Under the pieces are notes generated by a model. That model searched no databases. It was not told the DNA's origin and saw only the letters and a list, made by a program, of their open reading frames with translations. A stretch of 64,000 nucleotides of DNA, from the NCBI RefSeq assembly GCF_000380505.1, contig NZ_AQYH01000010.1, positions 372,001 to 436,000 on the forward strand, in the 5' to 3' direction. This document shows positions 1 through 64,000 of the stretch, one piece after another; position 1 is the stretch's first letter, and each line of letters begins with the position of its first letter. Made by a program: the position numbers and the translations under genes. The stretch is from Kaistia granuli DSM 23481 (GTDB lineage: Bacteria; Pseudomonadota; Alphaproteobacteria; Rhizobiales; Kaistiaceae).

Positions 1-394
1 AGAGATTGTCGACGCGGATGTCGCGCATCTTCACGTCGGCGATGTCGCCAACCACGATCTTGCTGTCGTCGGCGCTGAGCTCGATCGCCTTGAAGCCGCC
101 ATCCGAGGTCTCGGCATAGCCGGTGACGCCGAGCGTCCCGAAGCTGATCTCGATCTTGGTCGCCAGCGTCTCGCTGCGAATGGTCAGGTTGCGGATGGTG
201 GCTGCGCGCTGGCTCTCGTCATAGGAAAGCTCGGCGAAGCCGGCGACCCAGTTCGGCGAGGCATCGAGCGCGGCGACCCAGCCGCGGATCGCCGTTTCGA
301 CCGGTTCCTCGGCAAGGGCAGGCAGCGAGGCCGTCATCGCGGCGGCGCTGACGCCGACGGCGAGAAGACGGTGGCGTAGCGACGAACGACTCAT
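1..394 (-). CDS. Periplasmic protein of unknown function, N-terminal part
   Basis: Only the first ~131 codons lie in the window; the gene runs off the left edge. Translation from the ATG complementary to 392-394 begins with MSRSSLRHRLLAVG and a typical Sec signal ending in an ALA-like cleavage site around residue 28, so the product should be periplasmic. The visible mature part alternates short hydrophobic strands with phrases such as 'NLTIRSE' and 'DGGFKAIELSADDSK'. Its layout resembles the next gene (556-1698), so the two look like paralogues in tandem on the same strand. I recognise no enzymatic motif. The family is not one I can name, and function is unknown. Confidence 0.7.
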   Translation of the reverse strand, partial: MSRSSLRHRLLAVGVSAAAMTASLPALAEEPVETAIRGWVAALDASPNWVAGFAELSYDESQRAATIRNLTIRSETLATKIEISFGTLGVTGYAETSDGGFKAIELSADDSKIVVGDIADVKMRDIRVDNL

Positions 395-470
395 AACAAG
401 GCTCCATGGCGGCGGGGCGATCGGCGCTGTGCCGGCGTCGCCCTCTCAGAGGCGGTCTTTCCGATCGCGG

Positions 471-504
471 AAAGAAAAAACCGGGCGGTCTGCACCGCCC
501 GGGA
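471..504 (-). terminator. Rho-independent terminator after the periplasmic protein gene
   Basis: Read on the minus strand, a GC-rich stem (CCCGGGCGGT / ACCGCCCGG type arms, 481-503) is followed by a run of Ts (plus-strand As 474-480). It lies about 50 bases beyond the stop codon at 556. Confidence 0.85.
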
Positions 505-555
505 TTCATTCAAGGCGCTTCAGGCGCTTCAGGCGCGGGCGCTGGAGCGCAAGGA

Positions 556-1698
556 TCAGTCGTTGGCCTTGATGTCGACGGCCAGGACGTCCGGCAGCGT
601 CTGCGGAGCGGTCGAGGCGGCGCCGAAGATCTGCATGACCGGGACCGGGTTGCCCGGAGCGGCCGTGATCGTCAGGGACTTCGGATCTTTCAGGAAGGCG
701 GTCGCGGCGGTGGCGATGCGGTCCTGGAAGCCCTGGTTGCCGACGACGGAGAGCAGCAGCGGCAGCGCGCCGGAGATCTGCTCGACGAACTGGTCCGGCG
801 TCGCGCCCATGGCCTTCGCCTGCATGTCGATGATGCGCTGGACAATGCCGGCATTGTCGAAGCGGATCGTGGCTGCGTCGACGGTAGCGGTCGCGGCCAG
901 CTCCGACAGCTTGTCCGGATCCTGCAGCTTCTCGCGCGGCAGGCCGCCGAACGTGCCGGTGATGGCGAGCTTGCCGACGTCCGCGCCGTCGAAGCTGATC
1001 GAGCGGAAGGTGAAGGTCTTGTTGCCGCCGTCATAGCCGCCGTCGATGGCGACGTCGAAGTTCAGCTTGTCATAGCCGAGCTGCTCGACCCAGTCCTTGG
1101 TCTGCTCGTCGGACTTCAGCACGTCACCGGGGACGTTGATGCCCTTGATGTTGAGCTGGCCGTCGTTCGGCGCGCCCTCGATCACGTTGCCGAGCGCGAC
1201 GGTGAAGCTGTCGATGCTGATCGGCGCAGGCGTCTCGGTCGAGGTGACGCTGATCGTCGACACTTCGAGGTTGGAGAACGGAGTGATCTTGGCCTGGGAG
1301 TTGATCTCCTTCGGCGCCGGAACGATCGCGTCCTTGGCGATGCCCTTGGCCCAGGTGATCGTCGTCTCGGCGTCGGCGATCTTGCCCGAATCGAAGCTGA
1401 TGCTCGCCGCCGTGAAGCCGCCGGCAGTCCGCTCCAGCGGGCTCTCGATGACGACCAGCGGGATCGTCACGTCGCCGCCGTCCTTCGCCTTGATCAGCAC
1501 GTTCGACAGGGTGACGTTGTCGCCGTCGGCCTTGGCTGCCTCGAAGGTAACCTTCGCCTCGTCGCGGGTCTGGGCCGCGGCGACGAAGGCGTCTGCGATC
1601 TTCTTGGCATCGGGGGCAGCGAAGGCCGCCGTCGACAGCATCAGCGCCGAAGCCAGCGTGAGGCTGCGCACCGCGAAGCCGGAAACCGTCAGGTTCAT
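556..1698 (-). CDS. Periplasmic protein of unknown function (380 aa)
   Basis: The start chosen is the ATG at 1698, preceded by a good GGAGG site; longer in-frame extensions upstream lack a signal peptide and look non-coding. The product opens with MNLTVSGFAVRSLTLASA and a Sec signal cleaved after AFA (about residue 26), so it is exported. The mature part (~350 aa) is strand-rich with repeated motifs of the kind 'TLSNVLIKAKDGGDVTIP', 'GGFTAASISFDSGK' and 'FTFRSISFDGADVGKLAITG', and has no cysteine cluster, transmembrane helix or catalytic signature that I can see. It appears paralogous to the truncated gene at 1-394. Role unknown; it may belong to an alphaproteobacterial domain of unknown function. 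Confidence 0.8.
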   Translation of the reverse strand: MNLTVSGFAVRSLTLASALMLSTAAFAAPDAKKIADAFVAAAQTRDEAKVTFEAAKADGDNVTLSNVLIKAKDGGDVTIPLVVIESPLERTAGGFTAASISFDSGKIADAETTITWAKGIAKDAIVPAPKEINSQAKITPFSNLEVSTISVTSTETPAPISIDSFTVALGNVIEGAPNDGQLNIKGINVPGDVLKSDEQTKDWVEQLGYDKLNFDVAIDGGYDGGNKTFTFRSISFDGADVGKLAITGTFGGLPREKLQDPDKLSELAATATVDAATIRFDNAGIVQRIIDMQAKAMGATPDQFVEQISGALPLLLSVVGNQGFQDRIATAATAFLKDPKSLTITAAPGNPVPVMQIFGAASTAPQTLPDVLAVDIKAND

Positions 1699-1909
1699 TA
1701 TGTCCTCCAAGGAACGAATCAAGAGTGCCCGGGAATGAGCCCGGGCAATGACTGGGCGGCATTCTGGACGGAGTTCATGGCGAGAGCAAGAACGCGCGCA
1801 CCGGCTGTGACGCGGGTCACCTATGATGAATTGAAGGGTTGCAGCTGCGCGCGGCCTGCCCTCGCGGTTGTTGCCGTTGGCCGATTCGCGTCCGCTCCCG
1901 ACATCGTTC

Positions 1910-2077
1910 TCAACGCGTCCCGGATGAGGAACAGGCGTTGATGTCGGGCGTGCCGCCGGGGCCGCAGGCATTGACCGGCTGCATCGCCTTGATGGCCGGC
2001 GAGTTCGGGTCGCTGGTGCAGCCGCCGACGCTGAGCAGGCTGGCAAGTACGAAGAGGGTCGCAGGCAACTGGCGCAT
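1910..2077 (-). CDS. Small lipoprotein A (55 aa)
   Basis: A 55-residue product starting MRQLPATLFVLASLL with the lipobox SVGGC, predicted to be cleaved at Cys20 and lipidated. The mature peptide is only ~36 residues and carries 'NSPAIKAMQPVNACGPGG' and a final Cys near the C-terminus. The next gene upstream (2302-2475) encodes a near-identical design, which is the best argument that this short frame is real. It is probably anchored in the inner or outer membrane; two Cys besides the lipidated one could form a disulfide. No family recognised. The ATG at 2077 is preceded by only weak ribosome-binding sequence. Confidence 0.7.
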   Translation of the reverse strand: MRQLPATLFVLASLLSVGGCTSDPNSPAIKAMQPVNACGPGGTPDINACSSSGTR

Positions 2078-2301
2078 GATGACGGACCGTTGTTTCGATG
2101 CGTTGCAGGGGCAAATAGCGTCGGCCGATCGGATGGCCATACGTCGCCGTCCGAAGAGTCCGTGCGTCGTAGTGATCAGACGAAGCCGATAGGCGGCACT
2201 GCCGGCGTGCCGGGAACGATCGGGATCTGGTCCAGGCCAGGCCGCCGGGCGGTGGACATGGATCAATGCCGGAAAGGGCGGAGCCTGGGGCTCGACCTGG
2301 G

Positions 2302-2475
2302 TTAGCGACGGCTGCTCGGGCAGTCTTCCGCGTTGGACGAGCCGCCGGGGCCGCACGCATTCACCGGATTCATCGCCTCGATGGCGGGAGCATTCTGATT
2401 GGTCGTGCAGCCGGCGAGACCGGTGAGACCGGCAAGCCCGGTGCTGATCGCGAGAACTGCCAGAAAAGCGCGCAT
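2302..2475 (-). CDS. Small lipoprotein B (57 aa), paralogue of lipoprotein A
   Basis: Reading from the ATG at 2475 gives MRAFLAVLAISTGLAG, a hydrophobic segment with a GLAGC lipobox (Cys23), then 'TTNQNAPAIEAMNPVNACGPGG' and a closing Cys. The core 'N-x-PAI-x-AM-x-PVNACGPGG' is shared almost residue for residue with lipoprotein A 225 bp downstream, while the signal peptides differ, which points to selection on the mature part. It is short enough to be missed by automated callers. Function unknown; a cell-surface or periplasm-facing peptide anchor is an inference. Confidence 0.7.
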   Translation of the reverse strand: MRAFLAVLAISTGLAGLTGLAGCTTNQNAPAIEAMNPVNACGPGGSSNAEDCPSSRR

Positions 2476-2567
2476 GGTGGCTTACCCTTGGTTGTCTCCG
2501 AAGCTCCACAATATAGCGCCGGGCAGCCCTTTGGCTAGGCGGGTTGTAGGAGCGGTTGCGGGTGCGC

Positions 2568-3266
2568 TCAGAGCACGATCAGCCCGACGCCCTTCAGCAG
2601 TTCGGTCGCTTGCGACTTCGAGATGATCGCCTTCCGGAACAGGGTGGCATCCGCCAGCGTGATGGCGCCCAGATCGCAGCCGCGCAGGTCGGCGCTTTCA
2701 AACTTCGCCGCCCGCAGATTGGCGGAGCGAAGCGACGAGTCAACGAAGATGGCGTGGCGGAAATCCGATCCGGCAAGATCGGCATCGGCGAAATCGACGC
2801 CGTCGATCGTCTCCTTGCGGAACGAGACATTGCGCAGCATCGCGCCGTTGAGGCGGGAGCGCCGAAACGAAATGCCGATGGTCGCGGCGGCCTGGAAGTC
2901 GCCGCCGGTCAGCTTGCAGTCTTCGAAACTCGCATTGGTGAGCCGCGCCCGGGCAAAGTCCGAATTGCTGAAATTGCAGTGGCTGAAACGGGCTTCGGCG
3001 AGGTCGGTGCCGGCGCAGTTGATCTTCAGGCCGCGTGTCGCGTTCCAGCTCGTGCCGGTGGCGTCGACGCCGCGCAAATCGCTGCCGCTGAAATCGCAAT
3101 GCTCGAACACCGCGTCGGCAAGCGCGACGCCGGTCATGTCGCAATCGGTCAGCCGGCAATTGACGAAGCGCGCCCCTGTGAGCTGGCTCGCGCCGTCGAG
3201 CAGCTTCGTCAGCCGGACATCCTGTGCGACGAGGTTCTCGAAGAGGCGCGGCGAGGTTTTGGGCAT
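2568..3266 (-). CDS. Pentapeptide repeat protein (232 aa)
   Basis: From about residue 25 to 215 the sequence follows the A(D/N)Lxx pentapeptide pattern (for example 'FSGSDLRGVDA', 'LAEARFSHCNFSNSDFARA', 'LRSANLRAAKFESADLRGCDL'), which folds as a right-handed quadrilateral beta-helix. No signal peptide or membrane segment, so it should be cytosolic. The closing segment (KSQATELLKGVGLIVL) is non-repetitive and could cap the helix. Start chosen at the ATG at 3266 (MPKTSPRLFENLV). Some relatives (Qnr, MfpA) mimic DNA to protect gyrase, but most have no known role and nothing here marks it as a gyrase protector. Confidence 0.85.
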   Translation of the reverse strand: MPKTSPRLFENLVAQDVRLTKLLDGASQLTGARFVNCRLTDCDMTGVALADAVFEHCDFSGSDLRGVDATGTSWNATRGLKINCAGTDLAEARFSHCNFSNSDFARARLTNASFEDCKLTGGDFQAAATIGISFRRSRLNGAMLRNVSFRKETIDGVDFADADLAGSDFRHAIFVDSSLRSANLRAAKFESADLRGCDLGAITLADATLFRKAIISKSQATELLKGVGLIVL

Positions 3267-3530
3267 CGAATCGGACCTTGGTTGGTCCCTCCGTTGTACC
3301 GCCGCGCCGGAACCGGCGCCATGCGGGATGGCTTTCCAACCGGAGGCGCCAATCGGGAAATATCCTTGCGCCGGTCTCGAATGCGGTCGCCAAGCCGGGG
3401 GATTTACCCTAAGTCGATGGCGGTCGGATTTGGGTGGATCGAGCGGTTTGCGTAGTCCGATCAGAAGGTTCGGGATCTTTCCTCCGCCATGGTGGCGGCG
3501 GGAGGCGGGCCGGAAGAAGCGGAGCCAGCG

Positions 3531-3845
3531 ATGATCGTCGACGAGCGGACCTATGCCATTCACCCTGCCCATGTGCGCGATTATCTCGACCTCTATGTCC
3601 GCGAAGGCATGGAATTGCAGGTCCATCATCTCGGCCATCTGATTGGCTGGTTCACCACCGATGTCGGCACGGTGAACGAGGTGGTGCACATGTGGGGCTT
3701 TGACGGGCTGGGCGAGCGCGAGCGTCGCCGCGCCGCCATGGAAGCCGATCCCGAATGGCTGAAATTCCGCGCCAAGACCTCGGGCTTCGTCCAGAGCATG
3801 CGTAGCCGCATCCTGCGGCCGACCGCCTTCTCGCCGCTGCGCTAG
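3531..3845 (+). CDS. NIPSNAP family protein (104 aa)
   Basis: The start chosen is the ATG at 3531 (MIVDERTYAIHPAHV), preceded by GGAGCC; an upstream in-frame ATG adds an unlikely Gly/Glu-rich stretch. The product has the usual size and motifs of the NIPSNAP dimeric alpha/beta-barrel family: 'RTYAIHPAHVRDYLDLY' at the start, 'HLGHLIGWFTTDVGTVNEVVHMWGF' in the middle and 'R-x-RRAAMEADPEWL'. The biochemical role of bacterial NIPSNAP proteins is poorly defined. It ends 10 bp before the TRAP permease start, so it probably belongs to the same operon and may act on the compound the TRAP system imports (inference). Confidence 0.85.
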   Translation: MIVDERTYAIHPAHVRDYLDLYVREGMELQVHHLGHLIGWFTTDVGTVNEVVHMWGFDGLGERERRRAAMEADPEWLKFRAKTSGFVQSMRSRILRPTAFSPLR

Positions 3846-3855
3846 GAGCGAGGCC

Positions 3856-5706
3856 TTGGCGCAGAGCAACGTCCTGGCGGCGCCGGAACCGGCCTTCGGA
3901 TCGGTCGCGGCGGCCCGTTGGCTGCGTCGCCTCGAACGCGGGCTCGGCCTCGTCTGCGCCCTGCTGCTTGTCGCGCTGCTCGGCGTGGTGATCACGGCGG
4001 TCATCCTCCGCTACGGCTTCGGCGGCGGCTTCCTCGGCTCGGATGAACTGGCGATCTGGCTGCATGTGGCGCTGGTCGCGGCTGGTGCGCCGCTCGCCGT
4101 CAACAGCGCGCTCGCCATGCGGCTCGACGTCTTCACGCGCCTGTTGCCGGCCCGGGGGCAGGGCGCCGCCCAGATCCTCGCCGACGCCTTCGTCGTCCTG
4201 GGCGGCTTGGTGCTGGTCTCCGGCGGCGCCGAGATCGCAGCCCTGCTCGGCGGCGTGTCGCCGATGCTCGGCCTTCCGGAATGGATCCGTTTCGCCGTGC
4301 TCGGCGCGGGTGGCGCGCTGACGGTCCTGGCCGTCCTGCTGCAGCGCCTCGCGGCGGGGCGGGGCGTGCCGATCTTCGCTTCTGCGGGGCTCGCCGCCAT
4401 CGTCTATGCCGGCGCCGGCAATCTCCAGGTCGCGACCGCACTGCCGCCGAGCCTCGTGCTCGGGCTGATCGCGCTCGCCGGCCTCGTCGTCGCCGCGCCC
4501 TTGCCCTACGCCCTCCTTGCCGCCGCCTATCTGGCCATTCCGTTCGGCAGCACCATGCCCGAGCCGGCGATGGTCGCCTCGGTCGTGTCGGGCCTGTCGA
4601 AATTCCTGCTGCTCGCCATTCCGTTCTTCCTGCTGGCGGGAGGCTTGCTTACCGCCTCCGGCGTCGCCGGCCAGCTGGTGCGTTTCGCCGCGGCACTAGT
4701 CGGCCACAAGCGGGCCGGGCTGGCGCAGACGACTCTGCTGACCAGCGTGCTCTTCTCCGGCGCCTCCGGCTCTTCGGTCGCCAATGCCGCCTTCGGCGCC
4801 AGTACGTTCCAGCCGGAACTGGTCAAGCACGGTTATCCGCCGGCGCAGGCCGGCGCCATCATCGCCTCGACCTCGGTGCTCGACAACGTCATCCCGCCGT
4901 CGATCGCGTTCCTGATCCTCGCCGCCGCGACCAATCTTTCCGTCGGTAAGCTGCTGGTCGGCGGCTTCGTCGCCGGCACGGTGATGGCGGTGGCGCTGGC
5001 GATCGCCATCCACTGGACAGCCCGGTCCGGCGGCACGGCGCCACCGTCCTCCGGCGCGGAGAAATGGCGCGCCGGCGTCGCGGCGATCCCGGCTTTCGGC
5101 CTCGGCTTCATCGTCGTCGCCGGCATCCGTCTCGGCATCGTGACGACGACCGAGGCGGCGGCGCTCGCCGCGCTCTATACGCTGGCGCTCGGCCTGTTCG
5201 GGCGGCTCGGCGTCGCCAGCCTCTATGGCGCGTTCCGCCAGGCCGGCGCCGAGGCGGCCGCCATCGGCCTTCTGATCGGCACGGCGGCGCCGTTCGCCTT
5301 CCTGCTCGCCGTCGACGACATTTCCGGCATGGTGGCGAGCCTCGCCGCGCTGTTTGGCGGCGGCGCCATCGCCGTCATGCTGTTCAGCAACGTCCTGCTG
5401 CTGGTCGTCGGCCTCGTGCTCGATATCGGCGCGGCGATCCTGCTGTTCGGGCCCTTGCTGATGCCGCTCGCGATCGCCGCCGGCATTGACCCGATCCATT
5501 TCGGCGTCATTCTGGTCGTCAATCTGATGATCGGCGGCCTGACGCCACCGGTCGGCATGCTGGTCTATGTCGTCAGCGGCGTCACCCGCCTGCCGGCCGG
5601 GGCGCTGTTCCGGGCCATCTTGCCCTATCTCGCCGCGCTGATCGCCTCGCTCGCCCTGCTTTCGGCGGGCGCGGTCGTTGCCAGCGCGTTCCTCTCCGCC
5701 CGCTAG
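3856..5706 (+). CDS. dctQM: Fused TRAP transporter permease, DctQM type (616 aa)
   Basis: One polypeptide joins the small DctQ subunit (about residues 1-165, four membrane helices, motif 'GSDELAIWLHVALVAAGAPLAV') to the large DctM subunit (about 180-616, with 'LFSGASGSSVANAAFGAS' and 'GLTPPVGMLVYVVSGV'). It forms the inner-membrane, sodium-motive channel of a tripartite ATP-independent periplasmic transporter. The start is TTG at 3856, preceded by AGGAGCGAGG. dctP follows 11 bp downstream. Substrate cannot be read from the sequence; organic acids are typical for the family. Confidence 0.92.
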   Translation: MAQSNVLAAPEPAFGSVAAARWLRRLERGLGLVCALLLVALLGVVITAVILRYGFGGGFLGSDELAIWLHVALVAAGAPLAVNSALAMRLDVFTRLLPARGQGAAQILADAFVVLGGLVLVSGGAEIAALLGGVSPMLGLPEWIRFAVLGAGGALTVLAVLLQRLAAGRGVPIFASAGLAAIVYAGAGNLQVATALPPSLVLGLIALAGLVVAAPLPYALLAAAYLAIPFGSTMPEPAMVASVVSGLSKFLLLAIPFFLLAGGLLTASGVAGQLVRFAAALVGHKRAGLAQTTLLTSVLFSGASGSSVANAAFGASTFQPELVKHGYPPAQAGAIIASTSVLDNVIPPSIAFLILAAATNLSVGKLLVGGFVAGTVMAVALAIAIHWTARSGGTAPPSSGAEKWRAGVAAIPAFGLGFIVVAGIRLGIVTTTEAAALAALYTLALGLFGRLGVASLYGAFRQAGAEAAAIGLLIGTAAPFAFLLAVDDISGMVASLAALFGGGAIAVMLFSNVLLLVVGLVLDIGAAILLFGPLLMPLAIAAGIDPIHFGVILVVNLMIGGLTPPVGMLVYVVSGVTRLPAGALFRAILPYLAALIASLALLSAGAVVASAFLSAR

Positions 5707-5717
5707 GAAGCCCTGCC

Positions 5718-6719
5718 ATGTCCGCCTTCGATCGTCGCCAGTTCCTTCGTTCCGCCACCGCCCTCGGCGCCGTCGCGCTGGCAACGCCCGCCCTGATCGG
5801 CCGGGCCCAGGCGGCGCGCTCGCTCACCGTCGCCTCGCTGCTTGGCCCCGACAAGCCGGAGACGATGATCTGGCAGAACATCCGCGATCGCGTCGAGGCG
5901 GAACTGCCGGGCGCGTTTCGCTTCAACATCGTCCAGAACGCGGCGCTCGGCGGCGAGAAGGAGGTCGCGGAAGGCCTCCGCCTCGGCTCGATCCAGGCGT
6001 CGCTGTCGACCGTCTCGGCGCTTTCCGGCTGGGTGCCGGAGGCGCAGATCCTCGACCTGCCGTTCCTGTTCCGCGACGGCGGCCATCTGAACCGGGTGCT
6101 CGACGGCGATCTCGGCGCCGCTCTCAAGCAGAAATTCGCGGCCGAGCAGTTCGTCGTCGCCGACTACATCAATTACGGCGCCCGCCACCTGCTGACCAAG
6201 CAGCCGGTGACCGTGCCGGAGCAGCTCACTGGCAAGCGCATCCGCGTCATCCAGAGCCCGCTGCATACCGCGCTCTGGTCGGCCTTCGGCTCTAACCCGG
6301 CTGCGATCCCGATTCCGGAGACCTACAACGCGCTGGCGACCGGCGTCGTCGACGCCATGGACCTGACCAAATCGGCCTATGCCGGCTTCAAGCTCTACGA
6401 GGTGGTGCCCTGGCTGACCGAGACCGGCCATATCTGGGCCTCCGGCGTGGTGATGTTCGCAGCTCCGTTCTGGAAAGGTCTGAGCGACGCCGAGAAGGAA
6501 GTCTTCCAGCAGGCCGCCGTGGCGGGCGCCACCTATTTCGACGCGCTGATCGTCGCCGACGAGGCGGCCTCGATGGAGATCGCGCTGGAGAATGGCGGCC
6601 ATGTCACCCAGCCGGAGGATCGCCCCGCCTGGGAAGCGGGCGCCCGTACGGTCTGGCAGCAGTTCGCCGACAAGGTCGGCGGCATGGAGGCAATCGAGGC
6701 CATCCGCGCCATCGACTGA
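5718..6719 (+). CDS. dctP: TRAP transporter solute-binding protein, DctP type (333 aa)
   Basis: The N-terminus MSAFDRRQFLRSATALGA contains a twin-arginine motif followed by a hydrophobic stretch ending in AQA, so the protein is probably exported folded by Tat. The mature part matches the DctP fold: 'LADLPFLFRD'-like segment ('ILDLPFLFRDGGHLNRVLDG'), 'QLTGKRIRVIQSP', and the 'ETYNALATGVVDAMDLTKSAYAGFKLYEV' block in which an Arg/Asn-containing site binds the carboxylate ligand in known members. It captures the ligand in the periplasm for the DctQM permease encoded just upstream. Ligand unknown. Confidence 0.93.
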   Translation: MSAFDRRQFLRSATALGAVALATPALIGRAQAARSLTVASLLGPDKPETMIWQNIRDRVEAELPGAFRFNIVQNAALGGEKEVAEGLRLGSIQASLSTVSALSGWVPEAQILDLPFLFRDGGHLNRVLDGDLGAALKQKFAAEQFVVADYINYGARHLLTKQPVTVPEQLTGKRIRVIQSPLHTALWSAFGSNPAAIPIPETYNALATGVVDAMDLTKSAYAGFKLYEVVPWLTETGHIWASGVVMFAAPFWKGLSDAEKEVFQQAAVAGATYFDALIVADEAASMEIALENGGHVTQPEDRPAWEAGARTVWQQFADKVGGMEAIEAIRAID

Positions 6720-6803
6720 GACCTTCGCGGGCCTTTCCACCATTAGGGCAGTCAAAACAACGGGTTGGCGGTCGTTCTCGATTCAAGATGCGAGGACGGT
6801 CGC

Positions 6804-7241
6804 TCATGCGTTGGCCGGCAGCCAGAGACGCTCGTCGAAGCGGAAGGGGCGCTGGCTCTCCACGGCAAACGGGCCTGCGTCCGGATGGGCCGGGTTCAGG
6901 AGCAGGTTGGCGCTCTCCGGTACGATGAAGGAGGGCACCCGCAGTACAGCCGTCCGCGCCTCGGCGAGCCAGCGATCGCCGAAGGCGCGTGGATCGTCGG
7001 GCAGGGCCGTTACCATCTCGATCGCCGGAGCGCCGCACTCGATCGCCGTCAGCACATAATCGTCCGGCAGCAAATCAGGCGTCAGGTCCAGATGGACGCG
7101 CACTTCCAGCACAGCGAGGGCCGCGGTTTCGGCCGCGTAGACCATCGCCCGGCCGGGCGAGTTCCAGCGCCCGCCATAGAGGCGCGCGCCGGTGCCCGTG
7201 AGATCGGCGAAGGGGGCGCGGCTGATGCGCCAGGCGATCAA
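6804..7241 (-). CDS. RES-domain toxin (145 aa)
   Basis: The product matches RES-domain toxins (ParT/MbcT/Res type), which attack NAD+ or ADP-ribosylate targets. Visible signature: 'GARLYGGRWNSPGRAMVYAAE' with Arg25, Tyr35 and Glu46 at the positions of the family's catalytic Arg/Tyr/Glu, and 'NLLLNPAHPDAGPF' near the C-terminus. The start is TTG at 7241 behind a GGGGGA site; no in-frame ATG fits. The Xre/MbcA-type antitoxin gene lies 67 bp upstream on the same strand, the usual order for these modules. Whether NAD+ degradation or ADP-ribosylation is its activity cannot be told here. Confidence 0.85.
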   Translation of the reverse strand: MIAWRISRAPFADLTGTGARLYGGRWNSPGRAMVYAAETAALAVLEVRVHLDLTPDLLPDDYVLTAIECGAPAIEMVTALPDDPRAFGDRWLAEARTAVLRVPSFIVPESANLLLNPAHPDAGPFAVESQRPFRFDERLWLPANA

Positions 7242-7308
7242 CGGACATCCCCCGGAGGAGGAGGCCCGGCGGGCAGGGTCGCGCGGCCACTGGCCCCGGC
7301 GCGCGCCA

Positions 7309-7737
7309 TCAGGCGGCGATGCCGTGGCTGATCCGGCCGAGCAGGTTTTCCACCTGCAGCGCGCCTTCCGACGTGTCGAGCAGGGACAGGGGCGTCTCGC
7401 CGTCCAGAGCGCTTGTCGGCCGGCGCAGCCATTTCGCCGCCTTCTCCTGGCTGCCGAACGTATCCTCGGCCGCCGCGAGGACGCGCGCGGCGCGCATCAG
7501 CCGGTCGGACTGGTCGGCCGTCAGCGTGCCGATCTTGCGGCGGTGCGACAGCGTCTTGCGCGGCAGCACGACGAGGTCGATCTCGGAGAGGGTCATTCGG
7601 CCGGTGTCGAGAACATGCTCGACCGCCTTGACCGAAAGCCCGTGCCGGACCGCCGCGATCAGGTCGCGCCCGCTGCGGATCGAAAGCCCGAGCGCGGTTT
7701 CGCCGCCGACAATGTCCAGGGCATGGGTATGGCTCAT
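7309..7737 (-). CDS. Xre/MbcA/ParS-type antitoxin (142 aa)
   Basis: N-terminal two thirds form a Xre-like helical DNA-binding region ('GLSVKAVEHVLDTGRMTLSEIDLVVLPRKTLSHRRK'), and the C-terminal ~50 residues carry the MbcA/ParS toxin-binding domain ('AAEDTFGSQEKAAKWLRRPTSALDGETPLSLLDTSEGALQVENLLGRI'), whose tail normally plugs the RES toxin active site. It sits upstream of the RES toxin gene on the same strand and probably autoregulates the pair. The start is the ATG at 7737. Confidence 0.87.
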   Translation of the reverse strand: MSHTHALDIVGGETALGLSIRSGRDLIAAVRHGLSVKAVEHVLDTGRMTLSEIDLVVLPRKTLSHRRKIGTLTADQSDRLMRAARVLAAAEDTFGSQEKAAKWLRRPTSALDGETPLSLLDTSEGALQVENLLGRISHGIAA

Positions 7738-8019
7738 TCGGATCTCCCCGCCATATGGCGATATGCACCAAAGATAGGGGCATGTGGCCGCAACGGCAAG
7801 TTGGGTCGCGCGGTCGGGGCGGGCGCCGTTCGCCGACGCGGCCGTTCCTGCAACCCCGGCGCACCTGACGGTTGCAATCCTGCAACAGTCTTAATCATTG
7901 ATTAATGGGGCTCCTTACCATGCGTAAGCCGTCCTTGATGGAATCGAAACCGGGGCGCTAGTCTCACGCCGGATCAAGCGGTGTCGCTACGGCACAGCTT
8001 CATCATTTGGGGGCTACAA

Positions 8020-8502
8020 ATGAAAATGTCGGCTTTTGGCGCCGCGGCGGCCGTCGCGGCGAGCGCTATTCTCATGCCTCGCGCCGCGGTGGCGGCACCG
8101 ATCGAATATGTCCGCGTCTGCGATGCCTTCGGCACCGGCTACCAGTACATCCCCGGCACCGAGACCTGCGTGAAGGTCGCGACCGGCGAGACACGGACGG
8201 ATACCAAGGACGGCGTCGTCCGCGACAAGACCGCGCTCGCCAAGCGCGTCGACCAGGCCTTCGAGGCGATCGACGACGCCAATGAAGGCGCGGCGGTGAT
8301 GAGTTCGCTGCCGGTGCCCTTCGTCGAGAAGAACCACAATTTCGCTCTGGCCGGCAATTTCGCGCAGTTCGAGAGCAACGGCGCCTTCGGCCTTGCCGGC
8401 GCCTTTCGCGTCAACAGCCACCTGACCTTCAACGGCGGCGTCGCGGTGGGGGCCGACGAGGGCAATGTCGGCGGCCGCGTCGGCTTCAACCTTTCCTGGT
8501 AG
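8020..8502 (+). CDS. Small surface protein: porin-type N-terminal motif plus YadA-anchor-like C-terminus (copy 1, 160 aa)
   Basis: ATG at 8020 follows a GGGGGC site; the first ~26 residues are a Sec signal ending in AVA-A. The mature protein opens with 'EYVRVCDAFGTGYQYIPGTETC', the two-cysteine signature found at the start of rhizobial porins (Porin_2). A helical stretch follows ('DKTALAKRVDQAFEAIDDANE'), then 'AAVMSSLPVP' and four predicted beta strands ending in an aromatic residue ('GGRVGFNLSW'). This C-terminal pattern resembles the four-strand anchor of YadA-like trimeric autotransporters. The gene is the first of a tandem pair. I infer a small trimeric outer-membrane barrel without a passenger; function unknown. 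Confidence 0.75.
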   Translation: MKMSAFGAAAAVAASAILMPRAAVAAPIEYVRVCDAFGTGYQYIPGTETCVKVATGETRTDTKDGVVRDKTALAKRVDQAFEAIDDANEGAAVMSSLPVPFVEKNHNFALAGNFAQFESNGAFGLAGAFRVNSHLTFNGGVAVGADEGNVGGRVGFNLSW

Positions 8503-8568
8503 CGCCGTCGCCGTCCGGTTCGTTGGAGGACCTTCGGCGCTCACGGCCCGTTCTGATCGGGGCAAATC

Positions 8569-9045
8569 ATGTGGAAGCAAGTCATCTGGGCAGCCGCCGC
8601 GCTCGCGGCCGGCCCTTGTCAGGCCGTCGCCCAAGAATATCCGAAGGAATATGTGCGCGTCTGTCACCGCTTCGGCGTCGGGTACCAGTACATTCCGGGG
8701 ACGGAGACCTGCGTCCGGGTCGATACCGGCGAGACCGCCGTCGAAACCGAAAATGGCCCGGTCTACGGCAAGACGGAACTCGCTGAGCGGATCGACCAGG
8801 CGTTCGCCGCCGCCGAGGATACGAGCCGGGCGGCCGCCGTGATCGGCGCGCTGCCGGTGCCCATCATCGAGAAGGGGCATAATTTCGCGATCGCCGGCAA
8901 CTACGCCCAGTTCGAGGACGACGGCGCCTTCGGCCTCGCCGGCGCCTTCCGCATCAACGCCAATGTGACGCTGAACGGCGGTGTCGCGGTCGGCGCGGAA
9001 GAAGGCAGCGTCGGCGGCAGGGTGGGGTTGAACGTGTCGTGGTAA
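8569..9045 (+). CDS. Small surface protein: porin-type N-terminal motif plus YadA-anchor-like C-terminus (copy 2, 158 aa)
   Basis: A paralogue of the gene 66 bp upstream with the same plan: signal peptide (ends QAVAQ), 'EYVRVCHRFGVGYQYIPGTETC' with the paired cysteines, a helical linker with 'ELAERIDQAFAAAED', 'AAVIGALPVPIIEKGHNFAIAG', then four short amphipathic strands and a terminal Trp ('GGRVGLNVSW'). The C-terminal ~65 residues are the best conserved part between the copies, as expected for a barrel. Start is the ATG at 8569. Trimerisation and outer-membrane location are inferred from the YadA-like pattern; no passenger or adhesin head is present. Confidence 0.75.
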   Translation: MWKQVIWAAAALAAGPCQAVAQEYPKEYVRVCHRFGVGYQYIPGTETCVRVDTGETAVETENGPVYGKTELAERIDQAFAAAEDTSRAAAVIGALPVPIIEKGHNFAIAGNYAQFEDDGAFGLAGAFRINANVTLNGGVAVGAEEGSVGGRVGLNVSW

Positions 9046-9078
9046 GGGGGCGGAGTATCCGCTGCCGCACGCTCCGGC

Positions 9079-9182
9079 GTCATCCCCGCGAAGGCGGGGA
9101 TCCATACAGCCGAGTTCTTGGCCGCGAACAGCGCTTCGGCTGAATGGATCCCGGGCTTCCGCTACGCTTCACCCGGGATGAC
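9079..9182. repeat. Palindromic intergenic repeat, copy 1
   Basis: Ends are inverted (GTCATCCC ... GGGATGAC). Each half folds by itself: CCCCGCGAAGGCGGGG on the left, CCCGGG...CCCGGG on the right, with GGATCCAT/ATGGATCC between. Three related copies and one half copy lie between 9079 and 9890, and a degenerate one at 24750. Confidence 0.85.
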
Positions 9183-9231
9183 GGCGAGGGTGGGGCGCGC
9201 GTGGCGGCACCTGCCAGCCACTCACTCCGGC

Positions 9232-9334
9232 GTCATCCTCGCGAAGGCGAGGATCCATGCAGCCGGATTCTCCGTCGCGATTTGCGCTTTGGCTGAATGG
9301 GGCTGGGTCTTCGCTGCGCTCCGCCCGGGACGAC
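9232..9334. repeat. Palindromic intergenic repeat, copy 2
   Basis: Same architecture as copy 1 (GTCATCCTCGCGAAGGCGAG on the left, CCGCCCGGGACGAC on the right), diverged in the middle. It ends 8 bp before the stop codon of the GIY-YIG gene. Confidence 0.8.
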
Positions 9335-9342
9335 GGTGGTGG

Positions 9343-9630
9343 TTAGATCGCGATTTCCGGATAGAGGTCGCGCCAGTCGGGATTGTCTTTCTCGATCAGG
9401 CGTATCTTCCAGGCGCGGTTCCAGTGCTTCAGCTGCTTCTCGCGACGGATGGCCTCTCCGATACTGTCATGGGGCTCGTAGTAGACGAGCGTCTTGACGC
9501 CGTAGCGCTTGGTGAACCCGTCGAAGATCTCTTCCCGGTGCTGCCAGACGCGTTGCGGCAGCGCGCTGGTAACGCCGATGTAGAGCGTCCCGTTGTAGCC
9601 GCTGGCAAGGATGTAGGCGCAGGGTTGCAT
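9343..9630 (-). CDS. GIY-YIG family endonuclease (95 aa)
   Basis: Start chosen at the ATG at 9630 (MQPCAYILASGYNGTLYIG). It is the single-domain, UvrC-N-like GIY-YIG type: 'AYILASGYNGTLYIGVTSALPQRVWQHREE' supplies the Tyr pair and the catalytic Arg, 'KTLVYYEPHDSIGEAIRREKQLKHWNRAWKIRLIEKDNPDW' supplies the catalytic Glu region. In-frame sequence upstream of 9630 is repeat DNA read through, not protein. The gene sits exactly between repeat copies 2 and 3, suggesting that repeats and gene are associated. Cellular substrate unknown. Confidence 0.88.
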   Translation of the reverse strand: MQPCAYILASGYNGTLYIGVTSALPQRVWQHREEIFDGFTKRYGVKTLVYYEPHDSIGEAIRREKQLKHWNRAWKIRLIEKDNPDWRDLYPEIAI

Positions 9631-9703
9631 GGCGCAAGGATGCGCGTCGGCGAGATGTTTGTCAGTCCCTCCGAGATACCCCGCCGCTGTGCCGCGCTCC
9701 GCC

Positions 9704-9807
9704 GTCATCCTCACGAAGGCGAGGATCCATGCAGCCGGGTTTATGGTCTCGATGAGCACCCCGGCTGGATGGATCCCGGGCTTCCGCTACGCTCCGCCCG
9801 GGATGAC
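9704..9807. repeat. Palindromic intergenic repeat, copy 3
   Basis: Starts GTCATCCTCACGAAGGCGAGGATCCAT and ends CCGCCCGGGATGAC; same plan as copies 1 and 2, on the upstream side of the GIY-YIG gene. Confidence 0.83.
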
Positions 9808-9853
9808 GGCGAGCGTGAGGCGGACGCGGTGCCGCCCCGGCAAAATCTCCGGA

Positions 9854-9890
9854 GTCATCCCCGCGAAAGCGGGGATCCATGCAGCCGGGC
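9854..9890. repeat. Half copy of the palindromic repeat
   Basis: Only the left hairpin (GTCATCCCCGCGAAAGCGGGG) and the GATCCATGCAGCCGG segment remain. Confidence 0.75.
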
Positions 9891-9930
9891 TCTTGGCTAC
9901 AAGAAGCGACCTGAAGGTCGCCCCCGAAAA

Positions 9931-9968
9931 GGAAAAAGGCCGGCCGCCTCGTCGGCAACCGGCCTTTG
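9931..9968 (-). terminator. Rho-independent terminator after nrdJ
   Basis: On the minus strand an AAAGGCCGG / CCGGCCTTTTTCC hairpin with a ~15-base loop ends in a short T run, 56 bases past the nrdJ stop. Confidence 0.75.
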
Positions 9969-10024
9969 TGGTCATCCGCATTCCGGACTCCGCTTGCGTG
10001 AAGCCCGGCTCAGATGATTCCCTC

Positions 10025-13000
10025 TTACGAACAGCCGCTCGTATTTCCGCAGGTGTCGCACTTCAGGCAGGTGCCGTTGCGCACCATGGTGAAGTTGCCG
10101 CATTCGGTGCAGCTTTCGCCCTCATAGCCCTTCATCCGCGCGATCGCGACCTGCTCGGCCGCCTTCGGCTTCGGCTGGGCGGCGGGCGCCGCGGCAACCG
10201 GCTCGGCATGGCCGACGGCAAGTTCCGTCTCGCTCGCCACGTCGCGCTTGAAGGCGGTGGCGGCGGCGCCGCCGATGCCCGTCGTGCGCAGCGCCGTCAC
10301 GGTCGAACCGGTCGGGGCAGGGGCCGTCGCCGCGCCCTTCGATTCACCGGCCCTGTCGACCAGCTTGAAGCGCTCGGTCTTGCCGCGGACGAGGCCGTGG
10401 CTGACCTGCGGCGGCTTCGACGTCGGCTGGTCGCCGCCGCCGAGCGTCGTGGCGTTGTTGTCGTCGGGGACGACATGCGCCAGGTCGTTGCGGCCGAGAT
10501 AGGAGACGGCGAGCTCGCGGAAGACGTAGTCGAGGATCGACGTCGCGTTCTTGATCGCCTCGTTGCCGGTGACCATGCCGGCCGGCTCGAAGCGGGTGAA
10601 CACGAACGCCTCGACATACTCTTCCAGCGGCACGCCATATTGCAGGCCGAGCGAGATGGCGATGGCGAAGTTGTTCATCATCGCACGGAAGGCGGCGCCT
10701 TCCTTGTGCATGTCGATGAAGATCTCGCCGAGGCGGCCGTCGCGATATTCGCCGGTGTGGATATAGACCTTGTGGCCGCCAACATTCGCCTTCTGGGTGT
10801 AGCCCGTGCGGCGATCCGGCATCTTCTCCCGCTTGCGGACTTCGCGCTCGATGATCCGCTCGACGATGCGCTCGGCGAGCTGCTCGGCGCGCGCCGCCGG
10901 CGTCTTGGCGACGAAGGCCTCGACGACGTCGTCGGCATCCTCGTCGTCATCGGCGAGGATCTGCGAGTTGAGCGGCTGCGACAGCTTCGAGCCGTCGCGA
11001 TAGAGCGCGTTGGCCTTCAGCGCCAGCTTCCACGACAGCATGTAGGCGTTCTTCGCGTCCTCGACGGTCGCGTCGTTCGGCATGTTGATCGTTTTGGAGA
11101 TCGCGCCCGAGATGAAGGGCTGCGCCGCCGCCATCATGCGGATGTGGCTGTCGACCGAGAGATAGCGCTTGCCGAGCTTGCCGCAGGGATTGGCGCAATC
11201 GAACACGGCATAGTGCTCGAGCTTCAGGAAGGGGGCGCCCTCCAGCGTCATCGCACCGCAGACATGGACGTTGGCGGCCTCGATCTCCTTCTTCGAGAAG
11301 CCGAGGGCCGGCAGGATCTCGAAGGCGGGGTCGTTCAGCTGCGCCTCGGTGAAGCCGAGCGACTTCAGGAAGTCCTCGCCGAGCGCCCACTTGTTGAAGA
11401 CGAACTTGATGTCGAAGGCCGAGGCGAGGCCGCCTTCGAGCTTCTCCAGCACCTCGTCGGTGAAGCCCTTGGCCTTCAGCGTCGTGTGGTTGACGCCGGG
11501 AGACTGGCGCAGCGAGGCGTGGCCGACCGCGTAAGCCTCGATCTCGGCGATCTGGTGCTCGGCATAGCCGAGGCCCTGCAGGGCTTCCGGAACGGCGCGG
11601 TTGATGATCTTGAAGTAGCCGCCGCCGGCGAGCTTCTTGAACTTCACCAGCGCGAAGTCGGGCTCGATGCCGGTGGTGTCGCAATCCATGACCAGGCCGA
11701 TCGTGCCGGTCGGCGCGATCACGGTGGCCTGGGCGTTGCGGTAGCCATGCTGTTCGCCGAGCGAAAGCGCCTTGTCCCAGGCGGCCTTGGCATGCTCGCC
11801 GAGGCGGACATCCCTGAGCGAGGCGTGGTCGAGCAGCACCGGCAGCACCGACAGGCCCTCATAGCCGGATGCTTCCGCATGCGCCGCGCGGCGATGGTTG
11901 CGGATGACCCGCAGCATGTGGTCGCGGTTCTTGGCGAAGCCGGGGAACGGGCCGAGTTCCTTGGCCATCTCGGCCGAGGTGGCATAGGCGGTGCCGGTCA
12001 TGATCGCGGTCAGCGCGCCGCAGATGGCGCGGCCTTCGGCCGAGTCATACGGGATGCCGGCGGTCATCAGCAGGCCGCCGATATTGGCGTAGCCGAGGCC
12101 GAGCGTGCGGAACTCGTAGGAGAGCTCGGCGATTTCCTTGGACGGGAACTGCGCCATCAGCACGGAGATCTCGAGCACGACGGTCCAGAGCCGGCAGGCA
12201 TGCTCGTAGCGCTCGACGTCGAACGACTTGTCCTCGTTGCGGAACTGCAGAAGGTTCAGCGAGGCGAGGTTGCAGGCCGTGTCGTCGAGGAACATGTATT
12301 CCGAGCACGGATTGGACGCGTTGATGCGGCCAGATGCAGGGCTGGTGTGCCACTCGTTCATCGTCGTGTTGAAGTGCAGGCCCGGATCGGCGGAAGCCCA
12401 GGCGGCGTGGCCGATCTGCTCCCAGAGGTCCCTTGCCTTCAGCGTCTTGGCGATCTTGCCGTCGGTGCGGCGGATCAGGTTCCAGTCGCCGTCGGTCTCG
12501 ACTGCGCGCAGGAAATCATCCGAGATCGAGACGGAGTTGTTCGAGTTCTGGCCGGAGACGGTCAGATAGGCTTCCGAGTCCCAATCGGTGTCGTAGACCG
12601 GGAATTCGATGTCGGTGTAGCCCTGCTTGGCGAACTGGATCACGCGCAGGATGTAGTTCTGCGGCACCAGCGCCTTCTTGGCGGCGCGCACTTCGCGCTT
12701 CAGGGCCGGGTTCTTGGCCGGGTCGTAGCAATCATCGCCCGAGCCCTCGCAGTTCACGCAGGCCTTCATGATGGCCTTCAGGTGCTGCGCGTTGATCTTC
12801 GAGCCGGTGACGAGGGCGGCGACCTTCTGCTCCTCGTGCACCTTCCAGTTGATGTACTTCTCGATGTCCGGGTGGTCGGCGTTGACGACGACCATCTTGG
12901 CGGCGCGACGTGTCGTGCCACCCGACTTGATGGCGCCCGCCGCGCGGTCGCCGATCTTCAGGAAGCTCATCAGGCCGGACGACTTACCGCCGCCGGAAAG

Positions 13001-13732
13001 CTTTTCGCCTTCACCGCGGAGCGCGGAGAAGTTGGAACCGGTGCCGGAGCCGTACTTGAACAGGCGCGCCTCGCGGACCCAGAGGTCCATGATGCCGCCT
13101 TCGTTCACCAGATCGTCGGAGACGGACTGGATGAAGCAGGCATGCGGCTGCGGGTGCTCATAGGCGGTCTTCGACTTGACCAGCTTGCCGGTCTTGAAGT
13201 CGACGTAGAAATGGCCCTGGCTCGGGCCGTCAATGCCATAGGCCCAGTGCAGGCCGGTGTTGAACCATTGCGGGGAGTTCGGCGCCACCTTCTGCGTCGC
13301 CAGCATGAAGCGGTGTTCGTCGAAGAAGGCCTGGGCGTCTTCCTCGGTGTCGAAATAGCCGCCCTTCCAGCCCCAATAGGTCCAGGTACCGGCGAGACGG
13401 TCGAACACCTGGCGCGAATCGGTTTCGCCGGTGAAGCGCTCCTTCTCGGGCAGCGTGGCGAGCGCCTTTTCGTCGGCGACCGAGCGCCAGAGGAACGACG
13501 GCACGTCGTTCTCCTCGACGCGCTTCAGCCGCGCCGGGACGCCTGCCTTGCGGAAATATTTCTGGGCGATGATGTCGCTCGCCACCTGGCTCCAGGTCGC
13601 GGGGACAGCGATGTTCTCAAGCCGGAACACGATCGAACCATCGGGGTTCTTGATCTCGCTCTTGGTCGTTCGGAACTCGATGCCGGCATAGGCTGACTGG
13701 CCCGCTGTCGTGTAGCGCCGTTCGATCCGCAT
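10025..13732 (-). CDS. nrdJ: Adenosylcobalamin-dependent ribonucleoside-diphosphate reductase, class II (1235 aa)
   Basis: Cytosolic enzyme converting ribonucleotides to deoxyribonucleotides with coenzyme B12 as radical source, so DNA precursor supply does not depend on oxygen. The size fits the long alphaproteobacterial NrdJ. Seen in order: N-terminal '[11 protein letters not shown]', '[21 protein letters not shown]', '[29 protein letters not shown]', the active-site segment '[21 protein letters not shown]', '[21 protein letters not shown]', and a C-terminal zinc-finger-like cysteine tail ('[22 protein letters not shown]'). Start at the ATG at 13732 fits family N-termini. No cobalamin riboswitch is evident upstream, although AT-rich inverted repeats occur at 13851-13888. 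Confidence 0.97.
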
Positions 13733-14000
13733 CGTCTCAAGCCCTTTGCTTTCTGGTGGCGCGCCCTGGCGCACCACCGGCCGGCGCCAGCGCGCCCGCT
13801 CTGTCCCTTGCCCAACGCATTACACGTGGCTGGGGTTCTACCCACCCATCATCTTGTGCTCAAGATACGCTGAGACTCTAAATATAGTATTTACACAGCC
13901 AAAAGTCACGCGCCGCGAACCCGCACCCAAGACACAATAGGGCGATCAGACGAGGAGGGGAGTCCGCCCGTCCGCGTATGTTGGTCCTGCCGACAATGTC
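13733..14000 (-). promoter_or_regulatory. nrdJ upstream region with AT-rich inverted repeats
   Basis: Between 13851 and 13888 lie ATCTTG-TGCT-CAAGAT (perfect 6-bp arms, 13851-13866), overlapped by CTCA...TGAG (13859-13874), and ACTCTAAATATAGT (13875-13888, imperfect palindrome). They are the only AT-rich stretch here and lie ~120-155 bases upstream of nrdJ. They could be NrdR-like boxes or a promoter -10 (TATATT on the minus strand), but spacing does not match the usual pair of NrdR boxes. Confidence 0.35.
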
Positions 14001-14035
14001 CTGGAAAATCTGGGTCGAGCGACCCAGAGCGCATT

Positions 14036-14141
14036 CCAACTCTCAGCCGGAAGCTATGCCGAGTCCGGCGAAACCGTCAAGGAATAGTGGTGGTCAATTC
14101 TGAGCCGGCTAGATGTGGATTTCGGTTGCAATCTCAGGCGG
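14036..14141. mobile_element. Possible relic of an IS21-type element end
   Basis: Three imperfect direct repeats of the form CAAYTCTSAGSCGG occur at 14036-14050, 14094-14108 and 14127-14141. Multiple short direct repeats near the tips are typical of IS21-family ends, where the transposase binds. No istA or istB frame is left around it, so at most a solo end remains. The assignment is by pattern and needs a sequence search. Confidence 0.35.
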
Positions 14142-14550
14142 AGGTTGCGTAGCGAGCCGGGGCAGCTGTTTGAAACGGCGGGAGTTTCAAGGTTAACAAA
14201 GCCTTGCGCCGGAACAGCCCGATTGGCGACGCCGGCTTGCCGGACCGGGGGCGGGCGGTCGGATCGTCGCCTTATCCTCAATCTCCACAGATGGCCATTT
14301 CGGGCCCGGATGTTGCCCATGCGGCCTTGCGAAACTCGAAACGGCGGAAAGCCGCCGTCCTGTTCCGGGCGGCCCACAATCCTCATTTCTGGACCGCGCG
14401 AATCGCACCGCATCCGATCCGCGCTTCGTGTCTCGGCGGGCCGTGGGACGTCGGAAAGGGGGCTGAAGGGTCGCTAGAGGCGCGCGCGGAAGGGGAAGGC
14501 GTCATTGTCATCCCGCCGGAGCGAGAGGTGGGCGCACTATCCGCCCCGCC
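14142..14550. other. Intergenic stretch without a convincing gene
   Basis: Overlapping open frames exist on both strands but none has a ribosome-binding site, a recognisable domain or a plausible composition; I take them as GC-rich noise, perhaps decayed insertion-sequence DNA continuing from 14036-14141. Confidence 0.5.
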
Positions 14551-14582
14551 AAAACAAAAGAGCCCTCCGCTGGGAGGGCTCT
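14551..14582 (-). terminator. Rho-independent terminator after the NDUFA12-like gene
   Basis: On the minus strand GAGCCCTCC-type arms (14560-14581) are followed by TTTTGTTTT; it lies 30 bases past the stop at 14612. Confidence 0.88.
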
Positions 14583-14611
14583 CGAAATCAACCGATAGGC
14601 GTTGGAGGCGA

Positions 14612-15016
14612 CTAGGGCGTCCAGGCTTCGTAGTCGCCGGTCGAGCGCGGACGCTGGTCGGCGCCGACGATCGAGCCCTTGGGGCGATAGGCGTTCGCCG
14701 TGCCGGTGGCGTTCGGCTTGTGCGGCTTCTGCCATTCGCGCGGCGTATAGCTCGACTGCGACGGCGGCGTCTCGATCCGGTGATGGATCCAGCCATGCCA
14801 GCCGGTCGGGATGGTCGAGGCGTCGGCATAGCCCTTGTAGATGACCCAGCGCCGCTCGGGGAAGCCACCGGCCGTGCGATCCTTGTCGGGAGTGCGGTAA
14901 TAGGTATTGCCGAACTCGTCCGTGCCGACCTTCTCGCCCTTGCGGCGCGTATAGAGGCGCGTGCCCATGGTCTGGCCGTTCCACCAGGTGAACAGCTCGG
15001 TCAGGAACCAGCCCAT
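14612..15016 (-). CDS. NADH:ubiquinone oxidoreductase NDUFA12-like subunit (134 aa)
   Basis: The product matches the alphaproteobacterial homologue of mitochondrial complex I accessory subunit NDUFA12 (B17.2): '[34 protein letters not shown]' followed by '[26 protein letters not shown]' and '[25 protein letters not shown]'. The W-N-G...T and 'PxxWHxWxHH' motifs are diagnostic. It is a peripheral subunit stabilising complex I in the inner membrane. Start at the ATG at 15016, preceded by GAAGGG. It stands alone, away from the nuo operon, as is common in this group. Confidence 0.93.
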
Positions 15017-15122
15017 TTTCGACCCTTCTCTCGACAGGTATTTCGACCTGCTTATGCCGTCCTGACGCGCCCGAGTCAAAGGTTGCGAGCGGTCCGAGGC
15101 GGGATTGCCGTCTGTCTTGCGC

Positions 15123-15608
15123 TCATCCGTCGCGGTCGCCTGCCGCTGTCTCGATCGATCCCGCTTCGGCAAGGGTGTCGCGCAGAGCGGCGATGCTGTC
15201 CCGCAGCGCCATCGCCTGCGCTTCCGAGATCGAAAGCCGGCCGGCCAGCGACTGCGTCACCGCGCAGGCATCCTGCAGCAGCGCCCGCCCTTGCGTCGTC
15301 AGCGAGACGCGGACCTGGCGCTCGTCGGCGGCGTCGCGGCGGCGGACGAGATGGCCGGCCGCCTCCAGCCGCTTCAGCAGCGGGGTCAGCGTGTTCGATT
15401 CGAGGAAGACCCGCGCCCCGATCTCGCCGACGGTCAGGCCGTCCGCTTCGCCAAGCGTCATCAGCACGAGATATTGCGGGTAGGTCAGGCCGAGCCGATC
15501 GAGCAGGGGACGATAGGCGCGGTTGAACGCGCCATTGGCCGAATAGATCGCGAAGCAGAGCATGCGGTCGAGATCGAGCGTCGTTGCGGGGGAGGCCGGC
15601 TGGGGCAT
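15123..15608 (-). CDS. ohrR: Organic-hydroperoxide-sensing MarR-family repressor (161 aa)
   Basis: A MarR winged-helix protein. The N-terminal helix has '[20 protein letters not shown]', where Cys18 matches the peroxide-reactive cysteine of OhrR, followed by '[16 protein letters not shown]', the recognition region '[40 protein letters not shown]' with the wing. It lies divergent to ohr with 190 bp between them that hold palindromes. Start chosen at the ATG at 15608; an upstream in-frame extension has no homology. Known members release DNA when the reactive Cys is oxidised by organic peroxides. Confidence 0.93.
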
Positions 15609-15641
15609 GGGCGTCGTCTCCGGTGAAATCCCCTCTATTAC

Positions 15642-15726
15642 ATCGTGCACGATACAAGCGGAAGCGCTGGAAACGCATCCCGGCCATGCACATTTATGCA
15701 TCGTCAACGATTAGATCGTGTGCGAT
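15642..15726. promoter_or_regulatory. Candidate OhrR operators between ohrR and ohr
   Basis: A perfect palindrome ATCGTGCACGAT (15642-15653) lies near ohrR. Two near-palindromes of the same form, ATCGTCAACGAT (15700-15711) and ATCGTGTGCGAT (15715-15726), lie nearer ohr, with centres 15 bp apart. The shared ATCGT-N2-CGAT core in a divergent ohrR-ohr spacer makes them likely operators serving both promoters. Confidence 0.6.
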
Positions 15727-15798
15727 TTAATCGATCGTCCAGCGATTGCCTGTTCCCATTCCGGCGCCATCGTCGCCGCTGTCTCCAGGAGCCACATC

Positions 15799-16227
15799 AT
15801 GACGATCCTTTATACTGCCGAAGCGACTTCGACCGGCGGCGGCCGCGACGGCCGCGCCACCACCTCCGATGGCCGGCTCGACCTGCCGCTGAGCATCCCC
15901 AAGTCGATGGGCGGCAATGATGGCCCCGGCACCAATCCGGAACAGCTGTTCGCCGCCGGCTACGCCGCCTGCTTCATGGGGGCGCTGCGCTTCGTGGCCG
16001 GCAAGGAGAAGCACAAGCTGCCGGACGATACGGCGGTGACGGCGGAAGTCGGCATCGGTCCGCGTGCCGACGGCACCGGCTTCGGCCTCGACGTGGCGAT
16101 CGCCGTTGCCATCCCCGGCCTTGACCGGGCGGTCGCCGAGGACCTCGTCGCCAAGGCCCATGTGGTCTGCCCCTATTCGGAGGCCACCCGCGCCAATCTC
16201 GACATTCGCCCCTCGGTCACCGTCTGA
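15799..16227 (+). CDS. ohr: Organic hydroperoxide reductase Ohr (142 aa)
   Basis: An OsmC/Ohr-fold thiol peroxidase that reduces organic (lipid) hydroperoxides in the cytosol. It has the family size, start 'MTILYTAEATSTGGGRDGRA', and the two redox cysteines: Cys58 in 'AAGYAACFMGAL' and Cys124 in 'AHVVCPYSEATR'. The Arg18/Glu49 type residues that activate the peroxidatic Cys are also present ('GRDGRA', 'NPEQLF'). ATG at 15799 follows CAGGAGCC. Divergent from ohrR, which probably controls it. Confidence 0.95.
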   Translation: MTILYTAEATSTGGGRDGRATTSDGRLDLPLSIPKSMGGNDGPGTNPEQLFAAGYAACFMGALRFVAGKEKHKLPDDTAVTAEVGIGPRADGTGFGLDVAIAVAIPGLDRAVAEDLVAKAHVVCPYSEATRANLDIRPSVTV

Positions 16228-16247
16228 CGGTTCCGTCGCGACAAAAG

Positions 16248-16275
16248 AAAAGGCCCGGCGTTCGCCGGGCCTTTT
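16248..16275. terminator. Bidirectional terminator between ohr and rne
   Basis: Hairpin AAAAGGCCCGGCG-TT-CGCCGGGCCTTTT is flanked by A and T runs on its two sides, so it can end both the ohr (plus) and rne (minus) transcripts. Confidence 0.9.
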
Positions 16276-16312
16276 CCTGTTTCGTCAGTCGGCGGATTGC
16301 GCCGCGACGGTC

Positions 16313-19216
16313 CTAGAAGAAGGACCGGCGCTGCCACCAGCCGCCGCGCTTCGGACGATCGTCCTCGGGCTGGGCCTCGGCCTCGACCTTCGGCGCGGGC
16401 GCCGGCTCGGCCTGGGCTGCGACCGGCTCCGGCTGTGAGGCCTCGGCGGCGGCCGGCTCGCGCGCCGCTTCCTCCGCCGCTGCGACCTGCTCCGCCTCGA
16501 TCGTGTCATCGGTGATCACCGTGAAGCTCGGGCGCTCCTCGGCCGGCGCGTCGTCTTCATTGTCGCCGACTTCCGGCATGTCGAGCTCCGGCTCGTCCTG
16601 GATATCGTCCAGGAAGGGCTGCGACATGTCGCCGATATCGGCGACCGGGATGTCGGCGGCGATCAGACGGTCGCCCGCATCTTCCGGCTCGACATCGCGG
16701 ATGCCCCGCTCCTCGACCTCGACATAGTCCTCGGAAAGGACTTCGCCGGTCTCGTCGAGTTCCAGCGTCTGGCCCTCTTCGGAACCCTCGCCCTCGGCGC
16801 CTTCACCCTCGGCGCCGCGACGACCGCGACGGCCACCACGACGGCCCCGGCGGCGCCGACGACGCGGCTCGCCATTCTCGTCGTGGTCCTGGCCTTCGCC
16901 ATCGGCCTCGGCCGCTTCGTCGGAAGCTTCCTGGGCAGCGCCGTCGGTCTCGCCGGATTCGGAGCCTTCGCCGTCCTCGTCCTCGTCGCCATGCTCGCCG
17001 GATGCGCCGTCCTGGCCGGCAGCACCAGCCTCGCCACCCCGCCGCCGACGACGGCGACGACGCTTGCGGCGTCCACCTTCATCTGCGCGGGCCGCCTCGC
17101 TCGAGCTTTCGCTCGCGGCTTCCGTCTCGGCCTCTGCCTCGTCGGCGATGGCCTCGTCCTCGATCTCCTCGTCTTCCGGATAGATCGTATCCGGATGGAC
17201 GATGGGCGATGGGGCCGCGACCAGCGGCACGTCGCGCGGCGCAACCGGCTCGCCCCGCTCAAGCATGTAATGCTGGGCGGAGTTGACGGTCTCGTCGGCG
17301 AGAACGGTGATGGCGATGCCGAAGCGCGCCTCGATCTCGGCCAGGTGGTTGCGCTTCTGGTTCAGGATGTAGAGCGCGACGACCGTCTTGGTGCGGATCG
17401 TCAGATTATGCGTGGCGCTCTTGAGCAGATTGTCCTCGAGCGAACGCAGGACGTGCAGGGCCACCGAAGCCGGCGCGCGGACATAGCCGGTGCCGTGGCA
17501 ATGCGGGCAAGTCTCGACCGAGCTCTCGACGACGCCGGTGCGCAGGCGCTGGCGCGACATCTCGAGCAGGCCGAAATGCGAGATCCGGCCAACCTGGATG
17601 CGGGCGCGATCGTTCTTCAGCGCGTCCTTGAGCTTGCGCTCGACCGCCCGGTTGTTGCGCTTCTCCTCCATGTCGATGAAGTCGACGACGATCAGGCCGG
17701 CGAGATCGCGCAGGCGGAGCTGGCGTGCCACCTCTTCGGCGGCCTCCAGGTTCGTCTGGTAGGCGGTGTCCTCGATATTGTGCTCGCGCGTCGACCGGCC
17801 CGAGTTGACGTCGATCGCGACGAGCGCCTCGGTCTGGTTGATGACGATGTAGCCGCCGGACTTCAGCGTCACCTGCGGCGAGAACATCGCGTCGAGCTGC
17901 GCCTCGATGCCGGTGCGGGCGAAGATCGGCTGGCTCTCGCGGTAGGGCTGGACGTTCTTGGCATGGCTCGGCATGAGCATGCGCATGAAGTCCTTGGCCT
18001 CGCGATAGCCGTCGTCGCCGGCGACGAGAACCTCGTCGATGTCCTTGTTGTAGAGATCGCGGATCGACCGCTTGATCAGGCTGCCTTCCTCATAGACGAG
18101 GGTCGGGGCGGCCGAGCGCAGCGTCAGCTCGCGGACGTTCTCCCACAGACGCAGCAGATATTCGAAGTCGCGCTTCACCTCGGCCTTGGTGCGGGTCGCA
18201 CCGGCGGTCCGCAGGATGACGCCCATGCCCTCCGGCACCTCCAGATCGGCGGCGACTTCCTTGAGGCGCTTGCGATCGGCGGTGTTGGTGATCTTGCGGG
18301 AAATGCCGCCGCCACGCGCGGTGTTCGGCATCAGGACCGAATACCGGCCGGCGAGCGACAGATAGGTGGTGAGAGCCGCGCCCTTGTTGCCGCGCTCTTC
18401 CTTGACGACCTGGACGAGCAGCACCTGGCGGCGCTTGATCACTTCCTGGATCTTGTACTGGCGCGCACGGGCGCGGCGCCGCTCGGGCAGCTCCTCGAGC
18501 GCGTCCTCGGCGCCGACGGTGTCGACGGCGTCCTCGTCATGCTCTTCGTCGCTGCCGATCTCCTCGACGCCGCCGATTTCTTCGACGCTGTGGTCGGAAG
18601 CGGGTGCGTCCAGCTCGGAATGATGGTCGTCGTGATGCTCGCCCGAAGCGGAAGCCTCGGCCGGAGCGTTGTCCTCGTCATGCGACGCGTCGTCGTGGTG
18701 ATCGTCGTCATGATGATCATCATGGTGGTGGTCGTCGCCATGATGCTCGTCGCCATGGGCGTGATCATCGGAATGGCCGTCGCCATTCTGGGCGTCGGCG
18801 TTGTCGCCGTCGGCCCGGACTTCGCCGGTGCGCATTTCGTCGGCGGCCTTGGCGGCGGCCGAGCGATTGCTGCCGCGGCGGCGACCGTTCTTGGCCTTGG
18901 CGGCGGCGCGCTCTTCAGCCTCGCGCTCTTCCTGCTCCTCGGCTTCGATCAGGGCCTGCCGGTCGGCGACCGGGATCTGGTAGTAGTCCGGATGGATTTC
19001 GGAGAAAGCGAGAAAGCCGTGGCGATTGCCACCATATTCGACGAAGGCCGCCTGCAGCGAAGGTTCGACGCGGGTGACCTTGGCTAGGTAGATGTTGCCA
19101 CGCAGCTGCTTCCGGCTCGCGGATTCGAAGTCGAATTCCTCGACCCGATTGCCGCGAACCACCACAACCCGGGTCTCCTCCGGGTGGGTGGCATCGATGA
19201 GCATCTTGTTTGCCAT
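16313..19216 (-). CDS. rne: Ribonuclease E/G (967 aa)
   Basis: Single-strand endoribonuclease that starts mRNA decay and processes rRNA and tRNA precursors. It begins 'MANKMLIDATHPEETRVVVVRGNRVEEF'. The S1 domain (about 35-300) is split by an insertion rich in Glu, Ala, His and Asp; residues ~147-204 are almost only His, Asp, Glu and small residues. The catalytic DNase I-like domain has 'ALVAIDVNSGRSTREHNIEDTAYQTNLEAAEEVARQLRLRDLAGLIVVDFIDM', and the Zn-link follows ('ETCPHCHGTGYVR'). The last ~280 residues are a disordered acidic/Arg-rich scaffold with RRRRRRGRRGGRRGRR-type RNA-binding tracts, ending in WWQRRSFF. A long non-coding leader precedes it. Confidence 0.96.
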   Translation of the reverse strand: MANKMLIDATHPEETRVVVVRGNRVEEFDFESASRKQLRGNIYLAKVTRVEPSLQAAFVEYGGNRHGFLAFSEIHPDYYQIPVADRQALIEAEEQEEREAEERAAAKAKNGRRRGSNRSAAAKAADEMRTGEVRADGDNADAQNGDGHSDDHAHGDEHHGDDHHHDDHHDDDHHDDASHDEDNAPAEASASGEHHDDHHSELDAPASDHSVEEIGGVEEIGSDEEHDEDAVDTVGAEDALEELPERRRARARQYKIQEVIKRRQVLLVQVVKEERGNKGAALTTYLSLAGRYSVLMPNTARGGGISRKITNTADRKRLKEVAADLEVPEGMGVILRTAGATRTKAEVKRDFEYLLRLWENVRELTLRSAAPTLVYEEGSLIKRSIRDLYNKDIDEVLVAGDDGYREAKDFMRMLMPSHAKNVQPYRESQPIFARTGIEAQLDAMFSPQVTLKSGGYIVINQTEALVAIDVNSGRSTREHNIEDTAYQTNLEAAEEVARQLRLRDLAGLIVVDFIDMEEKRNNRAVERKLKDALKNDRARIQVGRISHFGLLEMSRQRLRTGVVESSVETCPHCHGTGYVRAPASVALHVLRSLEDNLLKSATHNLTIRTKTVVALYILNQKRNHLAEIEARFGIAITVLADETVNSAQHYMLERGEPVAPRDVPLVAAPSPIVHPDTIYPEDEEIEDEAIADEAEAETEAASESSSEAARADEGGRRKRRRRRRRRGGEAGAAGQDGASGEHGDEDEDGEGSESGETDGAAQEASDEAAEADGEGQDHDENGEPRRRRRRGRRGGRRGRRGAEGEGAEGEGSEEGQTLELDETGEVLSEDYVEVEERGIRDVEPEDAGDRLIAADIPVADIGDMSQPFLDDIQDEPELDMPEVGDNEDDAPAEERPSFTVITDDTIEAEQVAAAEEAAREPAAAEASQPEPVAAQAEPAPAPKVEAEAQPEDDRPKRGGWWQRRSFF

Positions 19217-19926
19217 ATTGGAAACTCTCCATGGCCCACGCGCGCAAGTCTGCGGCCGGCGCCAGGCGCCGATGCCGTGTTGATCGCGAGCGGACCGTGA
19301 TGGGGGAAAAGTGAACGTGCGCGCGCCTGCGCCAGCACCGTCGATGCCACACGACCGGCGATGGCCGGTTCAAGGTTGGCGTGACGGTAGGGGGTCGGCA
19401 AAAACATTGGGTACGCGCTTTGAGCCTCTTGAAGAACATACCGCCGGGGCGAACCCCGACGGGAACTCGACAGGCGACGCTTCCGCGCCGCACCGTCGCC
19501 GGACTGCAGGTTCCTTCATCGTGCGCTCTGGAGAAATCAGAAGAGCTGCACGAGCCGGATCCCTGTCCCCATCCCCTGGCCGTGCACCGAAGTGACCGGG
19601 ACGCACATGAATCGGGCGGCATAAAATATTCGCCGATCGACCCGCAGCGCCCCCTCCGCATCACGCCGATCACGCCACGTAAGGCAGCTAACCGGCCGGA
19701 GGATGAATTCCGTAATCTCCTTTTATGGAAGGCCGCGATTCTTGGCAAGGATATTGGGGGTCGTGCGGGGGGAGGCGGCCCCTCCGCCCGATCCATCGGA
19801 CAGGATGGGTGTGGATAGGCTAAACTTGGAGACGCTCTGGTTATCGGCTCTTAACCATTGCGGCCTAATCGTCTAAACAGCCGAATATCGGGGCGAGGTG
19901 GGGCTGGCACCGGACGACACGAGCAG
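19217..19926. other. Long divergent intergenic region, rne leader and amidase promoter
   Basis: About 700 bp separate two divergent genes. No convincing frame is present. On the rne side there are small inverted repeats (CCGGCGATGGCCGG near 19353, CGGGGCGAACCCCG near 19447) and an AT-rich stretch at 19620-19635 and 19700-19760 that may hold promoters. RNase E genes often have long autoregulatory 5' leaders; whether this one does is inference. Confidence 0.5.
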
Positions 19927-21357
19927 ATGCAGGCAGAAACAGGCGTCACCGCCGATCGACAGGGTCGGCGCAATAGCGGGCGAGGGGCAGGACGACTGCT
20001 CGTCGCGGGCATTCTATTGCTGTCTTCCGCGCTGACGTCAGTCGCTCAATCGCCCCAGCCTGCCCCCGGAGACGGGGCTGTCACGGCGCCCGCCGCCGAG
20101 ACCCGGCCGAGCATTCCGGCGGATGCCGCCGCGGCTGAAGCTTCCCAATCCGCCGCGCCGGATGCGGCCCCGGTGGCCGCGGCGCATGCCGGCCTGCCGG
20201 TGGTCGCCCGCGAAGCGCGGGTAGTCGGCGACGGCTCGCGTACCCGCTTCGTCATGGATCTTTCCGGACCCGCGGCACTTTCCGTCTTCATGCTCGACGA
20301 GCCCTACCGGGTCGTCGTCGACCTGCCCGAGACGCATTTCGAGCTGCCGGTCGATACCGGCAAGAGCGGCAAGGGCCTGGTTTCGGCCTTCCGCTACGGC
20401 CTGATCTCGGCCGGCAAGTCGCGCATCGTGCTCGACGCCACCGGTCCGGTCGCCATCGACAAGGCCTTCGTCCTGCCGGCCGAAAAGGATCAGCCGGCCC
20501 GCGTCGTGGTCGATCTGGTCAAGAGCACTCGCACCGCCTTCCTGGAGACGCTGCGCGTGTCGCGCGACCGCGATCGCCAGAACGCCGCGCACAAGCCGGA
20601 TGTCGCCCCCGGGCCGGCGCCGAATGATGGCAAGCTGCGCATCGTGCTGGACCCCGGCCATGGCGGCATCGATTCCGGCGCCATCGGCAAGTCGGGCGCG
20701 CTGGAGAAGCATGTCGTTCTCGCCTTCGCGCAGACGCTGAAAGAAAAGCTCGAGGCGAATGATCGCTACGAGATCATCATGACGCGCAACAACGACACGT
20801 TCCTGCCGCTGCGCGGCCGCGTGCAGTTCGCCCGCCAGAAACACGCCGATCTGTTCGTCTCGATCCACGCCGATTCCTTCTCGGGCGCCGATGTCCGCGG
20901 CGCCACGGTTTATACGCTGTCGGAGCGCGCCTCCGACCGCATGGCGGCCTCGATCGCGGAATCGGAAAACAAGTCCGACATTCTCGCCGGCGTCGACGTG
21001 CCGGAGGATACCAACGAGGTTTCCGACATCCTGATCGACCTGGCGCGGCGCGAGACGAAGAATTTCGCCGTCGTCTTCGCACGCAATGTCATCAAGGAAC
21101 TGAAGCCCGACGTGCGACTGTTCAAGCGGGCACACCAGCAGGCGGGCTTCATGGTGTTGCGGGCGCCGGACGTGCCTTCGGCCCTGGTCGAACTCGGCTA
21201 TCTCTCCAACGCGGATGACGAGAAACTGCTGACTTCGCCCGAATGGCGCGACAAGACGGCGGTCGCCGTGACCCGCGCCATCGACGAGTTTTTTCGCACC
21301 CGGGTTGCAAACATGGCCGCTTCGGCTCCGGTGACGACGGGGGTCGGCGAGCCATGA
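19927..21357 (+). CDS. amiC: Periplasmic N-acetylmuramoyl-L-alanine amidase, AMIN plus Amidase_3 (476 aa)
   Basis: Cleaves the amide bond between N-acetylmuramate and the stem peptide to split septal murein. After a signal segment ('LLVAGILLLSSALTSVAQS') comes an Ala/Pro-rich linker, an AMIN domain (~85-200, 'EARVVGDGSRTRFVMDLSGP...') and the zinc Amidase_3 domain (~235-460). The zinc site is visible: 'IVLDPGHGGIDSGAIG' (His), 'LEKHVVLAF' (Glu), 'LFVSIHADSF' (His) and the catalytic Glu in 'SALVELGYLSN'. The ATG at 19927 is preferred over a TTG at 19858. PBP1A follows 322 bp downstream on the same strand. AmiA/B/C cannot be told apart with certainty. Confidence 0.92.
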   Translation: MQAETGVTADRQGRRNSGRGAGRLLVAGILLLSSALTSVAQSPQPAPGDGAVTAPAAETRPSIPADAAAAEASQSAAPDAAPVAAAHAGLPVVAREARVVGDGSRTRFVMDLSGPAALSVFMLDEPYRVVVDLPETHFELPVDTGKSGKGLVSAFRYGLISAGKSRIVLDATGPVAIDKAFVLPAEKDQPARVVVDLVKSTRTAFLETLRVSRDRDRQNAAHKPDVAPGPAPNDGKLRIVLDPGHGGIDSGAIGKSGALEKHVVLAFAQTLKEKLEANDRYEIIMTRNNDTFLPLRGRVQFARQKHADLFVSIHADSFSGADVRGATVYTLSERASDRMAASIAESENKSDILAGVDVPEDTNEVSDILIDLARRETKNFAVVFARNVIKELKPDVRLFKRAHQQAGFMVLRAPDVPSALVELGYLSNADDEKLLTSPEWRDKTAVAVTRAIDEFFRTRVANMAASAPVTTGVGEP

Positions 21358-21679
21358 CGGGGCTGTTGCCTGAACACCACGGGTCGGCTCCGCCGTTCCT
21401 GATCGGTGGGATCGCCCAAGTTTCTCCACAAATCGACTGGAAGAACAGACCCATTGGGTCTATCGAAGCCAGACGAACCAGTAGTTCGCCGGCGGGCAAC
21501 GGGCGGTTGAGCCCGGTGCCTCCAGGCGTTGGTCGTGCAACAGGCGCGATCGGTGTCGTTAGTGATTCAGGACCCGCGAGGCGACGGATGCCGAACGGAT
21601 CAACCCATTTCGAACCGGGGTTCGTCTCGTCGGCTTGAGCTAGTCGCCGAAAGGCGATCCAGCGGGGAACGCGAGCGAT
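21358..21679 (+). other. Spacer between amidase and PBP1A genes
   Basis: 322 bp. An open frame overlaps the amidase stop (ATGA at 21354) and runs to 21638, but its product has no recognisable feature and I do not call it. The final ~40 bases hold the ribosome-binding region for the PBP gene (GGGGAACGCGAGCGAT). Confidence 0.5.
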
Positions 21680-24115
21680 ATGTTTCTGCGACTGATCGGC
21701 TACTTATTCGGGATTGGCGCCGTGTTTTTCTTGGCTGTTGCTGCAGGTGTGGCTTGGTACGTGTCCGGCTTGACGGGCGGGCTGCCCTCGGTCGAGGTCC
21801 TGGCGAAGTATGAACCGCCGGTGATGACGCGTATCCACGCGTCGGATGGTCAGCTCGTCGGCGAATATGCCCGCGAGCGCCGCCTCTATCTGCCGATCCA
21901 GGCAATCCCGGATCGCGTCAAGGCTGCGTTCATCGCGGCCGAGGACAAGAACTTCTACCAGCATGCCGGCCTCGACTATTACGGCATCGCCCGCGCTGCC
22001 CTGCAGAACATCTCGGCGATTTCGTCCGACAAGCGCCTGATCGGCGCGTCGACGATCACCCAGCAGGTCGCGAAGAACTTCCTCCTGACCAACGAGCGTT
22101 CGCTCGACCGCAAGATCAAGGAAGCGATCCTGTCGCTCCGCATCGAGCAGGCCAACTCGAAGGACAAGATCCTCGAGCTGTACCTGAACGAGATCTTCCT
22201 CGGCCTTGGTTCCTATGGTGTCGCCGCCGCGTCGCTGTCCTATTTCGACAAGTCGGTGCATGAGCTGACCCTTTCGGAAGCGGCCTATCTCGCCGCCCTG
22301 CCGAAGGGCCCGAACAACTACAATCCGTTCCGCTATGCCGATCGCGCGATCGAACGCCGCAACTGGGTGATCGACCGCATGGTCGACAACGGTTTCGCCA
22401 CCGCCGATGAGGGCGAGGCCGCCAAGGCGCAGCCGCTCGGCGTCAAGACCCGCGTCGCCAGCCCGCATATCTTCGCCGCCGACTATTATGTCGAGGAAGT
22501 GCGCCGCCAGCTGATGCAGATCTATGGCGAGAAGGCGCTCTATGACGGCGGCCTCTCGGTCCGCACCTCGCTCGATCCGGGCATGCAGGTGATGGCGCGG
22601 CAGTCGCTGATGAACGGCCTCGTCACCTTCGACGAACAGCATGGCTGGCGCGGCCCGGTCAAGAACGTTCCGATCGAGGCCGATTGGGGCGTCGCCGTCG
22701 GCTCGGTGCCGGCGCTCGCCGACATCATCGAATGGCGCCTCGCCATCGTCACCGGCGTCGACAAGGACGAGGCCCAGATCGGCCTGCAGCCCGGCCGTGA
22801 CGGCACCGGCAAGCTGCTGCCGGACCGTGAGACCGGCGTCATTCCGTTCTCCGAGATGAAGTGGGCCAAGCCCGCCGGAAAGAAGCTGACCGGTGCCAGC
22901 GATGCGCTGGCCGTCGGCGACGTCGTCTATGTCGAGCCCGCCGACGGCAAGCCCGGTTCCTACCGGTTGCGTCAGGTGCCGAACATCGCCGGCGCCATGG
23001 TGGTGATGGATCCGCATACGGGCCGTGTGCTGGCGATGGATGGCGGCTTCTCCTATGCGGAGAGCCAGTTCAACCGCGCCACCCAGGCGTTGCGCCAGCC
23101 GGGTTCGTCGTTCAAGCCCTTCGTCTACGCCGCAGCCCTCGACAATGGTTACACGCCGTCCTCGGTGGTGCTGGATGCGCCGATCGAGGTCGATCCCGGC
23201 TTCGGTCAGCCGATCTGGCGGCCGGAAAACTACGCCCAGAAGTTCTATGGCCCGTCGACGCTGCGTGTCGGCATCGAGCAGTCGCGTAACGTCATGACCG
23301 TGCGCCTGGCGCAGGACATGGGCATGCCGCTCGTGGCCGAATATTCCAAGCGCTTCGGCGTCTATGACAAGCTCGGACCGTTCCTTCCGAACGCGCTCGG
23401 CGCGGCCGAGACGACGGTGCTGCGCATGGTCGCCGGCTATTCCGTGTTCGCCAATGGCGGCCGCCAGGTCAAGCCGACGCTGATCGACCGTATCCAGGAC
23501 CGTTTCGGCAAGACCATCTTCAAGCATGAAGAGCGGATCTGCGAGGAATGCGACGTCGAGCAGTGGGCGCATCAGGACGAGCCGGTGATCACGGATAATC
23601 GCGAGCAGGTGCTCGATCCGATGACGGCCTACCAGGTCACGTCGATGCTGGAAGGCGTCGTCCAGCGCGGTACCGCGACGGTGCTGAAGAGCGTCGGCAA
23701 GCCGCTCGCCGGCAAGACGGGCACCTCGAACGACTACAAGGACGCCTGGTTCATCGGCTACTCGCCTGACCTCGTCGTCGGCGTCTTCATCGGCTACGAC
23801 AATCCGAAGCCGATGGGCCGCGGCATGACCGGCGGCGAGATCGCGGCGCCGATCGCCGGCGATTTCTTCAAGCTGGCGCTCGCCGACAAGGCGGCCATCC
23901 CGTTCCGTGTTCCGGAAGGACTGACGCTGATCCCGATCGATCGCAAGACGGGCATGCGCGCCAGTGCCGGCGCGGCTGGTACCATCCTCGAGGCCTTCAA
24001 GCCGGGAACGGGGCCGCCGGATACCTATTCGATCATCGGCCAGGGCAATTCCTATGGCGATCCGGCACCGCCGGACGCCGGAGCGGCGATGTCCGGTACC
24101 GGCGGACTGTACTGA
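21680..24115 (+). CDS. mrcA: Penicillin-binding protein 1A, bifunctional transglycosylase/transpeptidase (811 aa)
   Basis: Class A PBP that polymerises glycan strands and cross-links peptides on the periplasmic side of the inner membrane. One N-terminal membrane helix (residues ~5-29). Family GT51 domain: catalytic Glu88 in 'AAEDKNFYQHAGLDY', then 'GASTITQQVAKNFLL' and 'LELYLNEIFLG'. An OB-like insert precedes the transpeptidase domain, which has Ser476-x-x-Lys479 ('QPGSSFKPF'), Ser535-Arg-Asn and Lys679-Thr-Gly ('LAGKTGTSNDYKDAWFIGYSPD'). Length is normal for the PBP1A family. The ATG at 21680 places the helix correctly. Confidence 0.96.
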   Translation: MFLRLIGYLFGIGAVFFLAVAAGVAWYVSGLTGGLPSVEVLAKYEPPVMTRIHASDGQLVGEYARERRLYLPIQAIPDRVKAAFIAAEDKNFYQHAGLDYYGIARAALQNISAISSDKRLIGASTITQQVAKNFLLTNERSLDRKIKEAILSLRIEQANSKDKILELYLNEIFLGLGSYGVAAASLSYFDKSVHELTLSEAAYLAALPKGPNNYNPFRYADRAIERRNWVIDRMVDNGFATADEGEAAKAQPLGVKTRVASPHIFAADYYVEEVRRQLMQIYGEKALYDGGLSVRTSLDPGMQVMARQSLMNGLVTFDEQHGWRGPVKNVPIEADWGVAVGSVPALADIIEWRLAIVTGVDKDEAQIGLQPGRDGTGKLLPDRETGVIPFSEMKWAKPAGKKLTGASDALAVGDVVYVEPADGKPGSYRLRQVPNIAGAMVVMDPHTGRVLAMDGGFSYAESQFNRATQALRQPGSSFKPFVYAAALDNGYTPSSVVLDAPIEVDPGFGQPIWRPENYAQKFYGPSTLRVGIEQSRNVMTVRLAQDMGMPLVAEYSKRFGVYDKLGPFLPNALGAAETTVLRMVAGYSVFANGGRQVKPTLIDRIQDRFGKTIFKHEERICEECDVEQWAHQDEPVITDNREQVLDPMTAYQVTSMLEGVVQRGTATVLKSVGKPLAGKTGTSNDYKDAWFIGYSPDLVVGVFIGYDNPKPMGRGMTGGEIAAPIAGDFFKLALADKAAIPFRVPEGLTLIPIDRKTGMRASAGAAGTILEAFKPGTGPPDTYSIIGQGNSYGDPAPPDAGAAMSGTGGLY

Positions 24116-24120
24116 TCCAG

Positions 24121-24147
24121 CGGGCCGCGGAAACTCTCCGCGGCCCG
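24121..24147 (+). terminator. Hairpin after the PBP1A gene
   Basis: GGGCCGCGG-AAACTCT-CCGCGGCCC is a perfect 9-bp stem, followed after a few bases by GCTTTTGC. The T run is displaced, so it may be a weak or Rho-assisted terminator. Confidence 0.6.
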
Positions 24148-24174
24148 ATCGCTTTTGCGGGACTGTTGAGTGGA

Positions 24175-24672
24175 ATGATGGGTAACTGGCGGCCGATGCG
24201 GCCGGACGATCTGGCGGCGGTCGAGACGATCGCCGATCGCGTGCATGAGGCCTATCCGGAGGATCCGGCTGTCTTCGCCGAGCGGCTCCGGCTCTGGCCG
24301 GAGGGATGCCTCGTCTACGAGCGCGACGGGGTTCCGATCGCCTATGTGCTGAGCCACCCGGGCCACGCCTTCGCGCCGCCGCCGCTCAATTCGCTGCTCG
24401 GCGCGCTGCCCGAGCCGCCGACCACCTATTACATCCACGACCTCGCCCTGCTGCCCGAGACGCGCGGGCAGGGGGCGGGCTCGGCGGTGGTTGACCTTCT
24501 GCTGGACAGCGCGCGCCGGGCGGGTTGCCCGGATGTCTCGCTGGTCGCCGTCAACGGCTCGACCGGGTTCTGGAGCCGGCACGGCTTTCGCTCCGTCGAC
24601 GTTCCCGAGCTTGCCGAAAAGCTCCGCAGCTATGACGACGACGCCTGCTACATGATCCGGCCGCTGGACTAG
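24175..24672 (+). CDS. GNAT family N-acetyltransferase (165 aa)
   Basis: Acetyl-CoA-dependent N-acetyltransferase of unknown substrate. The fold's motifs are visible: 'WRPMRPDDLAAVETIADRVHEAYPED' (strand 1 and helices), 'YYIHDLALLPETRGQGAGSAVVDLLLDSARRAG' containing the acetyl-CoA-binding R/Q-x-x-G-x-G/A loop, and 'VSLVAVNGSTGFWSRHGFRSV' near the C-terminus. Start is uncertain: a TTG at 24166 and ATGs at 24175 and 24178 are in frame, with no strong ribosome-binding site; I use the first ATG. No operon partner is clear. Confidence 0.85.
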   Translation: MMGNWRPMRPDDLAAVETIADRVHEAYPEDPAVFAERLRLWPEGCLVYERDGVPIAYVLSHPGHAFAPPPLNSLLGALPEPPTTYYIHDLALLPETRGQGAGSAVVDLLLDSARRAGCPDVSLVAVNGSTGFWSRHGFRSVDVPELAEKLRSYDDDACYMIRPLD

Positions 24673-24749
24673 TTCCACCGCCCGTCGTCGGCTCGGACTT
24701 CTGCTGCGGCGGCATCGGAAAAGACGGTGCGCGCCGTGCGTGCTCGAGC

Positions 24750-24822
24750 GTCACTCCCGCGAAGGCGGCGACCGAGTTCGGGAGCAGCGCCTGAATGGAT
24801 CCCTGGTCAAGCCCGGGATGAC
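24750..24822. repeat. Degenerate copy of the palindromic intergenic repeat
   Basis: Begins GTCACTCCCGCGAAGGCGG and ends CAAGCCCGGGATGACGGCGAGG, with ATGGATCCC inside; shorter and more diverged than the copies at 9079-9890 but the same element. Confidence 0.7.
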
Positions 24823-25018
24823 GGCGAGGGTGGAACTGGCGGCGGAGCGACATCAACTGGCGCCCCCGGTACGAGGCTTGCTTGCCAGCATCGGAGCTCG
24901 CACGCCGTCCCGGACGGAGCGCACCTGTCCCCGCAGCTTGCAGCCCGCATTGCGTCCGGCCTCGCCTTCTGCAACGCTCGCTTCGTGTCGGTGCCGAGGG
25001 ACGCGGGTGGTGCGGACT

Positions 25019-25444
25019 ATGCTGACGTCCTGGATCTTCTGGGCGCTGCTCTCGGCGGCCTTCGCGGCGCTCACCGCCATCTTCGCCAAGATCGGCATCA
25101 GCGGCGTCAACTCCGATTTCGCCACCTTCATCCGCACCCTTGTCATTCTGCTCTCGATCGCCTTCATCCTGACGGCGAGCGGGCAGTGGCAGCCTTTCGG
25201 CTCGGTCTCTCCCCGCAGCTACACCTTCCTCGTCCTGTCGGGTCTCGCCACCGGCGCCTCGTGGCTCTGCTACTTCCGCGCCTTGAGCCTCGGCGACGCG
25301 GCGCGGGTGGCGCCGATCGACAAACTAAGCGTCGTCCTGGTGGCCGTGTTCGGCGTCGCCTTCCTTGGCGAAAACCTCTCTTTCCGCAACTGGCTCGGCG
25401 TGCTGCTGATCGCTTCCGGGGCGGTGCTGGTGGCCATGCGCTGA
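25019..25444 (+). CDS. Half-size EamA-family membrane protein (141 aa)
   Basis: A single EamA (drug/metabolite transporter) domain with about five hydrophobic helices, starting 'MLTSWIFWALLSAAFAALTAIFAKIGI' and ending 'WLGVLLIASGAVLVAMR'. The block 'GASWLCYFRALSLGDAARVAPIDKLSVVLVAVFGVAFLGENLS' is the hallmark of this family. Full-length members have two such domains, so this one presumably dimerises, like other single-domain members. The ATG at 25019 follows only a weak purine-rich site; in-frame sequence upstream is repeat DNA. Substrate unknown. Confidence 0.87.
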   Translation: MLTSWIFWALLSAAFAALTAIFAKIGISGVNSDFATFIRTLVILLSIAFILTASGQWQPFGSVSPRSYTFLVLSGLATGASWLCYFRALSLGDAARVAPIDKLSVVLVAVFGVAFLGENLSFRNWLGVLLIASGAVLVAMR

Positions 25445-25760
25445 ACGCGCGGCTCGGGTGCTCCTTCGCCGCCAGTGGGCCTCCATCGCCTCGAATGCCG
25501 ATTGCAGCGCGGTTCGCAGAGCCGGCCGGGCCGCGATCGCCGTTTTCCAGAAAACTCACCCGCTGGGGGTTGACGTAGCGCCTGCAGTGGCGCACCTCAA
25601 CGTCGTCAAGCTGGCTTCCGCGTGCGGACCGGCCCCCATTGGAACCCCCGCTTCATGTCGAGCGACAGTAGCAGTCGAATACAGGCGCCGCCTCAGACCG
25701 CGTTGAACTGATCGCTCGATCGGCTCACGCGATCCGCCTGGCGGCCGATCGGAGTGAGTC
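25445..25760. other. Intergenic region upstream of mgtE
   Basis: 316 bp without a convincing frame. I looked for an M-box-like magnesium riboswitch and see no conserved core. A short inverted segment (CGATCGCTCGATCG-like, 25709-25726) lies ~35 bases before the mgtE start. Confidence 0.4.
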
Positions 25761-27128
25761 ATGGAAGATATCGTCCGCGCAGACGAGGCGACCCTGCGCG
25801 TCAAGGCATCGCGTCTTGACGGCGAGCACGTCGCTGACGTCGTAGAACTTCTCAACCAACACGAGCCGCAGGCTATTTCCGCCCTGCTGGCAGGGCTTTC
25901 GGACGAGCGCGTGATCGAGATTCTCGATCTGCCCGAGTTCGACGATTCGGCCGAGGTACTGGCCAACCTGCCGATCGAGCGGGCCGCCCGGATCCTGGTC
26001 GGCATGTCGGCCGACCAGGCGACCGACCTTCTGGCCGAGATCGAGGAGCCGCTGCGGGCGCAGCTGATCGCCAGGCTCGATCCCGAGACCCGCAGCGCCG
26101 TGTCGCGCCTCGCCGCCTATCCCGAGGGCAGCGCCGGCTCGATCATGACGACCGAGTTCGTCAGCGTTCCGTCGAACTGGACCGTCGGCCAGACGCTGCA
26201 GCACATCCGCGCCGTCGAGAAGAGCCGGGAGACCATCTACACGATCTGCGTGCTCGATCCCTCGACGCATGCGCTCGTGCAGACGGTTTCACTGCGCCGG
26301 CTGATCGCCGCCGATCTCGGCGCCGAGGTGCTCTCGGCCGGGCGGCATCGCCGGCCGATCACCGTTTCGCCGCGCACCGACCGCGAGGACGTGGCGCAGC
26401 TGTTCTCGAAATACGATCTCCTCGCCGTGCCGGTGGTGGACGAGCGTTTCCATGTCGTCGGCATCGTCACGGTGGATGACGTCATCGATACGATCTTCGC
26501 GGAGAGCACCGAGGACGTGCAGAAGTTCGGCGGCATGGAGGCGCTCGACCAGCCCTACATGGATATCGGCTTCCTCAAGATGATGCGGAAGCGTGCGGGG
26601 TGGCTGTGCGCCCTGTTCATCGGCGAGATGCTGACGGCGACCGCCATGCAGCATTTTGAGCACGAGCTCGAAAAGGCGATCGTGCTGACGCTGTTCATCC
26701 CCTTGATCATGAGCTCGGGCGGCAATTCCGGCTCGCAAGCGACCTCGCTGATCATCCGGGCGCTCGCGCTCGGCCAGGTCAAGCTCAAGGACTGGTGGCG
26801 TGTGGCGCTGCGCGAGATGCCGAGCGGGCTGACGCTCGGCGCCATCCTCGGCACGCTCGGCATCATCCGCATCGCGGTCTGGCAGGTGCTCGGCCTCTAT
26901 GACTATGGCGAGCACTGGATCCTGGTCGCGGCGACGGTCGGCACCGGCCTGCTCGGCATCGTCACCTTCGGCTCGATGGCGGGCTCGATGTTGCCCTTCA
27001 TCCTGCAGCGTCTCGGCTTCGACCCCGCCAGCGCCTCGGCGCCATTCGTGGCGACGCTCGTCGACGTGACCGGACTGGTGATCTACTTCAGCGTCGCCCT
27101 CGTCATCCTGAGCGGCACGCTGCTCTAG
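25761..27128 (+). CDS. mgtE: Magnesium transporter MgtE (455 aa)
   Basis: Inner-membrane Mg2+ channel/transporter with cytosolic Mg2+ sensing. Order: MgtE_N superhelical domain (~25-130, repeated 'LLAGLSDERVIEILDLPEFDDSAEVLANLPIERAARIL'), a CBS pair (~135-255; 'YPEGSAGSIMTTEFVSVP', 'LLAVPVVDERFHVVGIVTVDDVIDTI'), a connecting helix, and five membrane helices (~285-455) with the pore segment 'FIPLIMSSGGNSGSQATSLIIRALALG'. ATG at 25761 follows GGAGTGAGTC. Length is typical. Confidence 0.95.
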   Translation: MEDIVRADEATLRVKASRLDGEHVADVVELLNQHEPQAISALLAGLSDERVIEILDLPEFDDSAEVLANLPIERAARILVGMSADQATDLLAEIEEPLRAQLIARLDPETRSAVSRLAAYPEGSAGSIMTTEFVSVPSNWTVGQTLQHIRAVEKSRETIYTICVLDPSTHALVQTVSLRRLIAADLGAEVLSAGRHRRPITVSPRTDREDVAQLFSKYDLLAVPVVDERFHVVGIVTVDDVIDTIFAESTEDVQKFGGMEALDQPYMDIGFLKMMRKRAGWLCALFIGEMLTATAMQHFEHELEKAIVLTLFIPLIMSSGGNSGSQATSLIIRALALGQVKLKDWWRVALREMPSGLTLGAILGTLGIIRIAVWQVLGLYDYGEHWILVAATVGTGLLGIVTFGSMAGSMLPFILQRLGFDPASASAPFVATLVDVTGLVIYFSVALVILSGTLL

Positions 27129-27170
27129 CGGCGGCGCGGTCGATATGGCGGGACGAGGCGGAGGGCTTTC

Positions 27171-27452
27171 CTACGCCTTGTCCACCCAGACCATGGGAAT
27201 GACGACGCACACCAGGATCTGCAGAAGCAGATAGCCGAAGAAGGCGCCGATGCCGCCGAAGATGCCGGCGACCACGGCGGTCGCCAGCGTGAAGAGGGCG
27301 CCGATCCCGATGCGGAAAAGGGTCAGCCACCCCGACCCGCCGGTGGTCTTTCCGCCTGCCTCCGCCCGCCCGATGATGATCGTGAAGGCGATGGAGAGGG
27401 CGACCATGATGCGGGCAGGGTTGATCAGCAGCCAGTCCAGGATGTCTTGCAT
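27171..27452 (-). CDS. Small membrane protein of unknown function (93 aa)
   Basis: Start chosen at the ATG at 27452 (MQDILDWLLINPARIMVALS); upstream in-frame sequence belongs to noise. Two to three hydrophobic helices are evident: 'IMVALSIAFTIIIG' (~15-28), a longer one over ~46-82 that includes 'GALFTLATAVVAGIFGGIGAFFGYLLLQILVCVVIPMVW', separated by a Gly/Thr-rich loop. No family recognised. It lies 103 bp downstream of the DUF4893 gene on the same strand and may be cotranscribed with it. Confidence 0.65.
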   Translation of the reverse strand: MQDILDWLLINPARIMVALSIAFTIIIGRAEAGGKTTGGSGWLTLFRIGIGALFTLATAVVAGIFGGIGAFFGYLLLQILVCVVIPMVWVDKA

Positions 27453-27555
27453 GTCGTGATTTCGTCTGTGTCGAACGCAGTGTGGTGCCTGCCATGAAAA
27501 TATTGTCGCCGGGAAGGTGGCTGCAGGGCCGCCGCTCCAGCCCCGCGATCCGGGC

Positions 27556-28152
27556 TCACTTTCGCTCCAGCTCGATGACGTCGAATTTCGACTCGTAGCG
27601 CGGCAGCGGCAGCTCGAGCCGGTAGCGCCGTGGTCCGGTCTTGAAGAAGTAGCCGACCTGGTCGCGGTCCGGGTCGCGCCCATAGGAGATCGGCCGCTCG
27701 CTGATCGTGTGGGTGGCGCCGTAATAGATCAGCCGCTTCTCGCTCTCGTCGATGAAATGGCCGCTGAAGCGCTGCGAGCCGGTCGTCTTCGACAGGCGGT
27801 AGCCGATGTCGTCGAGGCCGATCTTGCAGGTGAACCAGCCATAGACGGTGAGCGGCAGCTGGCCACCCATCTTGATCGTCCGGCAACGGTAGAGGCCGAG
27901 GAGGTCGACGCCGAGGATCTTCTGCGGCGCACCGGCGAGGGCGCGATTCGCCTCCCGGACATCGGCCGTGGCGCCATGGTCGCGGGCATTCTGGATCGCG
28001 GCCTTCGATACGGCGTCATACTGGGCAAGCCGGGCCTGATCCGCCTTGGTCAGGGTCCGGGCGGCCATCTGCCCCTCGGCCACAGCCGTTTCCCCAGCGG
28101 CGACCAGCAGGCAGGCCGCGAGCCATCCCAATCGGGCGTATCCTCGTCTCAT
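27556..28152 (-). CDS. DUF4893-type periplasmic protein (198 aa)
   Basis: The start chosen is the ATG at 28152 (MRRGYARLGWLAACLLVAA), giving a signal peptide cleaved near residue 26. The mature part has 'LYRCRTIKMGGQLPLTVYGWFTCKI' with two cysteines likely to form a disulfide, and 'YRLSKTTGSQRFSGHFIDESEKRLIYYGA', the pattern I associate with DUF4893 proteins of alphaproteobacteria. No catalytic role is known to me. It is divergent from prfB, 109 bp away. Confidence 0.75.
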   Translation of the reverse strand: MRRGYARLGWLAACLLVAAGETAVAEGQMAARTLTKADQARLAQYDAVSKAAIQNARDHGATADVREANRALAGAPQKILGVDLLGLYRCRTIKMGGQLPLTVYGWFTCKIGLDDIGYRLSKTTGSQRFSGHFIDESEKRLIYYGATHTISERPISYGRDPDRDQVGYFFKTGPRRYRLELPLPRYESKFDVIELERK

Positions 28153-28261
28153 GCACGTCTCCAGGCTCGTCCCTGTTCGGTTTACAGCAGGGGAGGTCGA
28201 CACTATGGTGCGCCACCCTGGCGGTCAGCGCCGCCGAAACGGATGGACGGACTTTTAGCAT

Positions 28262-29390
28262 ATGAGAGCCGAGATCGAGACGATCGTCGACGAGATCAAG
28301 CAGGGCATTACCCTGCTGAGGAGGCATCTTTGACTGGGATCGTGCCCAGAGACGCCTGCTCGAACTGAACGCCCTCTCCGAGACGCAGAACTTCTGGGAT
28401 GATCCCCAGAAGGCGCAGAAGCTGATGCGCGAGCGCCAGGGTCTCGAGGACGGCATCAACGCCGTTCTGACCAGCGAGCGCGAGCTTGCCGACAATATCG
28501 AGCTGATCGAGCTCGGCGAGATGGAGAACGATCCGTCGATCATCGCCGAGGCCGAGGCCGCAATCGTCGCGCTCAAGGGCGACATCCGCAAGCGCCAGGT
28601 CAATTCGATGCTGTCCGGCGAAGCCGACGGCAACGACACCTATCTCGAAGTGCATGCCGGCGCCGGCGGTACCGAGAGCCAGGACTGGGCCAACATCCTG
28701 CTGCGCATGTACACGCGCTGGGCGGAGAAGAGCGGCCGCAAGGTCGAGCTTCTCGAAGTCCATGACGGCGAAGAGGCGGGCATCAAGTCGGCCACCATCC
28801 TCGTCAAGGGCGAGCAGTCCTATGGCTGGCTGAAGACCGAATCGGGCGTGCACCGCCTCGTGCGCATCTCGCCCTATGACAGCGCAGCGCGCCGCCATAC
28901 GAGCTTTGCCTCGATCTGGGTCTATCCGGTCGTCGACGACTCGATCGAGATCGAGATCAACGAGAGCGACTGCCGCATCGACACCTATCGGGCCCAGGGC
29001 GCCGGCGGCCAGCACATCAACACGACCGACTCGGCGGTGCGCATCACGCATATTCCGTCGGGCATCGTCGTGCAGTGCCAGAACGAGCGCTCGCAGCACA
29101 AGAACCGGGCCGCGGCCTGGGACATGCTGCGCTCGCGCCTTTATGAGGCCGAACTGGAACGGCGCGAAGCGGCCGCCATGGCGACCGAATCGACCAAGAA
29201 GGACATCGGCTGGGGCCACCAGATCCGTTCCTACGTGATGCAGCCCTATCAGCTGGTGAAGGATCTTCGCACCGGTGTCGAGAGCACCAGCCCGCAGGAC
29301 GTGCTGAACGGCGACCTGAACGAGTTTATGGAGGCGGCGCTCGCCCAGCGTCTCGGCGGACCGGAAGTGAAGGTCGACGACATCGACTGA
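28262..29390 (+). CDS. prfB: Peptide chain release factor 2 with programmed +1 frameshift (375 aa)
   Basis: Releases peptides at UGA and UAA codons. The zero frame from ATG 28262 reads 23 codons and hits an in-frame TGA at 28331-28333. The site is AGGAGG-CAT-CTT-TGA-C: a Shine-Dalgarno-like AGGAGG, slippery CTT and the UGA, exactly the autoregulatory +1 frameshift of RF2. Slipping by one base (skipping T28331) continues as '[25 protein letters not shown]' to the stop at 29390. The product has GGQ ('[22 protein letters not shown]') for peptide hydrolysis; the RF2 codon-recognition region is also present. Coding segments: 28262-28330 and 28332-29390. Confidence 0.96.
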
Positions 29391-29411
29391 CTTTCCGGAT
29401 CGACCGGAATC

Positions 29412-29440
29412 GAAAGGGCGGAGCCTGGCTCCGCCCTTTC
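29412..29440 (+). terminator. Hairpin after prfB
   Basis: GAAAGGGCGGAG-CCTGG-CTCCGCCCTTTC is a perfect 12-bp stem 22 bases past the prfB stop. No long T run follows beyond TTTC, so termination strength is uncertain. Confidence 0.7.
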
Positions 29441-29479
29441 AACGGATTCCGGGTAGTGTTCGACAGGAGACCAGACTCA

Positions 29480-29974
29480 TTGAGCGTTGCCTTTGCCAAG
29501 GAAGAGAGTGCCGAGGCTGCGTCGGAAACCATCCTGCCCGCTCGCCCGATCTCCGATCGGATCAATCTGGTTACGGAGGCTGGCCTCCGGATGCTGCACG
29601 ATGAACTGGCTCGCGCTCGGCAGGCGCTAGAAGTCGCCAGCGCGCTGGAAGACGTCAATGAGAGGCGACGGCAGTCGGCGGTTCCGGTTCGGGATATGCG
29701 CTACTATGCCGAGCGGGTCCATACGGCCCGGATTTCACCGCCGCCTTCGTCCAATGACGTGGTCGCTTTCGGTCACACCGTTACCTTTGAACGGGATGAC
29801 GGCCGGACGCAGACCTTTCGTATTGTCGGCGAGGACGAGGCCGACCCGTCTCGATCGTCGATATCCCACGGGTCTCCCGTCGCCCTCGCACTGATCGGCA
29901 AATCCGTCGGCGACGTTGTCCAGCTCGGCGCGCGCGAACTTGAGATCCTGTCCATATCTTGGCTGGACGTCTGA
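29480..29974 (+). CDS. GreA/GreB-family transcription elongation factor-like protein (164 aa)
   Basis: The C-terminal ~75 residues are the FKBP-like GreA/GreB domain ('NDVVAFGHTVTFERDDGRTQTFRIVGEDEADPSRSSISHGSPVALALIGKSVGDVVQL'), which docks on RNA polymerase's secondary channel. The N-terminal half has 'ISDRINLVTEAGLRMLHDELARARQALEVASALEDVNERRRQ', a shortened coiled coil. It could be a transcript-cleavage factor or an Rnk-like regulator; the acidic tip residues are not obvious. I prefer a TTG start at 29480 with GGAGA nine bases upstream over a GTG at 29456 without one. Confidence 0.82.
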   Translation: MSVAFAKEESAEAASETILPARPISDRINLVTEAGLRMLHDELARARQALEVASALEDVNERRRQSAVPVRDMRYYAERVHTARISPPPSSNDVVAFGHTVTFERDDGRTQTFRIVGEDEADPSRSSISHGSPVALALIGKSVGDVVQLGARELEILSISWLDV

Positions 29975-30019
29975 GACCCGCGATTGGGTTGCAGGCAGGC
30001 TCTGCCTAACGCGGAAATC

Positions 30020-30931
30020 CTATTCCCTCAATCCGCCGTCGCTGAGGCCGCGGATGAGCCAGGTGCGGACCACCACACCGAAGATCAGCACGGGAAGCAC
30101 CACCAGCGTGCCGCCGGCAGCGATCTTGCCCCACTCCCAGCCCTCATATTGCAGGAAATTGACGATCTCGACCGGTGCTGTCGTGGCGTTGGTGCGGGTG
30201 AGGATCAGCGCATAGAAGAAGTCGTTCCACGAGAAGATGAAGCAGAGCACGGCGGTCGCCGCCAACCCCGGCGCGGCCAGCGGCAGCGTCACCAGCCGGA
30301 ACGTCTGCCAGATGCCGCCGCCATCGACCCAGGCGGCTTCCTCGAAAGTCGGCGGGATCGCCTCGAAGAAGGTCTGCATCATCCAGATCACGACGGCCAG
30401 GTTGAAGGTCAGGTAGACGATCACCAGCCCGGTGATGGTGTCCTGCAGGCCGAGCCAGCGATAGGCGAGATAGAAGGGAATGGTGAAGGCGATCGGCGGC
30501 GCCATTCGCGTCACCAGGATCCACAGCGCGACATGACGACGGCCGCGAAAGTCCCAGCGCGCCAGCACATAGGCGGCAGGTACGCCGAGCGCGAGCGAGA
30601 GTCCGGTCGAGACGGTGCTGACGATCAGGCTGTTGCCGAAGGATCTGAGGAAATTGCCCCGCAGAAGGCTGGTGAACGCCTCGATCGTCGGCGTGAAGAG
30701 GAGGTTGTCCTCGAACATCTCCGCCGCCGGGCGAAAGGCGAGCTGCACCAGCCAGAGAAACGGCGACATCACCAGGACCAGCAGGAGCAGCGCAACGAGC
30801 GGGCGCGCATGGCTTCCGACCCATTCGATGATCCGTTCGACGCCGCTTCGCGGCAGGGTCGTCGCCACCGCGAGCCGCTTGCCGGGCGACTTGGCGGGGG
30901 CGGAGGAAATCGCGGTGCTAATGTCGGCCAT
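30020..30931 (-). CDS. ABC transporter permease, MalG/UgpE type (303 aa)
   Basis: Inner-membrane subunit of a binding-protein-dependent importer, carbohydrate-uptake-1 style. Six membrane helices are predicted, and the cytoplasmic EAA loop reads 'EEAAWVDGGGIWQTFRLVTLPLAAPGL', the site that contacts the ATPase. A long cytosolic N-terminus (~40 residues) precedes helix 1. Its start overlaps the end of the other permease gene by 14 bp, so the two are translationally coupled and form the channel heterodimer. No ATPase gene follows. Confidence 0.93.
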   Translation of the reverse strand: MADISTAISSAPAKSPGKRLAVATTLPRSGVERIIEWVGSHARPLVALLLLVLVMSPFLWLVQLAFRPAAEMFEDNLLFTPTIEAFTSLLRGNFLRSFGNSLIVSTVSTGLSLALGVPAAYVLARWDFRGRRHVALWILVTRMAPPIAFTIPFYLAYRWLGLQDTITGLVIVYLTFNLAVVIWMMQTFFEAIPPTFEEAAWVDGGGIWQTFRLVTLPLAAPGLAATAVLCFIFSWNDFFYALILTRTNATTAPVEIVNFLQYEGWEWGKIAAGGTLVVLPVLIFGVVVRTWLIRGLSDGGLRE

Positions 30932-31826
30932 GGCGGGTCCAATCCAATCGTCCGACCAGCCAGCTGAGCGCGAAGACGCCGGCCAGCATCAGCGTGGCGA
31001 TGGCGCTCGCATAGCCCCAGTAGGAGAAGTTGAAGGCCTGGACGAAGCTGTAATAGTTGGTGACTTCGGTGACGGTTCCCGGCCCGCCATTGGTGAGCAC
31101 GTAGATGAGCGGAAACGCCTTGAAGCTGTCGATCAGGCGAAACAGGGCGCAGACCACCAGGATCGGCCGGATATAGGGAAGGATGATGTAGCGGAACAGC
31201 TGCCAGCGATTGGCGCCGTCGAGGCTGGCGGCCTCGATCGGATCTGCCGGCATCGAGTTCAGTGCCGCCAGCACCATCAGCATCGTGAACGGGAACCATT
31301 GCCAGGTATCGGCGACGGCGACGGCCCAGAGCGCGGTGTCGGGATTGGCCAGCAGCGAGCGGACCGGAAGCCCCACCGCTTCGAGCGCCCGGTGCATCGG
31401 ACTGACATCGGGCGAATAGAGGATCTTCCAGATCAGCGCGACGACGATGGGCGGCTGGATCATCGGGATCAGGAACACCGACCGCACGGCGGCGAGGATG
31501 CGCGACGACCCGTTGAGAAGCAGCGCCAGGCCGAGCCCCACGAGCACCTGGAACAGGACGCTCGCCGTCGAAAGCTTGAGCTGGGTCGCGACCGATCCGA
31601 GGAAGCGCGGGTCGGCCATCAGCTCGCGGTAATTGCCGAGAAGGTCGTCGAAGCGAAACGTGCCGACGGGGTCGGTCAGGCTGAGCGGCGTGAAGCTGGT
31701 GATGACCAGCGCCAGGGCAGGGATGAGGGTGATCGCGACCAGCACGATCACCGACGGCGCGAGCCCGAGCAGGAAGGCGCGGCGGCGCTGCGCCTCCCAG
31801 CTGTCCTTGGCGACGGCGATGCTCAT
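30918..31826 (-). CDS. ABC transporter permease, MalF/UgpA type (302 aa)
   Basis: Partner permease of the same importer. Six predicted helices and the EAA loop 'IEAASLDGANRWQLFRYIILPYIRPI'. It begins with MSIAVAKDSWEAQRRRAFLLGLAPS and starts 4 bp after the solute-binding protein gene ends, so the genes form one operon. Substrate class is not evident from the permease. Confidence 0.93.
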   Translation of the reverse strand: MSIAVAKDSWEAQRRRAFLLGLAPSVIVLVAITLIPALALVITSFTPLSLTDPVGTFRFDDLLGNYRELMADPRFLGSVATQLKLSTASVLFQVLVGLGLALLLNGSSRILAAVRSVFLIPMIQPPIVVALIWKILYSPDVSPMHRALEAVGLPVRSLLANPDTALWAVAVADTWQWFPFTMLMVLAALNSMPADPIEAASLDGANRWQLFRYIILPYIRPILVVCALFRLIDSFKAFPLIYVLTNGGPGTVTEVTNYYSFVQAFNFSYWGYASAIATLMLAGVFALSWLVGRLDWTRHGRH

Positions 31827-31830
31827 GGCC

Positions 31831-33162
31831 TCAGATCTTCACGCCGGCGCGTTTCAGCTCGGCGAGCGATGCGACTTGAGCCTGCTGCATCGCCTCCTTC
31901 GCCGAAAGCTGGCCGGTTGTAATGAGTTCGATCGCTTTGTTGAGCTGCTGGTCGACCTGCGGATAGACCGAAACGGTCCGGTATTTCATGTGGCCGGACT
32001 TCGCCGCCAGGTCGACGGAGTCGAGCGCCAGCTGGGCGAGATCCGAACCGTTGATGACCTGCTTCTGCCGGAACGTCGCGGATTCGATGTCCGACCGCCG
32101 CGCCGGCGAGCCATATCCGGCGGCGACCGCTTTTGCCGTTGTCTGCTTGGAAAGCGCCCACTGGATGAAGGCCCAGGCGGCTTCCTTGTTCTTCGACGCG
32201 GCGGGAATGCCGAGGCCGTGCACCGCCGTGCCGGGGAAGCGTCCCGCCGGCCCCTTCGGCACGAGACCGAACTTCAGCGTGTTCACCGTCTTGCTGGTCT
32301 TGGCGTCGCCGAGCTGGGCCAGATAAAGCTGCCCGGCATCGGTGAAGTTGACCCGACCGAGCTTCAGCGATTGCGTCACCTGGTCCGGCGTATAGGTGAC
32401 CGCGCCGTCGGGGCCGAATTCTCGCAGCAGGTTGCTGTAATATTCGGCGGCGGCGATCGCCTCGGGCGTGTCGAGCGTCAGGAACAGATCGTCCGGCGGG
32501 GCGCGGAAGACGTTGCCGCCGAAGGCCTGAAGATAGGGGACGAAGGTCCAGCCGTAGTGGTTGTCGGCAACGAAGCCCGCGACGCGGTCCTTGCCGTTGA
32601 CCGCCCTCAGGACCCTGACGAGATCGTCCGTAGTGTCGGGAAATTCGAGTCCGGCCGCCTCCACCAGGTCGAAGCGGGACGAGCCGGTCAGCAGCGCCTC
32701 CGCCGTCCACGGAATGCCGTAGAGCCGGCCGTCGGCGCCCGTCTCCGGCGCGATCGCCCCGGGCAGGAAGTCGGTCACGTCCCAGTCCGCCGGCGTCCGG
32801 TTTCGGTCGGCGATGAAGTCGTCGAGCGGGGTCAGCCAGCCCGAATTGATCCAGCGGCTCGAGTAGATGAAGGTGACATTGACGACGTCATAGGCGGCGC
32901 CACCGGTCGAGAGCTCCAGATCCGTACGCTGGTTGTAGACCGGAAAGGAGGGGGTGTCGTAGTTCACCGTCGCGCCGGTCAGGGCCTCGAACTCGGGCAA
33001 CCATTGCTTCAGCAGGCTCGGGAAGGCGGCGCTGAAGGTTGAGACGTTCAGCGTCACGCCGTCGAAGCGCTGGCGGATCGCCTCCGCCCAGCCTGCGCGC
33101 GGCAGCAGGCTGGCGGCACCGATGGCGGCGGTGGATCGGAGAAGGCTGCGGCGACTGATCAT
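31831..33162 (-). CDS. Extracellular solute-binding protein, family 1, Tat-exported (443 aa)
   Basis: N-terminus MISRRSLLRSTAAIGAASLL holds a twin-arginine motif and ends GWA-E, so it is probably exported folded through Tat, unlike most sugar-binding proteins. The mature part follows the family 1 pattern ('VTLNVSTFSAAFPSLLKQWLPEFEALTGATVNYDTPSF', 'LYGIPWTAEALLTGSSRFDLVEAAGLEFPDTTDDLVRVLRAVNGKD', 'AAWAFIQWALSKQTTAKAVAAGYGSPARRS'). It delivers ligand to the two permeases encoded immediately downstream. The neighbouring TauD-like gene hints at a sulfonate, sulfate ester or similar ligand, but that is inference. Confidence 0.92.
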   Translation of the reverse strand: MISRRSLLRSTAAIGAASLLPRAGWAEAIRQRFDGVTLNVSTFSAAFPSLLKQWLPEFEALTGATVNYDTPSFPVYNQRTDLELSTGGAAYDVVNVTFIYSSRWINSGWLTPLDDFIADRNRTPADWDVTDFLPGAIAPETGADGRLYGIPWTAEALLTGSSRFDLVEAAGLEFPDTTDDLVRVLRAVNGKDRVAGFVADNHYGWTFVPYLQAFGGNVFRAPPDDLFLTLDTPEAIAAAEYYSNLLREFGPDGAVTYTPDQVTQSLKLGRVNFTDAGQLYLAQLGDAKTSKTVNTLKFGLVPKGPAGRFPGTAVHGLGIPAASKNKEAAWAFIQWALSKQTTAKAVAAGYGSPARRSDIESATFRQKQVINGSDLAQLALDSVDLAAKSGHMKYRTVSVYPQVDQQLNKAIELITTGQLSAKEAMQQAQVASLAELKRAGVKI

Positions 33163-33188
33163 GGTCTCAATCCTTCAGGCCGGAGGGG

Positions 33189-34115
33189 TCAGGCGGTGGC
33201 GATGGCAGCGCGGATGCTGTCGTCGTTGACGGCCTCGGGCCGTTTGCGCGTGCGGCTCCTCTCGCCATGGATCGAGACCGCCGGCTCCCCCTCGATCGTC
33301 ACGCGGCGCATCAGGCGGTGCTGGTCGCCATAGTCGTTGATCGCGTAATGCTGCGTGGAGCGGTTGTCCCAGATCGCCACGTCGCCCGCCTGCCAGCGCC
33401 ACCGAACGGTGTTGTCGATGCGGGTCGAACGGTTCTGCAGGATCTCGAAGATCCGGCTCGATTCGGAGGTCGGCAGGCCGACCAGCCGCTTGACGAAATG
33501 GCCGAGCAGCAGCGAGCGCTCGCCGGTCTGGGGATGGACGTGGACCAGCGGGTGCTCGGCCTCGAACACCGCCGACAGGAAGATGTTCTCGTGGTGCTTG
33601 ACGTTGACGTCGTCGAGCTTGGTCCGCGTCGCGGCGTAGTCGTAGTCGTTGCTGTGCACCGCCCAGAGCTGCTCGGCGAGCTGTTTCAGCGGCTCGGATA
33701 GCTGTTCGTAGGCGGCGACGCTGTTCGCCCAGACGGTGTCGCCGCCATATTCCGGCGAGACGATCGAGCGGAGGATCGAGATCTTCGGAAAAGCGTCCAC
33801 GAAGGTGACGTCGGTGTGCCAGGAATCGGCGCGGCCGCCGCCCCGGGTCGCGTCGAGCTCCAGGATCTTCGTTCCCTTGGGCGCCGGCACGGTTGGATGC
33901 GCGATCACCTTGCCGAACAGCGCGCCGAAGGCCTCGTGCTCGGCATTGTCGAGATGATCCTGCCCGCGCAGGAAGAGCACCTTGTGCTCGAGGAGCGCCC
34001 GCTCCAGCGCCGAGAAGGTGTCTCGATCCAGCTTGCCGGAGAGCTTGAGGCCGGTCACTTCGGCGCCGATGCGGCCTGCGATCCGGCGAACTTCGAATGG
34101 CACAGTCTTGGTCAT
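33189..34115 (-). CDS. TauD/TfdA-family 2-oxoglutarate-dependent dioxygenase (308 aa)
   Basis: Non-heme Fe(II) dioxygenase that hydroxylates a small substrate while decarboxylating 2-oxoglutarate. Ligands are visible: His100 and Asp102 in 'DSWHTDVTF', distal His256 in 'NRSTQHYAINDY', and Arg270 nearby in 'HRLMRR' for 2-oxoglutarate. The frame 'FEVRRIAGRIGAEVTGLKLSG' and 'VLFLRGQDHLDNAEHEAFGALFG' are family hallmarks. Relatives attack taurine, alkyl sulfates or phenoxyacetates; substrate cannot be fixed. It is the first gene of an operon with the ABC importer (26 bp to the binding-protein gene), so uptake and oxidation are probably linked. Confidence 0.92.
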   Translation of the reverse strand: MTKTVPFEVRRIAGRIGAEVTGLKLSGKLDRDTFSALERALLEHKVLFLRGQDHLDNAEHEAFGALFGKVIAHPTVPAPKGTKILELDATRGGGRADSWHTDVTFVDAFPKISILRSIVSPEYGGDTVWANSVAAYEQLSEPLKQLAEQLWAVHSNDYDYAATRTKLDDVNVKHHENIFLSAVFEAEHPLVHVHPQTGERSLLLGHFVKRLVGLPTSESSRIFEILQNRSTRIDNTVRWRWQAGDVAIWDNRSTQHYAINDYGDQHRLMRRVTIEGEPAVSIHGERSRTRKRPEAVNDDSIRAAIATA

Positions 34116-34408
34116 GGTGGCTTTCCCTGTCGTTCGTCGCGAGCTCTGAACCGTCGCAAGGCGCGTTGCAAAATCGCCTGCCTGAGGGGAAAGGCTATAT
34201 TCGACTAACTTGATCGAGAAGACAGGGTTTTCCTTTCTTGTGCCCGACAGCGACGCCCGCGGCCCATGACAGGGCCCGCCCGGAGAATTCCTTGTTCCGG
34301 CCGAGCCATGCCCCCGGATTGGCCCGAGTACTTGCGCCGGCTTGCGAAAGCGCTCCGGAAGCGGGCCAGATCTGGACGGATGGTAGGGGCGGGGGGCGTC
34401 GTGCCGGG
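34116..34408. other. Intergenic region upstream of the dioxygenase operon
   Basis: About 290 bp. An AT-richer stretch at 34190-34240 (TATATTCGACTAACTTGATCG) is the likely promoter zone for the minus-strand operon. No gene seen. Confidence 0.45.
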
Positions 34409-34873
34409 TTAGGGCGGGGAGGCCTGCAAGCCGCTATCGACGATGCCGAGCGCCCTCTCGAGCGCCAGCACCTCGGCGTCGGAACTGGCGCCGGTGCGCT
34501 CTAGTTCGATGAACAACTGCTCGAAGCCGCCCGGTGTGACGATCGCCAGCATCCGGCCGGTCTCCTCGCTGATGTTCAGCCAGCGGTGCGGCACATGCGG
34601 CGGCAGGGTGATCGTCGTGCCGGGGCCGCCCTCGATCACCGTGTCGCCGCACCAGAACCGGTAGCGGCCGGAAATGACGCGGAAGGCTTCCGTCTCGCGC
34701 GTATGGGTGTGCCAGTGCGGGCCGGTGCCGGGCGCGGAGAAGGTCTCCCACATGCCGAGCACGCCGGCCGTTTCCGCCGCTGTCGCATGGATGAAGACCC
34801 GCCCGCCATGCGCGTTGCGGACGATGCGTTCCTGGCCCGGCAATGAGGCCACCGGTTTGTCGAAAGCGGGCAT
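34409..34873 (-). CDS. Cupin-domain protein (154 aa)
   Basis: Single-domain cupin (small beta-barrel, metal-binding). Motif 1 is 'GPHWHTHTRETEAFRVISGRYRFWCGD', giving three His and a Glu as metal ligands; motif 2 is 'TLPPHVPHRWLNISEE' with the last His. The start is the ATG at 34873, preceded by a strong GGGAGG. Members include dioxygenases such as quercetinase and signal-binding proteins; nothing here decides between them. It lies alone between the dioxygenase operon and a nucleotidyltransferase gene. Confidence 0.87.
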   Translation of the reverse strand: MPAFDKPVASLPGQERIVRNAHGGRVFIHATAAETAGVLGMWETFSAPGTGPHWHTHTRETEAFRVISGRYRFWCGDTVIEGGPGTTITLPPHVPHRWLNISEETGRMLAIVTPGGFEQLFIELERTGASSDAEVLALERALGIVDSGLQASPP

Positions 34874-35117
34874 TCCGAACCTCCCTGAGACATGACCTTG
34901 CGTCATCAATCTACAGGAGGATCGGAATGCCACGACAGCGGCAACCGCTTGGTTCGGCCGGCGAGATGAGCCCGGGTTGTGACACTTTCGCGTAGCCGAA
35001 GGCGAGGGCGGCCATGTTGGCGGCGTGCACCTGCGCCGACGGAATGACGGTTCCCTCGAATTCCAGCGCCTTGGTCGCGCAGGCGCCGTATCGCCGGCGC
35101 TATCACGCCTGATCCGT

Positions 35118-35723
35118 CTAGAGCGCACCGATCCAGGGATGTCCGGGATGGGGCAGGGCGAGGCAATCCTTCAACCACGCGCGCTCCCCTTCCGGCAGCC
35201 TTGGCAGCGCGGTCGCGAAATCGATCTCGTCCTTGGCGCGGGCGTGCTTCGCCTTGAACAGGAGGATCGCCGCCGGCTTCAGATAGGGCAGTCCGTCCGG
35301 CGTGAACTCGACCATCTCGGCGCGCGGCCGCACGATCCGGGTGTCGCGCTTGTAGACCCAGTCGCCCGGCGTGCCCGGCTCGATCATCATGTCCACCCGC
35401 CAGCGTCGCGCCACGGGGTCGAGGCACCAGATCTGGAAGATGTCGGACGGCGGATCGACGCCGTCGGGCAAGGGCTCGACGTTGCCGCTGCCGGTCGCAA
35501 AGAAGTCGAGGCCGGACAGCGTTTCTCGAAAAGCGGGGAGGTCGTCGCGCAGGACGGTGAATTCGAGGTCCTCGTGCTCCCTCGTCTGGTGGCCGTGCCA
35601 GAGGTCGAGGGCCCAGCCGCCGACGATGCACCACGGCCTATCGATGCCGCGCAGGCGCCGGCCCAGCTCGGCGGGGTGCCAGGGCGACCAGGCATCGTGA
35701 TCGGGAACGGCCGGAGAGGTCAT
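35118..35723 (-). CDS. Nucleotidyltransferase, aminoglycoside 2''-adenylyltransferase-like (201 aa)
   Basis: The product matches the AadB/LinB-like nucleotidyltransferase family: 'WCIVGGWALDLWHGHQTREHEDLEFTVLRDDL' contains the GG-W and the Asp/Glu pair (E-D-x-E-F) that bind Mg-nucleotide, and 'RRWRVDMMIEP' supplies the third carboxylate; 'YLKPAAILLFKAKHARAKDEIDF' is the C-terminal hallmark. Chromosomal members of this family are common in soil bacteria and usually have unknown substrates; a resistance role cannot be claimed from this sequence. Confidence 0.82.
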   Translation of the reverse strand: MTSPAVPDHDAWSPWHPAELGRRLRGIDRPWCIVGGWALDLWHGHQTREHEDLEFTVLRDDLPAFRETLSGLDFFATGSGNVEPLPDGVDPPSDIFQIWCLDPVARRWRVDMMIEPGTPGDWVYKRDTRIVRPRAEMVEFTPDGLPYLKPAAILLFKAKHARAKDEIDFATALPRLPEGERAWLKDCLALPHPGHPWIGAL

Positions 35724-35812
35724 GCGACGGGTCCGCGCTTCAGACTGCGAATTGCGGCGGAGGCGTCGGGACGACCGCCGCCGGGGATCCGTGCGGATAC
35801 GAGCGTCGCGGC

Positions 35813-37273
35813 CTACAGCCAGTCGCTGATTTCCTGGCCGGCGCGCAGATAGTCCATCGGGTCGATCGCCTTGCCGTTGATGCGAATCTCGTAGTGCAGA
35901 TGCGGCCCGGTCGAGCGCCCGGTCGAGCCGACACTGCCGACGCGACGACCGGCGACGACCTTCTCGCCGACCTTGACGGCGATCTTGCTCAGATGGCCGT
36001 AGCGCGTGACGACGCCATTGCCATGGTCGACATCGACCATGTTGCCATAGCCGCCATTATAGCCGGCGGCGATGACGGTTCCGTCCGCCACCGATTTGGC
36101 GGGAAGGCCGGTCGGTGCGCGGAAATCGACGCCGGTATGCATGGCGAGGCGGCCAAGAAACGGATCCTTGCGGGCGCCGAAGCGGCTCGAGATATCGGCC
36201 GTGCCGATCGGACGCTTCAGGGGCAGGCGCTGCGCGATCGAACGGAGCTTCGCGAAGCGGTCGAACTCGTCGGCGAGCGAGGCGACCTCGCTCTTGAAAT
36301 CGATATCGGCCGCGGTCGCCGGGACGAACGGGCCGCCGACGTCCTGGTTGCGGCTCTTCGGCACGCGCTGGCCGAGGCGCTTGAGGACGGTCTCGATCTT
36401 GCGCGTGCGGTTCGAAACCTTGCCCGCCATCGCCATGACGACGGCATCCTGGTCCGCCTTCATCGCCTCGATCTGCCGGTCGAGCGGTGCGAGGCGCGGA
36501 TCGGGCGGCAGCGGTGCCGGCGCGGACGCGACCTTCGCCTGGCCCTTGGCGGGCGCGCGGAGGCCCATATCGGCGAAGCGGGCGACCGGTTTGGCGACCG
36601 GCGAAGGAATCGAGCCCGTCACCGTCGGATCGAGGTTGGAGGTGCGGTTCCTCGATGGCTTCGGCTTGATCGTGCCGGGGGCGGGCACGTCGATGCCAGC
36701 GCGCCGCGCTGCTTCGGTCAGCTTCGACAGCGCCTTCTGGCGGGCTTCCAGTTCCTTCTGGCGGGCGAGCAGGTCGCGCACCCGCTGGTCGACGCCGGCA
36801 TTCTCCTGCGAGCGGACCGCGTTCAACTGGTCGATCTCGCTGGTCAGGCTGTCGATCGTGCCGCGCAGCGCCGTGATCTGGCCTTCATAGATGGCCGTCG
36901 CCTCAACTTCGCGTGCTTCGCGGACGTTCTGCGAGGCGAGGATCGCCTGCTGGCGCGCCGCTTCGGCGTTCAGAAGGTCGTCGCGATAGACGAGATAGGC
37001 GGTGGCGCTGAAATAGAGGGTCGAGAGCAACAGCAGGCAGGCGCCGCCGAGCACCAGGGTGCGCGGACGGACGTGGATCGTCCGCACATGTTCGCCGTGG
37101 CCGACGGCGATCTGCGTCCGGACGGCCTTGCCCGGCTTTGGCTGCTTCGCCGGTTTCGGTTGCTTCAGGCGCGGGCTGCGCGCAGCACGGGGCGGCTGCG
37201 GCGGGGGCTCCGGCAGGTGATGGACCAGTTCCACACGAAGGGGATGATGTGATTCCGGATAGCGACTCGGCAT
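35813..37273 (-). CDS. Membrane-anchored M23 family peptidase (486 aa)
   Basis: Zinc endopeptidase or its inactive relative acting on murein cross-links. A basic, Pro-rich cytosolic segment (~1-75) precedes one membrane helix ('TLVLGGACLLLLSTLYFSATAYLVY'), a long coiled coil (~110-210, with 'LTSEIDQLNAVRSQENAGVDQRVRDLLARQKELEARQKAL') and the LytM/M23 domain (~370-470). Active-site residues appear as 'AMHTGVDFRAPTG' (His, Asp) and 'GPHLHYEIRINGKAIDP' (His-x-His). The ATG at 37273 has a GGAA site; another ATG at 37288 is possible. The coiled coil resembles EnvC/NlpD-type activators, so an amidase-activating role is also possible. Confidence 0.9.
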   Translation of the reverse strand: MPSRYPESHHPLRVELVHHLPEPPPQPPRAARSPRLKQPKPAKQPKPGKAVRTQIAVGHGEHVRTIHVRPRTLVLGGACLLLLSTLYFSATAYLVYRDDLLNAEAARQQAILASQNVREAREVEATAIYEGQITALRGTIDSLTSEIDQLNAVRSQENAGVDQRVRDLLARQKELEARQKALSKLTEAARRAGIDVPAPGTIKPKPSRNRTSNLDPTVTGSIPSPVAKPVARFADMGLRAPAKGQAKVASAPAPLPPDPRLAPLDRQIEAMKADQDAVVMAMAGKVSNRTRKIETVLKRLGQRVPKSRNQDVGGPFVPATAADIDFKSEVASLADEFDRFAKLRSIAQRLPLKRPIGTADISSRFGARKDPFLGRLAMHTGVDFRAPTGLPAKSVADGTVIAAGYNGGYGNMVDVDHGNGVVTRYGHLSKIAVKVGEKVVAGRRVGSVGSTGRSTGPHLHYEIRINGKAIDPMDYLRAGQEISDWL

Positions 37274-37381
37274 TGACGTTCCAACCATGGCGACGGCAGT
37301 CGGACCTGTGGCCGAGGAGACGACCTGTTCGCTACGATTAACATCGGTTAGGGTTAAAGCTTGGTTGACGCGGGGGCGTTT

Positions 37382-38221
37382 TCAGTGGACGCCGCGCGGG
37401 GCGAGGGGACGGTAAAATCCCGGCGTCATCCCGGCTTCCGAGCGCGCCGCGTCGTTGAAGGGCGGCTTCAACGGTCCCCGGAAATGTTTGATCACCAGCT
37501 GGCGGAAAGTCGGCTCGGGCGGCAGGCGGTGCCGGTCGCACATGAAGCGGAACCATTTGGCGCCGAAGGCGACATGGCGCTTCTCGTCGCGATAGATGAT
37601 CGACAGGATATTGGCGCTCGCCGCGTCGCCGACCTCGTTCATCTTGTCGATCAGCGGCGGCGTGACGTCGAGGCCGCGCGCTTCCAGCACCAGCGGCAGG
37701 ATGGCGAGGCGGGCCGTCAGGTCGTGGCCGGTCTCCTGCGTCGCCTGCCAGAGGCCGTCATGCGCCGGCAGGTCGCCATAGGCGGCGCCGAGTTCCTTGA
37801 GCCGGTCGGCGAGCAGCGCGTAGTGCTTGGCCTCTTCCAGCCCGACCTGCACCCAATTGTCGAAGAACGAGCGCGGCAGCGGCACGCGCACGAAGCGGCC
37901 GACCAGATCCCAGGTCAGGTCGACGGCGTTCAGCTCGATATGGGCGAGCGAGTGGATCATGGCGATCCGGCCGGTCGGCGAGACGACCGAGCGCTTCGGC
38001 AGCTCGCGCGGCGACACCAGGATCGGCCGCTCGGGACGGCCCGGCCGGTCCGGCATGGCGCCGTCGAGGGCGCCGGCCGAAAGCGACAGGCGCCGGCCGA
38101 ACCAGGCCTTGGCGGTTGCGAAGGCCAGTTCGACCTTCTCGTCGAGATCGGCGGTGGCGACGATGCGGGCGGAGGCGGCGGCGAGGCTGCGGAGTTCGGG
38201 CGGGGACATCGGCGCGCTCAC
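37382..38221 (-). CDS. DUF455 ferritin-like protein (279 aa)
   Basis: A ferritin-like four-helix-bundle protein of the DUF455 family. Likely diiron ligands are visible: 'HSLAHIELNAVDL' (Glu, His), 'QVGLEEAKHYALL' (E-E-x-x-H), 'ARGLDVTP' and 'IYRDEKRHVAFG' (Glu, His). Related to MiaE/rubrerythrin folds; the reaction is unknown. The GTG start at 38221 overlaps the TGA of the upstream bcp gene as GTGA, so it is translationally coupled to a peroxiredoxin, which hints at a role in peroxide or iron chemistry (inference). Confidence 0.88.
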   Translation of the reverse strand: MSAPMSPPELRSLAAASARIVATADLDEKVELAFATAKAWFGRRLSLSAGALDGAMPDRPGRPERPILVSPRELPKRSVVSPTGRIAMIHSLAHIELNAVDLTWDLVGRFVRVPLPRSFFDNWVQVGLEEAKHYALLADRLKELGAAYGDLPAHDGLWQATQETGHDLTARLAILPLVLEARGLDVTPPLIDKMNEVGDAASANILSIIYRDEKRHVAFGAKWFRFMCDRHRLPPEPTFRQLVIKHFRGPLKPPFNDAARSEAGMTPGFYRPLAPRGVH

Positions 38222-38685
38222 AGGCTCCTGGCGGCGGCGAGCACGTCGTCGACATGGCCGGCCACTTTCACCTTGTCCCAGACACGGGCGATCTTGCCGT
38301 CGGCGCCGATCAGATAGGTCGTGCGCACGATCCCCATGAATTTGCGGCCATACATCGATTTCTCGGTCCAGACGCCATAGGCCTCGAGCATCGTCTTCTC
38401 CTCGTCGGAGGCGAGCAGGATGGCCAGATCGTGCTTTTTCTTGAAGCGATCGTGCGATTTCACGCTATCGGCGGAAACACCGATCACCCGGGTCCCGGCG
38501 GCCTCGAACGCGGCCGCCTGGGCTGAAAAGTCGATCGCTTCCAAAGTACAACCTGCGGTGTTGTCCTTCGGATAGAAATAGAGGACGACCTTACGTCCCC
38601 TGAGGTCGGCGAGACTGATTCTGCCGCCGCCATCGGTGGGCAGGTCGAAATCGGGAGCGGGGGAGCCTGGGGCCAGGGCGGGCAT
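38218..38685 (-). CDS. bcp: Thioredoxin-dependent thiol peroxidase, Bcp/PrxQ type (155 aa)
   Basis: Cytosolic peroxiredoxin that reduces H2O2 and organic peroxides with thioredoxin. Motifs: 'APDFDLPTDGGGRISLADLRGRKVVLYFYPKDNTAGCTLEAIDFS', with the peroxidatic Cys in AGCT (the usual Pro is Ala) and no resolving Cys five residues on, so it is a 1-Cys-like Bcp. 'GVSADSVKSHDRFKKKHDLAILLASDEE' and 'GIVRTTYLIGADGKI' (with the conserved Arg) are typical. The ATG at 38685 is the family-standard start. Confidence 0.94.
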   Translation of the reverse strand: MPALAPGSPAPDFDLPTDGGGRISLADLRGRKVVLYFYPKDNTAGCTLEAIDFSAQAAAFEAAGTRVIGVSADSVKSHDRFKKKHDLAILLASDEEKTMLEAYGVWTEKSMYGRKFMGIVRTTYLIGADGKIARVWDKVKVAGHVDDVLAAARSL

Positions 38686-38973
38686 GCGCCTTCCTTTCGT
38701 CGTACTTCTCTGGCGTGACAAGCAGAATTGACGAGGATTTTGCAAGAGGGGCTTGGCTCGGTTCACGATTCCGGTTGTGATCGGAATCAGGGGGCCGTCC
38801 GATCGATCTGTGGGGTGGCTGCTGTCGCCTGGGTTACACGACGCTCCCGGATAGGGCGCGGCTGGCAAGGGGTTTGACGCCTGAAAATTCGCCTCCACGA
38901 GTTCCCATCGGCGCGCGCGCACCGGCCCGGCCGGCATCGCCCACCGAAACAGCGGGGCGGCTGGCCGAGGCTG

Positions 38974-41900
38974 TTGCTGCGGCTCGTCGGCGCGTTGTTC
39001 GTCTTCGCGGTGGTGATGATCGGCGCGCTGGCGGCCATCGTCGCCACCGGGCCGATCGAACTCGACGCTTTGCGCGGCAGGGTAATTTCCACGCTGTCGT
39101 CGCGGCTCGGGCCTGACTATGGCGTCAAGGTCGGGCGCACGACGATCGACGTCGATCCGGTGCTCGGCCTGGTCGTCGAGGTCGACGAGGTCGCCATCCG
39201 CGATCGCGCCGACGCGGTCGTCGGCCGTGTTCCGGCGGCGAGGCTGGCCATCGATCCGCTGTCGCTGCTGCGCTTCCGCCTCGACATCCGCACGATCGAA
39301 ATCTCCGACGCCGACATTTCGCTGGTCCGCAGTCGGACCGGCCAGGTCTATCTCGGCACGCCCAACACCATTCATCGCGCTACGGCTCTCCCGTCCGGCA
39401 CGGCGCCGCCGGTTGCCGCCGACGACGCGGCCGTGGCCGCCGGCGGGATCGATGGCGGCTTCCCCGACATATTGACAGCGCTGCAGACCCTCGACGGTGC
39501 GCTCGATCCCGCCATCGACTTCGCCATGGAAAGGGGCTTCCAGCGCCTGTCGGTCGACGCCTCGACGATCCAGGTCTGGGATGCCCGGCGCCTGCAGCAG
39601 CGTACCTTCGGCCATACCGACATCGCCCTGACGGTCGACCCGGCGACGGGCACGGTGAAGGCGAATTTCGACACGTCGGGCTATGCCGGCCGCTGGGGCA
39701 TCCTGGCCGAGCGCACGGTCGATGCGGCGACGGAAGGGCGCGTGCTGTCGCTGGTCTTCTCGCAATTGTCGCTTGCCGACCTCAACCCCGATCTCGGCCG
39801 GGCGGAAAGCCTGCTGCAGTCCGACGTGCCGTTGTTCGGCCGCGCGACGGTCCGCCTCAACGACAAGGGCGAGGTCGAGACCGCCACTGTCCGTCTCGAT
39901 CTCGGCGCCGGCAACATCGTCTCGGGCCTCGGCAGGGACACCGTTCTGCTCGACGAGGCGACGGTCCGGCTGCGCTGGGACGTGCCCCGCCGCACCATCG
40001 TCGTCGAGCCGTCCTCCTTCTTCTTCGGCGATACGCGCGCCATCGTCGCCGGCGAGATCAAGCCGCTCACCGACAAGCCGGACGGCCGCTACAGCTTCCA
40101 GCTCGAGAGCCGCAACGCGATGCTGTTCGCGCGCGACGCCAATGCGCCGCCGATCATCGCCGACCGCCTCGCCGTGGTCGGCACTGCCGATATCCGGGCG
40201 AAGCGCATCGATTTCACCGACGCGGCGATCAACACCCAGGGCGGCTCGATCGCGGCGGCCGGCTCGCTCGGCTTCGACGGCCCGACTCCCTCGCTCGCGA
40301 TGGCGGCTTCCTTCACGCCGATGTCGCTGTCGACGCTGAAGCAGATGTGGCCGCCCTTCCTCGCCGGCGCGGCCCGCAAATGGGTGCTGGAACACGTGCG
40401 CGGCGGTACGCTCGAGGCCGGGCGGTTCGAGGCGTCTGTGCCGGCTGGCGTGTTGTGGACCGGCGAGCGCGTTGTGCTGCCGGAAGACTATATGCGCCTC
40501 GACATGCGGCTGGAGGATGTCTCCTTCACCACCATCGGCACGGTGCCGGCGATCACCGGCGCCAGCGGCAATGCCGTTCTCGCCGGCTCCACCTTCGGCG
40601 TCGACATGGAGAAGGGTCAGATCACCGCGCCGTCGGGCAAGACGCTTGACGTCACGGCGGGCGCCTTCGCGATCTCCAATACCGCGCAGCGCTTTCCCGA
40701 TGGCCAGATCGAGGTGCAGCTCGAGGGCGATGTCGGCGCGATGGCGGAGATCGCCGACAGCGAGCCGATCCGCGCCATGCAGCGCCGTTCGATCGACCCG
40801 ACTACCCTGTCCGGCAAGGGCCAGGCCAACGTCTCGATCAAGCTGCCGCTGAAGCCCGGCCTGTCGCCGACCGAGGTCGACTGGCGCGTCGGGCTCACCA
40901 CCACCGGCTTCGCCAGCGCCGCGCCGATCGAAGGCAAGGCGATCAAGAACGGCGCGCTGACGATGACGGTGACGCCGACCGAAGTCGGCATCCAGGGCAA
41001 GGCGACCATCAACGGCGTGCCCGCGGCGATCGACCTGACGCAGCCGCTCGGTGACGCCGACGGCGATGGGGATGCCGAGGAAGGCCGTCGCCGGATCACG
41101 CTCAGCCTTGACGCCAAGGCGCGCAAGCAGCTGGGCATCGGCCTCGACGACGTCATCGGCGGCACGGTCGGCGCGGCGGTTTCCGATCTCGGCGACGGCA
41201 GCAAGGGCCAGCACTACGAACTCGACCTGAAGCAGGCCCGCCTGCTGCTGCAGGCCGTCGGCTGGTCGAAGGGCATCGGCGTGCCGGCCAAGCTCAGCTT
41301 CGACCTGCGCCCGTCGAAAAACGGCTTCCTCGTCGACAACATGGTGGCGTCCGGCGACGGCTTCGGCTTCCGCGGCAAGGCGGTGCTCGACGCGAAATAC
41401 GGCCTCGTCTCGGCCGAGCTCGACGGCCTGGCCCTGCGCAAGGGCGACAAGATCGCCGTCAGCCTGAGCCGCAAGGGCAATGGCTACTCGATCGTCGCGC
41501 GCGGCTCGTCCTTCGACGTGCGCGGCCTGATCGCGCAGTACAAGTCCGCCGCCGCCGGCCCGAACGAGAACGCCGCCGACATTTCGATCGATGCCAAGGT
41601 CGGCACGCTGATCGGCTTCAACCAGGCGACGCTCTCGGACGCCGCCGTCGTCGTGCAGTCGCGCGGCGGCACCGTCCGCAAGGCGACGCTGGAAGGCGTG
41701 CTCGACAGCGGCGGCATCTCGCTCGAATACGCCGACAGCGGCGACCAGGCCGAACTCCGGATCAATTCCGCCGATGCCGGCAGCGTCTTCCGTTTCATCG
41801 ACATCTACAACCGCATCGCCGGCGGCCGGTTGACGATGACCGGCCGGCGCGCCGGGCCGACCGGGCCGTTTTCCGGAATCTTCGACGTGCTCAATTTCCG

Positions 41901-42342
41901 CATCGTCGGCGAACCGTCGATGTCGCGTCTGGTGTCGGCGACGAACGGCACCGGTCCGGCGGCGACGCGCACCGGCGTCGATCCCGGCAATGTCGCCTTC
42001 GACCGCATGCGGCTCGACTATACCAAGCGCGGCTCGGTGGTGGTGATCGACGACGCGATCCTGCGCGGCGCCTCGGTCGGCGCCACCTTCAACGGCACGC
42101 TCGACCTCGCCAGACAGACGGTGTCGCTGGCTGGCACCTATCTGCCGGCCTATGCCTTCAACAATCTGTTCGGCAAGCTGCCGATCATCGGCCTGGCGCT
42201 CGGCGGCGGCAGCAAGGGCGGCCTGATCGGCGTGACCTTCAAGGTCGACGGCAAGCTCAGCGCGCCCAGCCTGATGATCAACCCGCTCTCGGTGATCACC
42301 CCCGGCATCTTCCGCAAGATCTTCGAGTTCCCCGTCAACTGA
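38974..42342 (+). CDS. Large AsmA/YhdP-like membrane-anchored protein (about 1122 aa)
   Basis: An N-terminal membrane helix ('LVGALFVFAVVMIGALAAIVATGPI') followed by ~1080 periplasmic residues rich in beta strands, with DUF3971-like and AsmA C-terminal-like segments ('GSIAAAGSLGFDGPTPSLAMAASFTPMSLSTLKQMWPP', 'RLTMTGRRAGPTGPFSGIFDVLNFRIV', 'GTYLPAYAFNNLFGKLPIIGLALGGGSKGGLIGVTFKVDGKLSAP'). YhdP/TamB/AsmA proteins bridge the periplasm and move phospholipids to the outer membrane. No ATG fits: the given start is TTG 38974; a CTG at 38881 behind AAGGGG would add 31 basic residues and is a credible alternative. Confidence 0.88.
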   Translation: MLRLVGALFVFAVVMIGALAAIVATGPIELDALRGRVISTLSSRLGPDYGVKVGRTTIDVDPVLGLVVEVDEVAIRDRADAVVGRVPAARLAIDPLSLLRFRLDIRTIEISDADISLVRSRTGQVYLGTPNTIHRATALPSGTAPPVAADDAAVAAGGIDGGFPDILTALQTLDGALDPAIDFAMERGFQRLSVDASTIQVWDARRLQQRTFGHTDIALTVDPATGTVKANFDTSGYAGRWGILAERTVDAATEGRVLSLVFSQLSLADLNPDLGRAESLLQSDVPLFGRATVRLNDKGEVETATVRLDLGAGNIVSGLGRDTVLLDEATVRLRWDVPRRTIVVEPSSFFFGDTRAIVAGEIKPLTDKPDGRYSFQLESRNAMLFARDANAPPIIADRLAVVGTADIRAKRIDFTDAAINTQGGSIAAAGSLGFDGPTPSLAMAASFTPMSLSTLKQMWPPFLAGAARKWVLEHVRGGTLEAGRFEASVPAGVLWTGERVVLPEDYMRLDMRLEDVSFTTIGTVPAITGASGNAVLAGSTFGVDMEKGQITAPSGKTLDVTAGAFAISNTAQRFPDGQIEVQLEGDVGAMAEIADSEPIRAMQRRSIDPTTLSGKGQANVSIKLPLKPGLSPTEVDWRVGLTTTGFASAAPIEGKAIKNGALTMTVTPTEVGIQGKATINGVPAAIDLTQPLGDADGDGDAEEGRRRITLSLDAKARKQLGIGLDDVIGGTVGAAVSDLGDGSKGQHYELDLKQARLLLQAVGWSKGIGVPAKLSFDLRPSKNGFLVDNMVASGDGFGFRGKAVLDAKYGLVSAELDGLALRKGDKIAVSLSRKGNGYSIVARGSSFDVRGLIAQYKSAAAGPNENAADISIDAKVGTLIGFNQATLSDAAVVVQSRGGTVRKATLEGVLDSGGISLEYADSGDQAELRINSADAGSVFRFIDIYNRIAGGRLTMTGRRAGPTGPFSGIFDVLNFRIVGEPSMSRLVSATNGTGPAATRTGVDPGNVAFDRMRLDYTKRGSVVVIDDAILRGASVGATFNGTLDLARQTVSLAGTYLPAYAFNNLFGKLPIIGLALGGGSKGGLIGVTFKVDGKLSAPSLMINPLSVITPGIFRKIFEFPVN

Positions 42343-42450
42343 CGGCGAGGCGGCGCCTTCAATCGACGGGGGGCCAAGCGCGGTTCCGTAAGTCCGCGCA
42401 CGTCATTCGAAAGTCGGCCGATTTTGAAATTATTATTGCTCCCTTAAGGT

Positions 42451-42478
42451 AAGATAGTTAGCCTTATGTGACTATCTT
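42451..42478. promoter_or_regulatory. Inverted repeat upstream of the autotransporter gene
   Basis: AAGATAGT-N12-ACTATCTT, perfect 8-bp arms in an AT-rich island (42420-42480) about 80 bases before the autotransporter start. No T run follows, so an operator is likelier than a terminator. Confidence 0.45.
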
Positions 42479-42555
42479 GGGGCACGATGGCTGTCGGCTG
42501 AATTCCGCGCCTTGCGCGGAGCGAGGCGGCCATTGTCATTGGCTGTGGGGGCACA

Positions 42556-45372
42556 ATGTCAATTCGGAATCTAGACGACGCGCGATCGCGCTCCGATCGC
42601 GCGCGACTGTTCGCAGGCGTTTCGCTCGTCGCCGTCGCGATGATCAGCGGCCAGGCGTCCGCCGCGCCGGATCCCTTGACGACGGTCTACAACCAGGCGG
42701 AACTCGATGCGTTGGTCTTGGCGGGTGAAATTGAGCGCTTGGCTAACACGGCGCTCGTCCTCGACAACGGCCGGCCCGTCCGGTTTTCGGACCACATGAT
42801 CCTGGACGGTGTCGGCTGGGGCAGCAATCCCAAGGCCTATTTTGCGAAAGTAGGTGCCGGGATCCTGACGCTGGATGGCGCGACGATTACCGGTGGCGAG
42901 GTCCATATTGGCGCGGGCGGCATCCACTTCGCCGGTGCCAACAAGATGGATTATGTCGCGCTGGGCAGCGGCGCGACCGGCGATGCAGCGATGACGATCG
43001 ACAGCGGTTCGGTCACCTTTGGCGTCGCGCTTCAGGTTGGTGACTTCGGCGGCACGGGCAGCGTGCGCCAGACCGGCGGCATCGTTCAGATCAAGGAAGA
43101 CTGCGCGGAGCCCACCAGTTGCGGCTCGCTCAATATCGGTAACCAGGGCGGCCACGGCACCTACACGATCGAAGGTGGAGAGCTCAAACTCGTCGGCGGC
43201 ATCCATTCGATCGGACGTAACACGTCGAGCTGGGGTGCCGGCAGCGGAACGCTCAACATCCAGGGCGGCCTGGTCAGCCTGTCCGAAGACACCGACAGCG
43301 GGTTCTACAACCCCGGCGATCTCGTCCTCGGCGACCGGGATCCGGGCGGCCTGGGCGGTGCCGAAGCCTCTGGCACGATACGTCAAACCGGCGGAACGCT
43401 CCGCATCGGTGGGGGTTCGCATTTCTATCTCGGCGGTTATGGCGAGAGCCTGTACGATCTCAAAGGCGGCACGCTGGAGATCGGCGGCACCAGTCTCGTC
43501 GAGTTCTACGCCGTCAACGCCCCGAACTTTTCGGCGGGGAACTCTGCCTTCAATCTCGGCGGCGGCACGATCAAGGTCATCGGCTCGGCGCTGTCGACCG
43601 ACGTCGACGCGACCCTCGAGCGCGATACCGTCTCGACGATCGACACCAATGGCCTCGGTGCAACCTGGTCGGGTGCGTTGAACGGCGAGGGTGGACTGAA
43701 CAAGGTTGGTCGTGGCGATCTCGAGATCGGCTGGCTGTCGCGCGACATCAGCGGCCTGCGGATCGCCGAGGGTTCGGTTACGCTGGATTCCGACATGCGG
43801 TTCGGCGAGTTCTATCCGCCGCGCGGGTTCGGCCCCCTCATGCGGCCTGCCAATACGGAGACTGCACTCGATCTCGCGGCTGGCACGCGCCTGAACGTCA
43901 ACGGTGATTTTTCGCTCGGGGCGGAGGATCGCTTTGTCGTTGGGATCGACGGCACTGGCGATGCGGGTCGGATCGCCGTCCGCGACCACGCCGATCTGGG
44001 TGGGGCGACGCTCGAGATCAATGCGGCCTCCGGCTACAAGGCGAACCACCACTATACAATCGTCACGGCCGGCTCTTTTGAACAGAGCAATGCCGCCGAC
44101 ACCTTCGTCATTGCGCCGCACGACTTCGCGTATGTGACACCGGAGCTGCTCTTTGACGAACCGATGCTTGGCCGTAGCCTGGACCGCAATCTCTATCTGA
44201 ACCTCAAGCGCGAGCGGGACTTTGCCTCCGCCGCGAGGACGCCGAACCAGACAGCCGCCGCGAATGGACTCGAATCCGTCGGTTCTGGCGCGCTCTACGA
44301 GGCGGTTGAGGTTATCTCCACCGCCGCGGCTCCCGCTGCCCTGGATGCCATTTCCGGTGAGATCCACGCCGGCGCTGCGGGCGTTCTGCTGAACGACAGC
44401 TTCTTCCTGCGTGACGCCGTGCTCGGTCGTCTCAGCTACCCTTCTCAGGGCTCGTCGGCGCCGTCCGTCAGCCTGGCCTCCGGCTATGCCGAGGGCGACA
44501 AACGCAGCGCCGCGCCGTTCCCGGGCGACTCCGCCCCGGAGGCCGAGCCGAACACGTTCTGGTCGCAGGCTTATGGCTCCTGGGGCCACAGCGACGGCGA
44601 CGGCAATGTCGCCAAGCTCGATCGTTCCACCGGCGGCGTGCTGGTCGGCTATGATCGCTCCTTCGGCCAGGATTGGCTGATCGGCGCGGCGGCCGGCTAT
44701 AGCCGCAGCAGCTTCGATCTCGATGATCGCGCCTCAACCGGCGACAGCGACAACTATCACCTGCTCGCCTATGCCGGCGGCAGCTTCGCCGCCCTCAATG
44801 TCCGCCTCGGCGCCAGCTATAGCTGGAACGAGGTCGACACGACGCGCAATGTCGCGCTGCCGGGCTTCTTCGAGCAGGTGAAAGCCGATTATTCGGCCGG
44901 GACGACCCAGCTGTTCGGCGAGCTCAGCCACGATTTCGCGGTTGGCCCCGCAACGACGCTGTCGCCCTTCGCCGGCCTTGCCTATGTGCACCTCTCGACC
45001 GACGGCTACAACGAGACGGGCGGCTCCGCCGCACTGGGCGTCGACAGCTCGAACCAGAGCGTCACCTACGGCACACTCGGCGTCCGTGCCGACCACAAGA
45101 TCGCGGTCGGCGGCGTCGGGGTGACACTGCAGGGCGCGGCGGCCTGGCAGCATGCCTGGGGCGACGTGACCCCGGTCAGCACGCTCGCCTTCGCCGGCGG
45201 CGACGCCTTCCAGGTCACCGGCGCGCCGATCGCGGAGGACGCGCTGCTCCTGAAGGCCGGCTTCGACGTCGACGTCGCGGCCGGCGCCAAGTTCGGCCTT
45301 TTCTATGCCGGACAGATCGCCAGCGACGCCGCCGACAATTCGGTCCAGGGCCGCTTCAGCGTCTCGTTCTGA
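42556..45372 (+). CDS. Classical (type Va) autotransporter (938 aa)
   Basis: After an extended signal region ('LFAGVSLVAVAMISGQASA') comes a passenger of ~600 residues built of Gly-rich parallel-beta-helix-like turns ('LTLDGATITGGEVHIGAGGIHF', 'GTYTIEGGELKLVGGIHSIG', 'GSGTLNIQGGLVSL'). The C-terminal ~270 residues are the 12-strand Autotransporter barrel ('NTFWSQAYGSWGHSDGDGNVAKLDRSTGGVLVGYDRSFG', 'GLAYVHLSTDGYNETGGSAALG'), ending in the aromatic signature 'GRFSVSF'. No protease motif is visible in the passenger, so it may be a surface adhesin. Start at the ATG at 42556 behind GGGGG. Confidence 0.93.
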   Translation: MSIRNLDDARSRSDRARLFAGVSLVAVAMISGQASAAPDPLTTVYNQAELDALVLAGEIERLANTALVLDNGRPVRFSDHMILDGVGWGSNPKAYFAKVGAGILTLDGATITGGEVHIGAGGIHFAGANKMDYVALGSGATGDAAMTIDSGSVTFGVALQVGDFGGTGSVRQTGGIVQIKEDCAEPTSCGSLNIGNQGGHGTYTIEGGELKLVGGIHSIGRNTSSWGAGSGTLNIQGGLVSLSEDTDSGFYNPGDLVLGDRDPGGLGGAEASGTIRQTGGTLRIGGGSHFYLGGYGESLYDLKGGTLEIGGTSLVEFYAVNAPNFSAGNSAFNLGGGTIKVIGSALSTDVDATLERDTVSTIDTNGLGATWSGALNGEGGLNKVGRGDLEIGWLSRDISGLRIAEGSVTLDSDMRFGEFYPPRGFGPLMRPANTETALDLAAGTRLNVNGDFSLGAEDRFVVGIDGTGDAGRIAVRDHADLGGATLEINAASGYKANHHYTIVTAGSFEQSNAADTFVIAPHDFAYVTPELLFDEPMLGRSLDRNLYLNLKRERDFASAARTPNQTAAANGLESVGSGALYEAVEVISTAAAPAALDAISGEIHAGAAGVLLNDSFFLRDAVLGRLSYPSQGSSAPSVSLASGYAEGDKRSAAPFPGDSAPEAEPNTFWSQAYGSWGHSDGDGNVAKLDRSTGGVLVGYDRSFGQDWLIGAAAGYSRSSFDLDDRASTGDSDNYHLLAYAGGSFAALNVRLGASYSWNEVDTTRNVALPGFFEQVKADYSAGTTQLFGELSHDFAVGPATTLSPFAGLAYVHLSTDGYNETGGSAALGVDSSNQSVTYGTLGVRADHKIAVGGVGVTLQGAAAWQHAWGDVTPVSTLAFAGGDAFQVTGAPIAEDALLLKAGFDVDVAAGAKFGLFYAGQIASDAADNSVQGRFSVSF

Positions 45373-45395
45373 GGCGGGCATGCTTCCGGAATGCC

Positions 45396-45427
45396 AAAGG
45401 CGGCGCAGGCAACTGCGCCGCCTTTTT
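45396..45427 (+). terminator. Rho-independent terminator after the autotransporter gene
   Basis: AAAGGCGGCGCAG-GCAA-CTGCGCCGCCTTTTT, starting 24 bases past the stop. Confidence 0.93.
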
Positions 45428-45475
45428 CTGTATTGGCTCGGGCGTCGATTGGGGAGCTTCGCGGGATGAATGCAT

Positions 45476-45605
45476 TCCCTCCCGCTTGTGGGGAGGGTCA
45501 GGGAGGGGGGCACCTCGGTATTTCAGGCAGGCCTGTGAATCGAACCGCCAGGCCGGCGCCGGTACCCCCACCCCGACCCTCCCAAGGGGGAGGGAGAAGG
45601 GGGGC
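45476..45605. repeat. Inverted intergenic element between autotransporter and tyrS genes
   Basis: The left arm CCCTCCCGC...GGGGAGGGTCAGGGAGGGGGG (45480-45510) pairs with the right arm CCCCCACCCCGACCCTCCC (45564-45582), which itself continues into AAGGGGGAGGGAGAAGGGGGG. The structure recalls other alphaproteobacterial intergenic palindromes and a shorter example at 59492-59614. No gene is present from 45373 to 45692. Confidence 0.6.
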
Positions 45606-45692
45606 TACTCGGCCACAGAACCTGACTCCAGATATGAAAGAAGCGGCGCAGGTGCCTGCGCTGCTACGTTTATTCCAGCTATTCCGTCCGGA

Positions 45693-46943
45693 TCAGACCG
45701 GGCGCACCAGGACGTGCTTCTTGCGGCCGAGCGAGATCTTGACCACGCCTTCGGCGGTCAGCGCGTCCGGGCCGACCAGAACCTTCTCGTCGGTCACCGC
45801 CTGGTCGTTGACCCGGAGGCCGCCGCCCTTGATCTGGCGCCGCGCCTCGCCATTCGAGGCAACGAGGCCTGCCTGCACGAACAGCGACAGCACGCCGAGC
45901 CCGTTGGCGAAATCGGAGGCCGGGACCTCGATCGTCGGCAGGTTCTCGGCCAGCGCGCCTTCCTCGAAGGTGCGTCGCGCCGTCTCCGCCGCTTCCTCGG
46001 CTGCGGCGCGGCCATGCGCCAGCGCCGTCACCTCGGTGGCGAGGATCTTCTTCCCCTCATTGATCTCGGAACCGCCAAGGGCAGCGATGCGTCGGATCTC
46101 GTCGAGCGGCAGCACGGTGAACAGTTTCAGGAAGCGCTCGACGTCGCCATCCTCGGTGTTGCGCCAGAACTGCCAGAACTCGTAGGAGCCGAGCATGTCG
46201 GCGTTGAGCCAGACGGCGCCGTTCGCCGTTTTGCCCATCTTGGCGCCGGAAGAGGTGGTGAGCAGCGGCGTCGTCAGCGCGTAGAACTGCTTGTCGAGCA
46301 TGCGGTGGCCGAGCTCGATGCCGTTGACGATGTTGCCCCACTGGTCGGAGCCGCCCATCTGCAGCGTGACGCCATGGCGCTGGTTCAGCTCCACGAAGTC
46401 GTAGGCCTGCAGGATCATGTAGTTGAATTCGAGGAAGGACAGCGACTGCTCGCGGTCGAGGCGCAGCTTCACCGAATCGAAGGACAGCATCCGGTTGACC
46501 GAGAAATGGCGGCCGACATCGCGCAGGAAGTCGATGTAGTGCAGGCCGTTCAGCCAGTCGGCGTTGTTCGCCATGATCGCCGGCTGGGCGCCGTCAAAAT
46601 CGAGGTATTTGCTGAAGGTGCCGCGAATGCTGGCGAGGTTTTCCGCGATTACCTCGTCGGTCAGCAGCTTGCGCGCCTCGTCCTTGAAGGAGGGGTCGCC
46701 GATGCGGGTGGTGCCGCCACCCATCAGGGCGACCGGGCGATGGCCGGTCTTCTGCATCCAGTGCAGGATCATGATGGAGACGAGGTGGCCGACATGCAGG
46801 CTGGAGGCCGTCGCGTCGAAGCCGATATAGCCGGTGACGGGCGCCGCCGCGAAATGGCTGTCCAGTCCCTCGCTATCCGAGCACTGGTGGACGAAGCCAC
46901 GCTCGGTCAGGATCTGCATCAACTCGGACTTGAAGGCGCTCAT
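45693..46943 (-). CDS. tyrS: Tyrosyl-tRNA synthetase (416 aa)
   Basis: Charges tRNA-Tyr. Class Ic catalytic domain with the HIGH-type motif '[13 protein letters not shown]', substrate-binding '[13 protein letters not shown]' and '[14 protein letters not shown]', and the KMSKS-type loop '[15 protein letters not shown]'. The C-terminal S4 domain is '[23 protein letters not shown]'. Start chosen at the ATG at 46943 ([12 protein letters not shown]); a TTG at 46964 is possible but less usual. Next to aroG on the same strand, but 184 bp separate them. Confidence 0.96.
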
Positions 46944-47127
46944 GACGGCCGGACCTTTGGACAATGTTTTTGGATTTGGGCCGCTTTCTAGCAGCCGGAA
47001 CGGGAAATTTCACCTCGAAGGTGAAGGTTCGCGGAGAAAGTGACATTTCGCGGCGCTCGGCCTGCCGAGTGCGACGCCGGGATCGGGAACGCTTCACCGT
47101 CCGGTGACGAGGAAGCGTTCCCGGATT

Positions 47128-48195
47128 TCAGGCGGCGCGGCGGACCGCGGCGCGGCGGGCTTCCACGGCGGCGGCGAGCCGCTCGAGCACGTCGACCGAG
47201 GTGTCCCAGTCGATGCAGCCGTCGGTGATGCTCTGGCCGTAGACGAGCGGCTGGCCCTCGACGAGATCCTGCCGGCCGGCGACGAGATTGCTCTCGACCA
47301 TCACGCCCATGATGCGGGTGTCGCCACCCTCGACCTGACGGGCGATGTCCTCGACGACGATCGGCTGGTTTTCCGCCTTCTTCGACGAGTTGGCGTGGCT
47401 GGCGTCGATCATGATGCGCGGCACGATGCCGGCCTTCTCGGACGCCTTGGCGGCTTCCTCGACGCTGGCGGCGTCATAATTGGTCGTCTTGCCGCCGCGC
47501 AGGATGATGTGGCAATCCTCGTTGCCGGCCGTGGTGGCGATCGCCGAGCGGCCGGTCTTGGTCACGGCCAGGAAATGGTGCGGCTGCGACGCGGAGAGCA
47601 CCGCGTCGAGCGCGATCTTGACGTTGCCGTCCGTGCCGTTCTTGAAGCCGACGGCGCAGGACAGGCCGGACGCCAACTCGCGATGCACCTGGCTCTCGGT
47701 CGTGCGCGCGCCGATGGCGCCCCAGCTGACCAGATCGGCGAAATATTGCGGCGTCGTCATGTCGAGGAACTCGGAGCCGGCCGGCATGCCGAGATCGTTG
47801 ATGTCGAGCAGGAGATTGCGGGCGATCCGCAGGCCCTTGTCGATCTCGAAGCTGCCGTCGAGATCCGGATCGTTGATCAGACCCTTCCAGCCGACCGTGG
47901 TGCGCGGCTTCTCGAAATAGACCCGCATGATGATCTCGAGCCGGTCGGCCAGGTAGGGCCGGATCTCGGCGAGACGGCGGGCGTAGTCCATGGCGGCGAG
48001 GGGATCATGGATCGAGCAGGGGCCGATGACGACGGCGAGGCGGTCGTCGGTGCCCTGGAGGATGTTGTGCACGGAGCTTCGCGAGGCGGCGACCGTCTCG
48101 GACGCCGTCTCGGTGCGCGGGAATTCCCGCATAACCTGCTCGGGCGTGCTCAGTTCCTTCAAATCTCGAATGCGGAGGTCGTCTGTCATCAACAC
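47128..48195 (-). CDS. aroG: 3-deoxy-7-phosphoheptulonate synthase, class I (AroFGH type, 355 aa)
   Basis: First step of the shikimate pathway: phosphoenolpyruvate plus erythrose-4-phosphate to DAHP. Family blocks: 'RLAVVIGPCSIHDPLAAMDYA', 'IMRVYFEKPRTTVGWKGLINDPDLDGSF', 'GARTTESQVHRELASGLSCAVGFKNGTDG', 'ILRGGKTTNYDA', 'IMIDASHANSSKK' and 'MVESNLVAGRQ'. Length is that of E. coli AroG/F/H. A GTG at 48195 sits 8 bases after AAGGAA; an ATG at 48189 is the alternative. Upstream lies a leader peptide rich in Tyr, Trp and Phe and a terminator, so transcription is probably attenuated by aromatic amino acid supply. Confidence 0.95.
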   Translation of the reverse strand: MLMTDDLRIRDLKELSTPEQVMREFPRTETASETVAASRSSVHNILQGTDDRLAVVIGPCSIHDPLAAMDYARRLAEIRPYLADRLEIIMRVYFEKPRTTVGWKGLINDPDLDGSFEIDKGLRIARNLLLDINDLGMPAGSEFLDMTTPQYFADLVSWGAIGARTTESQVHRELASGLSCAVGFKNGTDGNVKIALDAVLSASQPHHFLAVTKTGRSAIATTAGNEDCHIILRGGKTTNYDAASVEEAAKASEKAGIVPRIMIDASHANSSKKAENQPIVVEDIARQVEGGDTRIMGVMVESNLVAGRQDLVEGQPLVYGQSITDGCIDWDTSVDVLERLAAAVEARRAAVRRAA

Positions 48196-48232
48196 GGTGT
48201 GGGTTCCTTATGATTTGACCCACCCGGCGGCA

Positions 48233-48262
48233 TAAAAAAAGCCGCCAGGTGTCTGGCGGCTT
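48233..48262 (-). terminator. Attenuator terminator upstream of aroG
   Basis: On the minus strand AAGCCGCCAG-ACAC-CTGGCGGCTTTTTTT. The perfect 8-bp stem (48241-48260) and seven Ts lie between the leader peptide and aroG, 38 bases before the aroG start, the position of an attenuator rather than an end-of-gene terminator. Confidence 0.9.
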
Positions 48263-48281
48263 CGGGACATTTTGCGGTTTT

Positions 48282-48362
48282 TTAGACCGCGCGCACCCCT
48301 ACCTCCGCCAACGGCAGCGGATAGCTAAAATACCAAGCATAGGTGGCGGCGGCGAAAGTCAT
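48282..48362 (-). CDS. Aromatic leader peptide of aroG (26 aa)
   Basis: From the ATG at 48362 a 26-codon frame reads M-T-F-A-A-A, then TYAWYFSY, then a Leu/Pro/Val-rich tail and TAA. Three Tyr, one Trp and two Phe sit in the first 14 codons, followed by a GCGGT/ACCGC hairpin (48274-48290) and a strong terminator. Ribosome stalling on these codons when Tyr, Phe or Trp tRNAs are uncharged would favour an antiterminator and let aroG be transcribed. TATAT lies 8 bases upstream, so a promoter may be very close and the leader may have a short 5' end. Control by attenuation is inference from a clear arrangement. Confidence 0.8.
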   Translation of the reverse strand: MTFAAATYAWYFSYPLPLAEVGVRAV

Positions 48363-48507
48363 GACAGCGCATATAGATCAGCCGGAGGCGTTTGTCACGC
48401 GGCGGATTGGCGGCGCGAACGAAACGGCCGGACTGTTGCCGATCTGCTCTTTGCCGTCGGCGCGCTTGCGGCTATCCCGGGTTGGACACGCTCCCAAGGG
48501 GGAACCA

Positions 48508-49623
48508 ATGCGCAGAACGGTCGTTGTCGGCCTCATGAGTGGAACGTCCATGGATGGCGTCGACGCGGCGCTGATCGCCACCGATGGCGAGGAGGTCGAG
48601 GCCTTCGGTCCGACCTATTTCCGGCCCTATCGGGACGAGGAGCGCGCCGTGCTGCGCGCAGCCCTCGCCGCCGCCGTCCATCTGGATCGGCGCGATGCGC
48701 GCCCCGGCGTGCTGGCCGAGGCGGAGCAGATCGTCACCGTGGCGCATGCCGAGGCGGTCGAGGGGCTGCTGGCGCGCCAGGATGTCGACGCGCCCCGCGT
48801 CACCCTGGTCGGCTTCCACGGCCAGACCGTCTTCCATGCGCCGGCGCGCCGGCTGACGATCCAGATCGGCGACGGCGAAGCGCTGTCGCGCCGGCTCGGC
48901 CTGCCGGTCGTCTATGATTTCCGCGCCGCCGACGTCGCGGCGGGCGGGCAGGGGGCGCCGCTGGTGCCGATCTTCCATGCCGCGCTCGCGCGCGCCGCCG
49001 GCCTTGAGGGCGACGTCGCCGTCGTCAATATCGGCGGCGTCGGCAATCTCACGCGGATCGGCGCCGACGGCTCGATCGTCGCCTTCGACACCGGCCCCGG
49101 CAATGCGCTGATCGATGATTTGGTGCGCGAGCGGACCGGCGCGAGCATGGATGTCGACGGCGCGCTGTCCTCGTCGGGAACCGTGCACCAGCAGTCGCTG
49201 GCCGAGATGATGGACGATCCCTGGTTCAGTCTTCCGCCGCCGAAATCGCTCGACCGCGACGCCTTTTCGCGCGCGCCGGTGGCGAGGCTCTCGACCGCCG
49301 ACGCGGCGGCGACGCTCGCCGCCTTCACGGCCGAGACGATCGCCCGCGCCGTGGCGCTTGCCGGCGGCGCCGGTGAGATCATCGTCTGCGGCGGCGGCGC
49401 TCATAATCCCGCCATCCTGCGGCATCTCGCCGAGGCGAGCGGCGCCACCGTGCGGCCCGCCGACGCGCTCGGCTGGTCGGGCGATTTCCTGGAGGCGCAG
49501 GCCTTCGCCTATCTCGCCGCCCGCAGCGTCGCCGGCCTGCCGCTCAGCCTGCCGGAGACGACGGGCGTTCCCTATCCCATGCCGGGCGGCGTCCTCGTCG
49601 AGCCGGTGCTTCGGCAAGGGTGA
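48508..49623 (+). CDS. anmK: Anhydro-N-acetylmuramic acid kinase (371 aa)
   Basis: Recycles murein by converting 1,6-anhydro-MurNAc with ATP to MurNAc-6-phosphate. ATPase-fold motifs: 'VVGLMSGTSMDGVDAALI' at the start, 'LVGFHGQTVFHAP', 'VYDFRAADVAAGGQGAPLVPIFH' with the catalytic Asp, 'VVNIGGVGNLTRI', 'DTGPGNALIDDLV' and 'EIIVCGGGAHNPAI'. ATG at 48508 behind AAGGGGGAA. It is divergent from the aroG leader and near tyrS, an arrangement common in alphaproteobacteria. Confidence 0.95.
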   Translation: MRRTVVVGLMSGTSMDGVDAALIATDGEEVEAFGPTYFRPYRDEERAVLRAALAAAVHLDRRDARPGVLAEAEQIVTVAHAEAVEGLLARQDVDAPRVTLVGFHGQTVFHAPARRLTIQIGDGEALSRRLGLPVVYDFRAADVAAGGQGAPLVPIFHAALARAAGLEGDVAVVNIGGVGNLTRIGADGSIVAFDTGPGNALIDDLVRERTGASMDVDGALSSSGTVHQQSLAEMMDDPWFSLPPPKSLDRDAFSRAPVARLSTADAAATLAAFTAETIARAVALAGGAGEIIVCGGGAHNPAILRHLAEASGATVRPADALGWSGDFLEAQAFAYLAARSVAGLPLSLPETTGVPYPMPGGVLVEPVLRQG

Positions 49624-49685
49624 TTGGACGAATCGCCTTTGCTTCGGCAACCATTGTTTTGAATTCCGCTTTCGGGGAGATCCGC

Positions 49686-50393
49686 ATGCCAAGCCGCCTG
49701 TCGAAGTTCTGCTTTCTGCTGATGGCCAGCGCGACGCTTGCCGTGCCGCTCGCGTCGGTGGCGGAGGCGGCTCCGCCCAAGGCCCGCCAGCAGGAGGCCA
49801 AGCCGCCGGCCAAGGCCGCGCGCGATCCGCAGATCTATCTCTTCCGCGGTCTCGCCAACGTCTTCTCGCTCGGCATGGACGACATGGCGAAGGAGCTGAA
49901 CGAGCGCGGCATCGCCAACAAGGTGCTCAACCACGCCAATTGGCCGCGTGTCGCCGCCGACATCACGGCGAAGTACAAGGCGGATCCGAAGCGGACCCGG
50001 CCGATCGTGCTGGTCGGCCATTCGCTCGGCGCCAATGCCGTGCTGGTGATGGCGCAGCAGCTGGCGCGCGATGGCGTGCCGGTCGATCTGGTCGTCACCT
50101 TCGATCCCACCACCGCAGGCCCGGTGGCGCCCGGCGTGCGGCGCTATCTCAATCTCTATCAGTCGAACAATGGCTGGAGCTCGGCGCTCGACGTGCCGCC
50201 CGGCGCCGGCAAGCGGGTCGTCAATTCCGACGTCCGCAAGCGCGACGACATCAAGGCGACGCTCTCGCATTTCGACATCGACAAGAACCGGGTCCTGCAT
50301 CAGCAGGTCGTGGCGGAGATCGCCAGGCTGACTGGAGCGAAGCCGAAGGCGGCGAGCCGGGCCGAGGCGCCGAGCAAGGCCGGCGCCCTGTAG
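49686..50393 (+). CDS. Exported alpha/beta-hydrolase-like (lipase-like) protein (235 aa)
   Basis: The start chosen is the ATG at 49686, preceded by GGGGAG; the first ~29 residues are a signal peptide (ends VAEAA). After an Ala/Pro/Lys-rich linker comes 'DPQIYLFRGLANVFSLGMDDMAKELNERGIANKVLNH' and the nucleophile elbow 'PIVLVGHSLGANAVLVMAQQL' with Ser113, then 'LVVTFDPTTAGPV' with a likely acid Asp. The His is probably in 'LSHFDIDKNRVLHQQV'. It ends in an Ala/Lys-rich tail. Similar thioesterase/lipase-like proteins are of unknown substrate. It starts 63 bp after anmK and could be cotranscribed. Confidence 0.8.
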   Translation: MPSRLSKFCFLLMASATLAVPLASVAEAAPPKARQQEAKPPAKAARDPQIYLFRGLANVFSLGMDDMAKELNERGIANKVLNHANWPRVAADITAKYKADPKRTRPIVLVGHSLGANAVLVMAQQLARDGVPVDLVVTFDPTTAGPVAPGVRRYLNLYQSNNGWSSALDVPPGAGKRVVNSDVRKRDDIKATLSHFDIDKNRVLHQQVVAEIARLTGAKPKAASRAEAPSKAGAL

Positions 50394-50944
50394 CGGCTTT
50401 CGATCGACGAGGCAATCGAATGGCGGTTCGCGCGACAGCGCCGGCCGCCATTGTCGTTTGGGGCGGGGCGTCGGGCCCGCGACGCGTTTTCCGTTGACCA
50501 TCTCTCCGCCGGTTGCGAGCGATTCGCCGTGCCGGCCTGCGATGCCGCTTCGCCCTGCATCGCAGCGATCGGCTACATCTCGCTTTGGACCAGGCGAGCA
50601 CCAATTCACGGTTGAGAAATCGGCACTTTTGGCTGGTTTCGGCCGCCGGGCGAAGGTTTTCGGACAGAATTATATCCGGAGCGTTCCGCAGCGTGCGGCG
50701 CAGCGAGCCTCAGAGGTCCGCTATATTCTTCAACCGCTTGGCAGCCGGTTGATAAGCCGGGGTGCTTATCAACTGCATCAATGCATATATGACGCTGCGT
50801 TAGGTTGCATTTCCTCTGATGCCGTTCTGCAACAGTCAATGGGTATTCTGTGCGGTAAAGTCGTTGCATTGGTGATCGACTTCCCCCGCCCCCCGGCTCT
50901 CTTCGTCGATCATCAGGAACTTAGTCCGAGCGAAGGAGCTCCAG
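50394..50944. other. Intergenic region upstream of the first Omp gene
   Basis: About 550 bp without a convincing gene. It contains CTGCAACAGTC at 50827-50837, a motif shared with four other surface-protein upstream regions, and an AT-richer zone (50760-50880) likely to hold the promoter. Confidence 0.5.
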
Positions 50945-51658
50945 ATGAAATTCATGCTTCGCAGTGCAACGATGGCTTCGGTACTGGCGCTCGGTGTCGT
51001 CGGCGCCCATGCCGCCGATCTGACCTATGAGCCGGTTCCGGTCGCTCCCGCCCCCTTCAACTGGACCGGGTTCTACGTCGGTGTCCATGGTGGCGTCGGC
51101 GGTGCGGATGTCGACAGCAACTTCAGCAATCCCGACTTCTCGGCGAACTGGAGCGATACCGCCTTCGGCGCCTTTGGCGGCGCCCAGATCGGCTATAACT
51201 ATCAGTTCGCACCGAACTGGGTGGTGGGTGCCGAGACCGACATCGCGGCATCCGGCATCAAGGCCTCGTTTGACTACAACGAGCCCGGTTTCGACCAGAG
51301 CATTGAAGCCAAGGTCGACTGGTTCGGCACCATCCGCGGTCGGTTGGGCTATGCCTGGGATGAACTGCTGCTCTACGGAACCGGTGGTGCTGCCTATGGC
51401 AATCTGAAGGCCAAGGCTCATTTCAGCGACGCACCGGATCTCGATTTCGATGTTTCCGATACGCAGTGGGGCTGGACGATCGGCGCCGGTGTCGAATACG
51501 CCATCACGCCGAACATCACGCTGAAGACCGAGTATCTGTATGTCGATCTCGGAAGCGTGGACTTGAACGGCTACAATGTCGTTGTCGATGCGGTCGGCGA
51601 TACCAGTGTCGACGCCGCGTTCCACACGGTGAAGTTCGGTCTGAACTACAAGTTCTGA
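50945..51658 (+). CDS. Omp25/Omp31-like outer-membrane beta-barrel protein 1 (237 aa)
   Basis: Eight-strand barrel of the rhizobial/Brucella Omp25-Omp31 type. Signal peptide 'MKFMLRSATMASVLALGVVGAHA', then 'ADLTYEPVPVAPAPFNWTGFYVGVHGG', 'NYQFAPNWVVGAETDIAASGIKA', 'VDWFGTIRGRLGYAWDELLLYGTGGAAYG', 'TQWGWTIGAGVEYAITPNITLKTEYLYVDLG' and C-terminal 'TVKFGLNYKF' with the terminal Phe required for barrel insertion. ATG at 50945 behind GGAGC. First of four tandem paralogues; each has its own promoter-sized spacer and terminator. Confidence 0.94.
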   Translation: MKFMLRSATMASVLALGVVGAHAADLTYEPVPVAPAPFNWTGFYVGVHGGVGGADVDSNFSNPDFSANWSDTAFGAFGGAQIGYNYQFAPNWVVGAETDIAASGIKASFDYNEPGFDQSIEAKVDWFGTIRGRLGYAWDELLLYGTGGAAYGNLKAKAHFSDAPDLDFDVSDTQWGWTIGAGVEYAITPNITLKTEYLYVDLGSVDLNGYNVVVDAVGDTSVDAAFHTVKFGLNYKF

Positions 51659-51679
51659 TCGACGCGCAGCCAGGCGAGA

Positions 51680-51704
51680 GGGCCCCGCTTCGGCGGGGCC
51701 TTTT
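51680..51704 (+). terminator. Terminator after Omp gene 1
   Basis: GGCCCCGC-TT-CGGCGGGGCCTTTTC hairpin 20 bases past the stop. Confidence 0.9.
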
Positions 51705-52234
51705 CATTGTCCGGGCTCGTGCGGCGTCCCCCGGTCCCGCGCCTGCACGGACCGCGGCAAGCGGTCCTTCGAGGCGCGAGCGCTGTACTGCCTTGAATGG
51801 GGGCGCGCCGAACTGGGGCCGGTCTTGGATCCTCATCTGCCCCGGTCATCTGATTCGCGATATTGCGCGCGAACCTGCTTTCCGCGTCGCCCCAAACGTC
51901 CGAAATTCATGGCGAAATAGGAGCAATCTCTTGAGTAGCGGCGATTGACGGGCCGGTGAGCGGGGGGCCGCAACCGGAGGTGTCGCCCGCCGCAGCGGGC
52001 TGCAGATGGTTGCTTCGATCAAGATCTTATTCCAGCCAGATAGTTGGGCGAAATCTAGTAAGGAATACGGCTAATCGACGAAGATTACTGATTCTTCCCT
52101 TGCGTCAATTGCAACCGAGTGGTGCAGTTGTGCAACAGACATCTCCCTGGCCGATCGGATAGGTTGTGCACATCGGCGGCTACCGTCATCGCGTTAGTCG
52201 CCAGCGGCATTGTTCTGAACCTGGGGGCTACCCG
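51705..52234. other. Spacer between Omp genes 1 and 2
   Basis: No gene seen. From about 52060 to the start codon it is clearly similar to the region before Omp gene 3 (53519-53694), including CTTGCGTCA, TGCAACAGAC (52131-52140), ATCGGATAGGTTGTGC and GAACCTGGGGG just before the ATG. Confidence 0.6.
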
Positions 52235-52981
52235 ATGAAATACCTGCTTCGTACTGCTACGATGGCGTCGGTTCTGGCGCTTGGCGTCGTCGGCGCCCAG
52301 GCGGCCGATCTGACCTACGAGCCGGCGCCGGTCGCGCCGGAAGTGTTCAGCTGGACCGGCCTCTATATCGGTGTCCATGGCGGTCTCGGCGGCGGCGAGT
52401 TCGACAGCTCGTTCAAGGATGATTGGGCGCCGGGCTGGGACAACTGGAGCCAGCAGGATAATGCTTTCGGCTTCTTTGGTGGCGCACAGATTGGCTACAA
52501 TTACCAGTTTGCCCCCAATTGGGTCGTGGGCGCCGAGGCTGATCTCGCGCTGGCCAATATTGAAGCCAAGCACGACATTGTTGAGACAAACGACGACGGT
52601 GACTATGCACGGCAGAGCACCGAAGTGGAGTGGTTCGGCACCATCCGCGGCCGTCTCGGCTATGCCATGGATAACGTTCTGTTCTACGGCACAGGTGGCG
52701 CCGCCTATGGCAGCGTGAAGACTTCCTTTGATCAGGGCGATGACTTCGGCTCCTACGACGGGGCATTCTCGGCTTCCGACACGCAGTGGGGCTGGACCGC
52801 CGGCGCTGGTGTCGAATATGCGATCACCAAGAATGTCACGCTGAAGGCCGAGTATCTCTATGTTGACCTGGGCAGTGCGGATTACACGGTTTCGGATGAT
52901 GGTCCCTTCTTTGATGACGGCACGATCAGCCTCGATACCGCCTTCCATACGCTCAAGGCTGGTCTGAACTACAAGTTCTGA
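52235..52981 (+). CDS. Omp25/Omp31-like outer-membrane beta-barrel protein 2 (248 aa)
   Basis: Same plan as barrel 1: signal peptide ending GAQA, 'ADLTYEPAPVAPEVFSWTGLYIGVHGG', variable loop 'SSFKDDWAPGWDNWSQ', 'NAFGFFGGAQIGYNYQFAPNWVVGAEADLALANI', 'VEWFGTIRGRLGYAMDNVLFYGTGGAAYG', 'TQWGWTAGAGVEYAITKNVTLKAEYLYVDLGS' and terminal 'LKAGLNYKF'. Differences between the four barrels are concentrated in the loops. ATG at 52235 lies behind CTGGGGGC. The 175 bp upstream and the N-terminal coding part are closely matched by gene 3, so these two arose by a segmental duplication. Confidence 0.94.
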   Translation: MKYLLRTATMASVLALGVVGAQAADLTYEPAPVAPEVFSWTGLYIGVHGGLGGGEFDSSFKDDWAPGWDNWSQQDNAFGFFGGAQIGYNYQFAPNWVVGAEADLALANIEAKHDIVETNDDGDYARQSTEVEWFGTIRGRLGYAMDNVLFYGTGGAAYGSVKTSFDQGDDFGSYDGAFSASDTQWGWTAGAGVEYAITKNVTLKAEYLYVDLGSADYTVSDDGPFFDDGTISLDTAFHTLKAGLNYKF

Positions 52982-52997
52982 TGACTTTGAAAGAAGG

Positions 52998-53026
52998 AAA
53001 GGCCCCGCTTCGGCGGGGCCTTTTTT
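52998..53026 (+). terminator. Terminator after Omp gene 2
   Basis: AAAGGCCCCGC-TT-CGGCGGGGCCTTTTTT; its core is identical to the terminator of Omp gene 1. Confidence 0.93.
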
Positions 53027-53694
53027 GTTTGCCGCGCTCCTCGGGTCGCGCCGGCTGGTGCCGTGCGGCATCGGTCAGCGGCCGCCATCCCGGCAGCGAC
53101 ACCTTCGGCGCCAGCATCCTGACCTCGATCCGGCCGCCATCTCACCGGGTGATCCTGTCCGAACGGCTGTGCCGGCGGCTGGATGGGGCTGATTCCTGCA
53201 TTTCGTCTTGGCTTGCCGAAGCCCGGCCGCGATCCCCTCTGCGGCGTGCGTCGCGCGGTAGGATGGGCCGCTCGTTCCCGGCCTCATGCCGATCTTTCCG
53301 ACGCAAGTGATTCGCGAAATATGACGCACCGGTCGTCGTCCAGTCGGCAATCAGAGCCAAATTCCAGGGCTCCGATCTCGATACTCGTCGATCTGGCCGT
53401 CGTCGCGACCTTGCCAGGAACTGGTGGCGCAAGCGGAGGTTAAGAGATTTGAGGCCGGCGGATATGTCATGCTGTGGTTATAATCCATTTTATGACAAAT
53501 ACTTGTGAGCTATTTACTAAGGATAGCTGCTAATCAACGGAGTTAAATGCTGAATTCCCTTGCGTCACTTTTGCGCGAATGATGCAGTTCGGCAACAGCC
53601 AGGAGGCGCGGTAATCGGATAGGTTGTGCTCATCGGCGATTGCCGTCATCGCGCTAGTCGTCAGCAATGCGTTTCTGAACCTGGGGGATTCCCG
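53027..53694. other. Spacer between Omp genes 2 and 3
   Basis: About 670 bp without a gene that I can support. The first ~400 bp hold only unlikely frames. An AT-rich island at 53450-53560 precedes the duplicated upstream block (53519-53694) with GGCAACAGCC at 53591-53600. Confidence 0.55.
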
Positions 53695-54456
53695 ATGAAA
53701 TTCCTGCTTCATACAGCCACGTTCACTTCGGTTCTGGCGCTCAGCGTTGTCGGCGCCCAGGCGGCCGATTTGACCTACGAGCCGGCGCCGGTCGCGCCGG
53801 AGGTCTTCAACTGGACCGGCTTCTATATCGGCGTCCATGGCGGCATTGGCGGTGGGGATTTCGATACACAGTTTCGCGAGTATGAGCGTCCGCTGCCGCA
53901 GTTCGCCCGCGCGCTCTCCGGATTTGGCTACGACCTAAGCGACAATGCCTTCGGAGCCTTTGGCGGCGCCCAGGTCGGCTACAACTACCAGTTCGCCCCG
54001 AACTGGGTGGTGGGCGCCGAGGCTGACATCGCGGCGTCTGGCATAAAGGCCGAGCACAGCGAGACCTATACCTGGAATGGCGAATTTGACGGGTCGGACA
54101 GTATCGAGGCGAAGATCGACTGGTTCGGCACGCTTCGCGGCCGGCTTGGCTACGCCTGGGACAATCTCATGGTCTACGGAACAGGCGGCGCGGCCTACGG
54201 CAAGGTCAAGCTGTCCGGCACGTCTGTAGAATGGGACGGATACACGGAAAGCTTCTCGGAATCCGAGACCAAATGGGGCTGGACCATCGGTGCCGGCGTC
54301 GAGTACGGCATAACCAAGAACATCACGCTCAAGACCGAATATCTCTACGTCGATCTCGGCAGCATCACGGCGGATGGCGGTGACTACGCGTATGGCCAGT
54401 TCGAGACGGACACCGCCTTCCACACCCTCAAGGCCGGTCTGAACTACAAGTTCTGA
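53695..54456 (+). CDS. Omp25/Omp31-like outer-membrane beta-barrel protein 3 (253 aa)
   Basis: Third tandem copy. 'MKFLLHTATFTSVLALSVVGAQA' is the signal; the barrel has 'ADLTYEPAPVAPEVFNWTGFYIGVHGGIGGGDF', a longer first loop ('REYERPLPQFARALSGFGYDLS'), 'NAFGAFGGAQVGYNYQFAPNWVVGAEADIAASGIKA', 'IDWFGTLRGRLGYAWDNLMVYGTGGAAYG', 'TKWGWTIGAGVEYGITKNITLKTEYLYVDLGS' and 'LKAGLNYKF'. Closest to barrel 2 in the N-terminal third and to barrel 1 in 'IAASGIKA', which suggests recombination among copies. ATG at 53695 follows CTGGGGGATTC. Confidence 0.94.
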   Translation: MKFLLHTATFTSVLALSVVGAQAADLTYEPAPVAPEVFNWTGFYIGVHGGIGGGDFDTQFREYERPLPQFARALSGFGYDLSDNAFGAFGGAQVGYNYQFAPNWVVGAEADIAASGIKAEHSETYTWNGEFDGSDSIEAKIDWFGTLRGRLGYAWDNLMVYGTGGAAYGKVKLSGTSVEWDGYTESFSESETKWGWTIGAGVEYGITKNITLKTEYLYVDLGSITADGGDYAYGQFETDTAFHTLKAGLNYKF

Positions 54457-54474
54457 TCGCTTCGAATTGAGTTG

Positions 54475-54501
54475 AGGCCCCGCCGTGGCGGGGCCTTTTT
54501 T
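54475..54501 (+). terminator. Terminator after Omp gene 3
   Basis: GAGGCCCCGCC-GT-GGCGGGGCCTTTTTT hairpin 18 bases past the stop. Confidence 0.92.
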
Positions 54502-54956
54502 GCTTTCGCGGCCGCGTTGCTTCGTTGCGCCGAGCTGGTGCCTCGATCCGGCCCCGGATTTCTGAGCCGCAACATTGGCGAAATGGGCGGTTGTCGGCGC
54601 CACAGTCGGATCCGGCATCCCGGTTGATGCCGCCGATACCAGCCGATCTGGTCGGCAGGACAGGGAAATCCTCAAAAGGGTCCCGCAGCGGGCGGCGCGC
54701 TGCGCGGTAAGTGCCGGAGCCGAGTGAATTCGAGCTCGGCTTCCGATGCGTTAGATAAGTATGGTTCCCTTCTGACTTCAGCTGTTCGACAGATCTTGCT
54801 GCTCGGTTTTGACAATATGTGGATGAGGCATCGCTGAAATCGGATTGCGCGCGTCGACTCTGCAACAGTCGGTTGGTGATTGGCGTGCTATATTGCATCG
54901 GCTGGGTGGCAATCTTGCATTCTGTTGAGTGGACTGTCTGATTGAAGGGGCTCATG
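54502..54956. other. Spacer between Omp genes 3 and 4
   Basis: No gene seen. Contains GCCGAGTGAATTCGAGCTCGGC (54719-54740, inverted repeat), CTGCAACAGTC at 54860-54870, and GCTATATTGC 18 bases further on, a plausible -10 region. Confidence 0.5.
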
Positions 54957-55682
54957 ATGAAATGCTTACTGGTGACTGCAACCGCGGCGTCCGTCCTGGC
55001 GCTGGGTCTTGGGGCCGCGCAGGCGGCGGATCTGGTGCCGGAGCCCGTCGTGGTGGCTCCCGCCGTGTTCAACTGGGCCGGCTTTTATGCCGGCGTCCAT
55101 GCCGGCTATGCCTGGGGCGATCAGGACGACAACCAGAGCATCCTGTTCGATGACGCGCCGTTGCCTGCCGACAGCTTCAATGTCGACGGCTTCATTGGCG
55201 GCGTGCATGGCGGCTACAACTGGCAGATGGACCAGTTCGTCTTCGGCGTCGAGGGTGACATCGACTACACCAACATCAAGGGCAGCGAGGGCTATGCTGG
55301 CTTCGTGCCGGGTTTCGGAGATATCGAGGGCAATCTTGAACTGAAGAGTCAGTGGCAGGCTTCCGCCCGGCTGCGCGCCGGCTACGCCTTCGACAATTTC
55401 CTCGTCTATGCAACGGGCGGCATCGCGTTTGCCGACGGCAAATTGACGTCGAGTGGCTACAATTTCGACGCGCCAGGCAATTTCAGCTCCGACGACAGCA
55501 ATACCCATGTCGGCTGGACGATCGGCGCCGGCGCCGAATATGCCTTCTCGCCGAACTGGATCGCCCGCGCCGAACTCCGCTACACCGATTTCGGCAGCAA
55601 GACCTACCAGCTGCTCGAGGGGCCGGTCGACGCGAGCTGGGACCAGACCTCCGTCACGGTCGGCCTCAGCTACAAGTTCTGA
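54957..55682 (+). CDS. Omp25/Omp31-like outer-membrane beta-barrel protein 4 (241 aa)
   Basis: The most diverged member of the array. Signal 'MKCLLVTATAASVLALGLGAAQA', then 'ADLVPEPVVVAPAVFNWAGFYAGVHAGYAWGDQDDN', 'GFIGGVHGGYNWQMDQFVFGVEGDIDYTNIKG', 'LKSQWQASARLRAGYAFDNFLVYATGGIAFADGKL', 'NTHVGWTIGAGAEYAFSPNWIARAELRYTDFGSKTY' and terminal 'VTVGLSYKF'. Of the possible starts (TTG 54942, ATG 54954, ATG 54957) the last has the best spacing from AAGGGG. The sequence is nearer to the general Omp31/Omp25 surface antigen pattern than barrels 1-3. Confidence 0.93.
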   Translation: MKCLLVTATAASVLALGLGAAQAADLVPEPVVVAPAVFNWAGFYAGVHAGYAWGDQDDNQSILFDDAPLPADSFNVDGFIGGVHGGYNWQMDQFVFGVEGDIDYTNIKGSEGYAGFVPGFGDIEGNLELKSQWQASARLRAGYAFDNFLVYATGGIAFADGKLTSSGYNFDAPGNFSSDDSNTHVGWTIGAGAEYAFSPNWIARAELRYTDFGSKTYQLLEGPVDASWDQTSVTVGLSYKF

Positions 55683-55799
55683 TCGCGATCCGTCTACTGC
55701 GAGCGAATATCGCAGCTGGCGCGAGCGGAGAGGCGGTTCGGGCGTTTGAGCGGCTTCGTGCTTGCCGTCGGGCTGGCGGTGCATTCGGGATGACGGGGG

Positions 55800-55829
55800 G
55801 AGGGCTCCGCTTCGGCGGGGCCCTTTTTT
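55800..55829 (+). terminator. Terminator after Omp gene 4
   Basis: GGGCTCCGC-TTC-GGCGGGGCCCTTTTTT hairpin, about 120 bases past the stop; same core as the other Omp terminators with one mismatch. Confidence 0.85.
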
Positions 55830-55848
55830 GTCGGTTCGGTCGGGCTGC

Positions 55849-55882
55849 AAAAAAAACGGCCCGGGCGAGGTCGCCCGGGCCG
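55849..55882 (-). terminator. Terminator after the alpha/beta hydrolase gene
   Basis: On the minus strand CGGCCCGGGCGA-CC-TCGCCCGGGCCG followed by eight Ts, 33 bases past the stop at 55915. Confidence 0.93.
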
Positions 55883-55914
55883 CTCGGAAGCCTTCGCTGC
55901 CGCGCCGCAAAAGA

Positions 55915-56568
55915 TCAGGCGGCGCTCAGCATGGCGAGGCGCTTGTCGACATAGTTGCCGCAGATATCGATCAGCGGCTCGACCTGGCCTTCGAAGAAGT
56001 GGTTGGCGCCCGGCATGATCGTCTGCTCGACGACGATGCCCTTCTGCGTCTTCAGCTTGTCGACCAGCGTCTGCACGTCCTTGGGCGGCGCGACCTTGTC
56101 CTGGTCGCCATGCACGATCAGGCCGGAGGACGGGCAGGGCGCCAGGAACGAGAAGTCATAGAGGTTCGCCTGCGGCGCGATCGAGATGAAGCCTTCGATC
56201 TCCGGACGACGCATCAAGAGCTGCATGCCGATCCACGAGCCGAACGAGAAGCCGGCGACCCAGCAGGCGCGCGCGTCGGGATGGATGGTCTGCACCCAGT
56301 CGAGCGCCGACGCCGCATCCGACAGCTCGCCCTCGCCATGGTCGAACTCGCCCTGGCTGCGGCCGACGCCGCGGAAATTGAAGCGGAGCACCGCGAAGCC
56401 GCGCTTCGCGAACATGTAGAACAGCTGGTAGGTGATCGCGTTGTTCATCGTGCCGCCGAACTGCGGATGCGGATGAAGGATGATGGCGATCGGGCCGTTC
56501 TTTTCCTTGGACGGCTGGAACCGACCTTCGATGCGGCCGGCGGGACCGGTGAAGATAACCTCGGGCAT
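55915..56568 (-). CDS. Alpha/beta hydrolase (217 aa)
   Basis: Cytosolic hydrolase of the dienelactone-hydrolase/CocE-like small type. 'MPEVIFTGPAGRIEGRFQPS' starts the fold; 'AIILHPHPQFGGTMNNAITYQLF' is the oxyanion-hole HP-H-P motif; nucleophile Ser108 is in 'CWVAGFSFGSWIGMQL'; the acid is in 'LIVHGDQDKVAPP' and the His in 'MPGANHFFEGQVEPL'. The HPHPQFGG motif is typical of conserved proteobacterial hydrolases of unknown substrate. Divergent from the suf operon, 223 bp away. Confidence 0.9.
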   Translation of the reverse strand: MPEVIFTGPAGRIEGRFQPSKEKNGPIAIILHPHPQFGGTMNNAITYQLFYMFAKRGFAVLRFNFRGVGRSQGEFDHGEGELSDAASALDWVQTIHPDARACWVAGFSFGSWIGMQLLMRRPEIEGFISIAPQANLYDFSFLAPCPSSGLIVHGDQDKVAPPKDVQTLVDKLKTQKGIVVEQTIMPGANHFFEGQVEPLIDICGNYVDKRLAMLSAA

Positions 56569-56637
56569 TTTTAGCCTCGGACCTTTCGATCTGTTCAGAA
56601 TCCCCAGGGCGACCTATATCAGGGTCAATTCGTAACT

Positions 56638-56652
56638 TGACTCTGAGGCTCA
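56638..56652. promoter_or_regulatory. TGA-N9-TCA motif, candidate RirA (iron-responsive) operator
   Basis: TGACTCTGAGGCTCA matches the TGA-N9-TCA iron-responsive operator described for RirA in rhizobia. Low information content alone, but it lies in the spacer before the suf operon, 16 bp from an Irr-type box. Confidence 0.45.
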
Positions 56653-56667
56653 GGGTTTCTAGAACAC

Positions 56668-56684
56668 ATTAGAATTATTCGAAA
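56668..56684. promoter_or_regulatory. Candidate Irr box (iron-control element)
   Basis: ATTAGAATTATTCGAAA fits the Irr-box consensus TTTRGAAYNRTTCYAAA at 15 of 17 positions. It lies 108 bases upstream of the first suf gene in otherwise GC-rich DNA. Confidence 0.6.
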
Positions 56685-56791
56685 TTGGCTTGGGATCTCG
56701 ATCCTGCCATGTAGCGGGCCTTGTAGCATGAGGCGGGGTCCGGATTTCAAGCATAATGCGACATCCGCCTCGCGAGTGGAGACTTCAAGCC

Positions 56792-57952
56792 GTGGCCGCG
56801 CCGCGTATCTACCTCGATTACAATGCCGGTGCGCCGCTTCGTCCCGAAGTGCGCGCGGCGATGATCGATGCGTTGGCGGCGACCGGCAATGCCTCTTCCG
56901 TGCATGGCGAGGGCCGCGCGGCCCGCGCCCGGATCGAGACGGCGCGCCGCCAGGTCGCGGCGCTTGTCGGTGCCGATCCGGCTAGGGTGATCTTCACGTC
57001 CGGCGGCACCGAGGCCAATGTCACGGCCTTGTCGCCCAGGATGCGCGTCGGTGCCGGCGAAGTCGCGATCGACGTCGTGCTGGTCGGTGCGACCGAGCAT
57101 CCTTCGGTGCTGGCCGGCGGCCGCTTTGGCGCCGGAAGGATCCGCCAGGTCGCGGTCGACGGCGAGGGCCGTCTCGACCTCGACGATCTCAGGGGGCAGC
57201 TCGAAGCGGTTGCGTCCGAAGGCAAGCGCGCGCTCGTCTCGGTGATGCTCGCCAACAACGAGACCGGCACGATCCAGCCCGTCGCCGAGATCGCCGCCAT
57301 CGCGCGCCCGTTCGGCGCGCTTGTGCATACCGATGCGATCCAGGCCGCTGGCCGGATCGCGGTCGATGTCGCGGCGCTCGGTGTCGATATCCTCACCCTT
57401 TCCGCCCACAAGCTCGGCGGCCCGCAAGGGGCGGGCGCCATCGTGCTGGGCGGCGATCTCGTCGCGCCGTTGCCGCTTCTCGTCGGCGGCGGCCAGGAGA
57501 AGTACAGCCGCGCCGGCACGCAGAACGTGGCGGCGATCGTCGGGTTTGGTGTCGCGGCGGATCGCGCCCGCGCCGATCTCGACCGGCAGGCCGAGTGGAC
57601 CCTCTGGCGCGACCAGATCGCAGCAGAGGTCGCTCCGGCCGTTCTATTGAGCGGGGGCGCCGAGCGGCTCCCGCAGACGCTGTCCCTCGGCGTCCAGGGT
57701 CTCTCGGCGGAAACGCTGGTGATCGCGCTCGATCTCGAAGGGGTCGCGGTTTCAGCCGGATCGGCCTGTTCTTCGGGAAAAGTCGGTGTTTCGCATGTGA
57801 TGAAGGCCATGAAGGTGCCGGAAGCGCAGGCGAAATCCGCGATCCGCGTCAGTTTCGGATGGGAAACCGCCGAAACCGACATACGTAGATTTACGGAGGT
57901 ATGGGGACGTGTCATGAGACGGCTCGCGCCGGGCGAGATCCGCGCCGCATGA
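56792..57952 (+). CDS. sufS2: Cysteine desulfurase, IscS/NifS-like, first gene of the suf operon (386 aa)
   Basis: PLP enzyme that takes sulfur from cysteine for Fe-S assembly. Class I type: 'IYLDYNAGAPLRPEVRAAM', 'FTSGGTEANVTAL', 'GATEHPSVL', the PLP-lysine in 'DILTLSAHKLGGPQGAGAIVLG', and the long active-site loop with Cys in 'VSAGSACSSGKVGVSHVMKAM'. The GTG at 56792 has GGAGA nine bases upstream; an ATG at 56756 lacks a site. It is followed by sufB within 49 bp. A second, SufS-type desulfurase lies later in the operon, a duplication usual in Rhizobiales. The symbol is by position. Confidence 0.92.
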   Translation: MAAPRIYLDYNAGAPLRPEVRAAMIDALAATGNASSVHGEGRAARARIETARRQVAALVGADPARVIFTSGGTEANVTALSPRMRVGAGEVAIDVVLVGATEHPSVLAGGRFGAGRIRQVAVDGEGRLDLDDLRGQLEAVASEGKRALVSVMLANNETGTIQPVAEIAAIARPFGALVHTDAIQAAGRIAVDVAALGVDILTLSAHKLGGPQGAGAIVLGGDLVAPLPLLVGGGQEKYSRAGTQNVAAIVGFGVAADRARADLDRQAEWTLWRDQIAAEVAPAVLLSGGAERLPQTLSLGVQGLSAETLVIALDLEGVAVSAGSACSSGKVGVSHVMKAMKVPEAQAKSAIRVSFGWETAETDIRRFTEVWGRVMRRLAPGEIRAA

Positions 57953-58001
57953 CAACGCACTCAACACGCGGTCCTTGAAACCGCTGTGGATGGAGTAGGC
58001 A

Positions 58002-59480
<1,479 letters not shown>

Positions 59481-59491
59481 ACCCCGCTGTT

Positions 59492-59614
59492 GAACCCTCC
59501 CCGATGCGGGGAGGGGCGAGGCGCCTGAGGCGCTTCGGGAAGGGTCGCGGCCTTTCCGCTTGAACCCTGACCCGAAGACGCCACGGCGTTTTCGACCTCC
59601 CCCCGGGAGGGTCA
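59492..59614. repeat. Palindromic intergenic element between sufB and sufC
   Basis: Contains CCCTCCCCGATGCGGGGAGGGG (59495-59516) and, reversed, GACCTCCCCCCGGGAGGGTC near the end. Similar in style to the element at 45476-45605. It lies inside an operon and may form a strong RNA hairpin between the two genes. Confidence 0.6.
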
Positions 59615-59642
59615 AGAAGCCAGAATTGAACGGAACAACACT

Positions 59643-60392
59643 ATGCTCGAGATCAAGAACCTCCACGCCTCCATCGACGGCAAGGAGATCCTGCGCGGCG
59701 TCGATCTGGTCGTCCCGACCGGTGAAGTCCATGCGATCATGGGGCCGAACGGCTCCGGCAAGTCGACGCTGTCCTATGTGCTGTCGGGCCGCGACGGCTA
59801 TGACGTCACCGAGGGCGAGATCCTGTTCGACGGCAACGATATCGTCGAGATGCCGGCAGAAGAGCGTGCTAGCGCCGGCGTGTTCCTCGCCTTCCAGTAT
59901 CCGCTGGAGATCCCCGGCGTCGCCACCATGACCTTCCTGAAGGCAGCCCTCAACGCCCAGCGCAAGGCGCGCGGCGAGGCCGAGCTGACCACGCCGGACT
60001 TCATGCGTCGCGTGAAGGTCGCCTCGGAAAAGCTGAATGTCAGCCAGGAAATGCTCCGCCGTCCGCTCAATGTCGGTTTCTCCGGCGGCGAGAAGAAGCG
60101 GAACGAGATCCTGCAGATGGCGCTGCTCGAGCCGAAGCTGGCGATCCTCGACGAGACCGATTCCGGTCTCGACATCGACGCGCTGCGCGTCGTTTCCGAA
60201 GGCGTCAACGCGCTCCGCTCGCCGGGTCGTTCGATGCTCGTCATCACCCACTACCAGCGCCTGCTCGACCACATCGTTCCCGACAAGGTGCATGTGATGT
60301 CGGCCGGCCGCATCGTTCGCACTGGCGGTCCGGAGCTCGCGCTCGAGCTCGAGGCCAAGGGCTACGCCGATTACGCCGACGAGCCGGTCTGA
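59643..60392 (+). CDS. sufC: Fe-S cluster assembly ATPase SufC (249 aa)
   Basis: ABC-type ATPase that powers SufBCD. Walker A 'IMGPNGSGKSTLSYVLSG', Q-loop 'AFQYPLEIPGV', signature 'NVGFSGGEKKRNEILQMALLEPKLAILDETDSGLDIDAL' (Walker B with the catalytic Asp-Glu) and H-loop 'LVITHYQRLLDHI'. 'LEIKNLHASIDGKEILRGVDL' begins the fold. ATG at 59643. Confidence 0.97.
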   Translation: MLEIKNLHASIDGKEILRGVDLVVPTGEVHAIMGPNGSGKSTLSYVLSGRDGYDVTEGEILFDGNDIVEMPAEERASAGVFLAFQYPLEIPGVATMTFLKAALNAQRKARGEAELTTPDFMRRVKVASEKLNVSQEMLRRPLNVGFSGGEKKRNEILQMALLEPKLAILDETDSGLDIDALRVVSEGVNALRSPGRSMLVITHYQRLLDHIVPDKVHVMSAGRIVRTGGPELALELEAKGYADYADEPV

Positions 60393-60408
60393 GGTGGGGG
60401 TGGCAACG

Positions 60409-61722
60409 ATGAACGCTGAACCGCGCATCCTGCGCACACAGGCCGAAGACACGCTGGCGCTCGAATTCGCCGCGGCCCGCACCGATCTGCCGGGTTCGCC
60501 GGCGGTCGCGGCGGCGCGTGAGGCCGCTTTCGCAAACTTCCAGAAGCTGGGCCTGCCGCATCGCCGGACCGAGCCCTGGCGCTACACCGACCTGCGCGCC
60601 CTGCTGCGGACCATTCCGCCGCTGGCGCAGGGTCGCGCCGCCGACGCTGTCTCGTTCGAGGATCCGCTTCCGGGTCTCGACAGGGCGCGCCTCGTCGTGC
60701 TGGACGGCATCTTCCGGCCGGAACTGTCCGATCTCTCGGGCATCGATGGCGTCACGGTCCGTCCGCTCGTTGATCTGCTGCGCGCCGGCGACGCTTCGGT
60801 CGGCCGTGAGATCGCCACGCTGAACGACGCGGTCGTCTCGCTGAACACGGCGCTGATGACCGGTGGCGTCGCCATCGACGTGCCGGCCGGTGTCCGCATC
60901 GAGCGCGCGATCGAGATCGCGCATCTGACCAGCTCGACGGTCGCTTCGCATGTCCGCAACATCGTGACGATCGGCGCCGATGCATCGGTCCGCATCCTCG
61001 AGACGCATCTCGGTCCGGCGGACAGCGCCTATCAGGCCAACATCGTCACCGAGGCTTCTGTCGGCGACCGCGCCAAGGTGGTCTGGGCCAAGCTGCAGAC
61101 GGAGGGCGAAGCCGCCGTCCATCTCGGCACCATGGCTGTCTCGATCGGCACGGAGACGCAGTTCGATCATCTGACGCTGATGACGGGTGCTGCGATCTCG
61201 CGCTCGCAGAGCTTCGTCACCTATACCGGCGAGAACGCCCGCGCCGGCCTGTTCGGCGCGACCATGGTGCGCGGCAAGCAGCATGCCGACATCGCGCTCG
61301 GCGTCGATCATGCCGTGCCGAACGGCTCCAGCCGCGAGCTGTTCAAGGCGGTGATGGACGACCGCGCCGAAGGCGTCTTCCAGGGCCGCATCGTGGTTCG
61401 CCCCGACGCGCAGAAGACCGACGGCCGGATGATGACGCAGGGCCTGCTCCTCTCCGAGGATGCCTCGTTCTTCGTCAAGCCGGAGCTGGAAATCTTCGCC
61501 GACGACGTCCAGTGCGCGCATGGCGCGACCAGCGGCGAGATCGACGAGGACATCCTGTTCTACCTGCTCTCGCGCGGTATTCCGCGTCCCGAGGCCGAGA
61601 CCCTGCTGGTGACGGCATTCCTGGCCGAAGCGATCGAGGGCCTTGGCGACGAAGCCATCGGCTACGCCTTCGAGGTGGTTTCCCGCAATTGGCTCGCAGC
61701 GCGCGGGCAAGAGGCAGCATGA
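60409..61722 (+). CDS. sufD: Fe-S cluster assembly protein SufD (437 aa)
   Basis: Partner of SufB in the SufBCD scaffold. It has the N-terminal helical part with 'LPHRRTEPWRYTDLRALLRT', central beta-helix, and the family C-terminus 'LEIFADDVQCAHGATSGEIDEDILFYLLSRGIPRPEAETLLVTAFLAEAIE' containing the conserved His and Cys that complete the cluster site with SufB. The start chosen is the ATG at 60409 behind GGGGGTGG. Its TGA overlaps the sufS ATG (ATGA). Confidence 0.96.
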   Translation: MNAEPRILRTQAEDTLALEFAAARTDLPGSPAVAAAREAAFANFQKLGLPHRRTEPWRYTDLRALLRTIPPLAQGRAADAVSFEDPLPGLDRARLVVLDGIFRPELSDLSGIDGVTVRPLVDLLRAGDASVGREIATLNDAVVSLNTALMTGGVAIDVPAGVRIERAIEIAHLTSSTVASHVRNIVTIGADASVRILETHLGPADSAYQANIVTEASVGDRAKVVWAKLQTEGEAAVHLGTMAVSIGTETQFDHLTLMTGAAISRSQSFVTYTGENARAGLFGATMVRGKQHADIALGVDHAVPNGSSRELFKAVMDDRAEGVFQGRIVVRPDAQKTDGRMMTQGLLLSEDASFFVKPELEIFADDVQCAHGATSGEIDEDILFYLLSRGIPRPEAETLLVTAFLAEAIEGLGDEAIGYAFEVVSRNWLAARGQEAA

Positions 61723-62951
61723 GCGATCTGGGCGCCTATGACGTTCAGGCGATCAGGCGGGATTTTCCGATCCTCGCGAGGACGGTCTATGGCAAGCCGC
61801 TCGTTTATCTCGACAATGGCGCCTCCGCCCAGAAGCCGCAGGTGATGATCGACGCGGTGACGAAGGCCTATTCGGAAGAATATGCCAACGTCCATCGCGG
61901 CCTGCACTTCCTGTCGAATGCGGCGACCGACGCCTATGAGGCGTCGCGCGAGACCGTGCGGCGTTTCCTGAATGCCGGATCGGTCGACGAGATCCTCTTC
62001 ACCCGGTCCTCGACCGAGGCGATCAATCTGGTCGCCTCGTCGCTCGGCCAGATGGAGATCGGGGAGGGGGACGAGATCATCCTCTCCATCCTCGAACACC
62101 ATTCCAACATCGTGCCCTGGCATTTCCTGCGCGAGCGCAAGGGCGCGGTGATCAAATGGGCGCCGATCGCCGATGACGGCACGTTCCTCATCGACGAATT
62201 CGAGAAGCTGATCACGCCGAAGACCAAGATCGTCGCGATCACCCACATGTCGAACGTCACCGGCACCGTCGTGCCGATCCAGGACGTCATCCGCATCGCG
62301 CATGCCCATGGCGTCAAGGTGCTGGTGGATGGCAGCCAGGGCGCCGTGCATCTCCCGGTAGACGTGCGGGCGCTCGACGCCGACTTCTATTGCGTCACCG
62401 GCCACAAGCTCTACGGCCCGACCGGCATCGGCGTGCTCTACGCCAAGAAGGCGCTGCTCGAGGTGATGCCGCCCTTCCTCGGCGGCGGCGAGATGATCCG
62501 CGACGTCACCGAGGACAACGTCACCTATGGCGAGCCGCCGCACCGCTTCGAGGCCGGCACGCCGCCGATCGTCCAGGCGATCGGGCTCGGCGCGTCGCTC
62601 GAATATATGGAGCGCCTCGGCCGCGACCGCATTCTCGCCCATGAGGAGCGGCTGCGCGACTACGCGACCGAGCGGCTTTCAGCGATCAACAGCCTGAAGA
62701 TCTTCGGCACGACGAAGGACAAGGGCGCGATCATCTCGTTCGAGATGGCCGGCGCCCATGCCCATGACATCTCGACCATCATCGACCGCGAGGGCGTCGC
62801 CGTCCGCGCCGGAACCCATTGCGCCCAGCCGCTCTTGCAGCGCTTCGGCGTGAACTCCACATGTCGGGCGTCGTTCGGTCTCTACAACACGTTCGACGAA
62901 GTCGACCGCCTTGCCGATGCGCTGATCAAGGCGCATGCTTTCTTCGCATGA
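61719..62951 (+). CDS. sufS: Cysteine desulfurase SufS (410 aa)
   Basis: Class II cysteine desulfurase supplying persulfide sulfur to the Suf scaffold. Motifs: 'RRDFPILARTVYGKPLVYLDNGASAQKPQ', 'RGLHFLSNAATDAYE', 'ILSILEHHSNIVPW', the PLP-lysine in 'FYCVTGHKLYGPTGIGVLYAK' and the short active-site loop with Cys in 'VRAGTHCAQPLLQRFG'. The ATG at 61719 overlaps the sufD stop by 4 bp, so it is translationally coupled. Length is standard. Confidence 0.96.
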   Translation: MSDLGAYDVQAIRRDFPILARTVYGKPLVYLDNGASAQKPQVMIDAVTKAYSEEYANVHRGLHFLSNAATDAYEASRETVRRFLNAGSVDEILFTRSSTEAINLVASSLGQMEIGEGDEIILSILEHHSNIVPWHFLRERKGAVIKWAPIADDGTFLIDEFEKLITPKTKIVAITHMSNVTGTVVPIQDVIRIAHAHGVKVLVDGSQGAVHLPVDVRALDADFYCVTGHKLYGPTGIGVLYAKKALLEVMPPFLGGGEMIRDVTEDNVTYGEPPHRFEAGTPPIVQAIGLGASLEYMERLGRDRILAHEERLRDYATERLSAINSLKIFGTTKDKGAIISFEMAGAHAHDISTIIDREGVAVRAGTHCAQPLLQRFGVNSTCRASFGLYNTFDEVDRLADALIKAHAFFA

Positions 62952-62960
62952 GGATCTGAA

Positions 62961-63362
62961 ATGGACGATATCGCGCTGATCGGCGAAGCGAACAACGAAG
63001 CGGCGGAAGCGGATGCGACCGCCGCCCCGGCTGCCTCCGCCATTCCGGCCGAGGAGCTGGAGCGTCTGACCGGCGACATCATCGCCGCGCTGAAGACGGT
63101 CTACGATCCGGAGATCCCGGCGGACATCTACGAGCTCGGCCTGATCTACAAGATCGACGTCGACGACGACCGTAATGTCGCGATCGAGATGACGTTGACG
63201 GCGCCCGGCTGCCCGGTCGCGGGCGAGATGCCCGGCTGGGTCGAGAATGCCGTCGGCTCGGTGCCCGGCGTCGGCCGTGTCGATGTCACCATGACCTTCG
63301 ACCCGCCCTGGTCGCAGGATCGCATGTCGGACGAAGCGCGAGTCGCGCTCGACTGGTATTGA
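62961..63362 (+). CDS. sufT: SUF system Fe-S assembly protein, SufT/DUF59 type (133 aa)
   Basis: Small protein with an Ala/Glu-rich N-terminal ~30 residues followed by the DUF59 (MIP18/PaaD-like) domain: 'IIAALKTVYDPEIPADIYELGLIYKIDVDDD', 'MTLTAPGCPVAGEMPGWVENAVGSVPGVGRVDVTMTFDPPWSQDRMSDEAR' with the conserved cysteine. Helps mature Fe-S proteins. ATG at 62961, 9 bp after sufS. Confidence 0.93.
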   Translation: MDDIALIGEANNEAAEADATAAPAASAIPAEELERLTGDIIAALKTVYDPEIPADIYELGLIYKIDVDDDRNVAIEMTLTAPGCPVAGEMPGWVENAVGSVPGVGRVDVTMTFDPPWSQDRMSDEARVALDWY

Positions 63363-63370
63363 GGCCGGCC

Positions 63371-63829
63371 GTGGGCATGGCGCCGCCGATCACCGGGGTT
63401 CTGGAGACGGCGATCTATGTCGACGACGTCCAGCGCGCCGCCGCCTTCTATCGCGACATTCTCGGCCTGCGGCCGCTGATCGCCGACGATCGTCTGGTGG
63501 CGTTCGACGCCGGTCCGGCGAGCGTGCTGCTGGTGTTCCGGCGCGGCGCGACGCTGAAGGACGTGCATCTGCCCGGCGGCACGATTCCGGCGCATGACAG
63601 CAGCGGCCCCTATCATTTCGCGCTGCGCATCCCGAAGGACAAGCTCGGCGCCTGGCGCGACTATCTGGTGGCGAAGGGCGTCGTCATCACCGCCGAGATG
63701 GTCTGGCCGCAGGGCGGCGAGAGCCTCTATTTCAACGATCCCGACGGCCATGTCGTCGAGCTGGCGACGCCCGGCATATGGTCGAACGATTCCGATCTGC
63801 CGGTCGGCGCCTTGCAGAACGGGATCTGA
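63371..63829 (+). CDS. VOC-family (glyoxalase-like) protein (152 aa)
   Basis: A vicinal-oxygen-chelate fold: 'GVLETAIYVDDVQRAAAFYRDILGLRPLIADDRLVAFDAG' and 'FALRIPKDKLGAWRDYLVAKGVVITAEMVWPQGGESLYFNDPDGHVVELATPGIW'. Likely metal ligands are the His in the second strand pair ('GPYHFALRI') and the Glu in 'VVELATPG'. The GTG at 63371 has GAGG seven bases upstream; a TTG at 63359 and an ATG at 63377 are alternatives. It overlaps or abuts the sufT stop and precedes sufA, so it is in the suf operon. Substrate unknown. Confidence 0.88.
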   Translation: MGMAPPITGVLETAIYVDDVQRAAAFYRDILGLRPLIADDRLVAFDAGPASVLLVFRRGATLKDVHLPGGTIPAHDSSGPYHFALRIPKDKLGAWRDYLVAKGVVITAEMVWPQGGESLYFNDPDGHVVELATPGIWSNDSDLPVGALQNGI

Positions 63830-63884
63830 TGGCCGATCTTAAGGGCCGACAAGGGCGCTTCGCGCCGCGAATTGGAGATATGCC

Positions 63885-64000
63885 ATGGGCGTCCGTTCAC
63901 GCTTCGCCGTGATGACCCTGACCGAGGCCGCCGCCGAGCGGATCCGCGAACTCGTCGAGGATTCGACCGAGGCGGCTCTCGGTCTGCGCATCGGCGTCAA
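63885..64000 (+). CDS. sufA: Fe-S cluster carrier SufA/IscA-type, N-terminal part
   Basis: Begins MGVRSRFAVMTLTEAAAERIRELVED at the ATG at 63885 behind TTGGAG and continues '...STEAALGLRIGVK' to the window edge, the start of the HesB/IscA/SufA domain. The cysteines (C-x-C and upstream Cys) lie beyond the edge, so the identification rests on the N-terminus and its place at the end of the suf operon. Confidence 0.85.
   Translation, partial: MGVRSRFAVMTLTEAAAERIRELVEDSTEAALGLRIGV

Follow-up and report, generated by a model that had tools for sequence, protein, structure and literature searches.

The gene designated aroG lies on the minus strand of the window, by which we mean the whole 64,000-nucleotide stretch of Kaistia granuli DSM 23481 (Hyphomicrobiales) DNA that was analysed. 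It is preceded by a short open reading frame (ORF) rich in aromatic codons and by an intrinsic terminator, with tyrS downstream and anmK running divergently upstream. The features of the locus are listed here in the order in which RNA polymerase would meet them on the minus strand, starting from the divergent neighbour, with the evidence for each in brackets.

48508..49623 (+): anmK, the divergent upstream neighbour (NF007141, 508 bits).
48393..48398 (-): -35-like element GTGACA, 17 nucleotides (nt) from the -10-like element (sequence; motif counts in relatives).
48370..48375 (-): -10-like element TATATG, with its end 7 nt ahead of the leader ATG (sequence; motif counts in relatives).
48282..48362 (-): leader peptide ORF, ATG start, 26 codons, MTFAAATYAWYFSYPLPLAEVGVRAV, stop codon TAA at 48284-48282 (ORF list; sequence).
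48321..48341 (-): control codons Tyr8, Trp10, Tyr11, Phe12 and Tyr14 (sequence).
48317..48324 (-): candidate strand 1 (CUAUCCGC), able to pair with the strand 2 region GCGGA..UAG (predicted pairing).
48305..48311 (-): strand 2, UUGGCGG, within the leader ORF and a near copy of strand 4 (alignment of 74 leaders).
48264..48299 (-): predicted inner antiterminator, in which GGGG (48299-48296) faces UCCC (48267-48264) around a hairpin GCGGU/ACCGC (48290-48286 / 48278-48274) whose loop contains the leader stop codon (folding, weak).
48253..48259 (-): strand 3, CCGCCAG, partner of strand 2 in the antiterminator or of strand 4 in the terminator (alignment; folding).
48234..48263 (-): intrinsic terminator, stem GAAGCCGCCAG / CTGGCGGCTTT, loop ACAC and T run (folding; covariation).
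47128..48195 (-): aroG, class I-alpha DAHP synthase, 355 amino acids, GTG start at 48195 with a Shine-Dalgarno-like AAGGAA upstream of it (TIGR00034).
45693..46964 (-): tyrS, tyrosine--tRNA ligase, the downstream neighbour of aroG (TIGR00234, 367.9 bits).

The aroG product scored 533.6 bits against NCBIfam model TIGR00034, far above the cut-off of 173.2. Its score against the AroG model NF006723 fell just under the cut-off (559.4 against 568), while that against the Trp-sensitive AroH model NF009396 lay above it (492.8 against 463). Because the AroG model was missed and the AroH model passed, the name aroG is conventional and gives no sure word on feedback. About 40 nt separate the terminator T run from the GTG of aroG on the minus strand. 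A first-pass annotation of this DNA had described a 26-codon ATG frame with an aromatic run, followed directly by a hairpin, a T run and the DAHP synthase gene, and a TATAT just before the ATG; each of these elements is present where it had been placed, the frame occupying 48362-48282 (-). Among the 362 ATG ORFs of 15–45 amino acids found on both strands of the 64-kb window, the leader ORF has the highest aromatic density and is the only one with five aromatics in nine residues. Since anmK is transcribed divergently, the terminator has no evident upstream gene to serve, and this gene order also favours the attenuator that the annotation had proposed.

The annotation had called for aroG upstream regions to be compared, counting a lack of conservation against the proposal. 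We found a leader before the DAHP synthase gene in 96 of 98 closest relatives that were fetched, which belong to Alphaproteobacteria, Burkholderiales and Xanthomonadales; with such conservation among the closest relatives of the enzyme, the leader is not a product of chance. Across 41 related genomes, that of K. granuli included, the enzyme is present in 18 and the leader accompanies it in 18 of 18. In the named genome collection, 78 of the best 80 of at least 587 confirmed relatives have the leader, and the best 80 are by their selection the closest relatives rather than a random sample. Genera and groups that bear the leader include Devosia, Bradyrhizobium, Bauldia, Methylosinus, Bordetella, Achromobacter, Oxalobacteraceae, Xanthomonas, Stenotrophomonas and Rhodanobacter. 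One of the two leader-less loci (L092) is on a contig that starts inside a terminator-like GCTGGCGGTTTTTTT; in the other (L094), the gene lies directly behind another gene. A script located the terminator in 93 of the 96 leaders, missing it in L026, L054 and L070. Three leaders (L019, L025 and L050) duplicate other genomes in the set and were dropped from later counts, which leaves 93.

The breadth of the leader was examined with a covariance model, R1, built from 74 leaders. Searches of 289 alphaproteobacterial genomes returned full-length matches of at least 59 bits in eight, and these are exactly the eight genomes in which the enzyme was detected at E 1e-40. In seven of the eight, the leader lies just upstream of the enzyme gene; in G227, the two are split between separate contigs, each at a contig end. 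The other R1 matches at E 0.01 in the class reached 35.1 bits at most and covered mostly the terminator part, with a few full-length ones among them. Such weak, mostly terminator-only matches, which also occur elsewhere in the Kaistia genome and in many genomes of the class, are what one would cite for the view that the hairpin terminates some other transcript and that the ORF arose by chance. We give this view practically no credence: anmK is divergent, the strong full-length matches in the class are confined to genomes with the enzyme, and leader and terminator have been kept together before aroG in alpha-, beta- and gammaproteobacterial lineages. We take a chance ORF beside an unrelated terminator as refuted by this conservation.

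Applied to 398 genomes of the phylum, R1 gave 59 matches at E 1e-6 or better in 58 genomes. DAHP synthase genes follow 47 of these matches, pheS follows 8 and pheA follows 4; the position before the enzyme was judged from match coordinates for eight g249 loci, which belong to one genus and in which a motif search missed the gene, and the names pheS, pheA and tldD at the loci of relatives are those we presume from our own reading of the translations rather than from a family search. The enzyme itself was found at E 1e-60 in 225 of the 398 genomes. Forty enzyme genes lacking an R1 match were chosen to span many families. Two of these (L257 and L258) have diverged leaders, 37 have none, and one was taken without its upstream sequence; among the 37, seven had a short ORF that passed a loose aromatic filter and was judged by eye to be unlike the leader. 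We observed that the leader is absent in L255, L256, L259 and L094, where aroG lies directly behind another gene (presumably tldD); these loci come from three genomes of 1.7–2.2 Mb and one MAG. A quick tree of 55 leader-bearing and 38 leader-less rows, from which four unparsed leader-bearing loci (L196, L200, L206 and L209) were left out, placed the leader-bearing enzymes in two groups, each of which includes leader-less rows. On this tree, a single origin of leader-bearing DAHP synthases was rejected (4 changes, AU p 7e-6), a rejection that the long branch of the f197 group and midpoint rooting make unsafe.

We next consider the amino acids that the leader could sense. Clade groups were assigned from record titles and kinship labels, with L027 grouped with the Alphaproteobacteria according to the position of its enzyme in the tree. 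Of 57 alphaproteobacterial leaders, 56 have codons for Phe, Tyr and Trp in their control region, as do 5 of 5 leaders from Xanthomonadales. The remaining 31 leaders, mostly from Burkholderiales with a few unplaced loci, all have Phe and Tyr codons, whereas Trp is absent in 27 of them and the full set is present in only 4. Codon content suggests that the leader would respond to three amino acids in Alphaproteobacteria and Xanthomonadales and to two in Burkholderiales and the others. The record of L027 is titled Mycobacterium sp. KBS0706; its leader and aroG are of alphaproteobacterial type, and the title may be wrong.

It is quite conceivable, although on balance we doubt it, that the attenuator senses only one or two amino acids, for example Phe and Tyr, and that the Trp codon is a passenger. 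The absence of Trp from 27 of the 31 Burkholderiales and other leaders, every one of which retains Phe and Tyr, would fit such a reading, as would the aroR leader of Corynebacterium, with its Phe-Tyr-Phe codons: according to the accessible part of the review PMC11802643, which reports on aroR-aroF of Corynebacterium glutamicum (Neshat et al. 2014), only Phe limitation acts there, and the Tyr codon is present without a response to Tyr. Speaking against a passenger, Trp persists in 56 of 57 alphaproteobacterial and in 5 of 5 xanthomonadal leaders, and it holds one fixed place in all 15 Bradyrhizobium leaders of the same length that were compared (two shorter leaders were left out).

Three of the four sets of leaders examined for selection have low ratios of nonsynonymous to synonymous polymorphism. 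Over codons 2 to 15 or 16, two Kaistia sets gave pN/pS values of 0.25 and 0.22, and a Bordetella/Achromobacter set gave 0.16; the exception is a set of 11 Bradyrhizobium leaders, in which pN/pS over codons 2-14 is 1.59. In Bradyrhizobium (n=15), codons 8-14 differ by Phe-Tyr exchanges and a single Asn; other changes fall at codons 3 and 4.

Analysis of the transcribed leader revealed a strong terminator. It consists of an 11-bp GC-rich stem (48263-48238) and a T run that ends at 48234, and the 30-nt stretch 48262-48233 folds with -18.5 kcal/mol (z -6.5), a value that none of 200 shuffles matched. Over 74 aligned leaders, the terminator shows 27 double-change cells; shuffles gave 5.8, and none of 500 reached 27. 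The same alignment shows little or no variation in the cores of strands 2 (GGCGG), 3 (CCGCC) and 4 (GGCGG). Of the 74 leaders, 73 retain the GG of strand 2, and its aligned position falls in the three reading frames in 65, 6 and 3 of the 74; its retention in all three frames indicates that strand 2 is conserved as RNA and not through the peptide alone. These frame counts were taken from the alignment, since in seven leaders (L021-L024, L033, L048 and L096) a fallback motif set the strand-2 core for the fold tests. In L021, L022, L024 and L048, the peptide tail has changed and the CUGGC strand is retained.

The aromatic codons most commonly end 11 nt before strand 2 (45 of 88 leaders measured), and in 49 of the 88 the ORF ends 28 nt past the start of strand 2. 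Two departures from the usual layout were seen. In some Devosia-type leaders (L021-L024, L033 and L048), the frame is shifted after WYF(S/T) and the tail reads SRWQP, with the strand-2 nucleotides retained; in eight Oxalobacteraceae-type leaders (L066, L071, L075, L079, L080, L085, L087 and L098), the ORF ends 13 nt past the strand 2 start.

Fold tests covered 88 of the 93 leaders, the excluded ones being the three without a scripted terminator together with L090 and L091, which have no scripted strand 2 or 3 core. When strand 1 and the control codons were masked (the mask extending up to 9 nt beyond the control codons or as far as strand 2), the predicted probability of pairing between strands 2 and 3 before the appearance of strand 4 averaged 0.98 and exceeded 0.5 in 88 of 88. 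With no ribosome, the same stage gave a probability of 0.43 for 2:3 pairing vs 0.46 for pairing of strand 2 with upstream RNA, and 49 of the 88 leaders favoured the upstream partner; folding energies alone thus show no preference for a 1:2 hairpin. With strand 4 present and the ribosome stalled, the terminator prevailed at equilibrium (0.87 vs 0.13 for the antiterminator), which means that antitermination would have to be kinetic.

The first-pass annotation had guessed the antiterminator at 48262-48300; these folds place a possible antiterminator at 48311-48253 instead. Its inner part has a mean z of -1.0 over the 88 leaders, negative in 74, and the Kaistia antiterminator fold is not significant on its own (z -1.0, 36 of 200 shuffles as good). 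The inner GGGG:UCCC helix is paired in 36% of cells of the fixed alignment. Covariation of the whole antiterminator on the alignment, counted as cells paired, did not rise above shuffles (219 of 500 as high), and RNAalifold on the whole alignment found the terminator as its only structure; because the antiterminator core is nearly invariant, covariation is unable to test it. On the predicted pairing, an antiterminator is possible. In all 88 leaders, the stop codon falls in the apex of the antiterminator; we dropped this as evidence, since 1509 of 1760 shuffles (86%) enclose it too.

When the RNA was folded with its end placed ahead of strand 3, strand 2 paired upstream. A swap of strand 1 and strand 2 was suggestive overall, own combinations reaching -19.6 vs -16.9 kcal/mol for swapped ones, and uneven in its effect, which was clear in Bradyrhizobium and absent in an Oxalobacteraceae-like set. 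We infer that the strand 1 partner of strand 2 may vary by clade and that an alternative partner may lie upstream of the control codons.

Elements resembling a promoter are conserved before the leader in Alphaproteobacteria. TGACA or TTGAC occurs at the -35-like place in 46 of 56 alphaproteobacterial leaders; a control stretch taken 60 nt upstream has it in 2 of 56. A loose -10-like TA motif occurs at -16..-7 in 48 of 56 vs 0 of 56 in that control. Among 36 leaders from outside this class, the -35 pattern is found in 0 and the -10 pattern in 20, vs 7 of 36 in the control. A plain sigma-70 consensus scan called no promoter here, the -35-like element included. The base before the leader ATG is C in 89% of 92 leaders, giving a CATG context. 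Shine-Dalgarno-like 4-mers lie ahead of only 11 of 93 leader ATGs, whereas a Shine-Dalgarno-like motif is found at the start of the DAHP synthase gene in 90 of 93 loci when any candidate start is allowed and in 89 of 93 for the nearest start only. The spacing of the elements implies a start point at, or 1-2 nt from, the A of the leader ATG. Because this spacing is conserved, we infer that the leader is translated from a leaderless message in Alphaproteobacteria, a reading that the motif counts support for this class and not for all clades. The near-leaderless message that the annotation had suggested from the TATAT motif thus gains support in Alphaproteobacteria from both promoter elements and the scarcity of Shine-Dalgarno-like motifs.

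Transcription attenuation as such has long been known. The peptide, strand 2, strand 3, the terminator and their link to aroG are conserved, and very likely they control aroG through ribosome-mediated transcription attenuation, the leader message being leaderless in Alphaproteobacteria. The remaining steps are modelled by analogy. Transcription would start at or beside the leader ATG, and in Alphaproteobacteria the leader would be read from a leaderless message. When charged Phe-, Tyr- or Trp-tRNA is scarce, the ribosome would stall on the aromatic codons and block the pairing of strand 1, which would leave strand 2 (GGCGG) to capture strand 3 (CCGCC) as it emerges; with strands 2 and 3 paired, no terminator would form and aroG would be transcribed. 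When all charged tRNAs are plentiful, the ribosome would run through strand 2 toward the stop codon, strands 3 and 4 would pair, and transcription would end in the T run. This analysis supports the aromatic leader peptide and attenuator that the annotation had proposed for aroG, through conservation in three bacterial groups, a covarying terminator and antiterminator pairing that could form in each of the 88 leaders tested.

Two other modes of action were weighed against transcription attenuation. Stalling could change the access of ribosomes to the aroG ribosome binding site, and in the predicted fold GGGUGGGU, which follows the terminator, is paired with ACCCACAC immediately ahead of the aroG GTG. 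We regard translational control of this kind as very unlikely, given that leader and gene are separated by a strong, covarying terminator with its T run and that strand 2 copies strand 4, as fits control of termination. The second or even main function might also belong to a trans-acting small protein or terminated leader RNA, comparable to peTrpL and rnTrpL of Sinorhizobium meliloti, where the accessible parts of PMC7298713 and PMC10117765 provide the precedent of a leaderless attenuator leader in Alphaproteobacteria. A trans-acting product is unlikely here: the C-terminal part is not conserved as a peptide in all clades, and in some Devosia its frame has changed with the RNA strand retained.

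Attenuation would operate on a gene that Kaistia probably acquired. The enzyme is present in 13 of 14 Kaistia genomes searched, and in all 13 the leader-aroG unit lies between anmK and tyrS (46964-48508 of the window). In 12 of 16 genomes picked from outside the genus, anmK and tyrS adjoin each other divergently, with no aroG between them; in the remaining 4, anmK was not found within the stretch examined. Comparison of these gene orders indicates that the unit was probably inserted between anmK and tyrS in Kaistia. A class II DAHP synthase is encoded in 37 of the 41 related genomes, K. granuli included, and in 12 of 12 such loci the script saw no aromatic ORF in the 500 nt upstream. Gene order, patchy occurrence and the tree together point to aroG as an acquired second isozyme that was already regulated.

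It is tempting to speculate further, and we do so tentatively, with somewhat less than even confidence in the proposal as a whole. One leaderless peptide may read the charging of Phe, Tyr and Trp tRNAs as an either-or alarm; promoter, leader, terminator and aroG may form a cassette that moves between proteobacterial classes and supplies a second isozyme, under starvation control, alongside the class II DAHP synthase already resident; and the Trp input may have been lost or never gained in Burkholderiales. Such a cassette would explain how a transferred gene could arrive already regulated. A conserved attenuator with three control amino acids would serve as a clean natural test case for how several inputs are weighed by a single leader, and the loss or gain of Trp by clade could be compared with feedback on the enzyme. 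Among the literature matches listed, control of the first step of aromatic synthesis is little described beyond enterobacteria and Corynebacterium. None of those matches describes this leader in Proteobacteria, which is weak evidence given that subscription papers lay mostly outside the search.

Several described systems resemble the Kaistia leader in part. One is aroR-aroF of C. glutamicum, in which a leader with aromatic codons precedes a DAHP synthase gene and stalling raises transcription; as described in the accessible part of PMC11802643, that system is set apart by being actinobacterial and by its Phe-Tyr-Phe codons, with Trp unmentioned. The trpL-trpE(G) system of S. meliloti combines a leaderless leader ORF with transcription attenuation in Alphaproteobacteria, but, according to the accessible parts of PMC7298713 and PMC10117765, its 14-amino-acid trpL has Trp codons and precedes another gene. 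In Acholeplasma, the uORFC-13-1 motif places a Phe-containing upstream ORF before a terminator and aroF; the part of PMC8632094 available describes it only from Acholeplasma and environmental sequences, which sets it apart from the Kaistia leader. Attenuation has also been predicted for the class I-alpha DAHP synthase operon aroA-I-alpha(Y)-tyrA of Vibrio (Merino list, cited in PMC1173090), which differs from Kaistia in gene order and clade and, in the accessible part of that paper, is described without a leader peptide.

At gathering scores, no Rfam family matched in the window or in 18 relatives, and at a lax threshold five relatives gave sub-threshold matches only, none of them to Phe_leader or Trp_leader. 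The window scored 19.3 bits against RF00513 Trp_leader, under the gathering score of 41. BjrC1505 was considered and dropped, with 14 bits vs 50 in the window and no gathering match in the Bradyrhizobium loci given; the literature matches listed for it included one paper, on Herbaspirillum. Against RF01859 Phe_leader, which we take to represent pheL, the window scored 23.6 bits; as the gathering score is 55, it is not a member of this family. The aroG leader is a candidate for a new RNA family.

We take pheL and pheM to be the leaders of the enterobacterial pheA and pheST attenuators. These attenuators resemble the Kaistia locus in joining a Phe-rich leader to a terminator, and R1 finds leaders of pheS (8) and pheA (4); they differ in serving other genes and in having mostly Phe codons. 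The pheS and pheA leaders found by R1 are L210-L214, L216, L218 and L220-L224. The 8 pheS leaders have one peptide or a near copy of it, which ends in FFFYFST, as some aroG leaders do.
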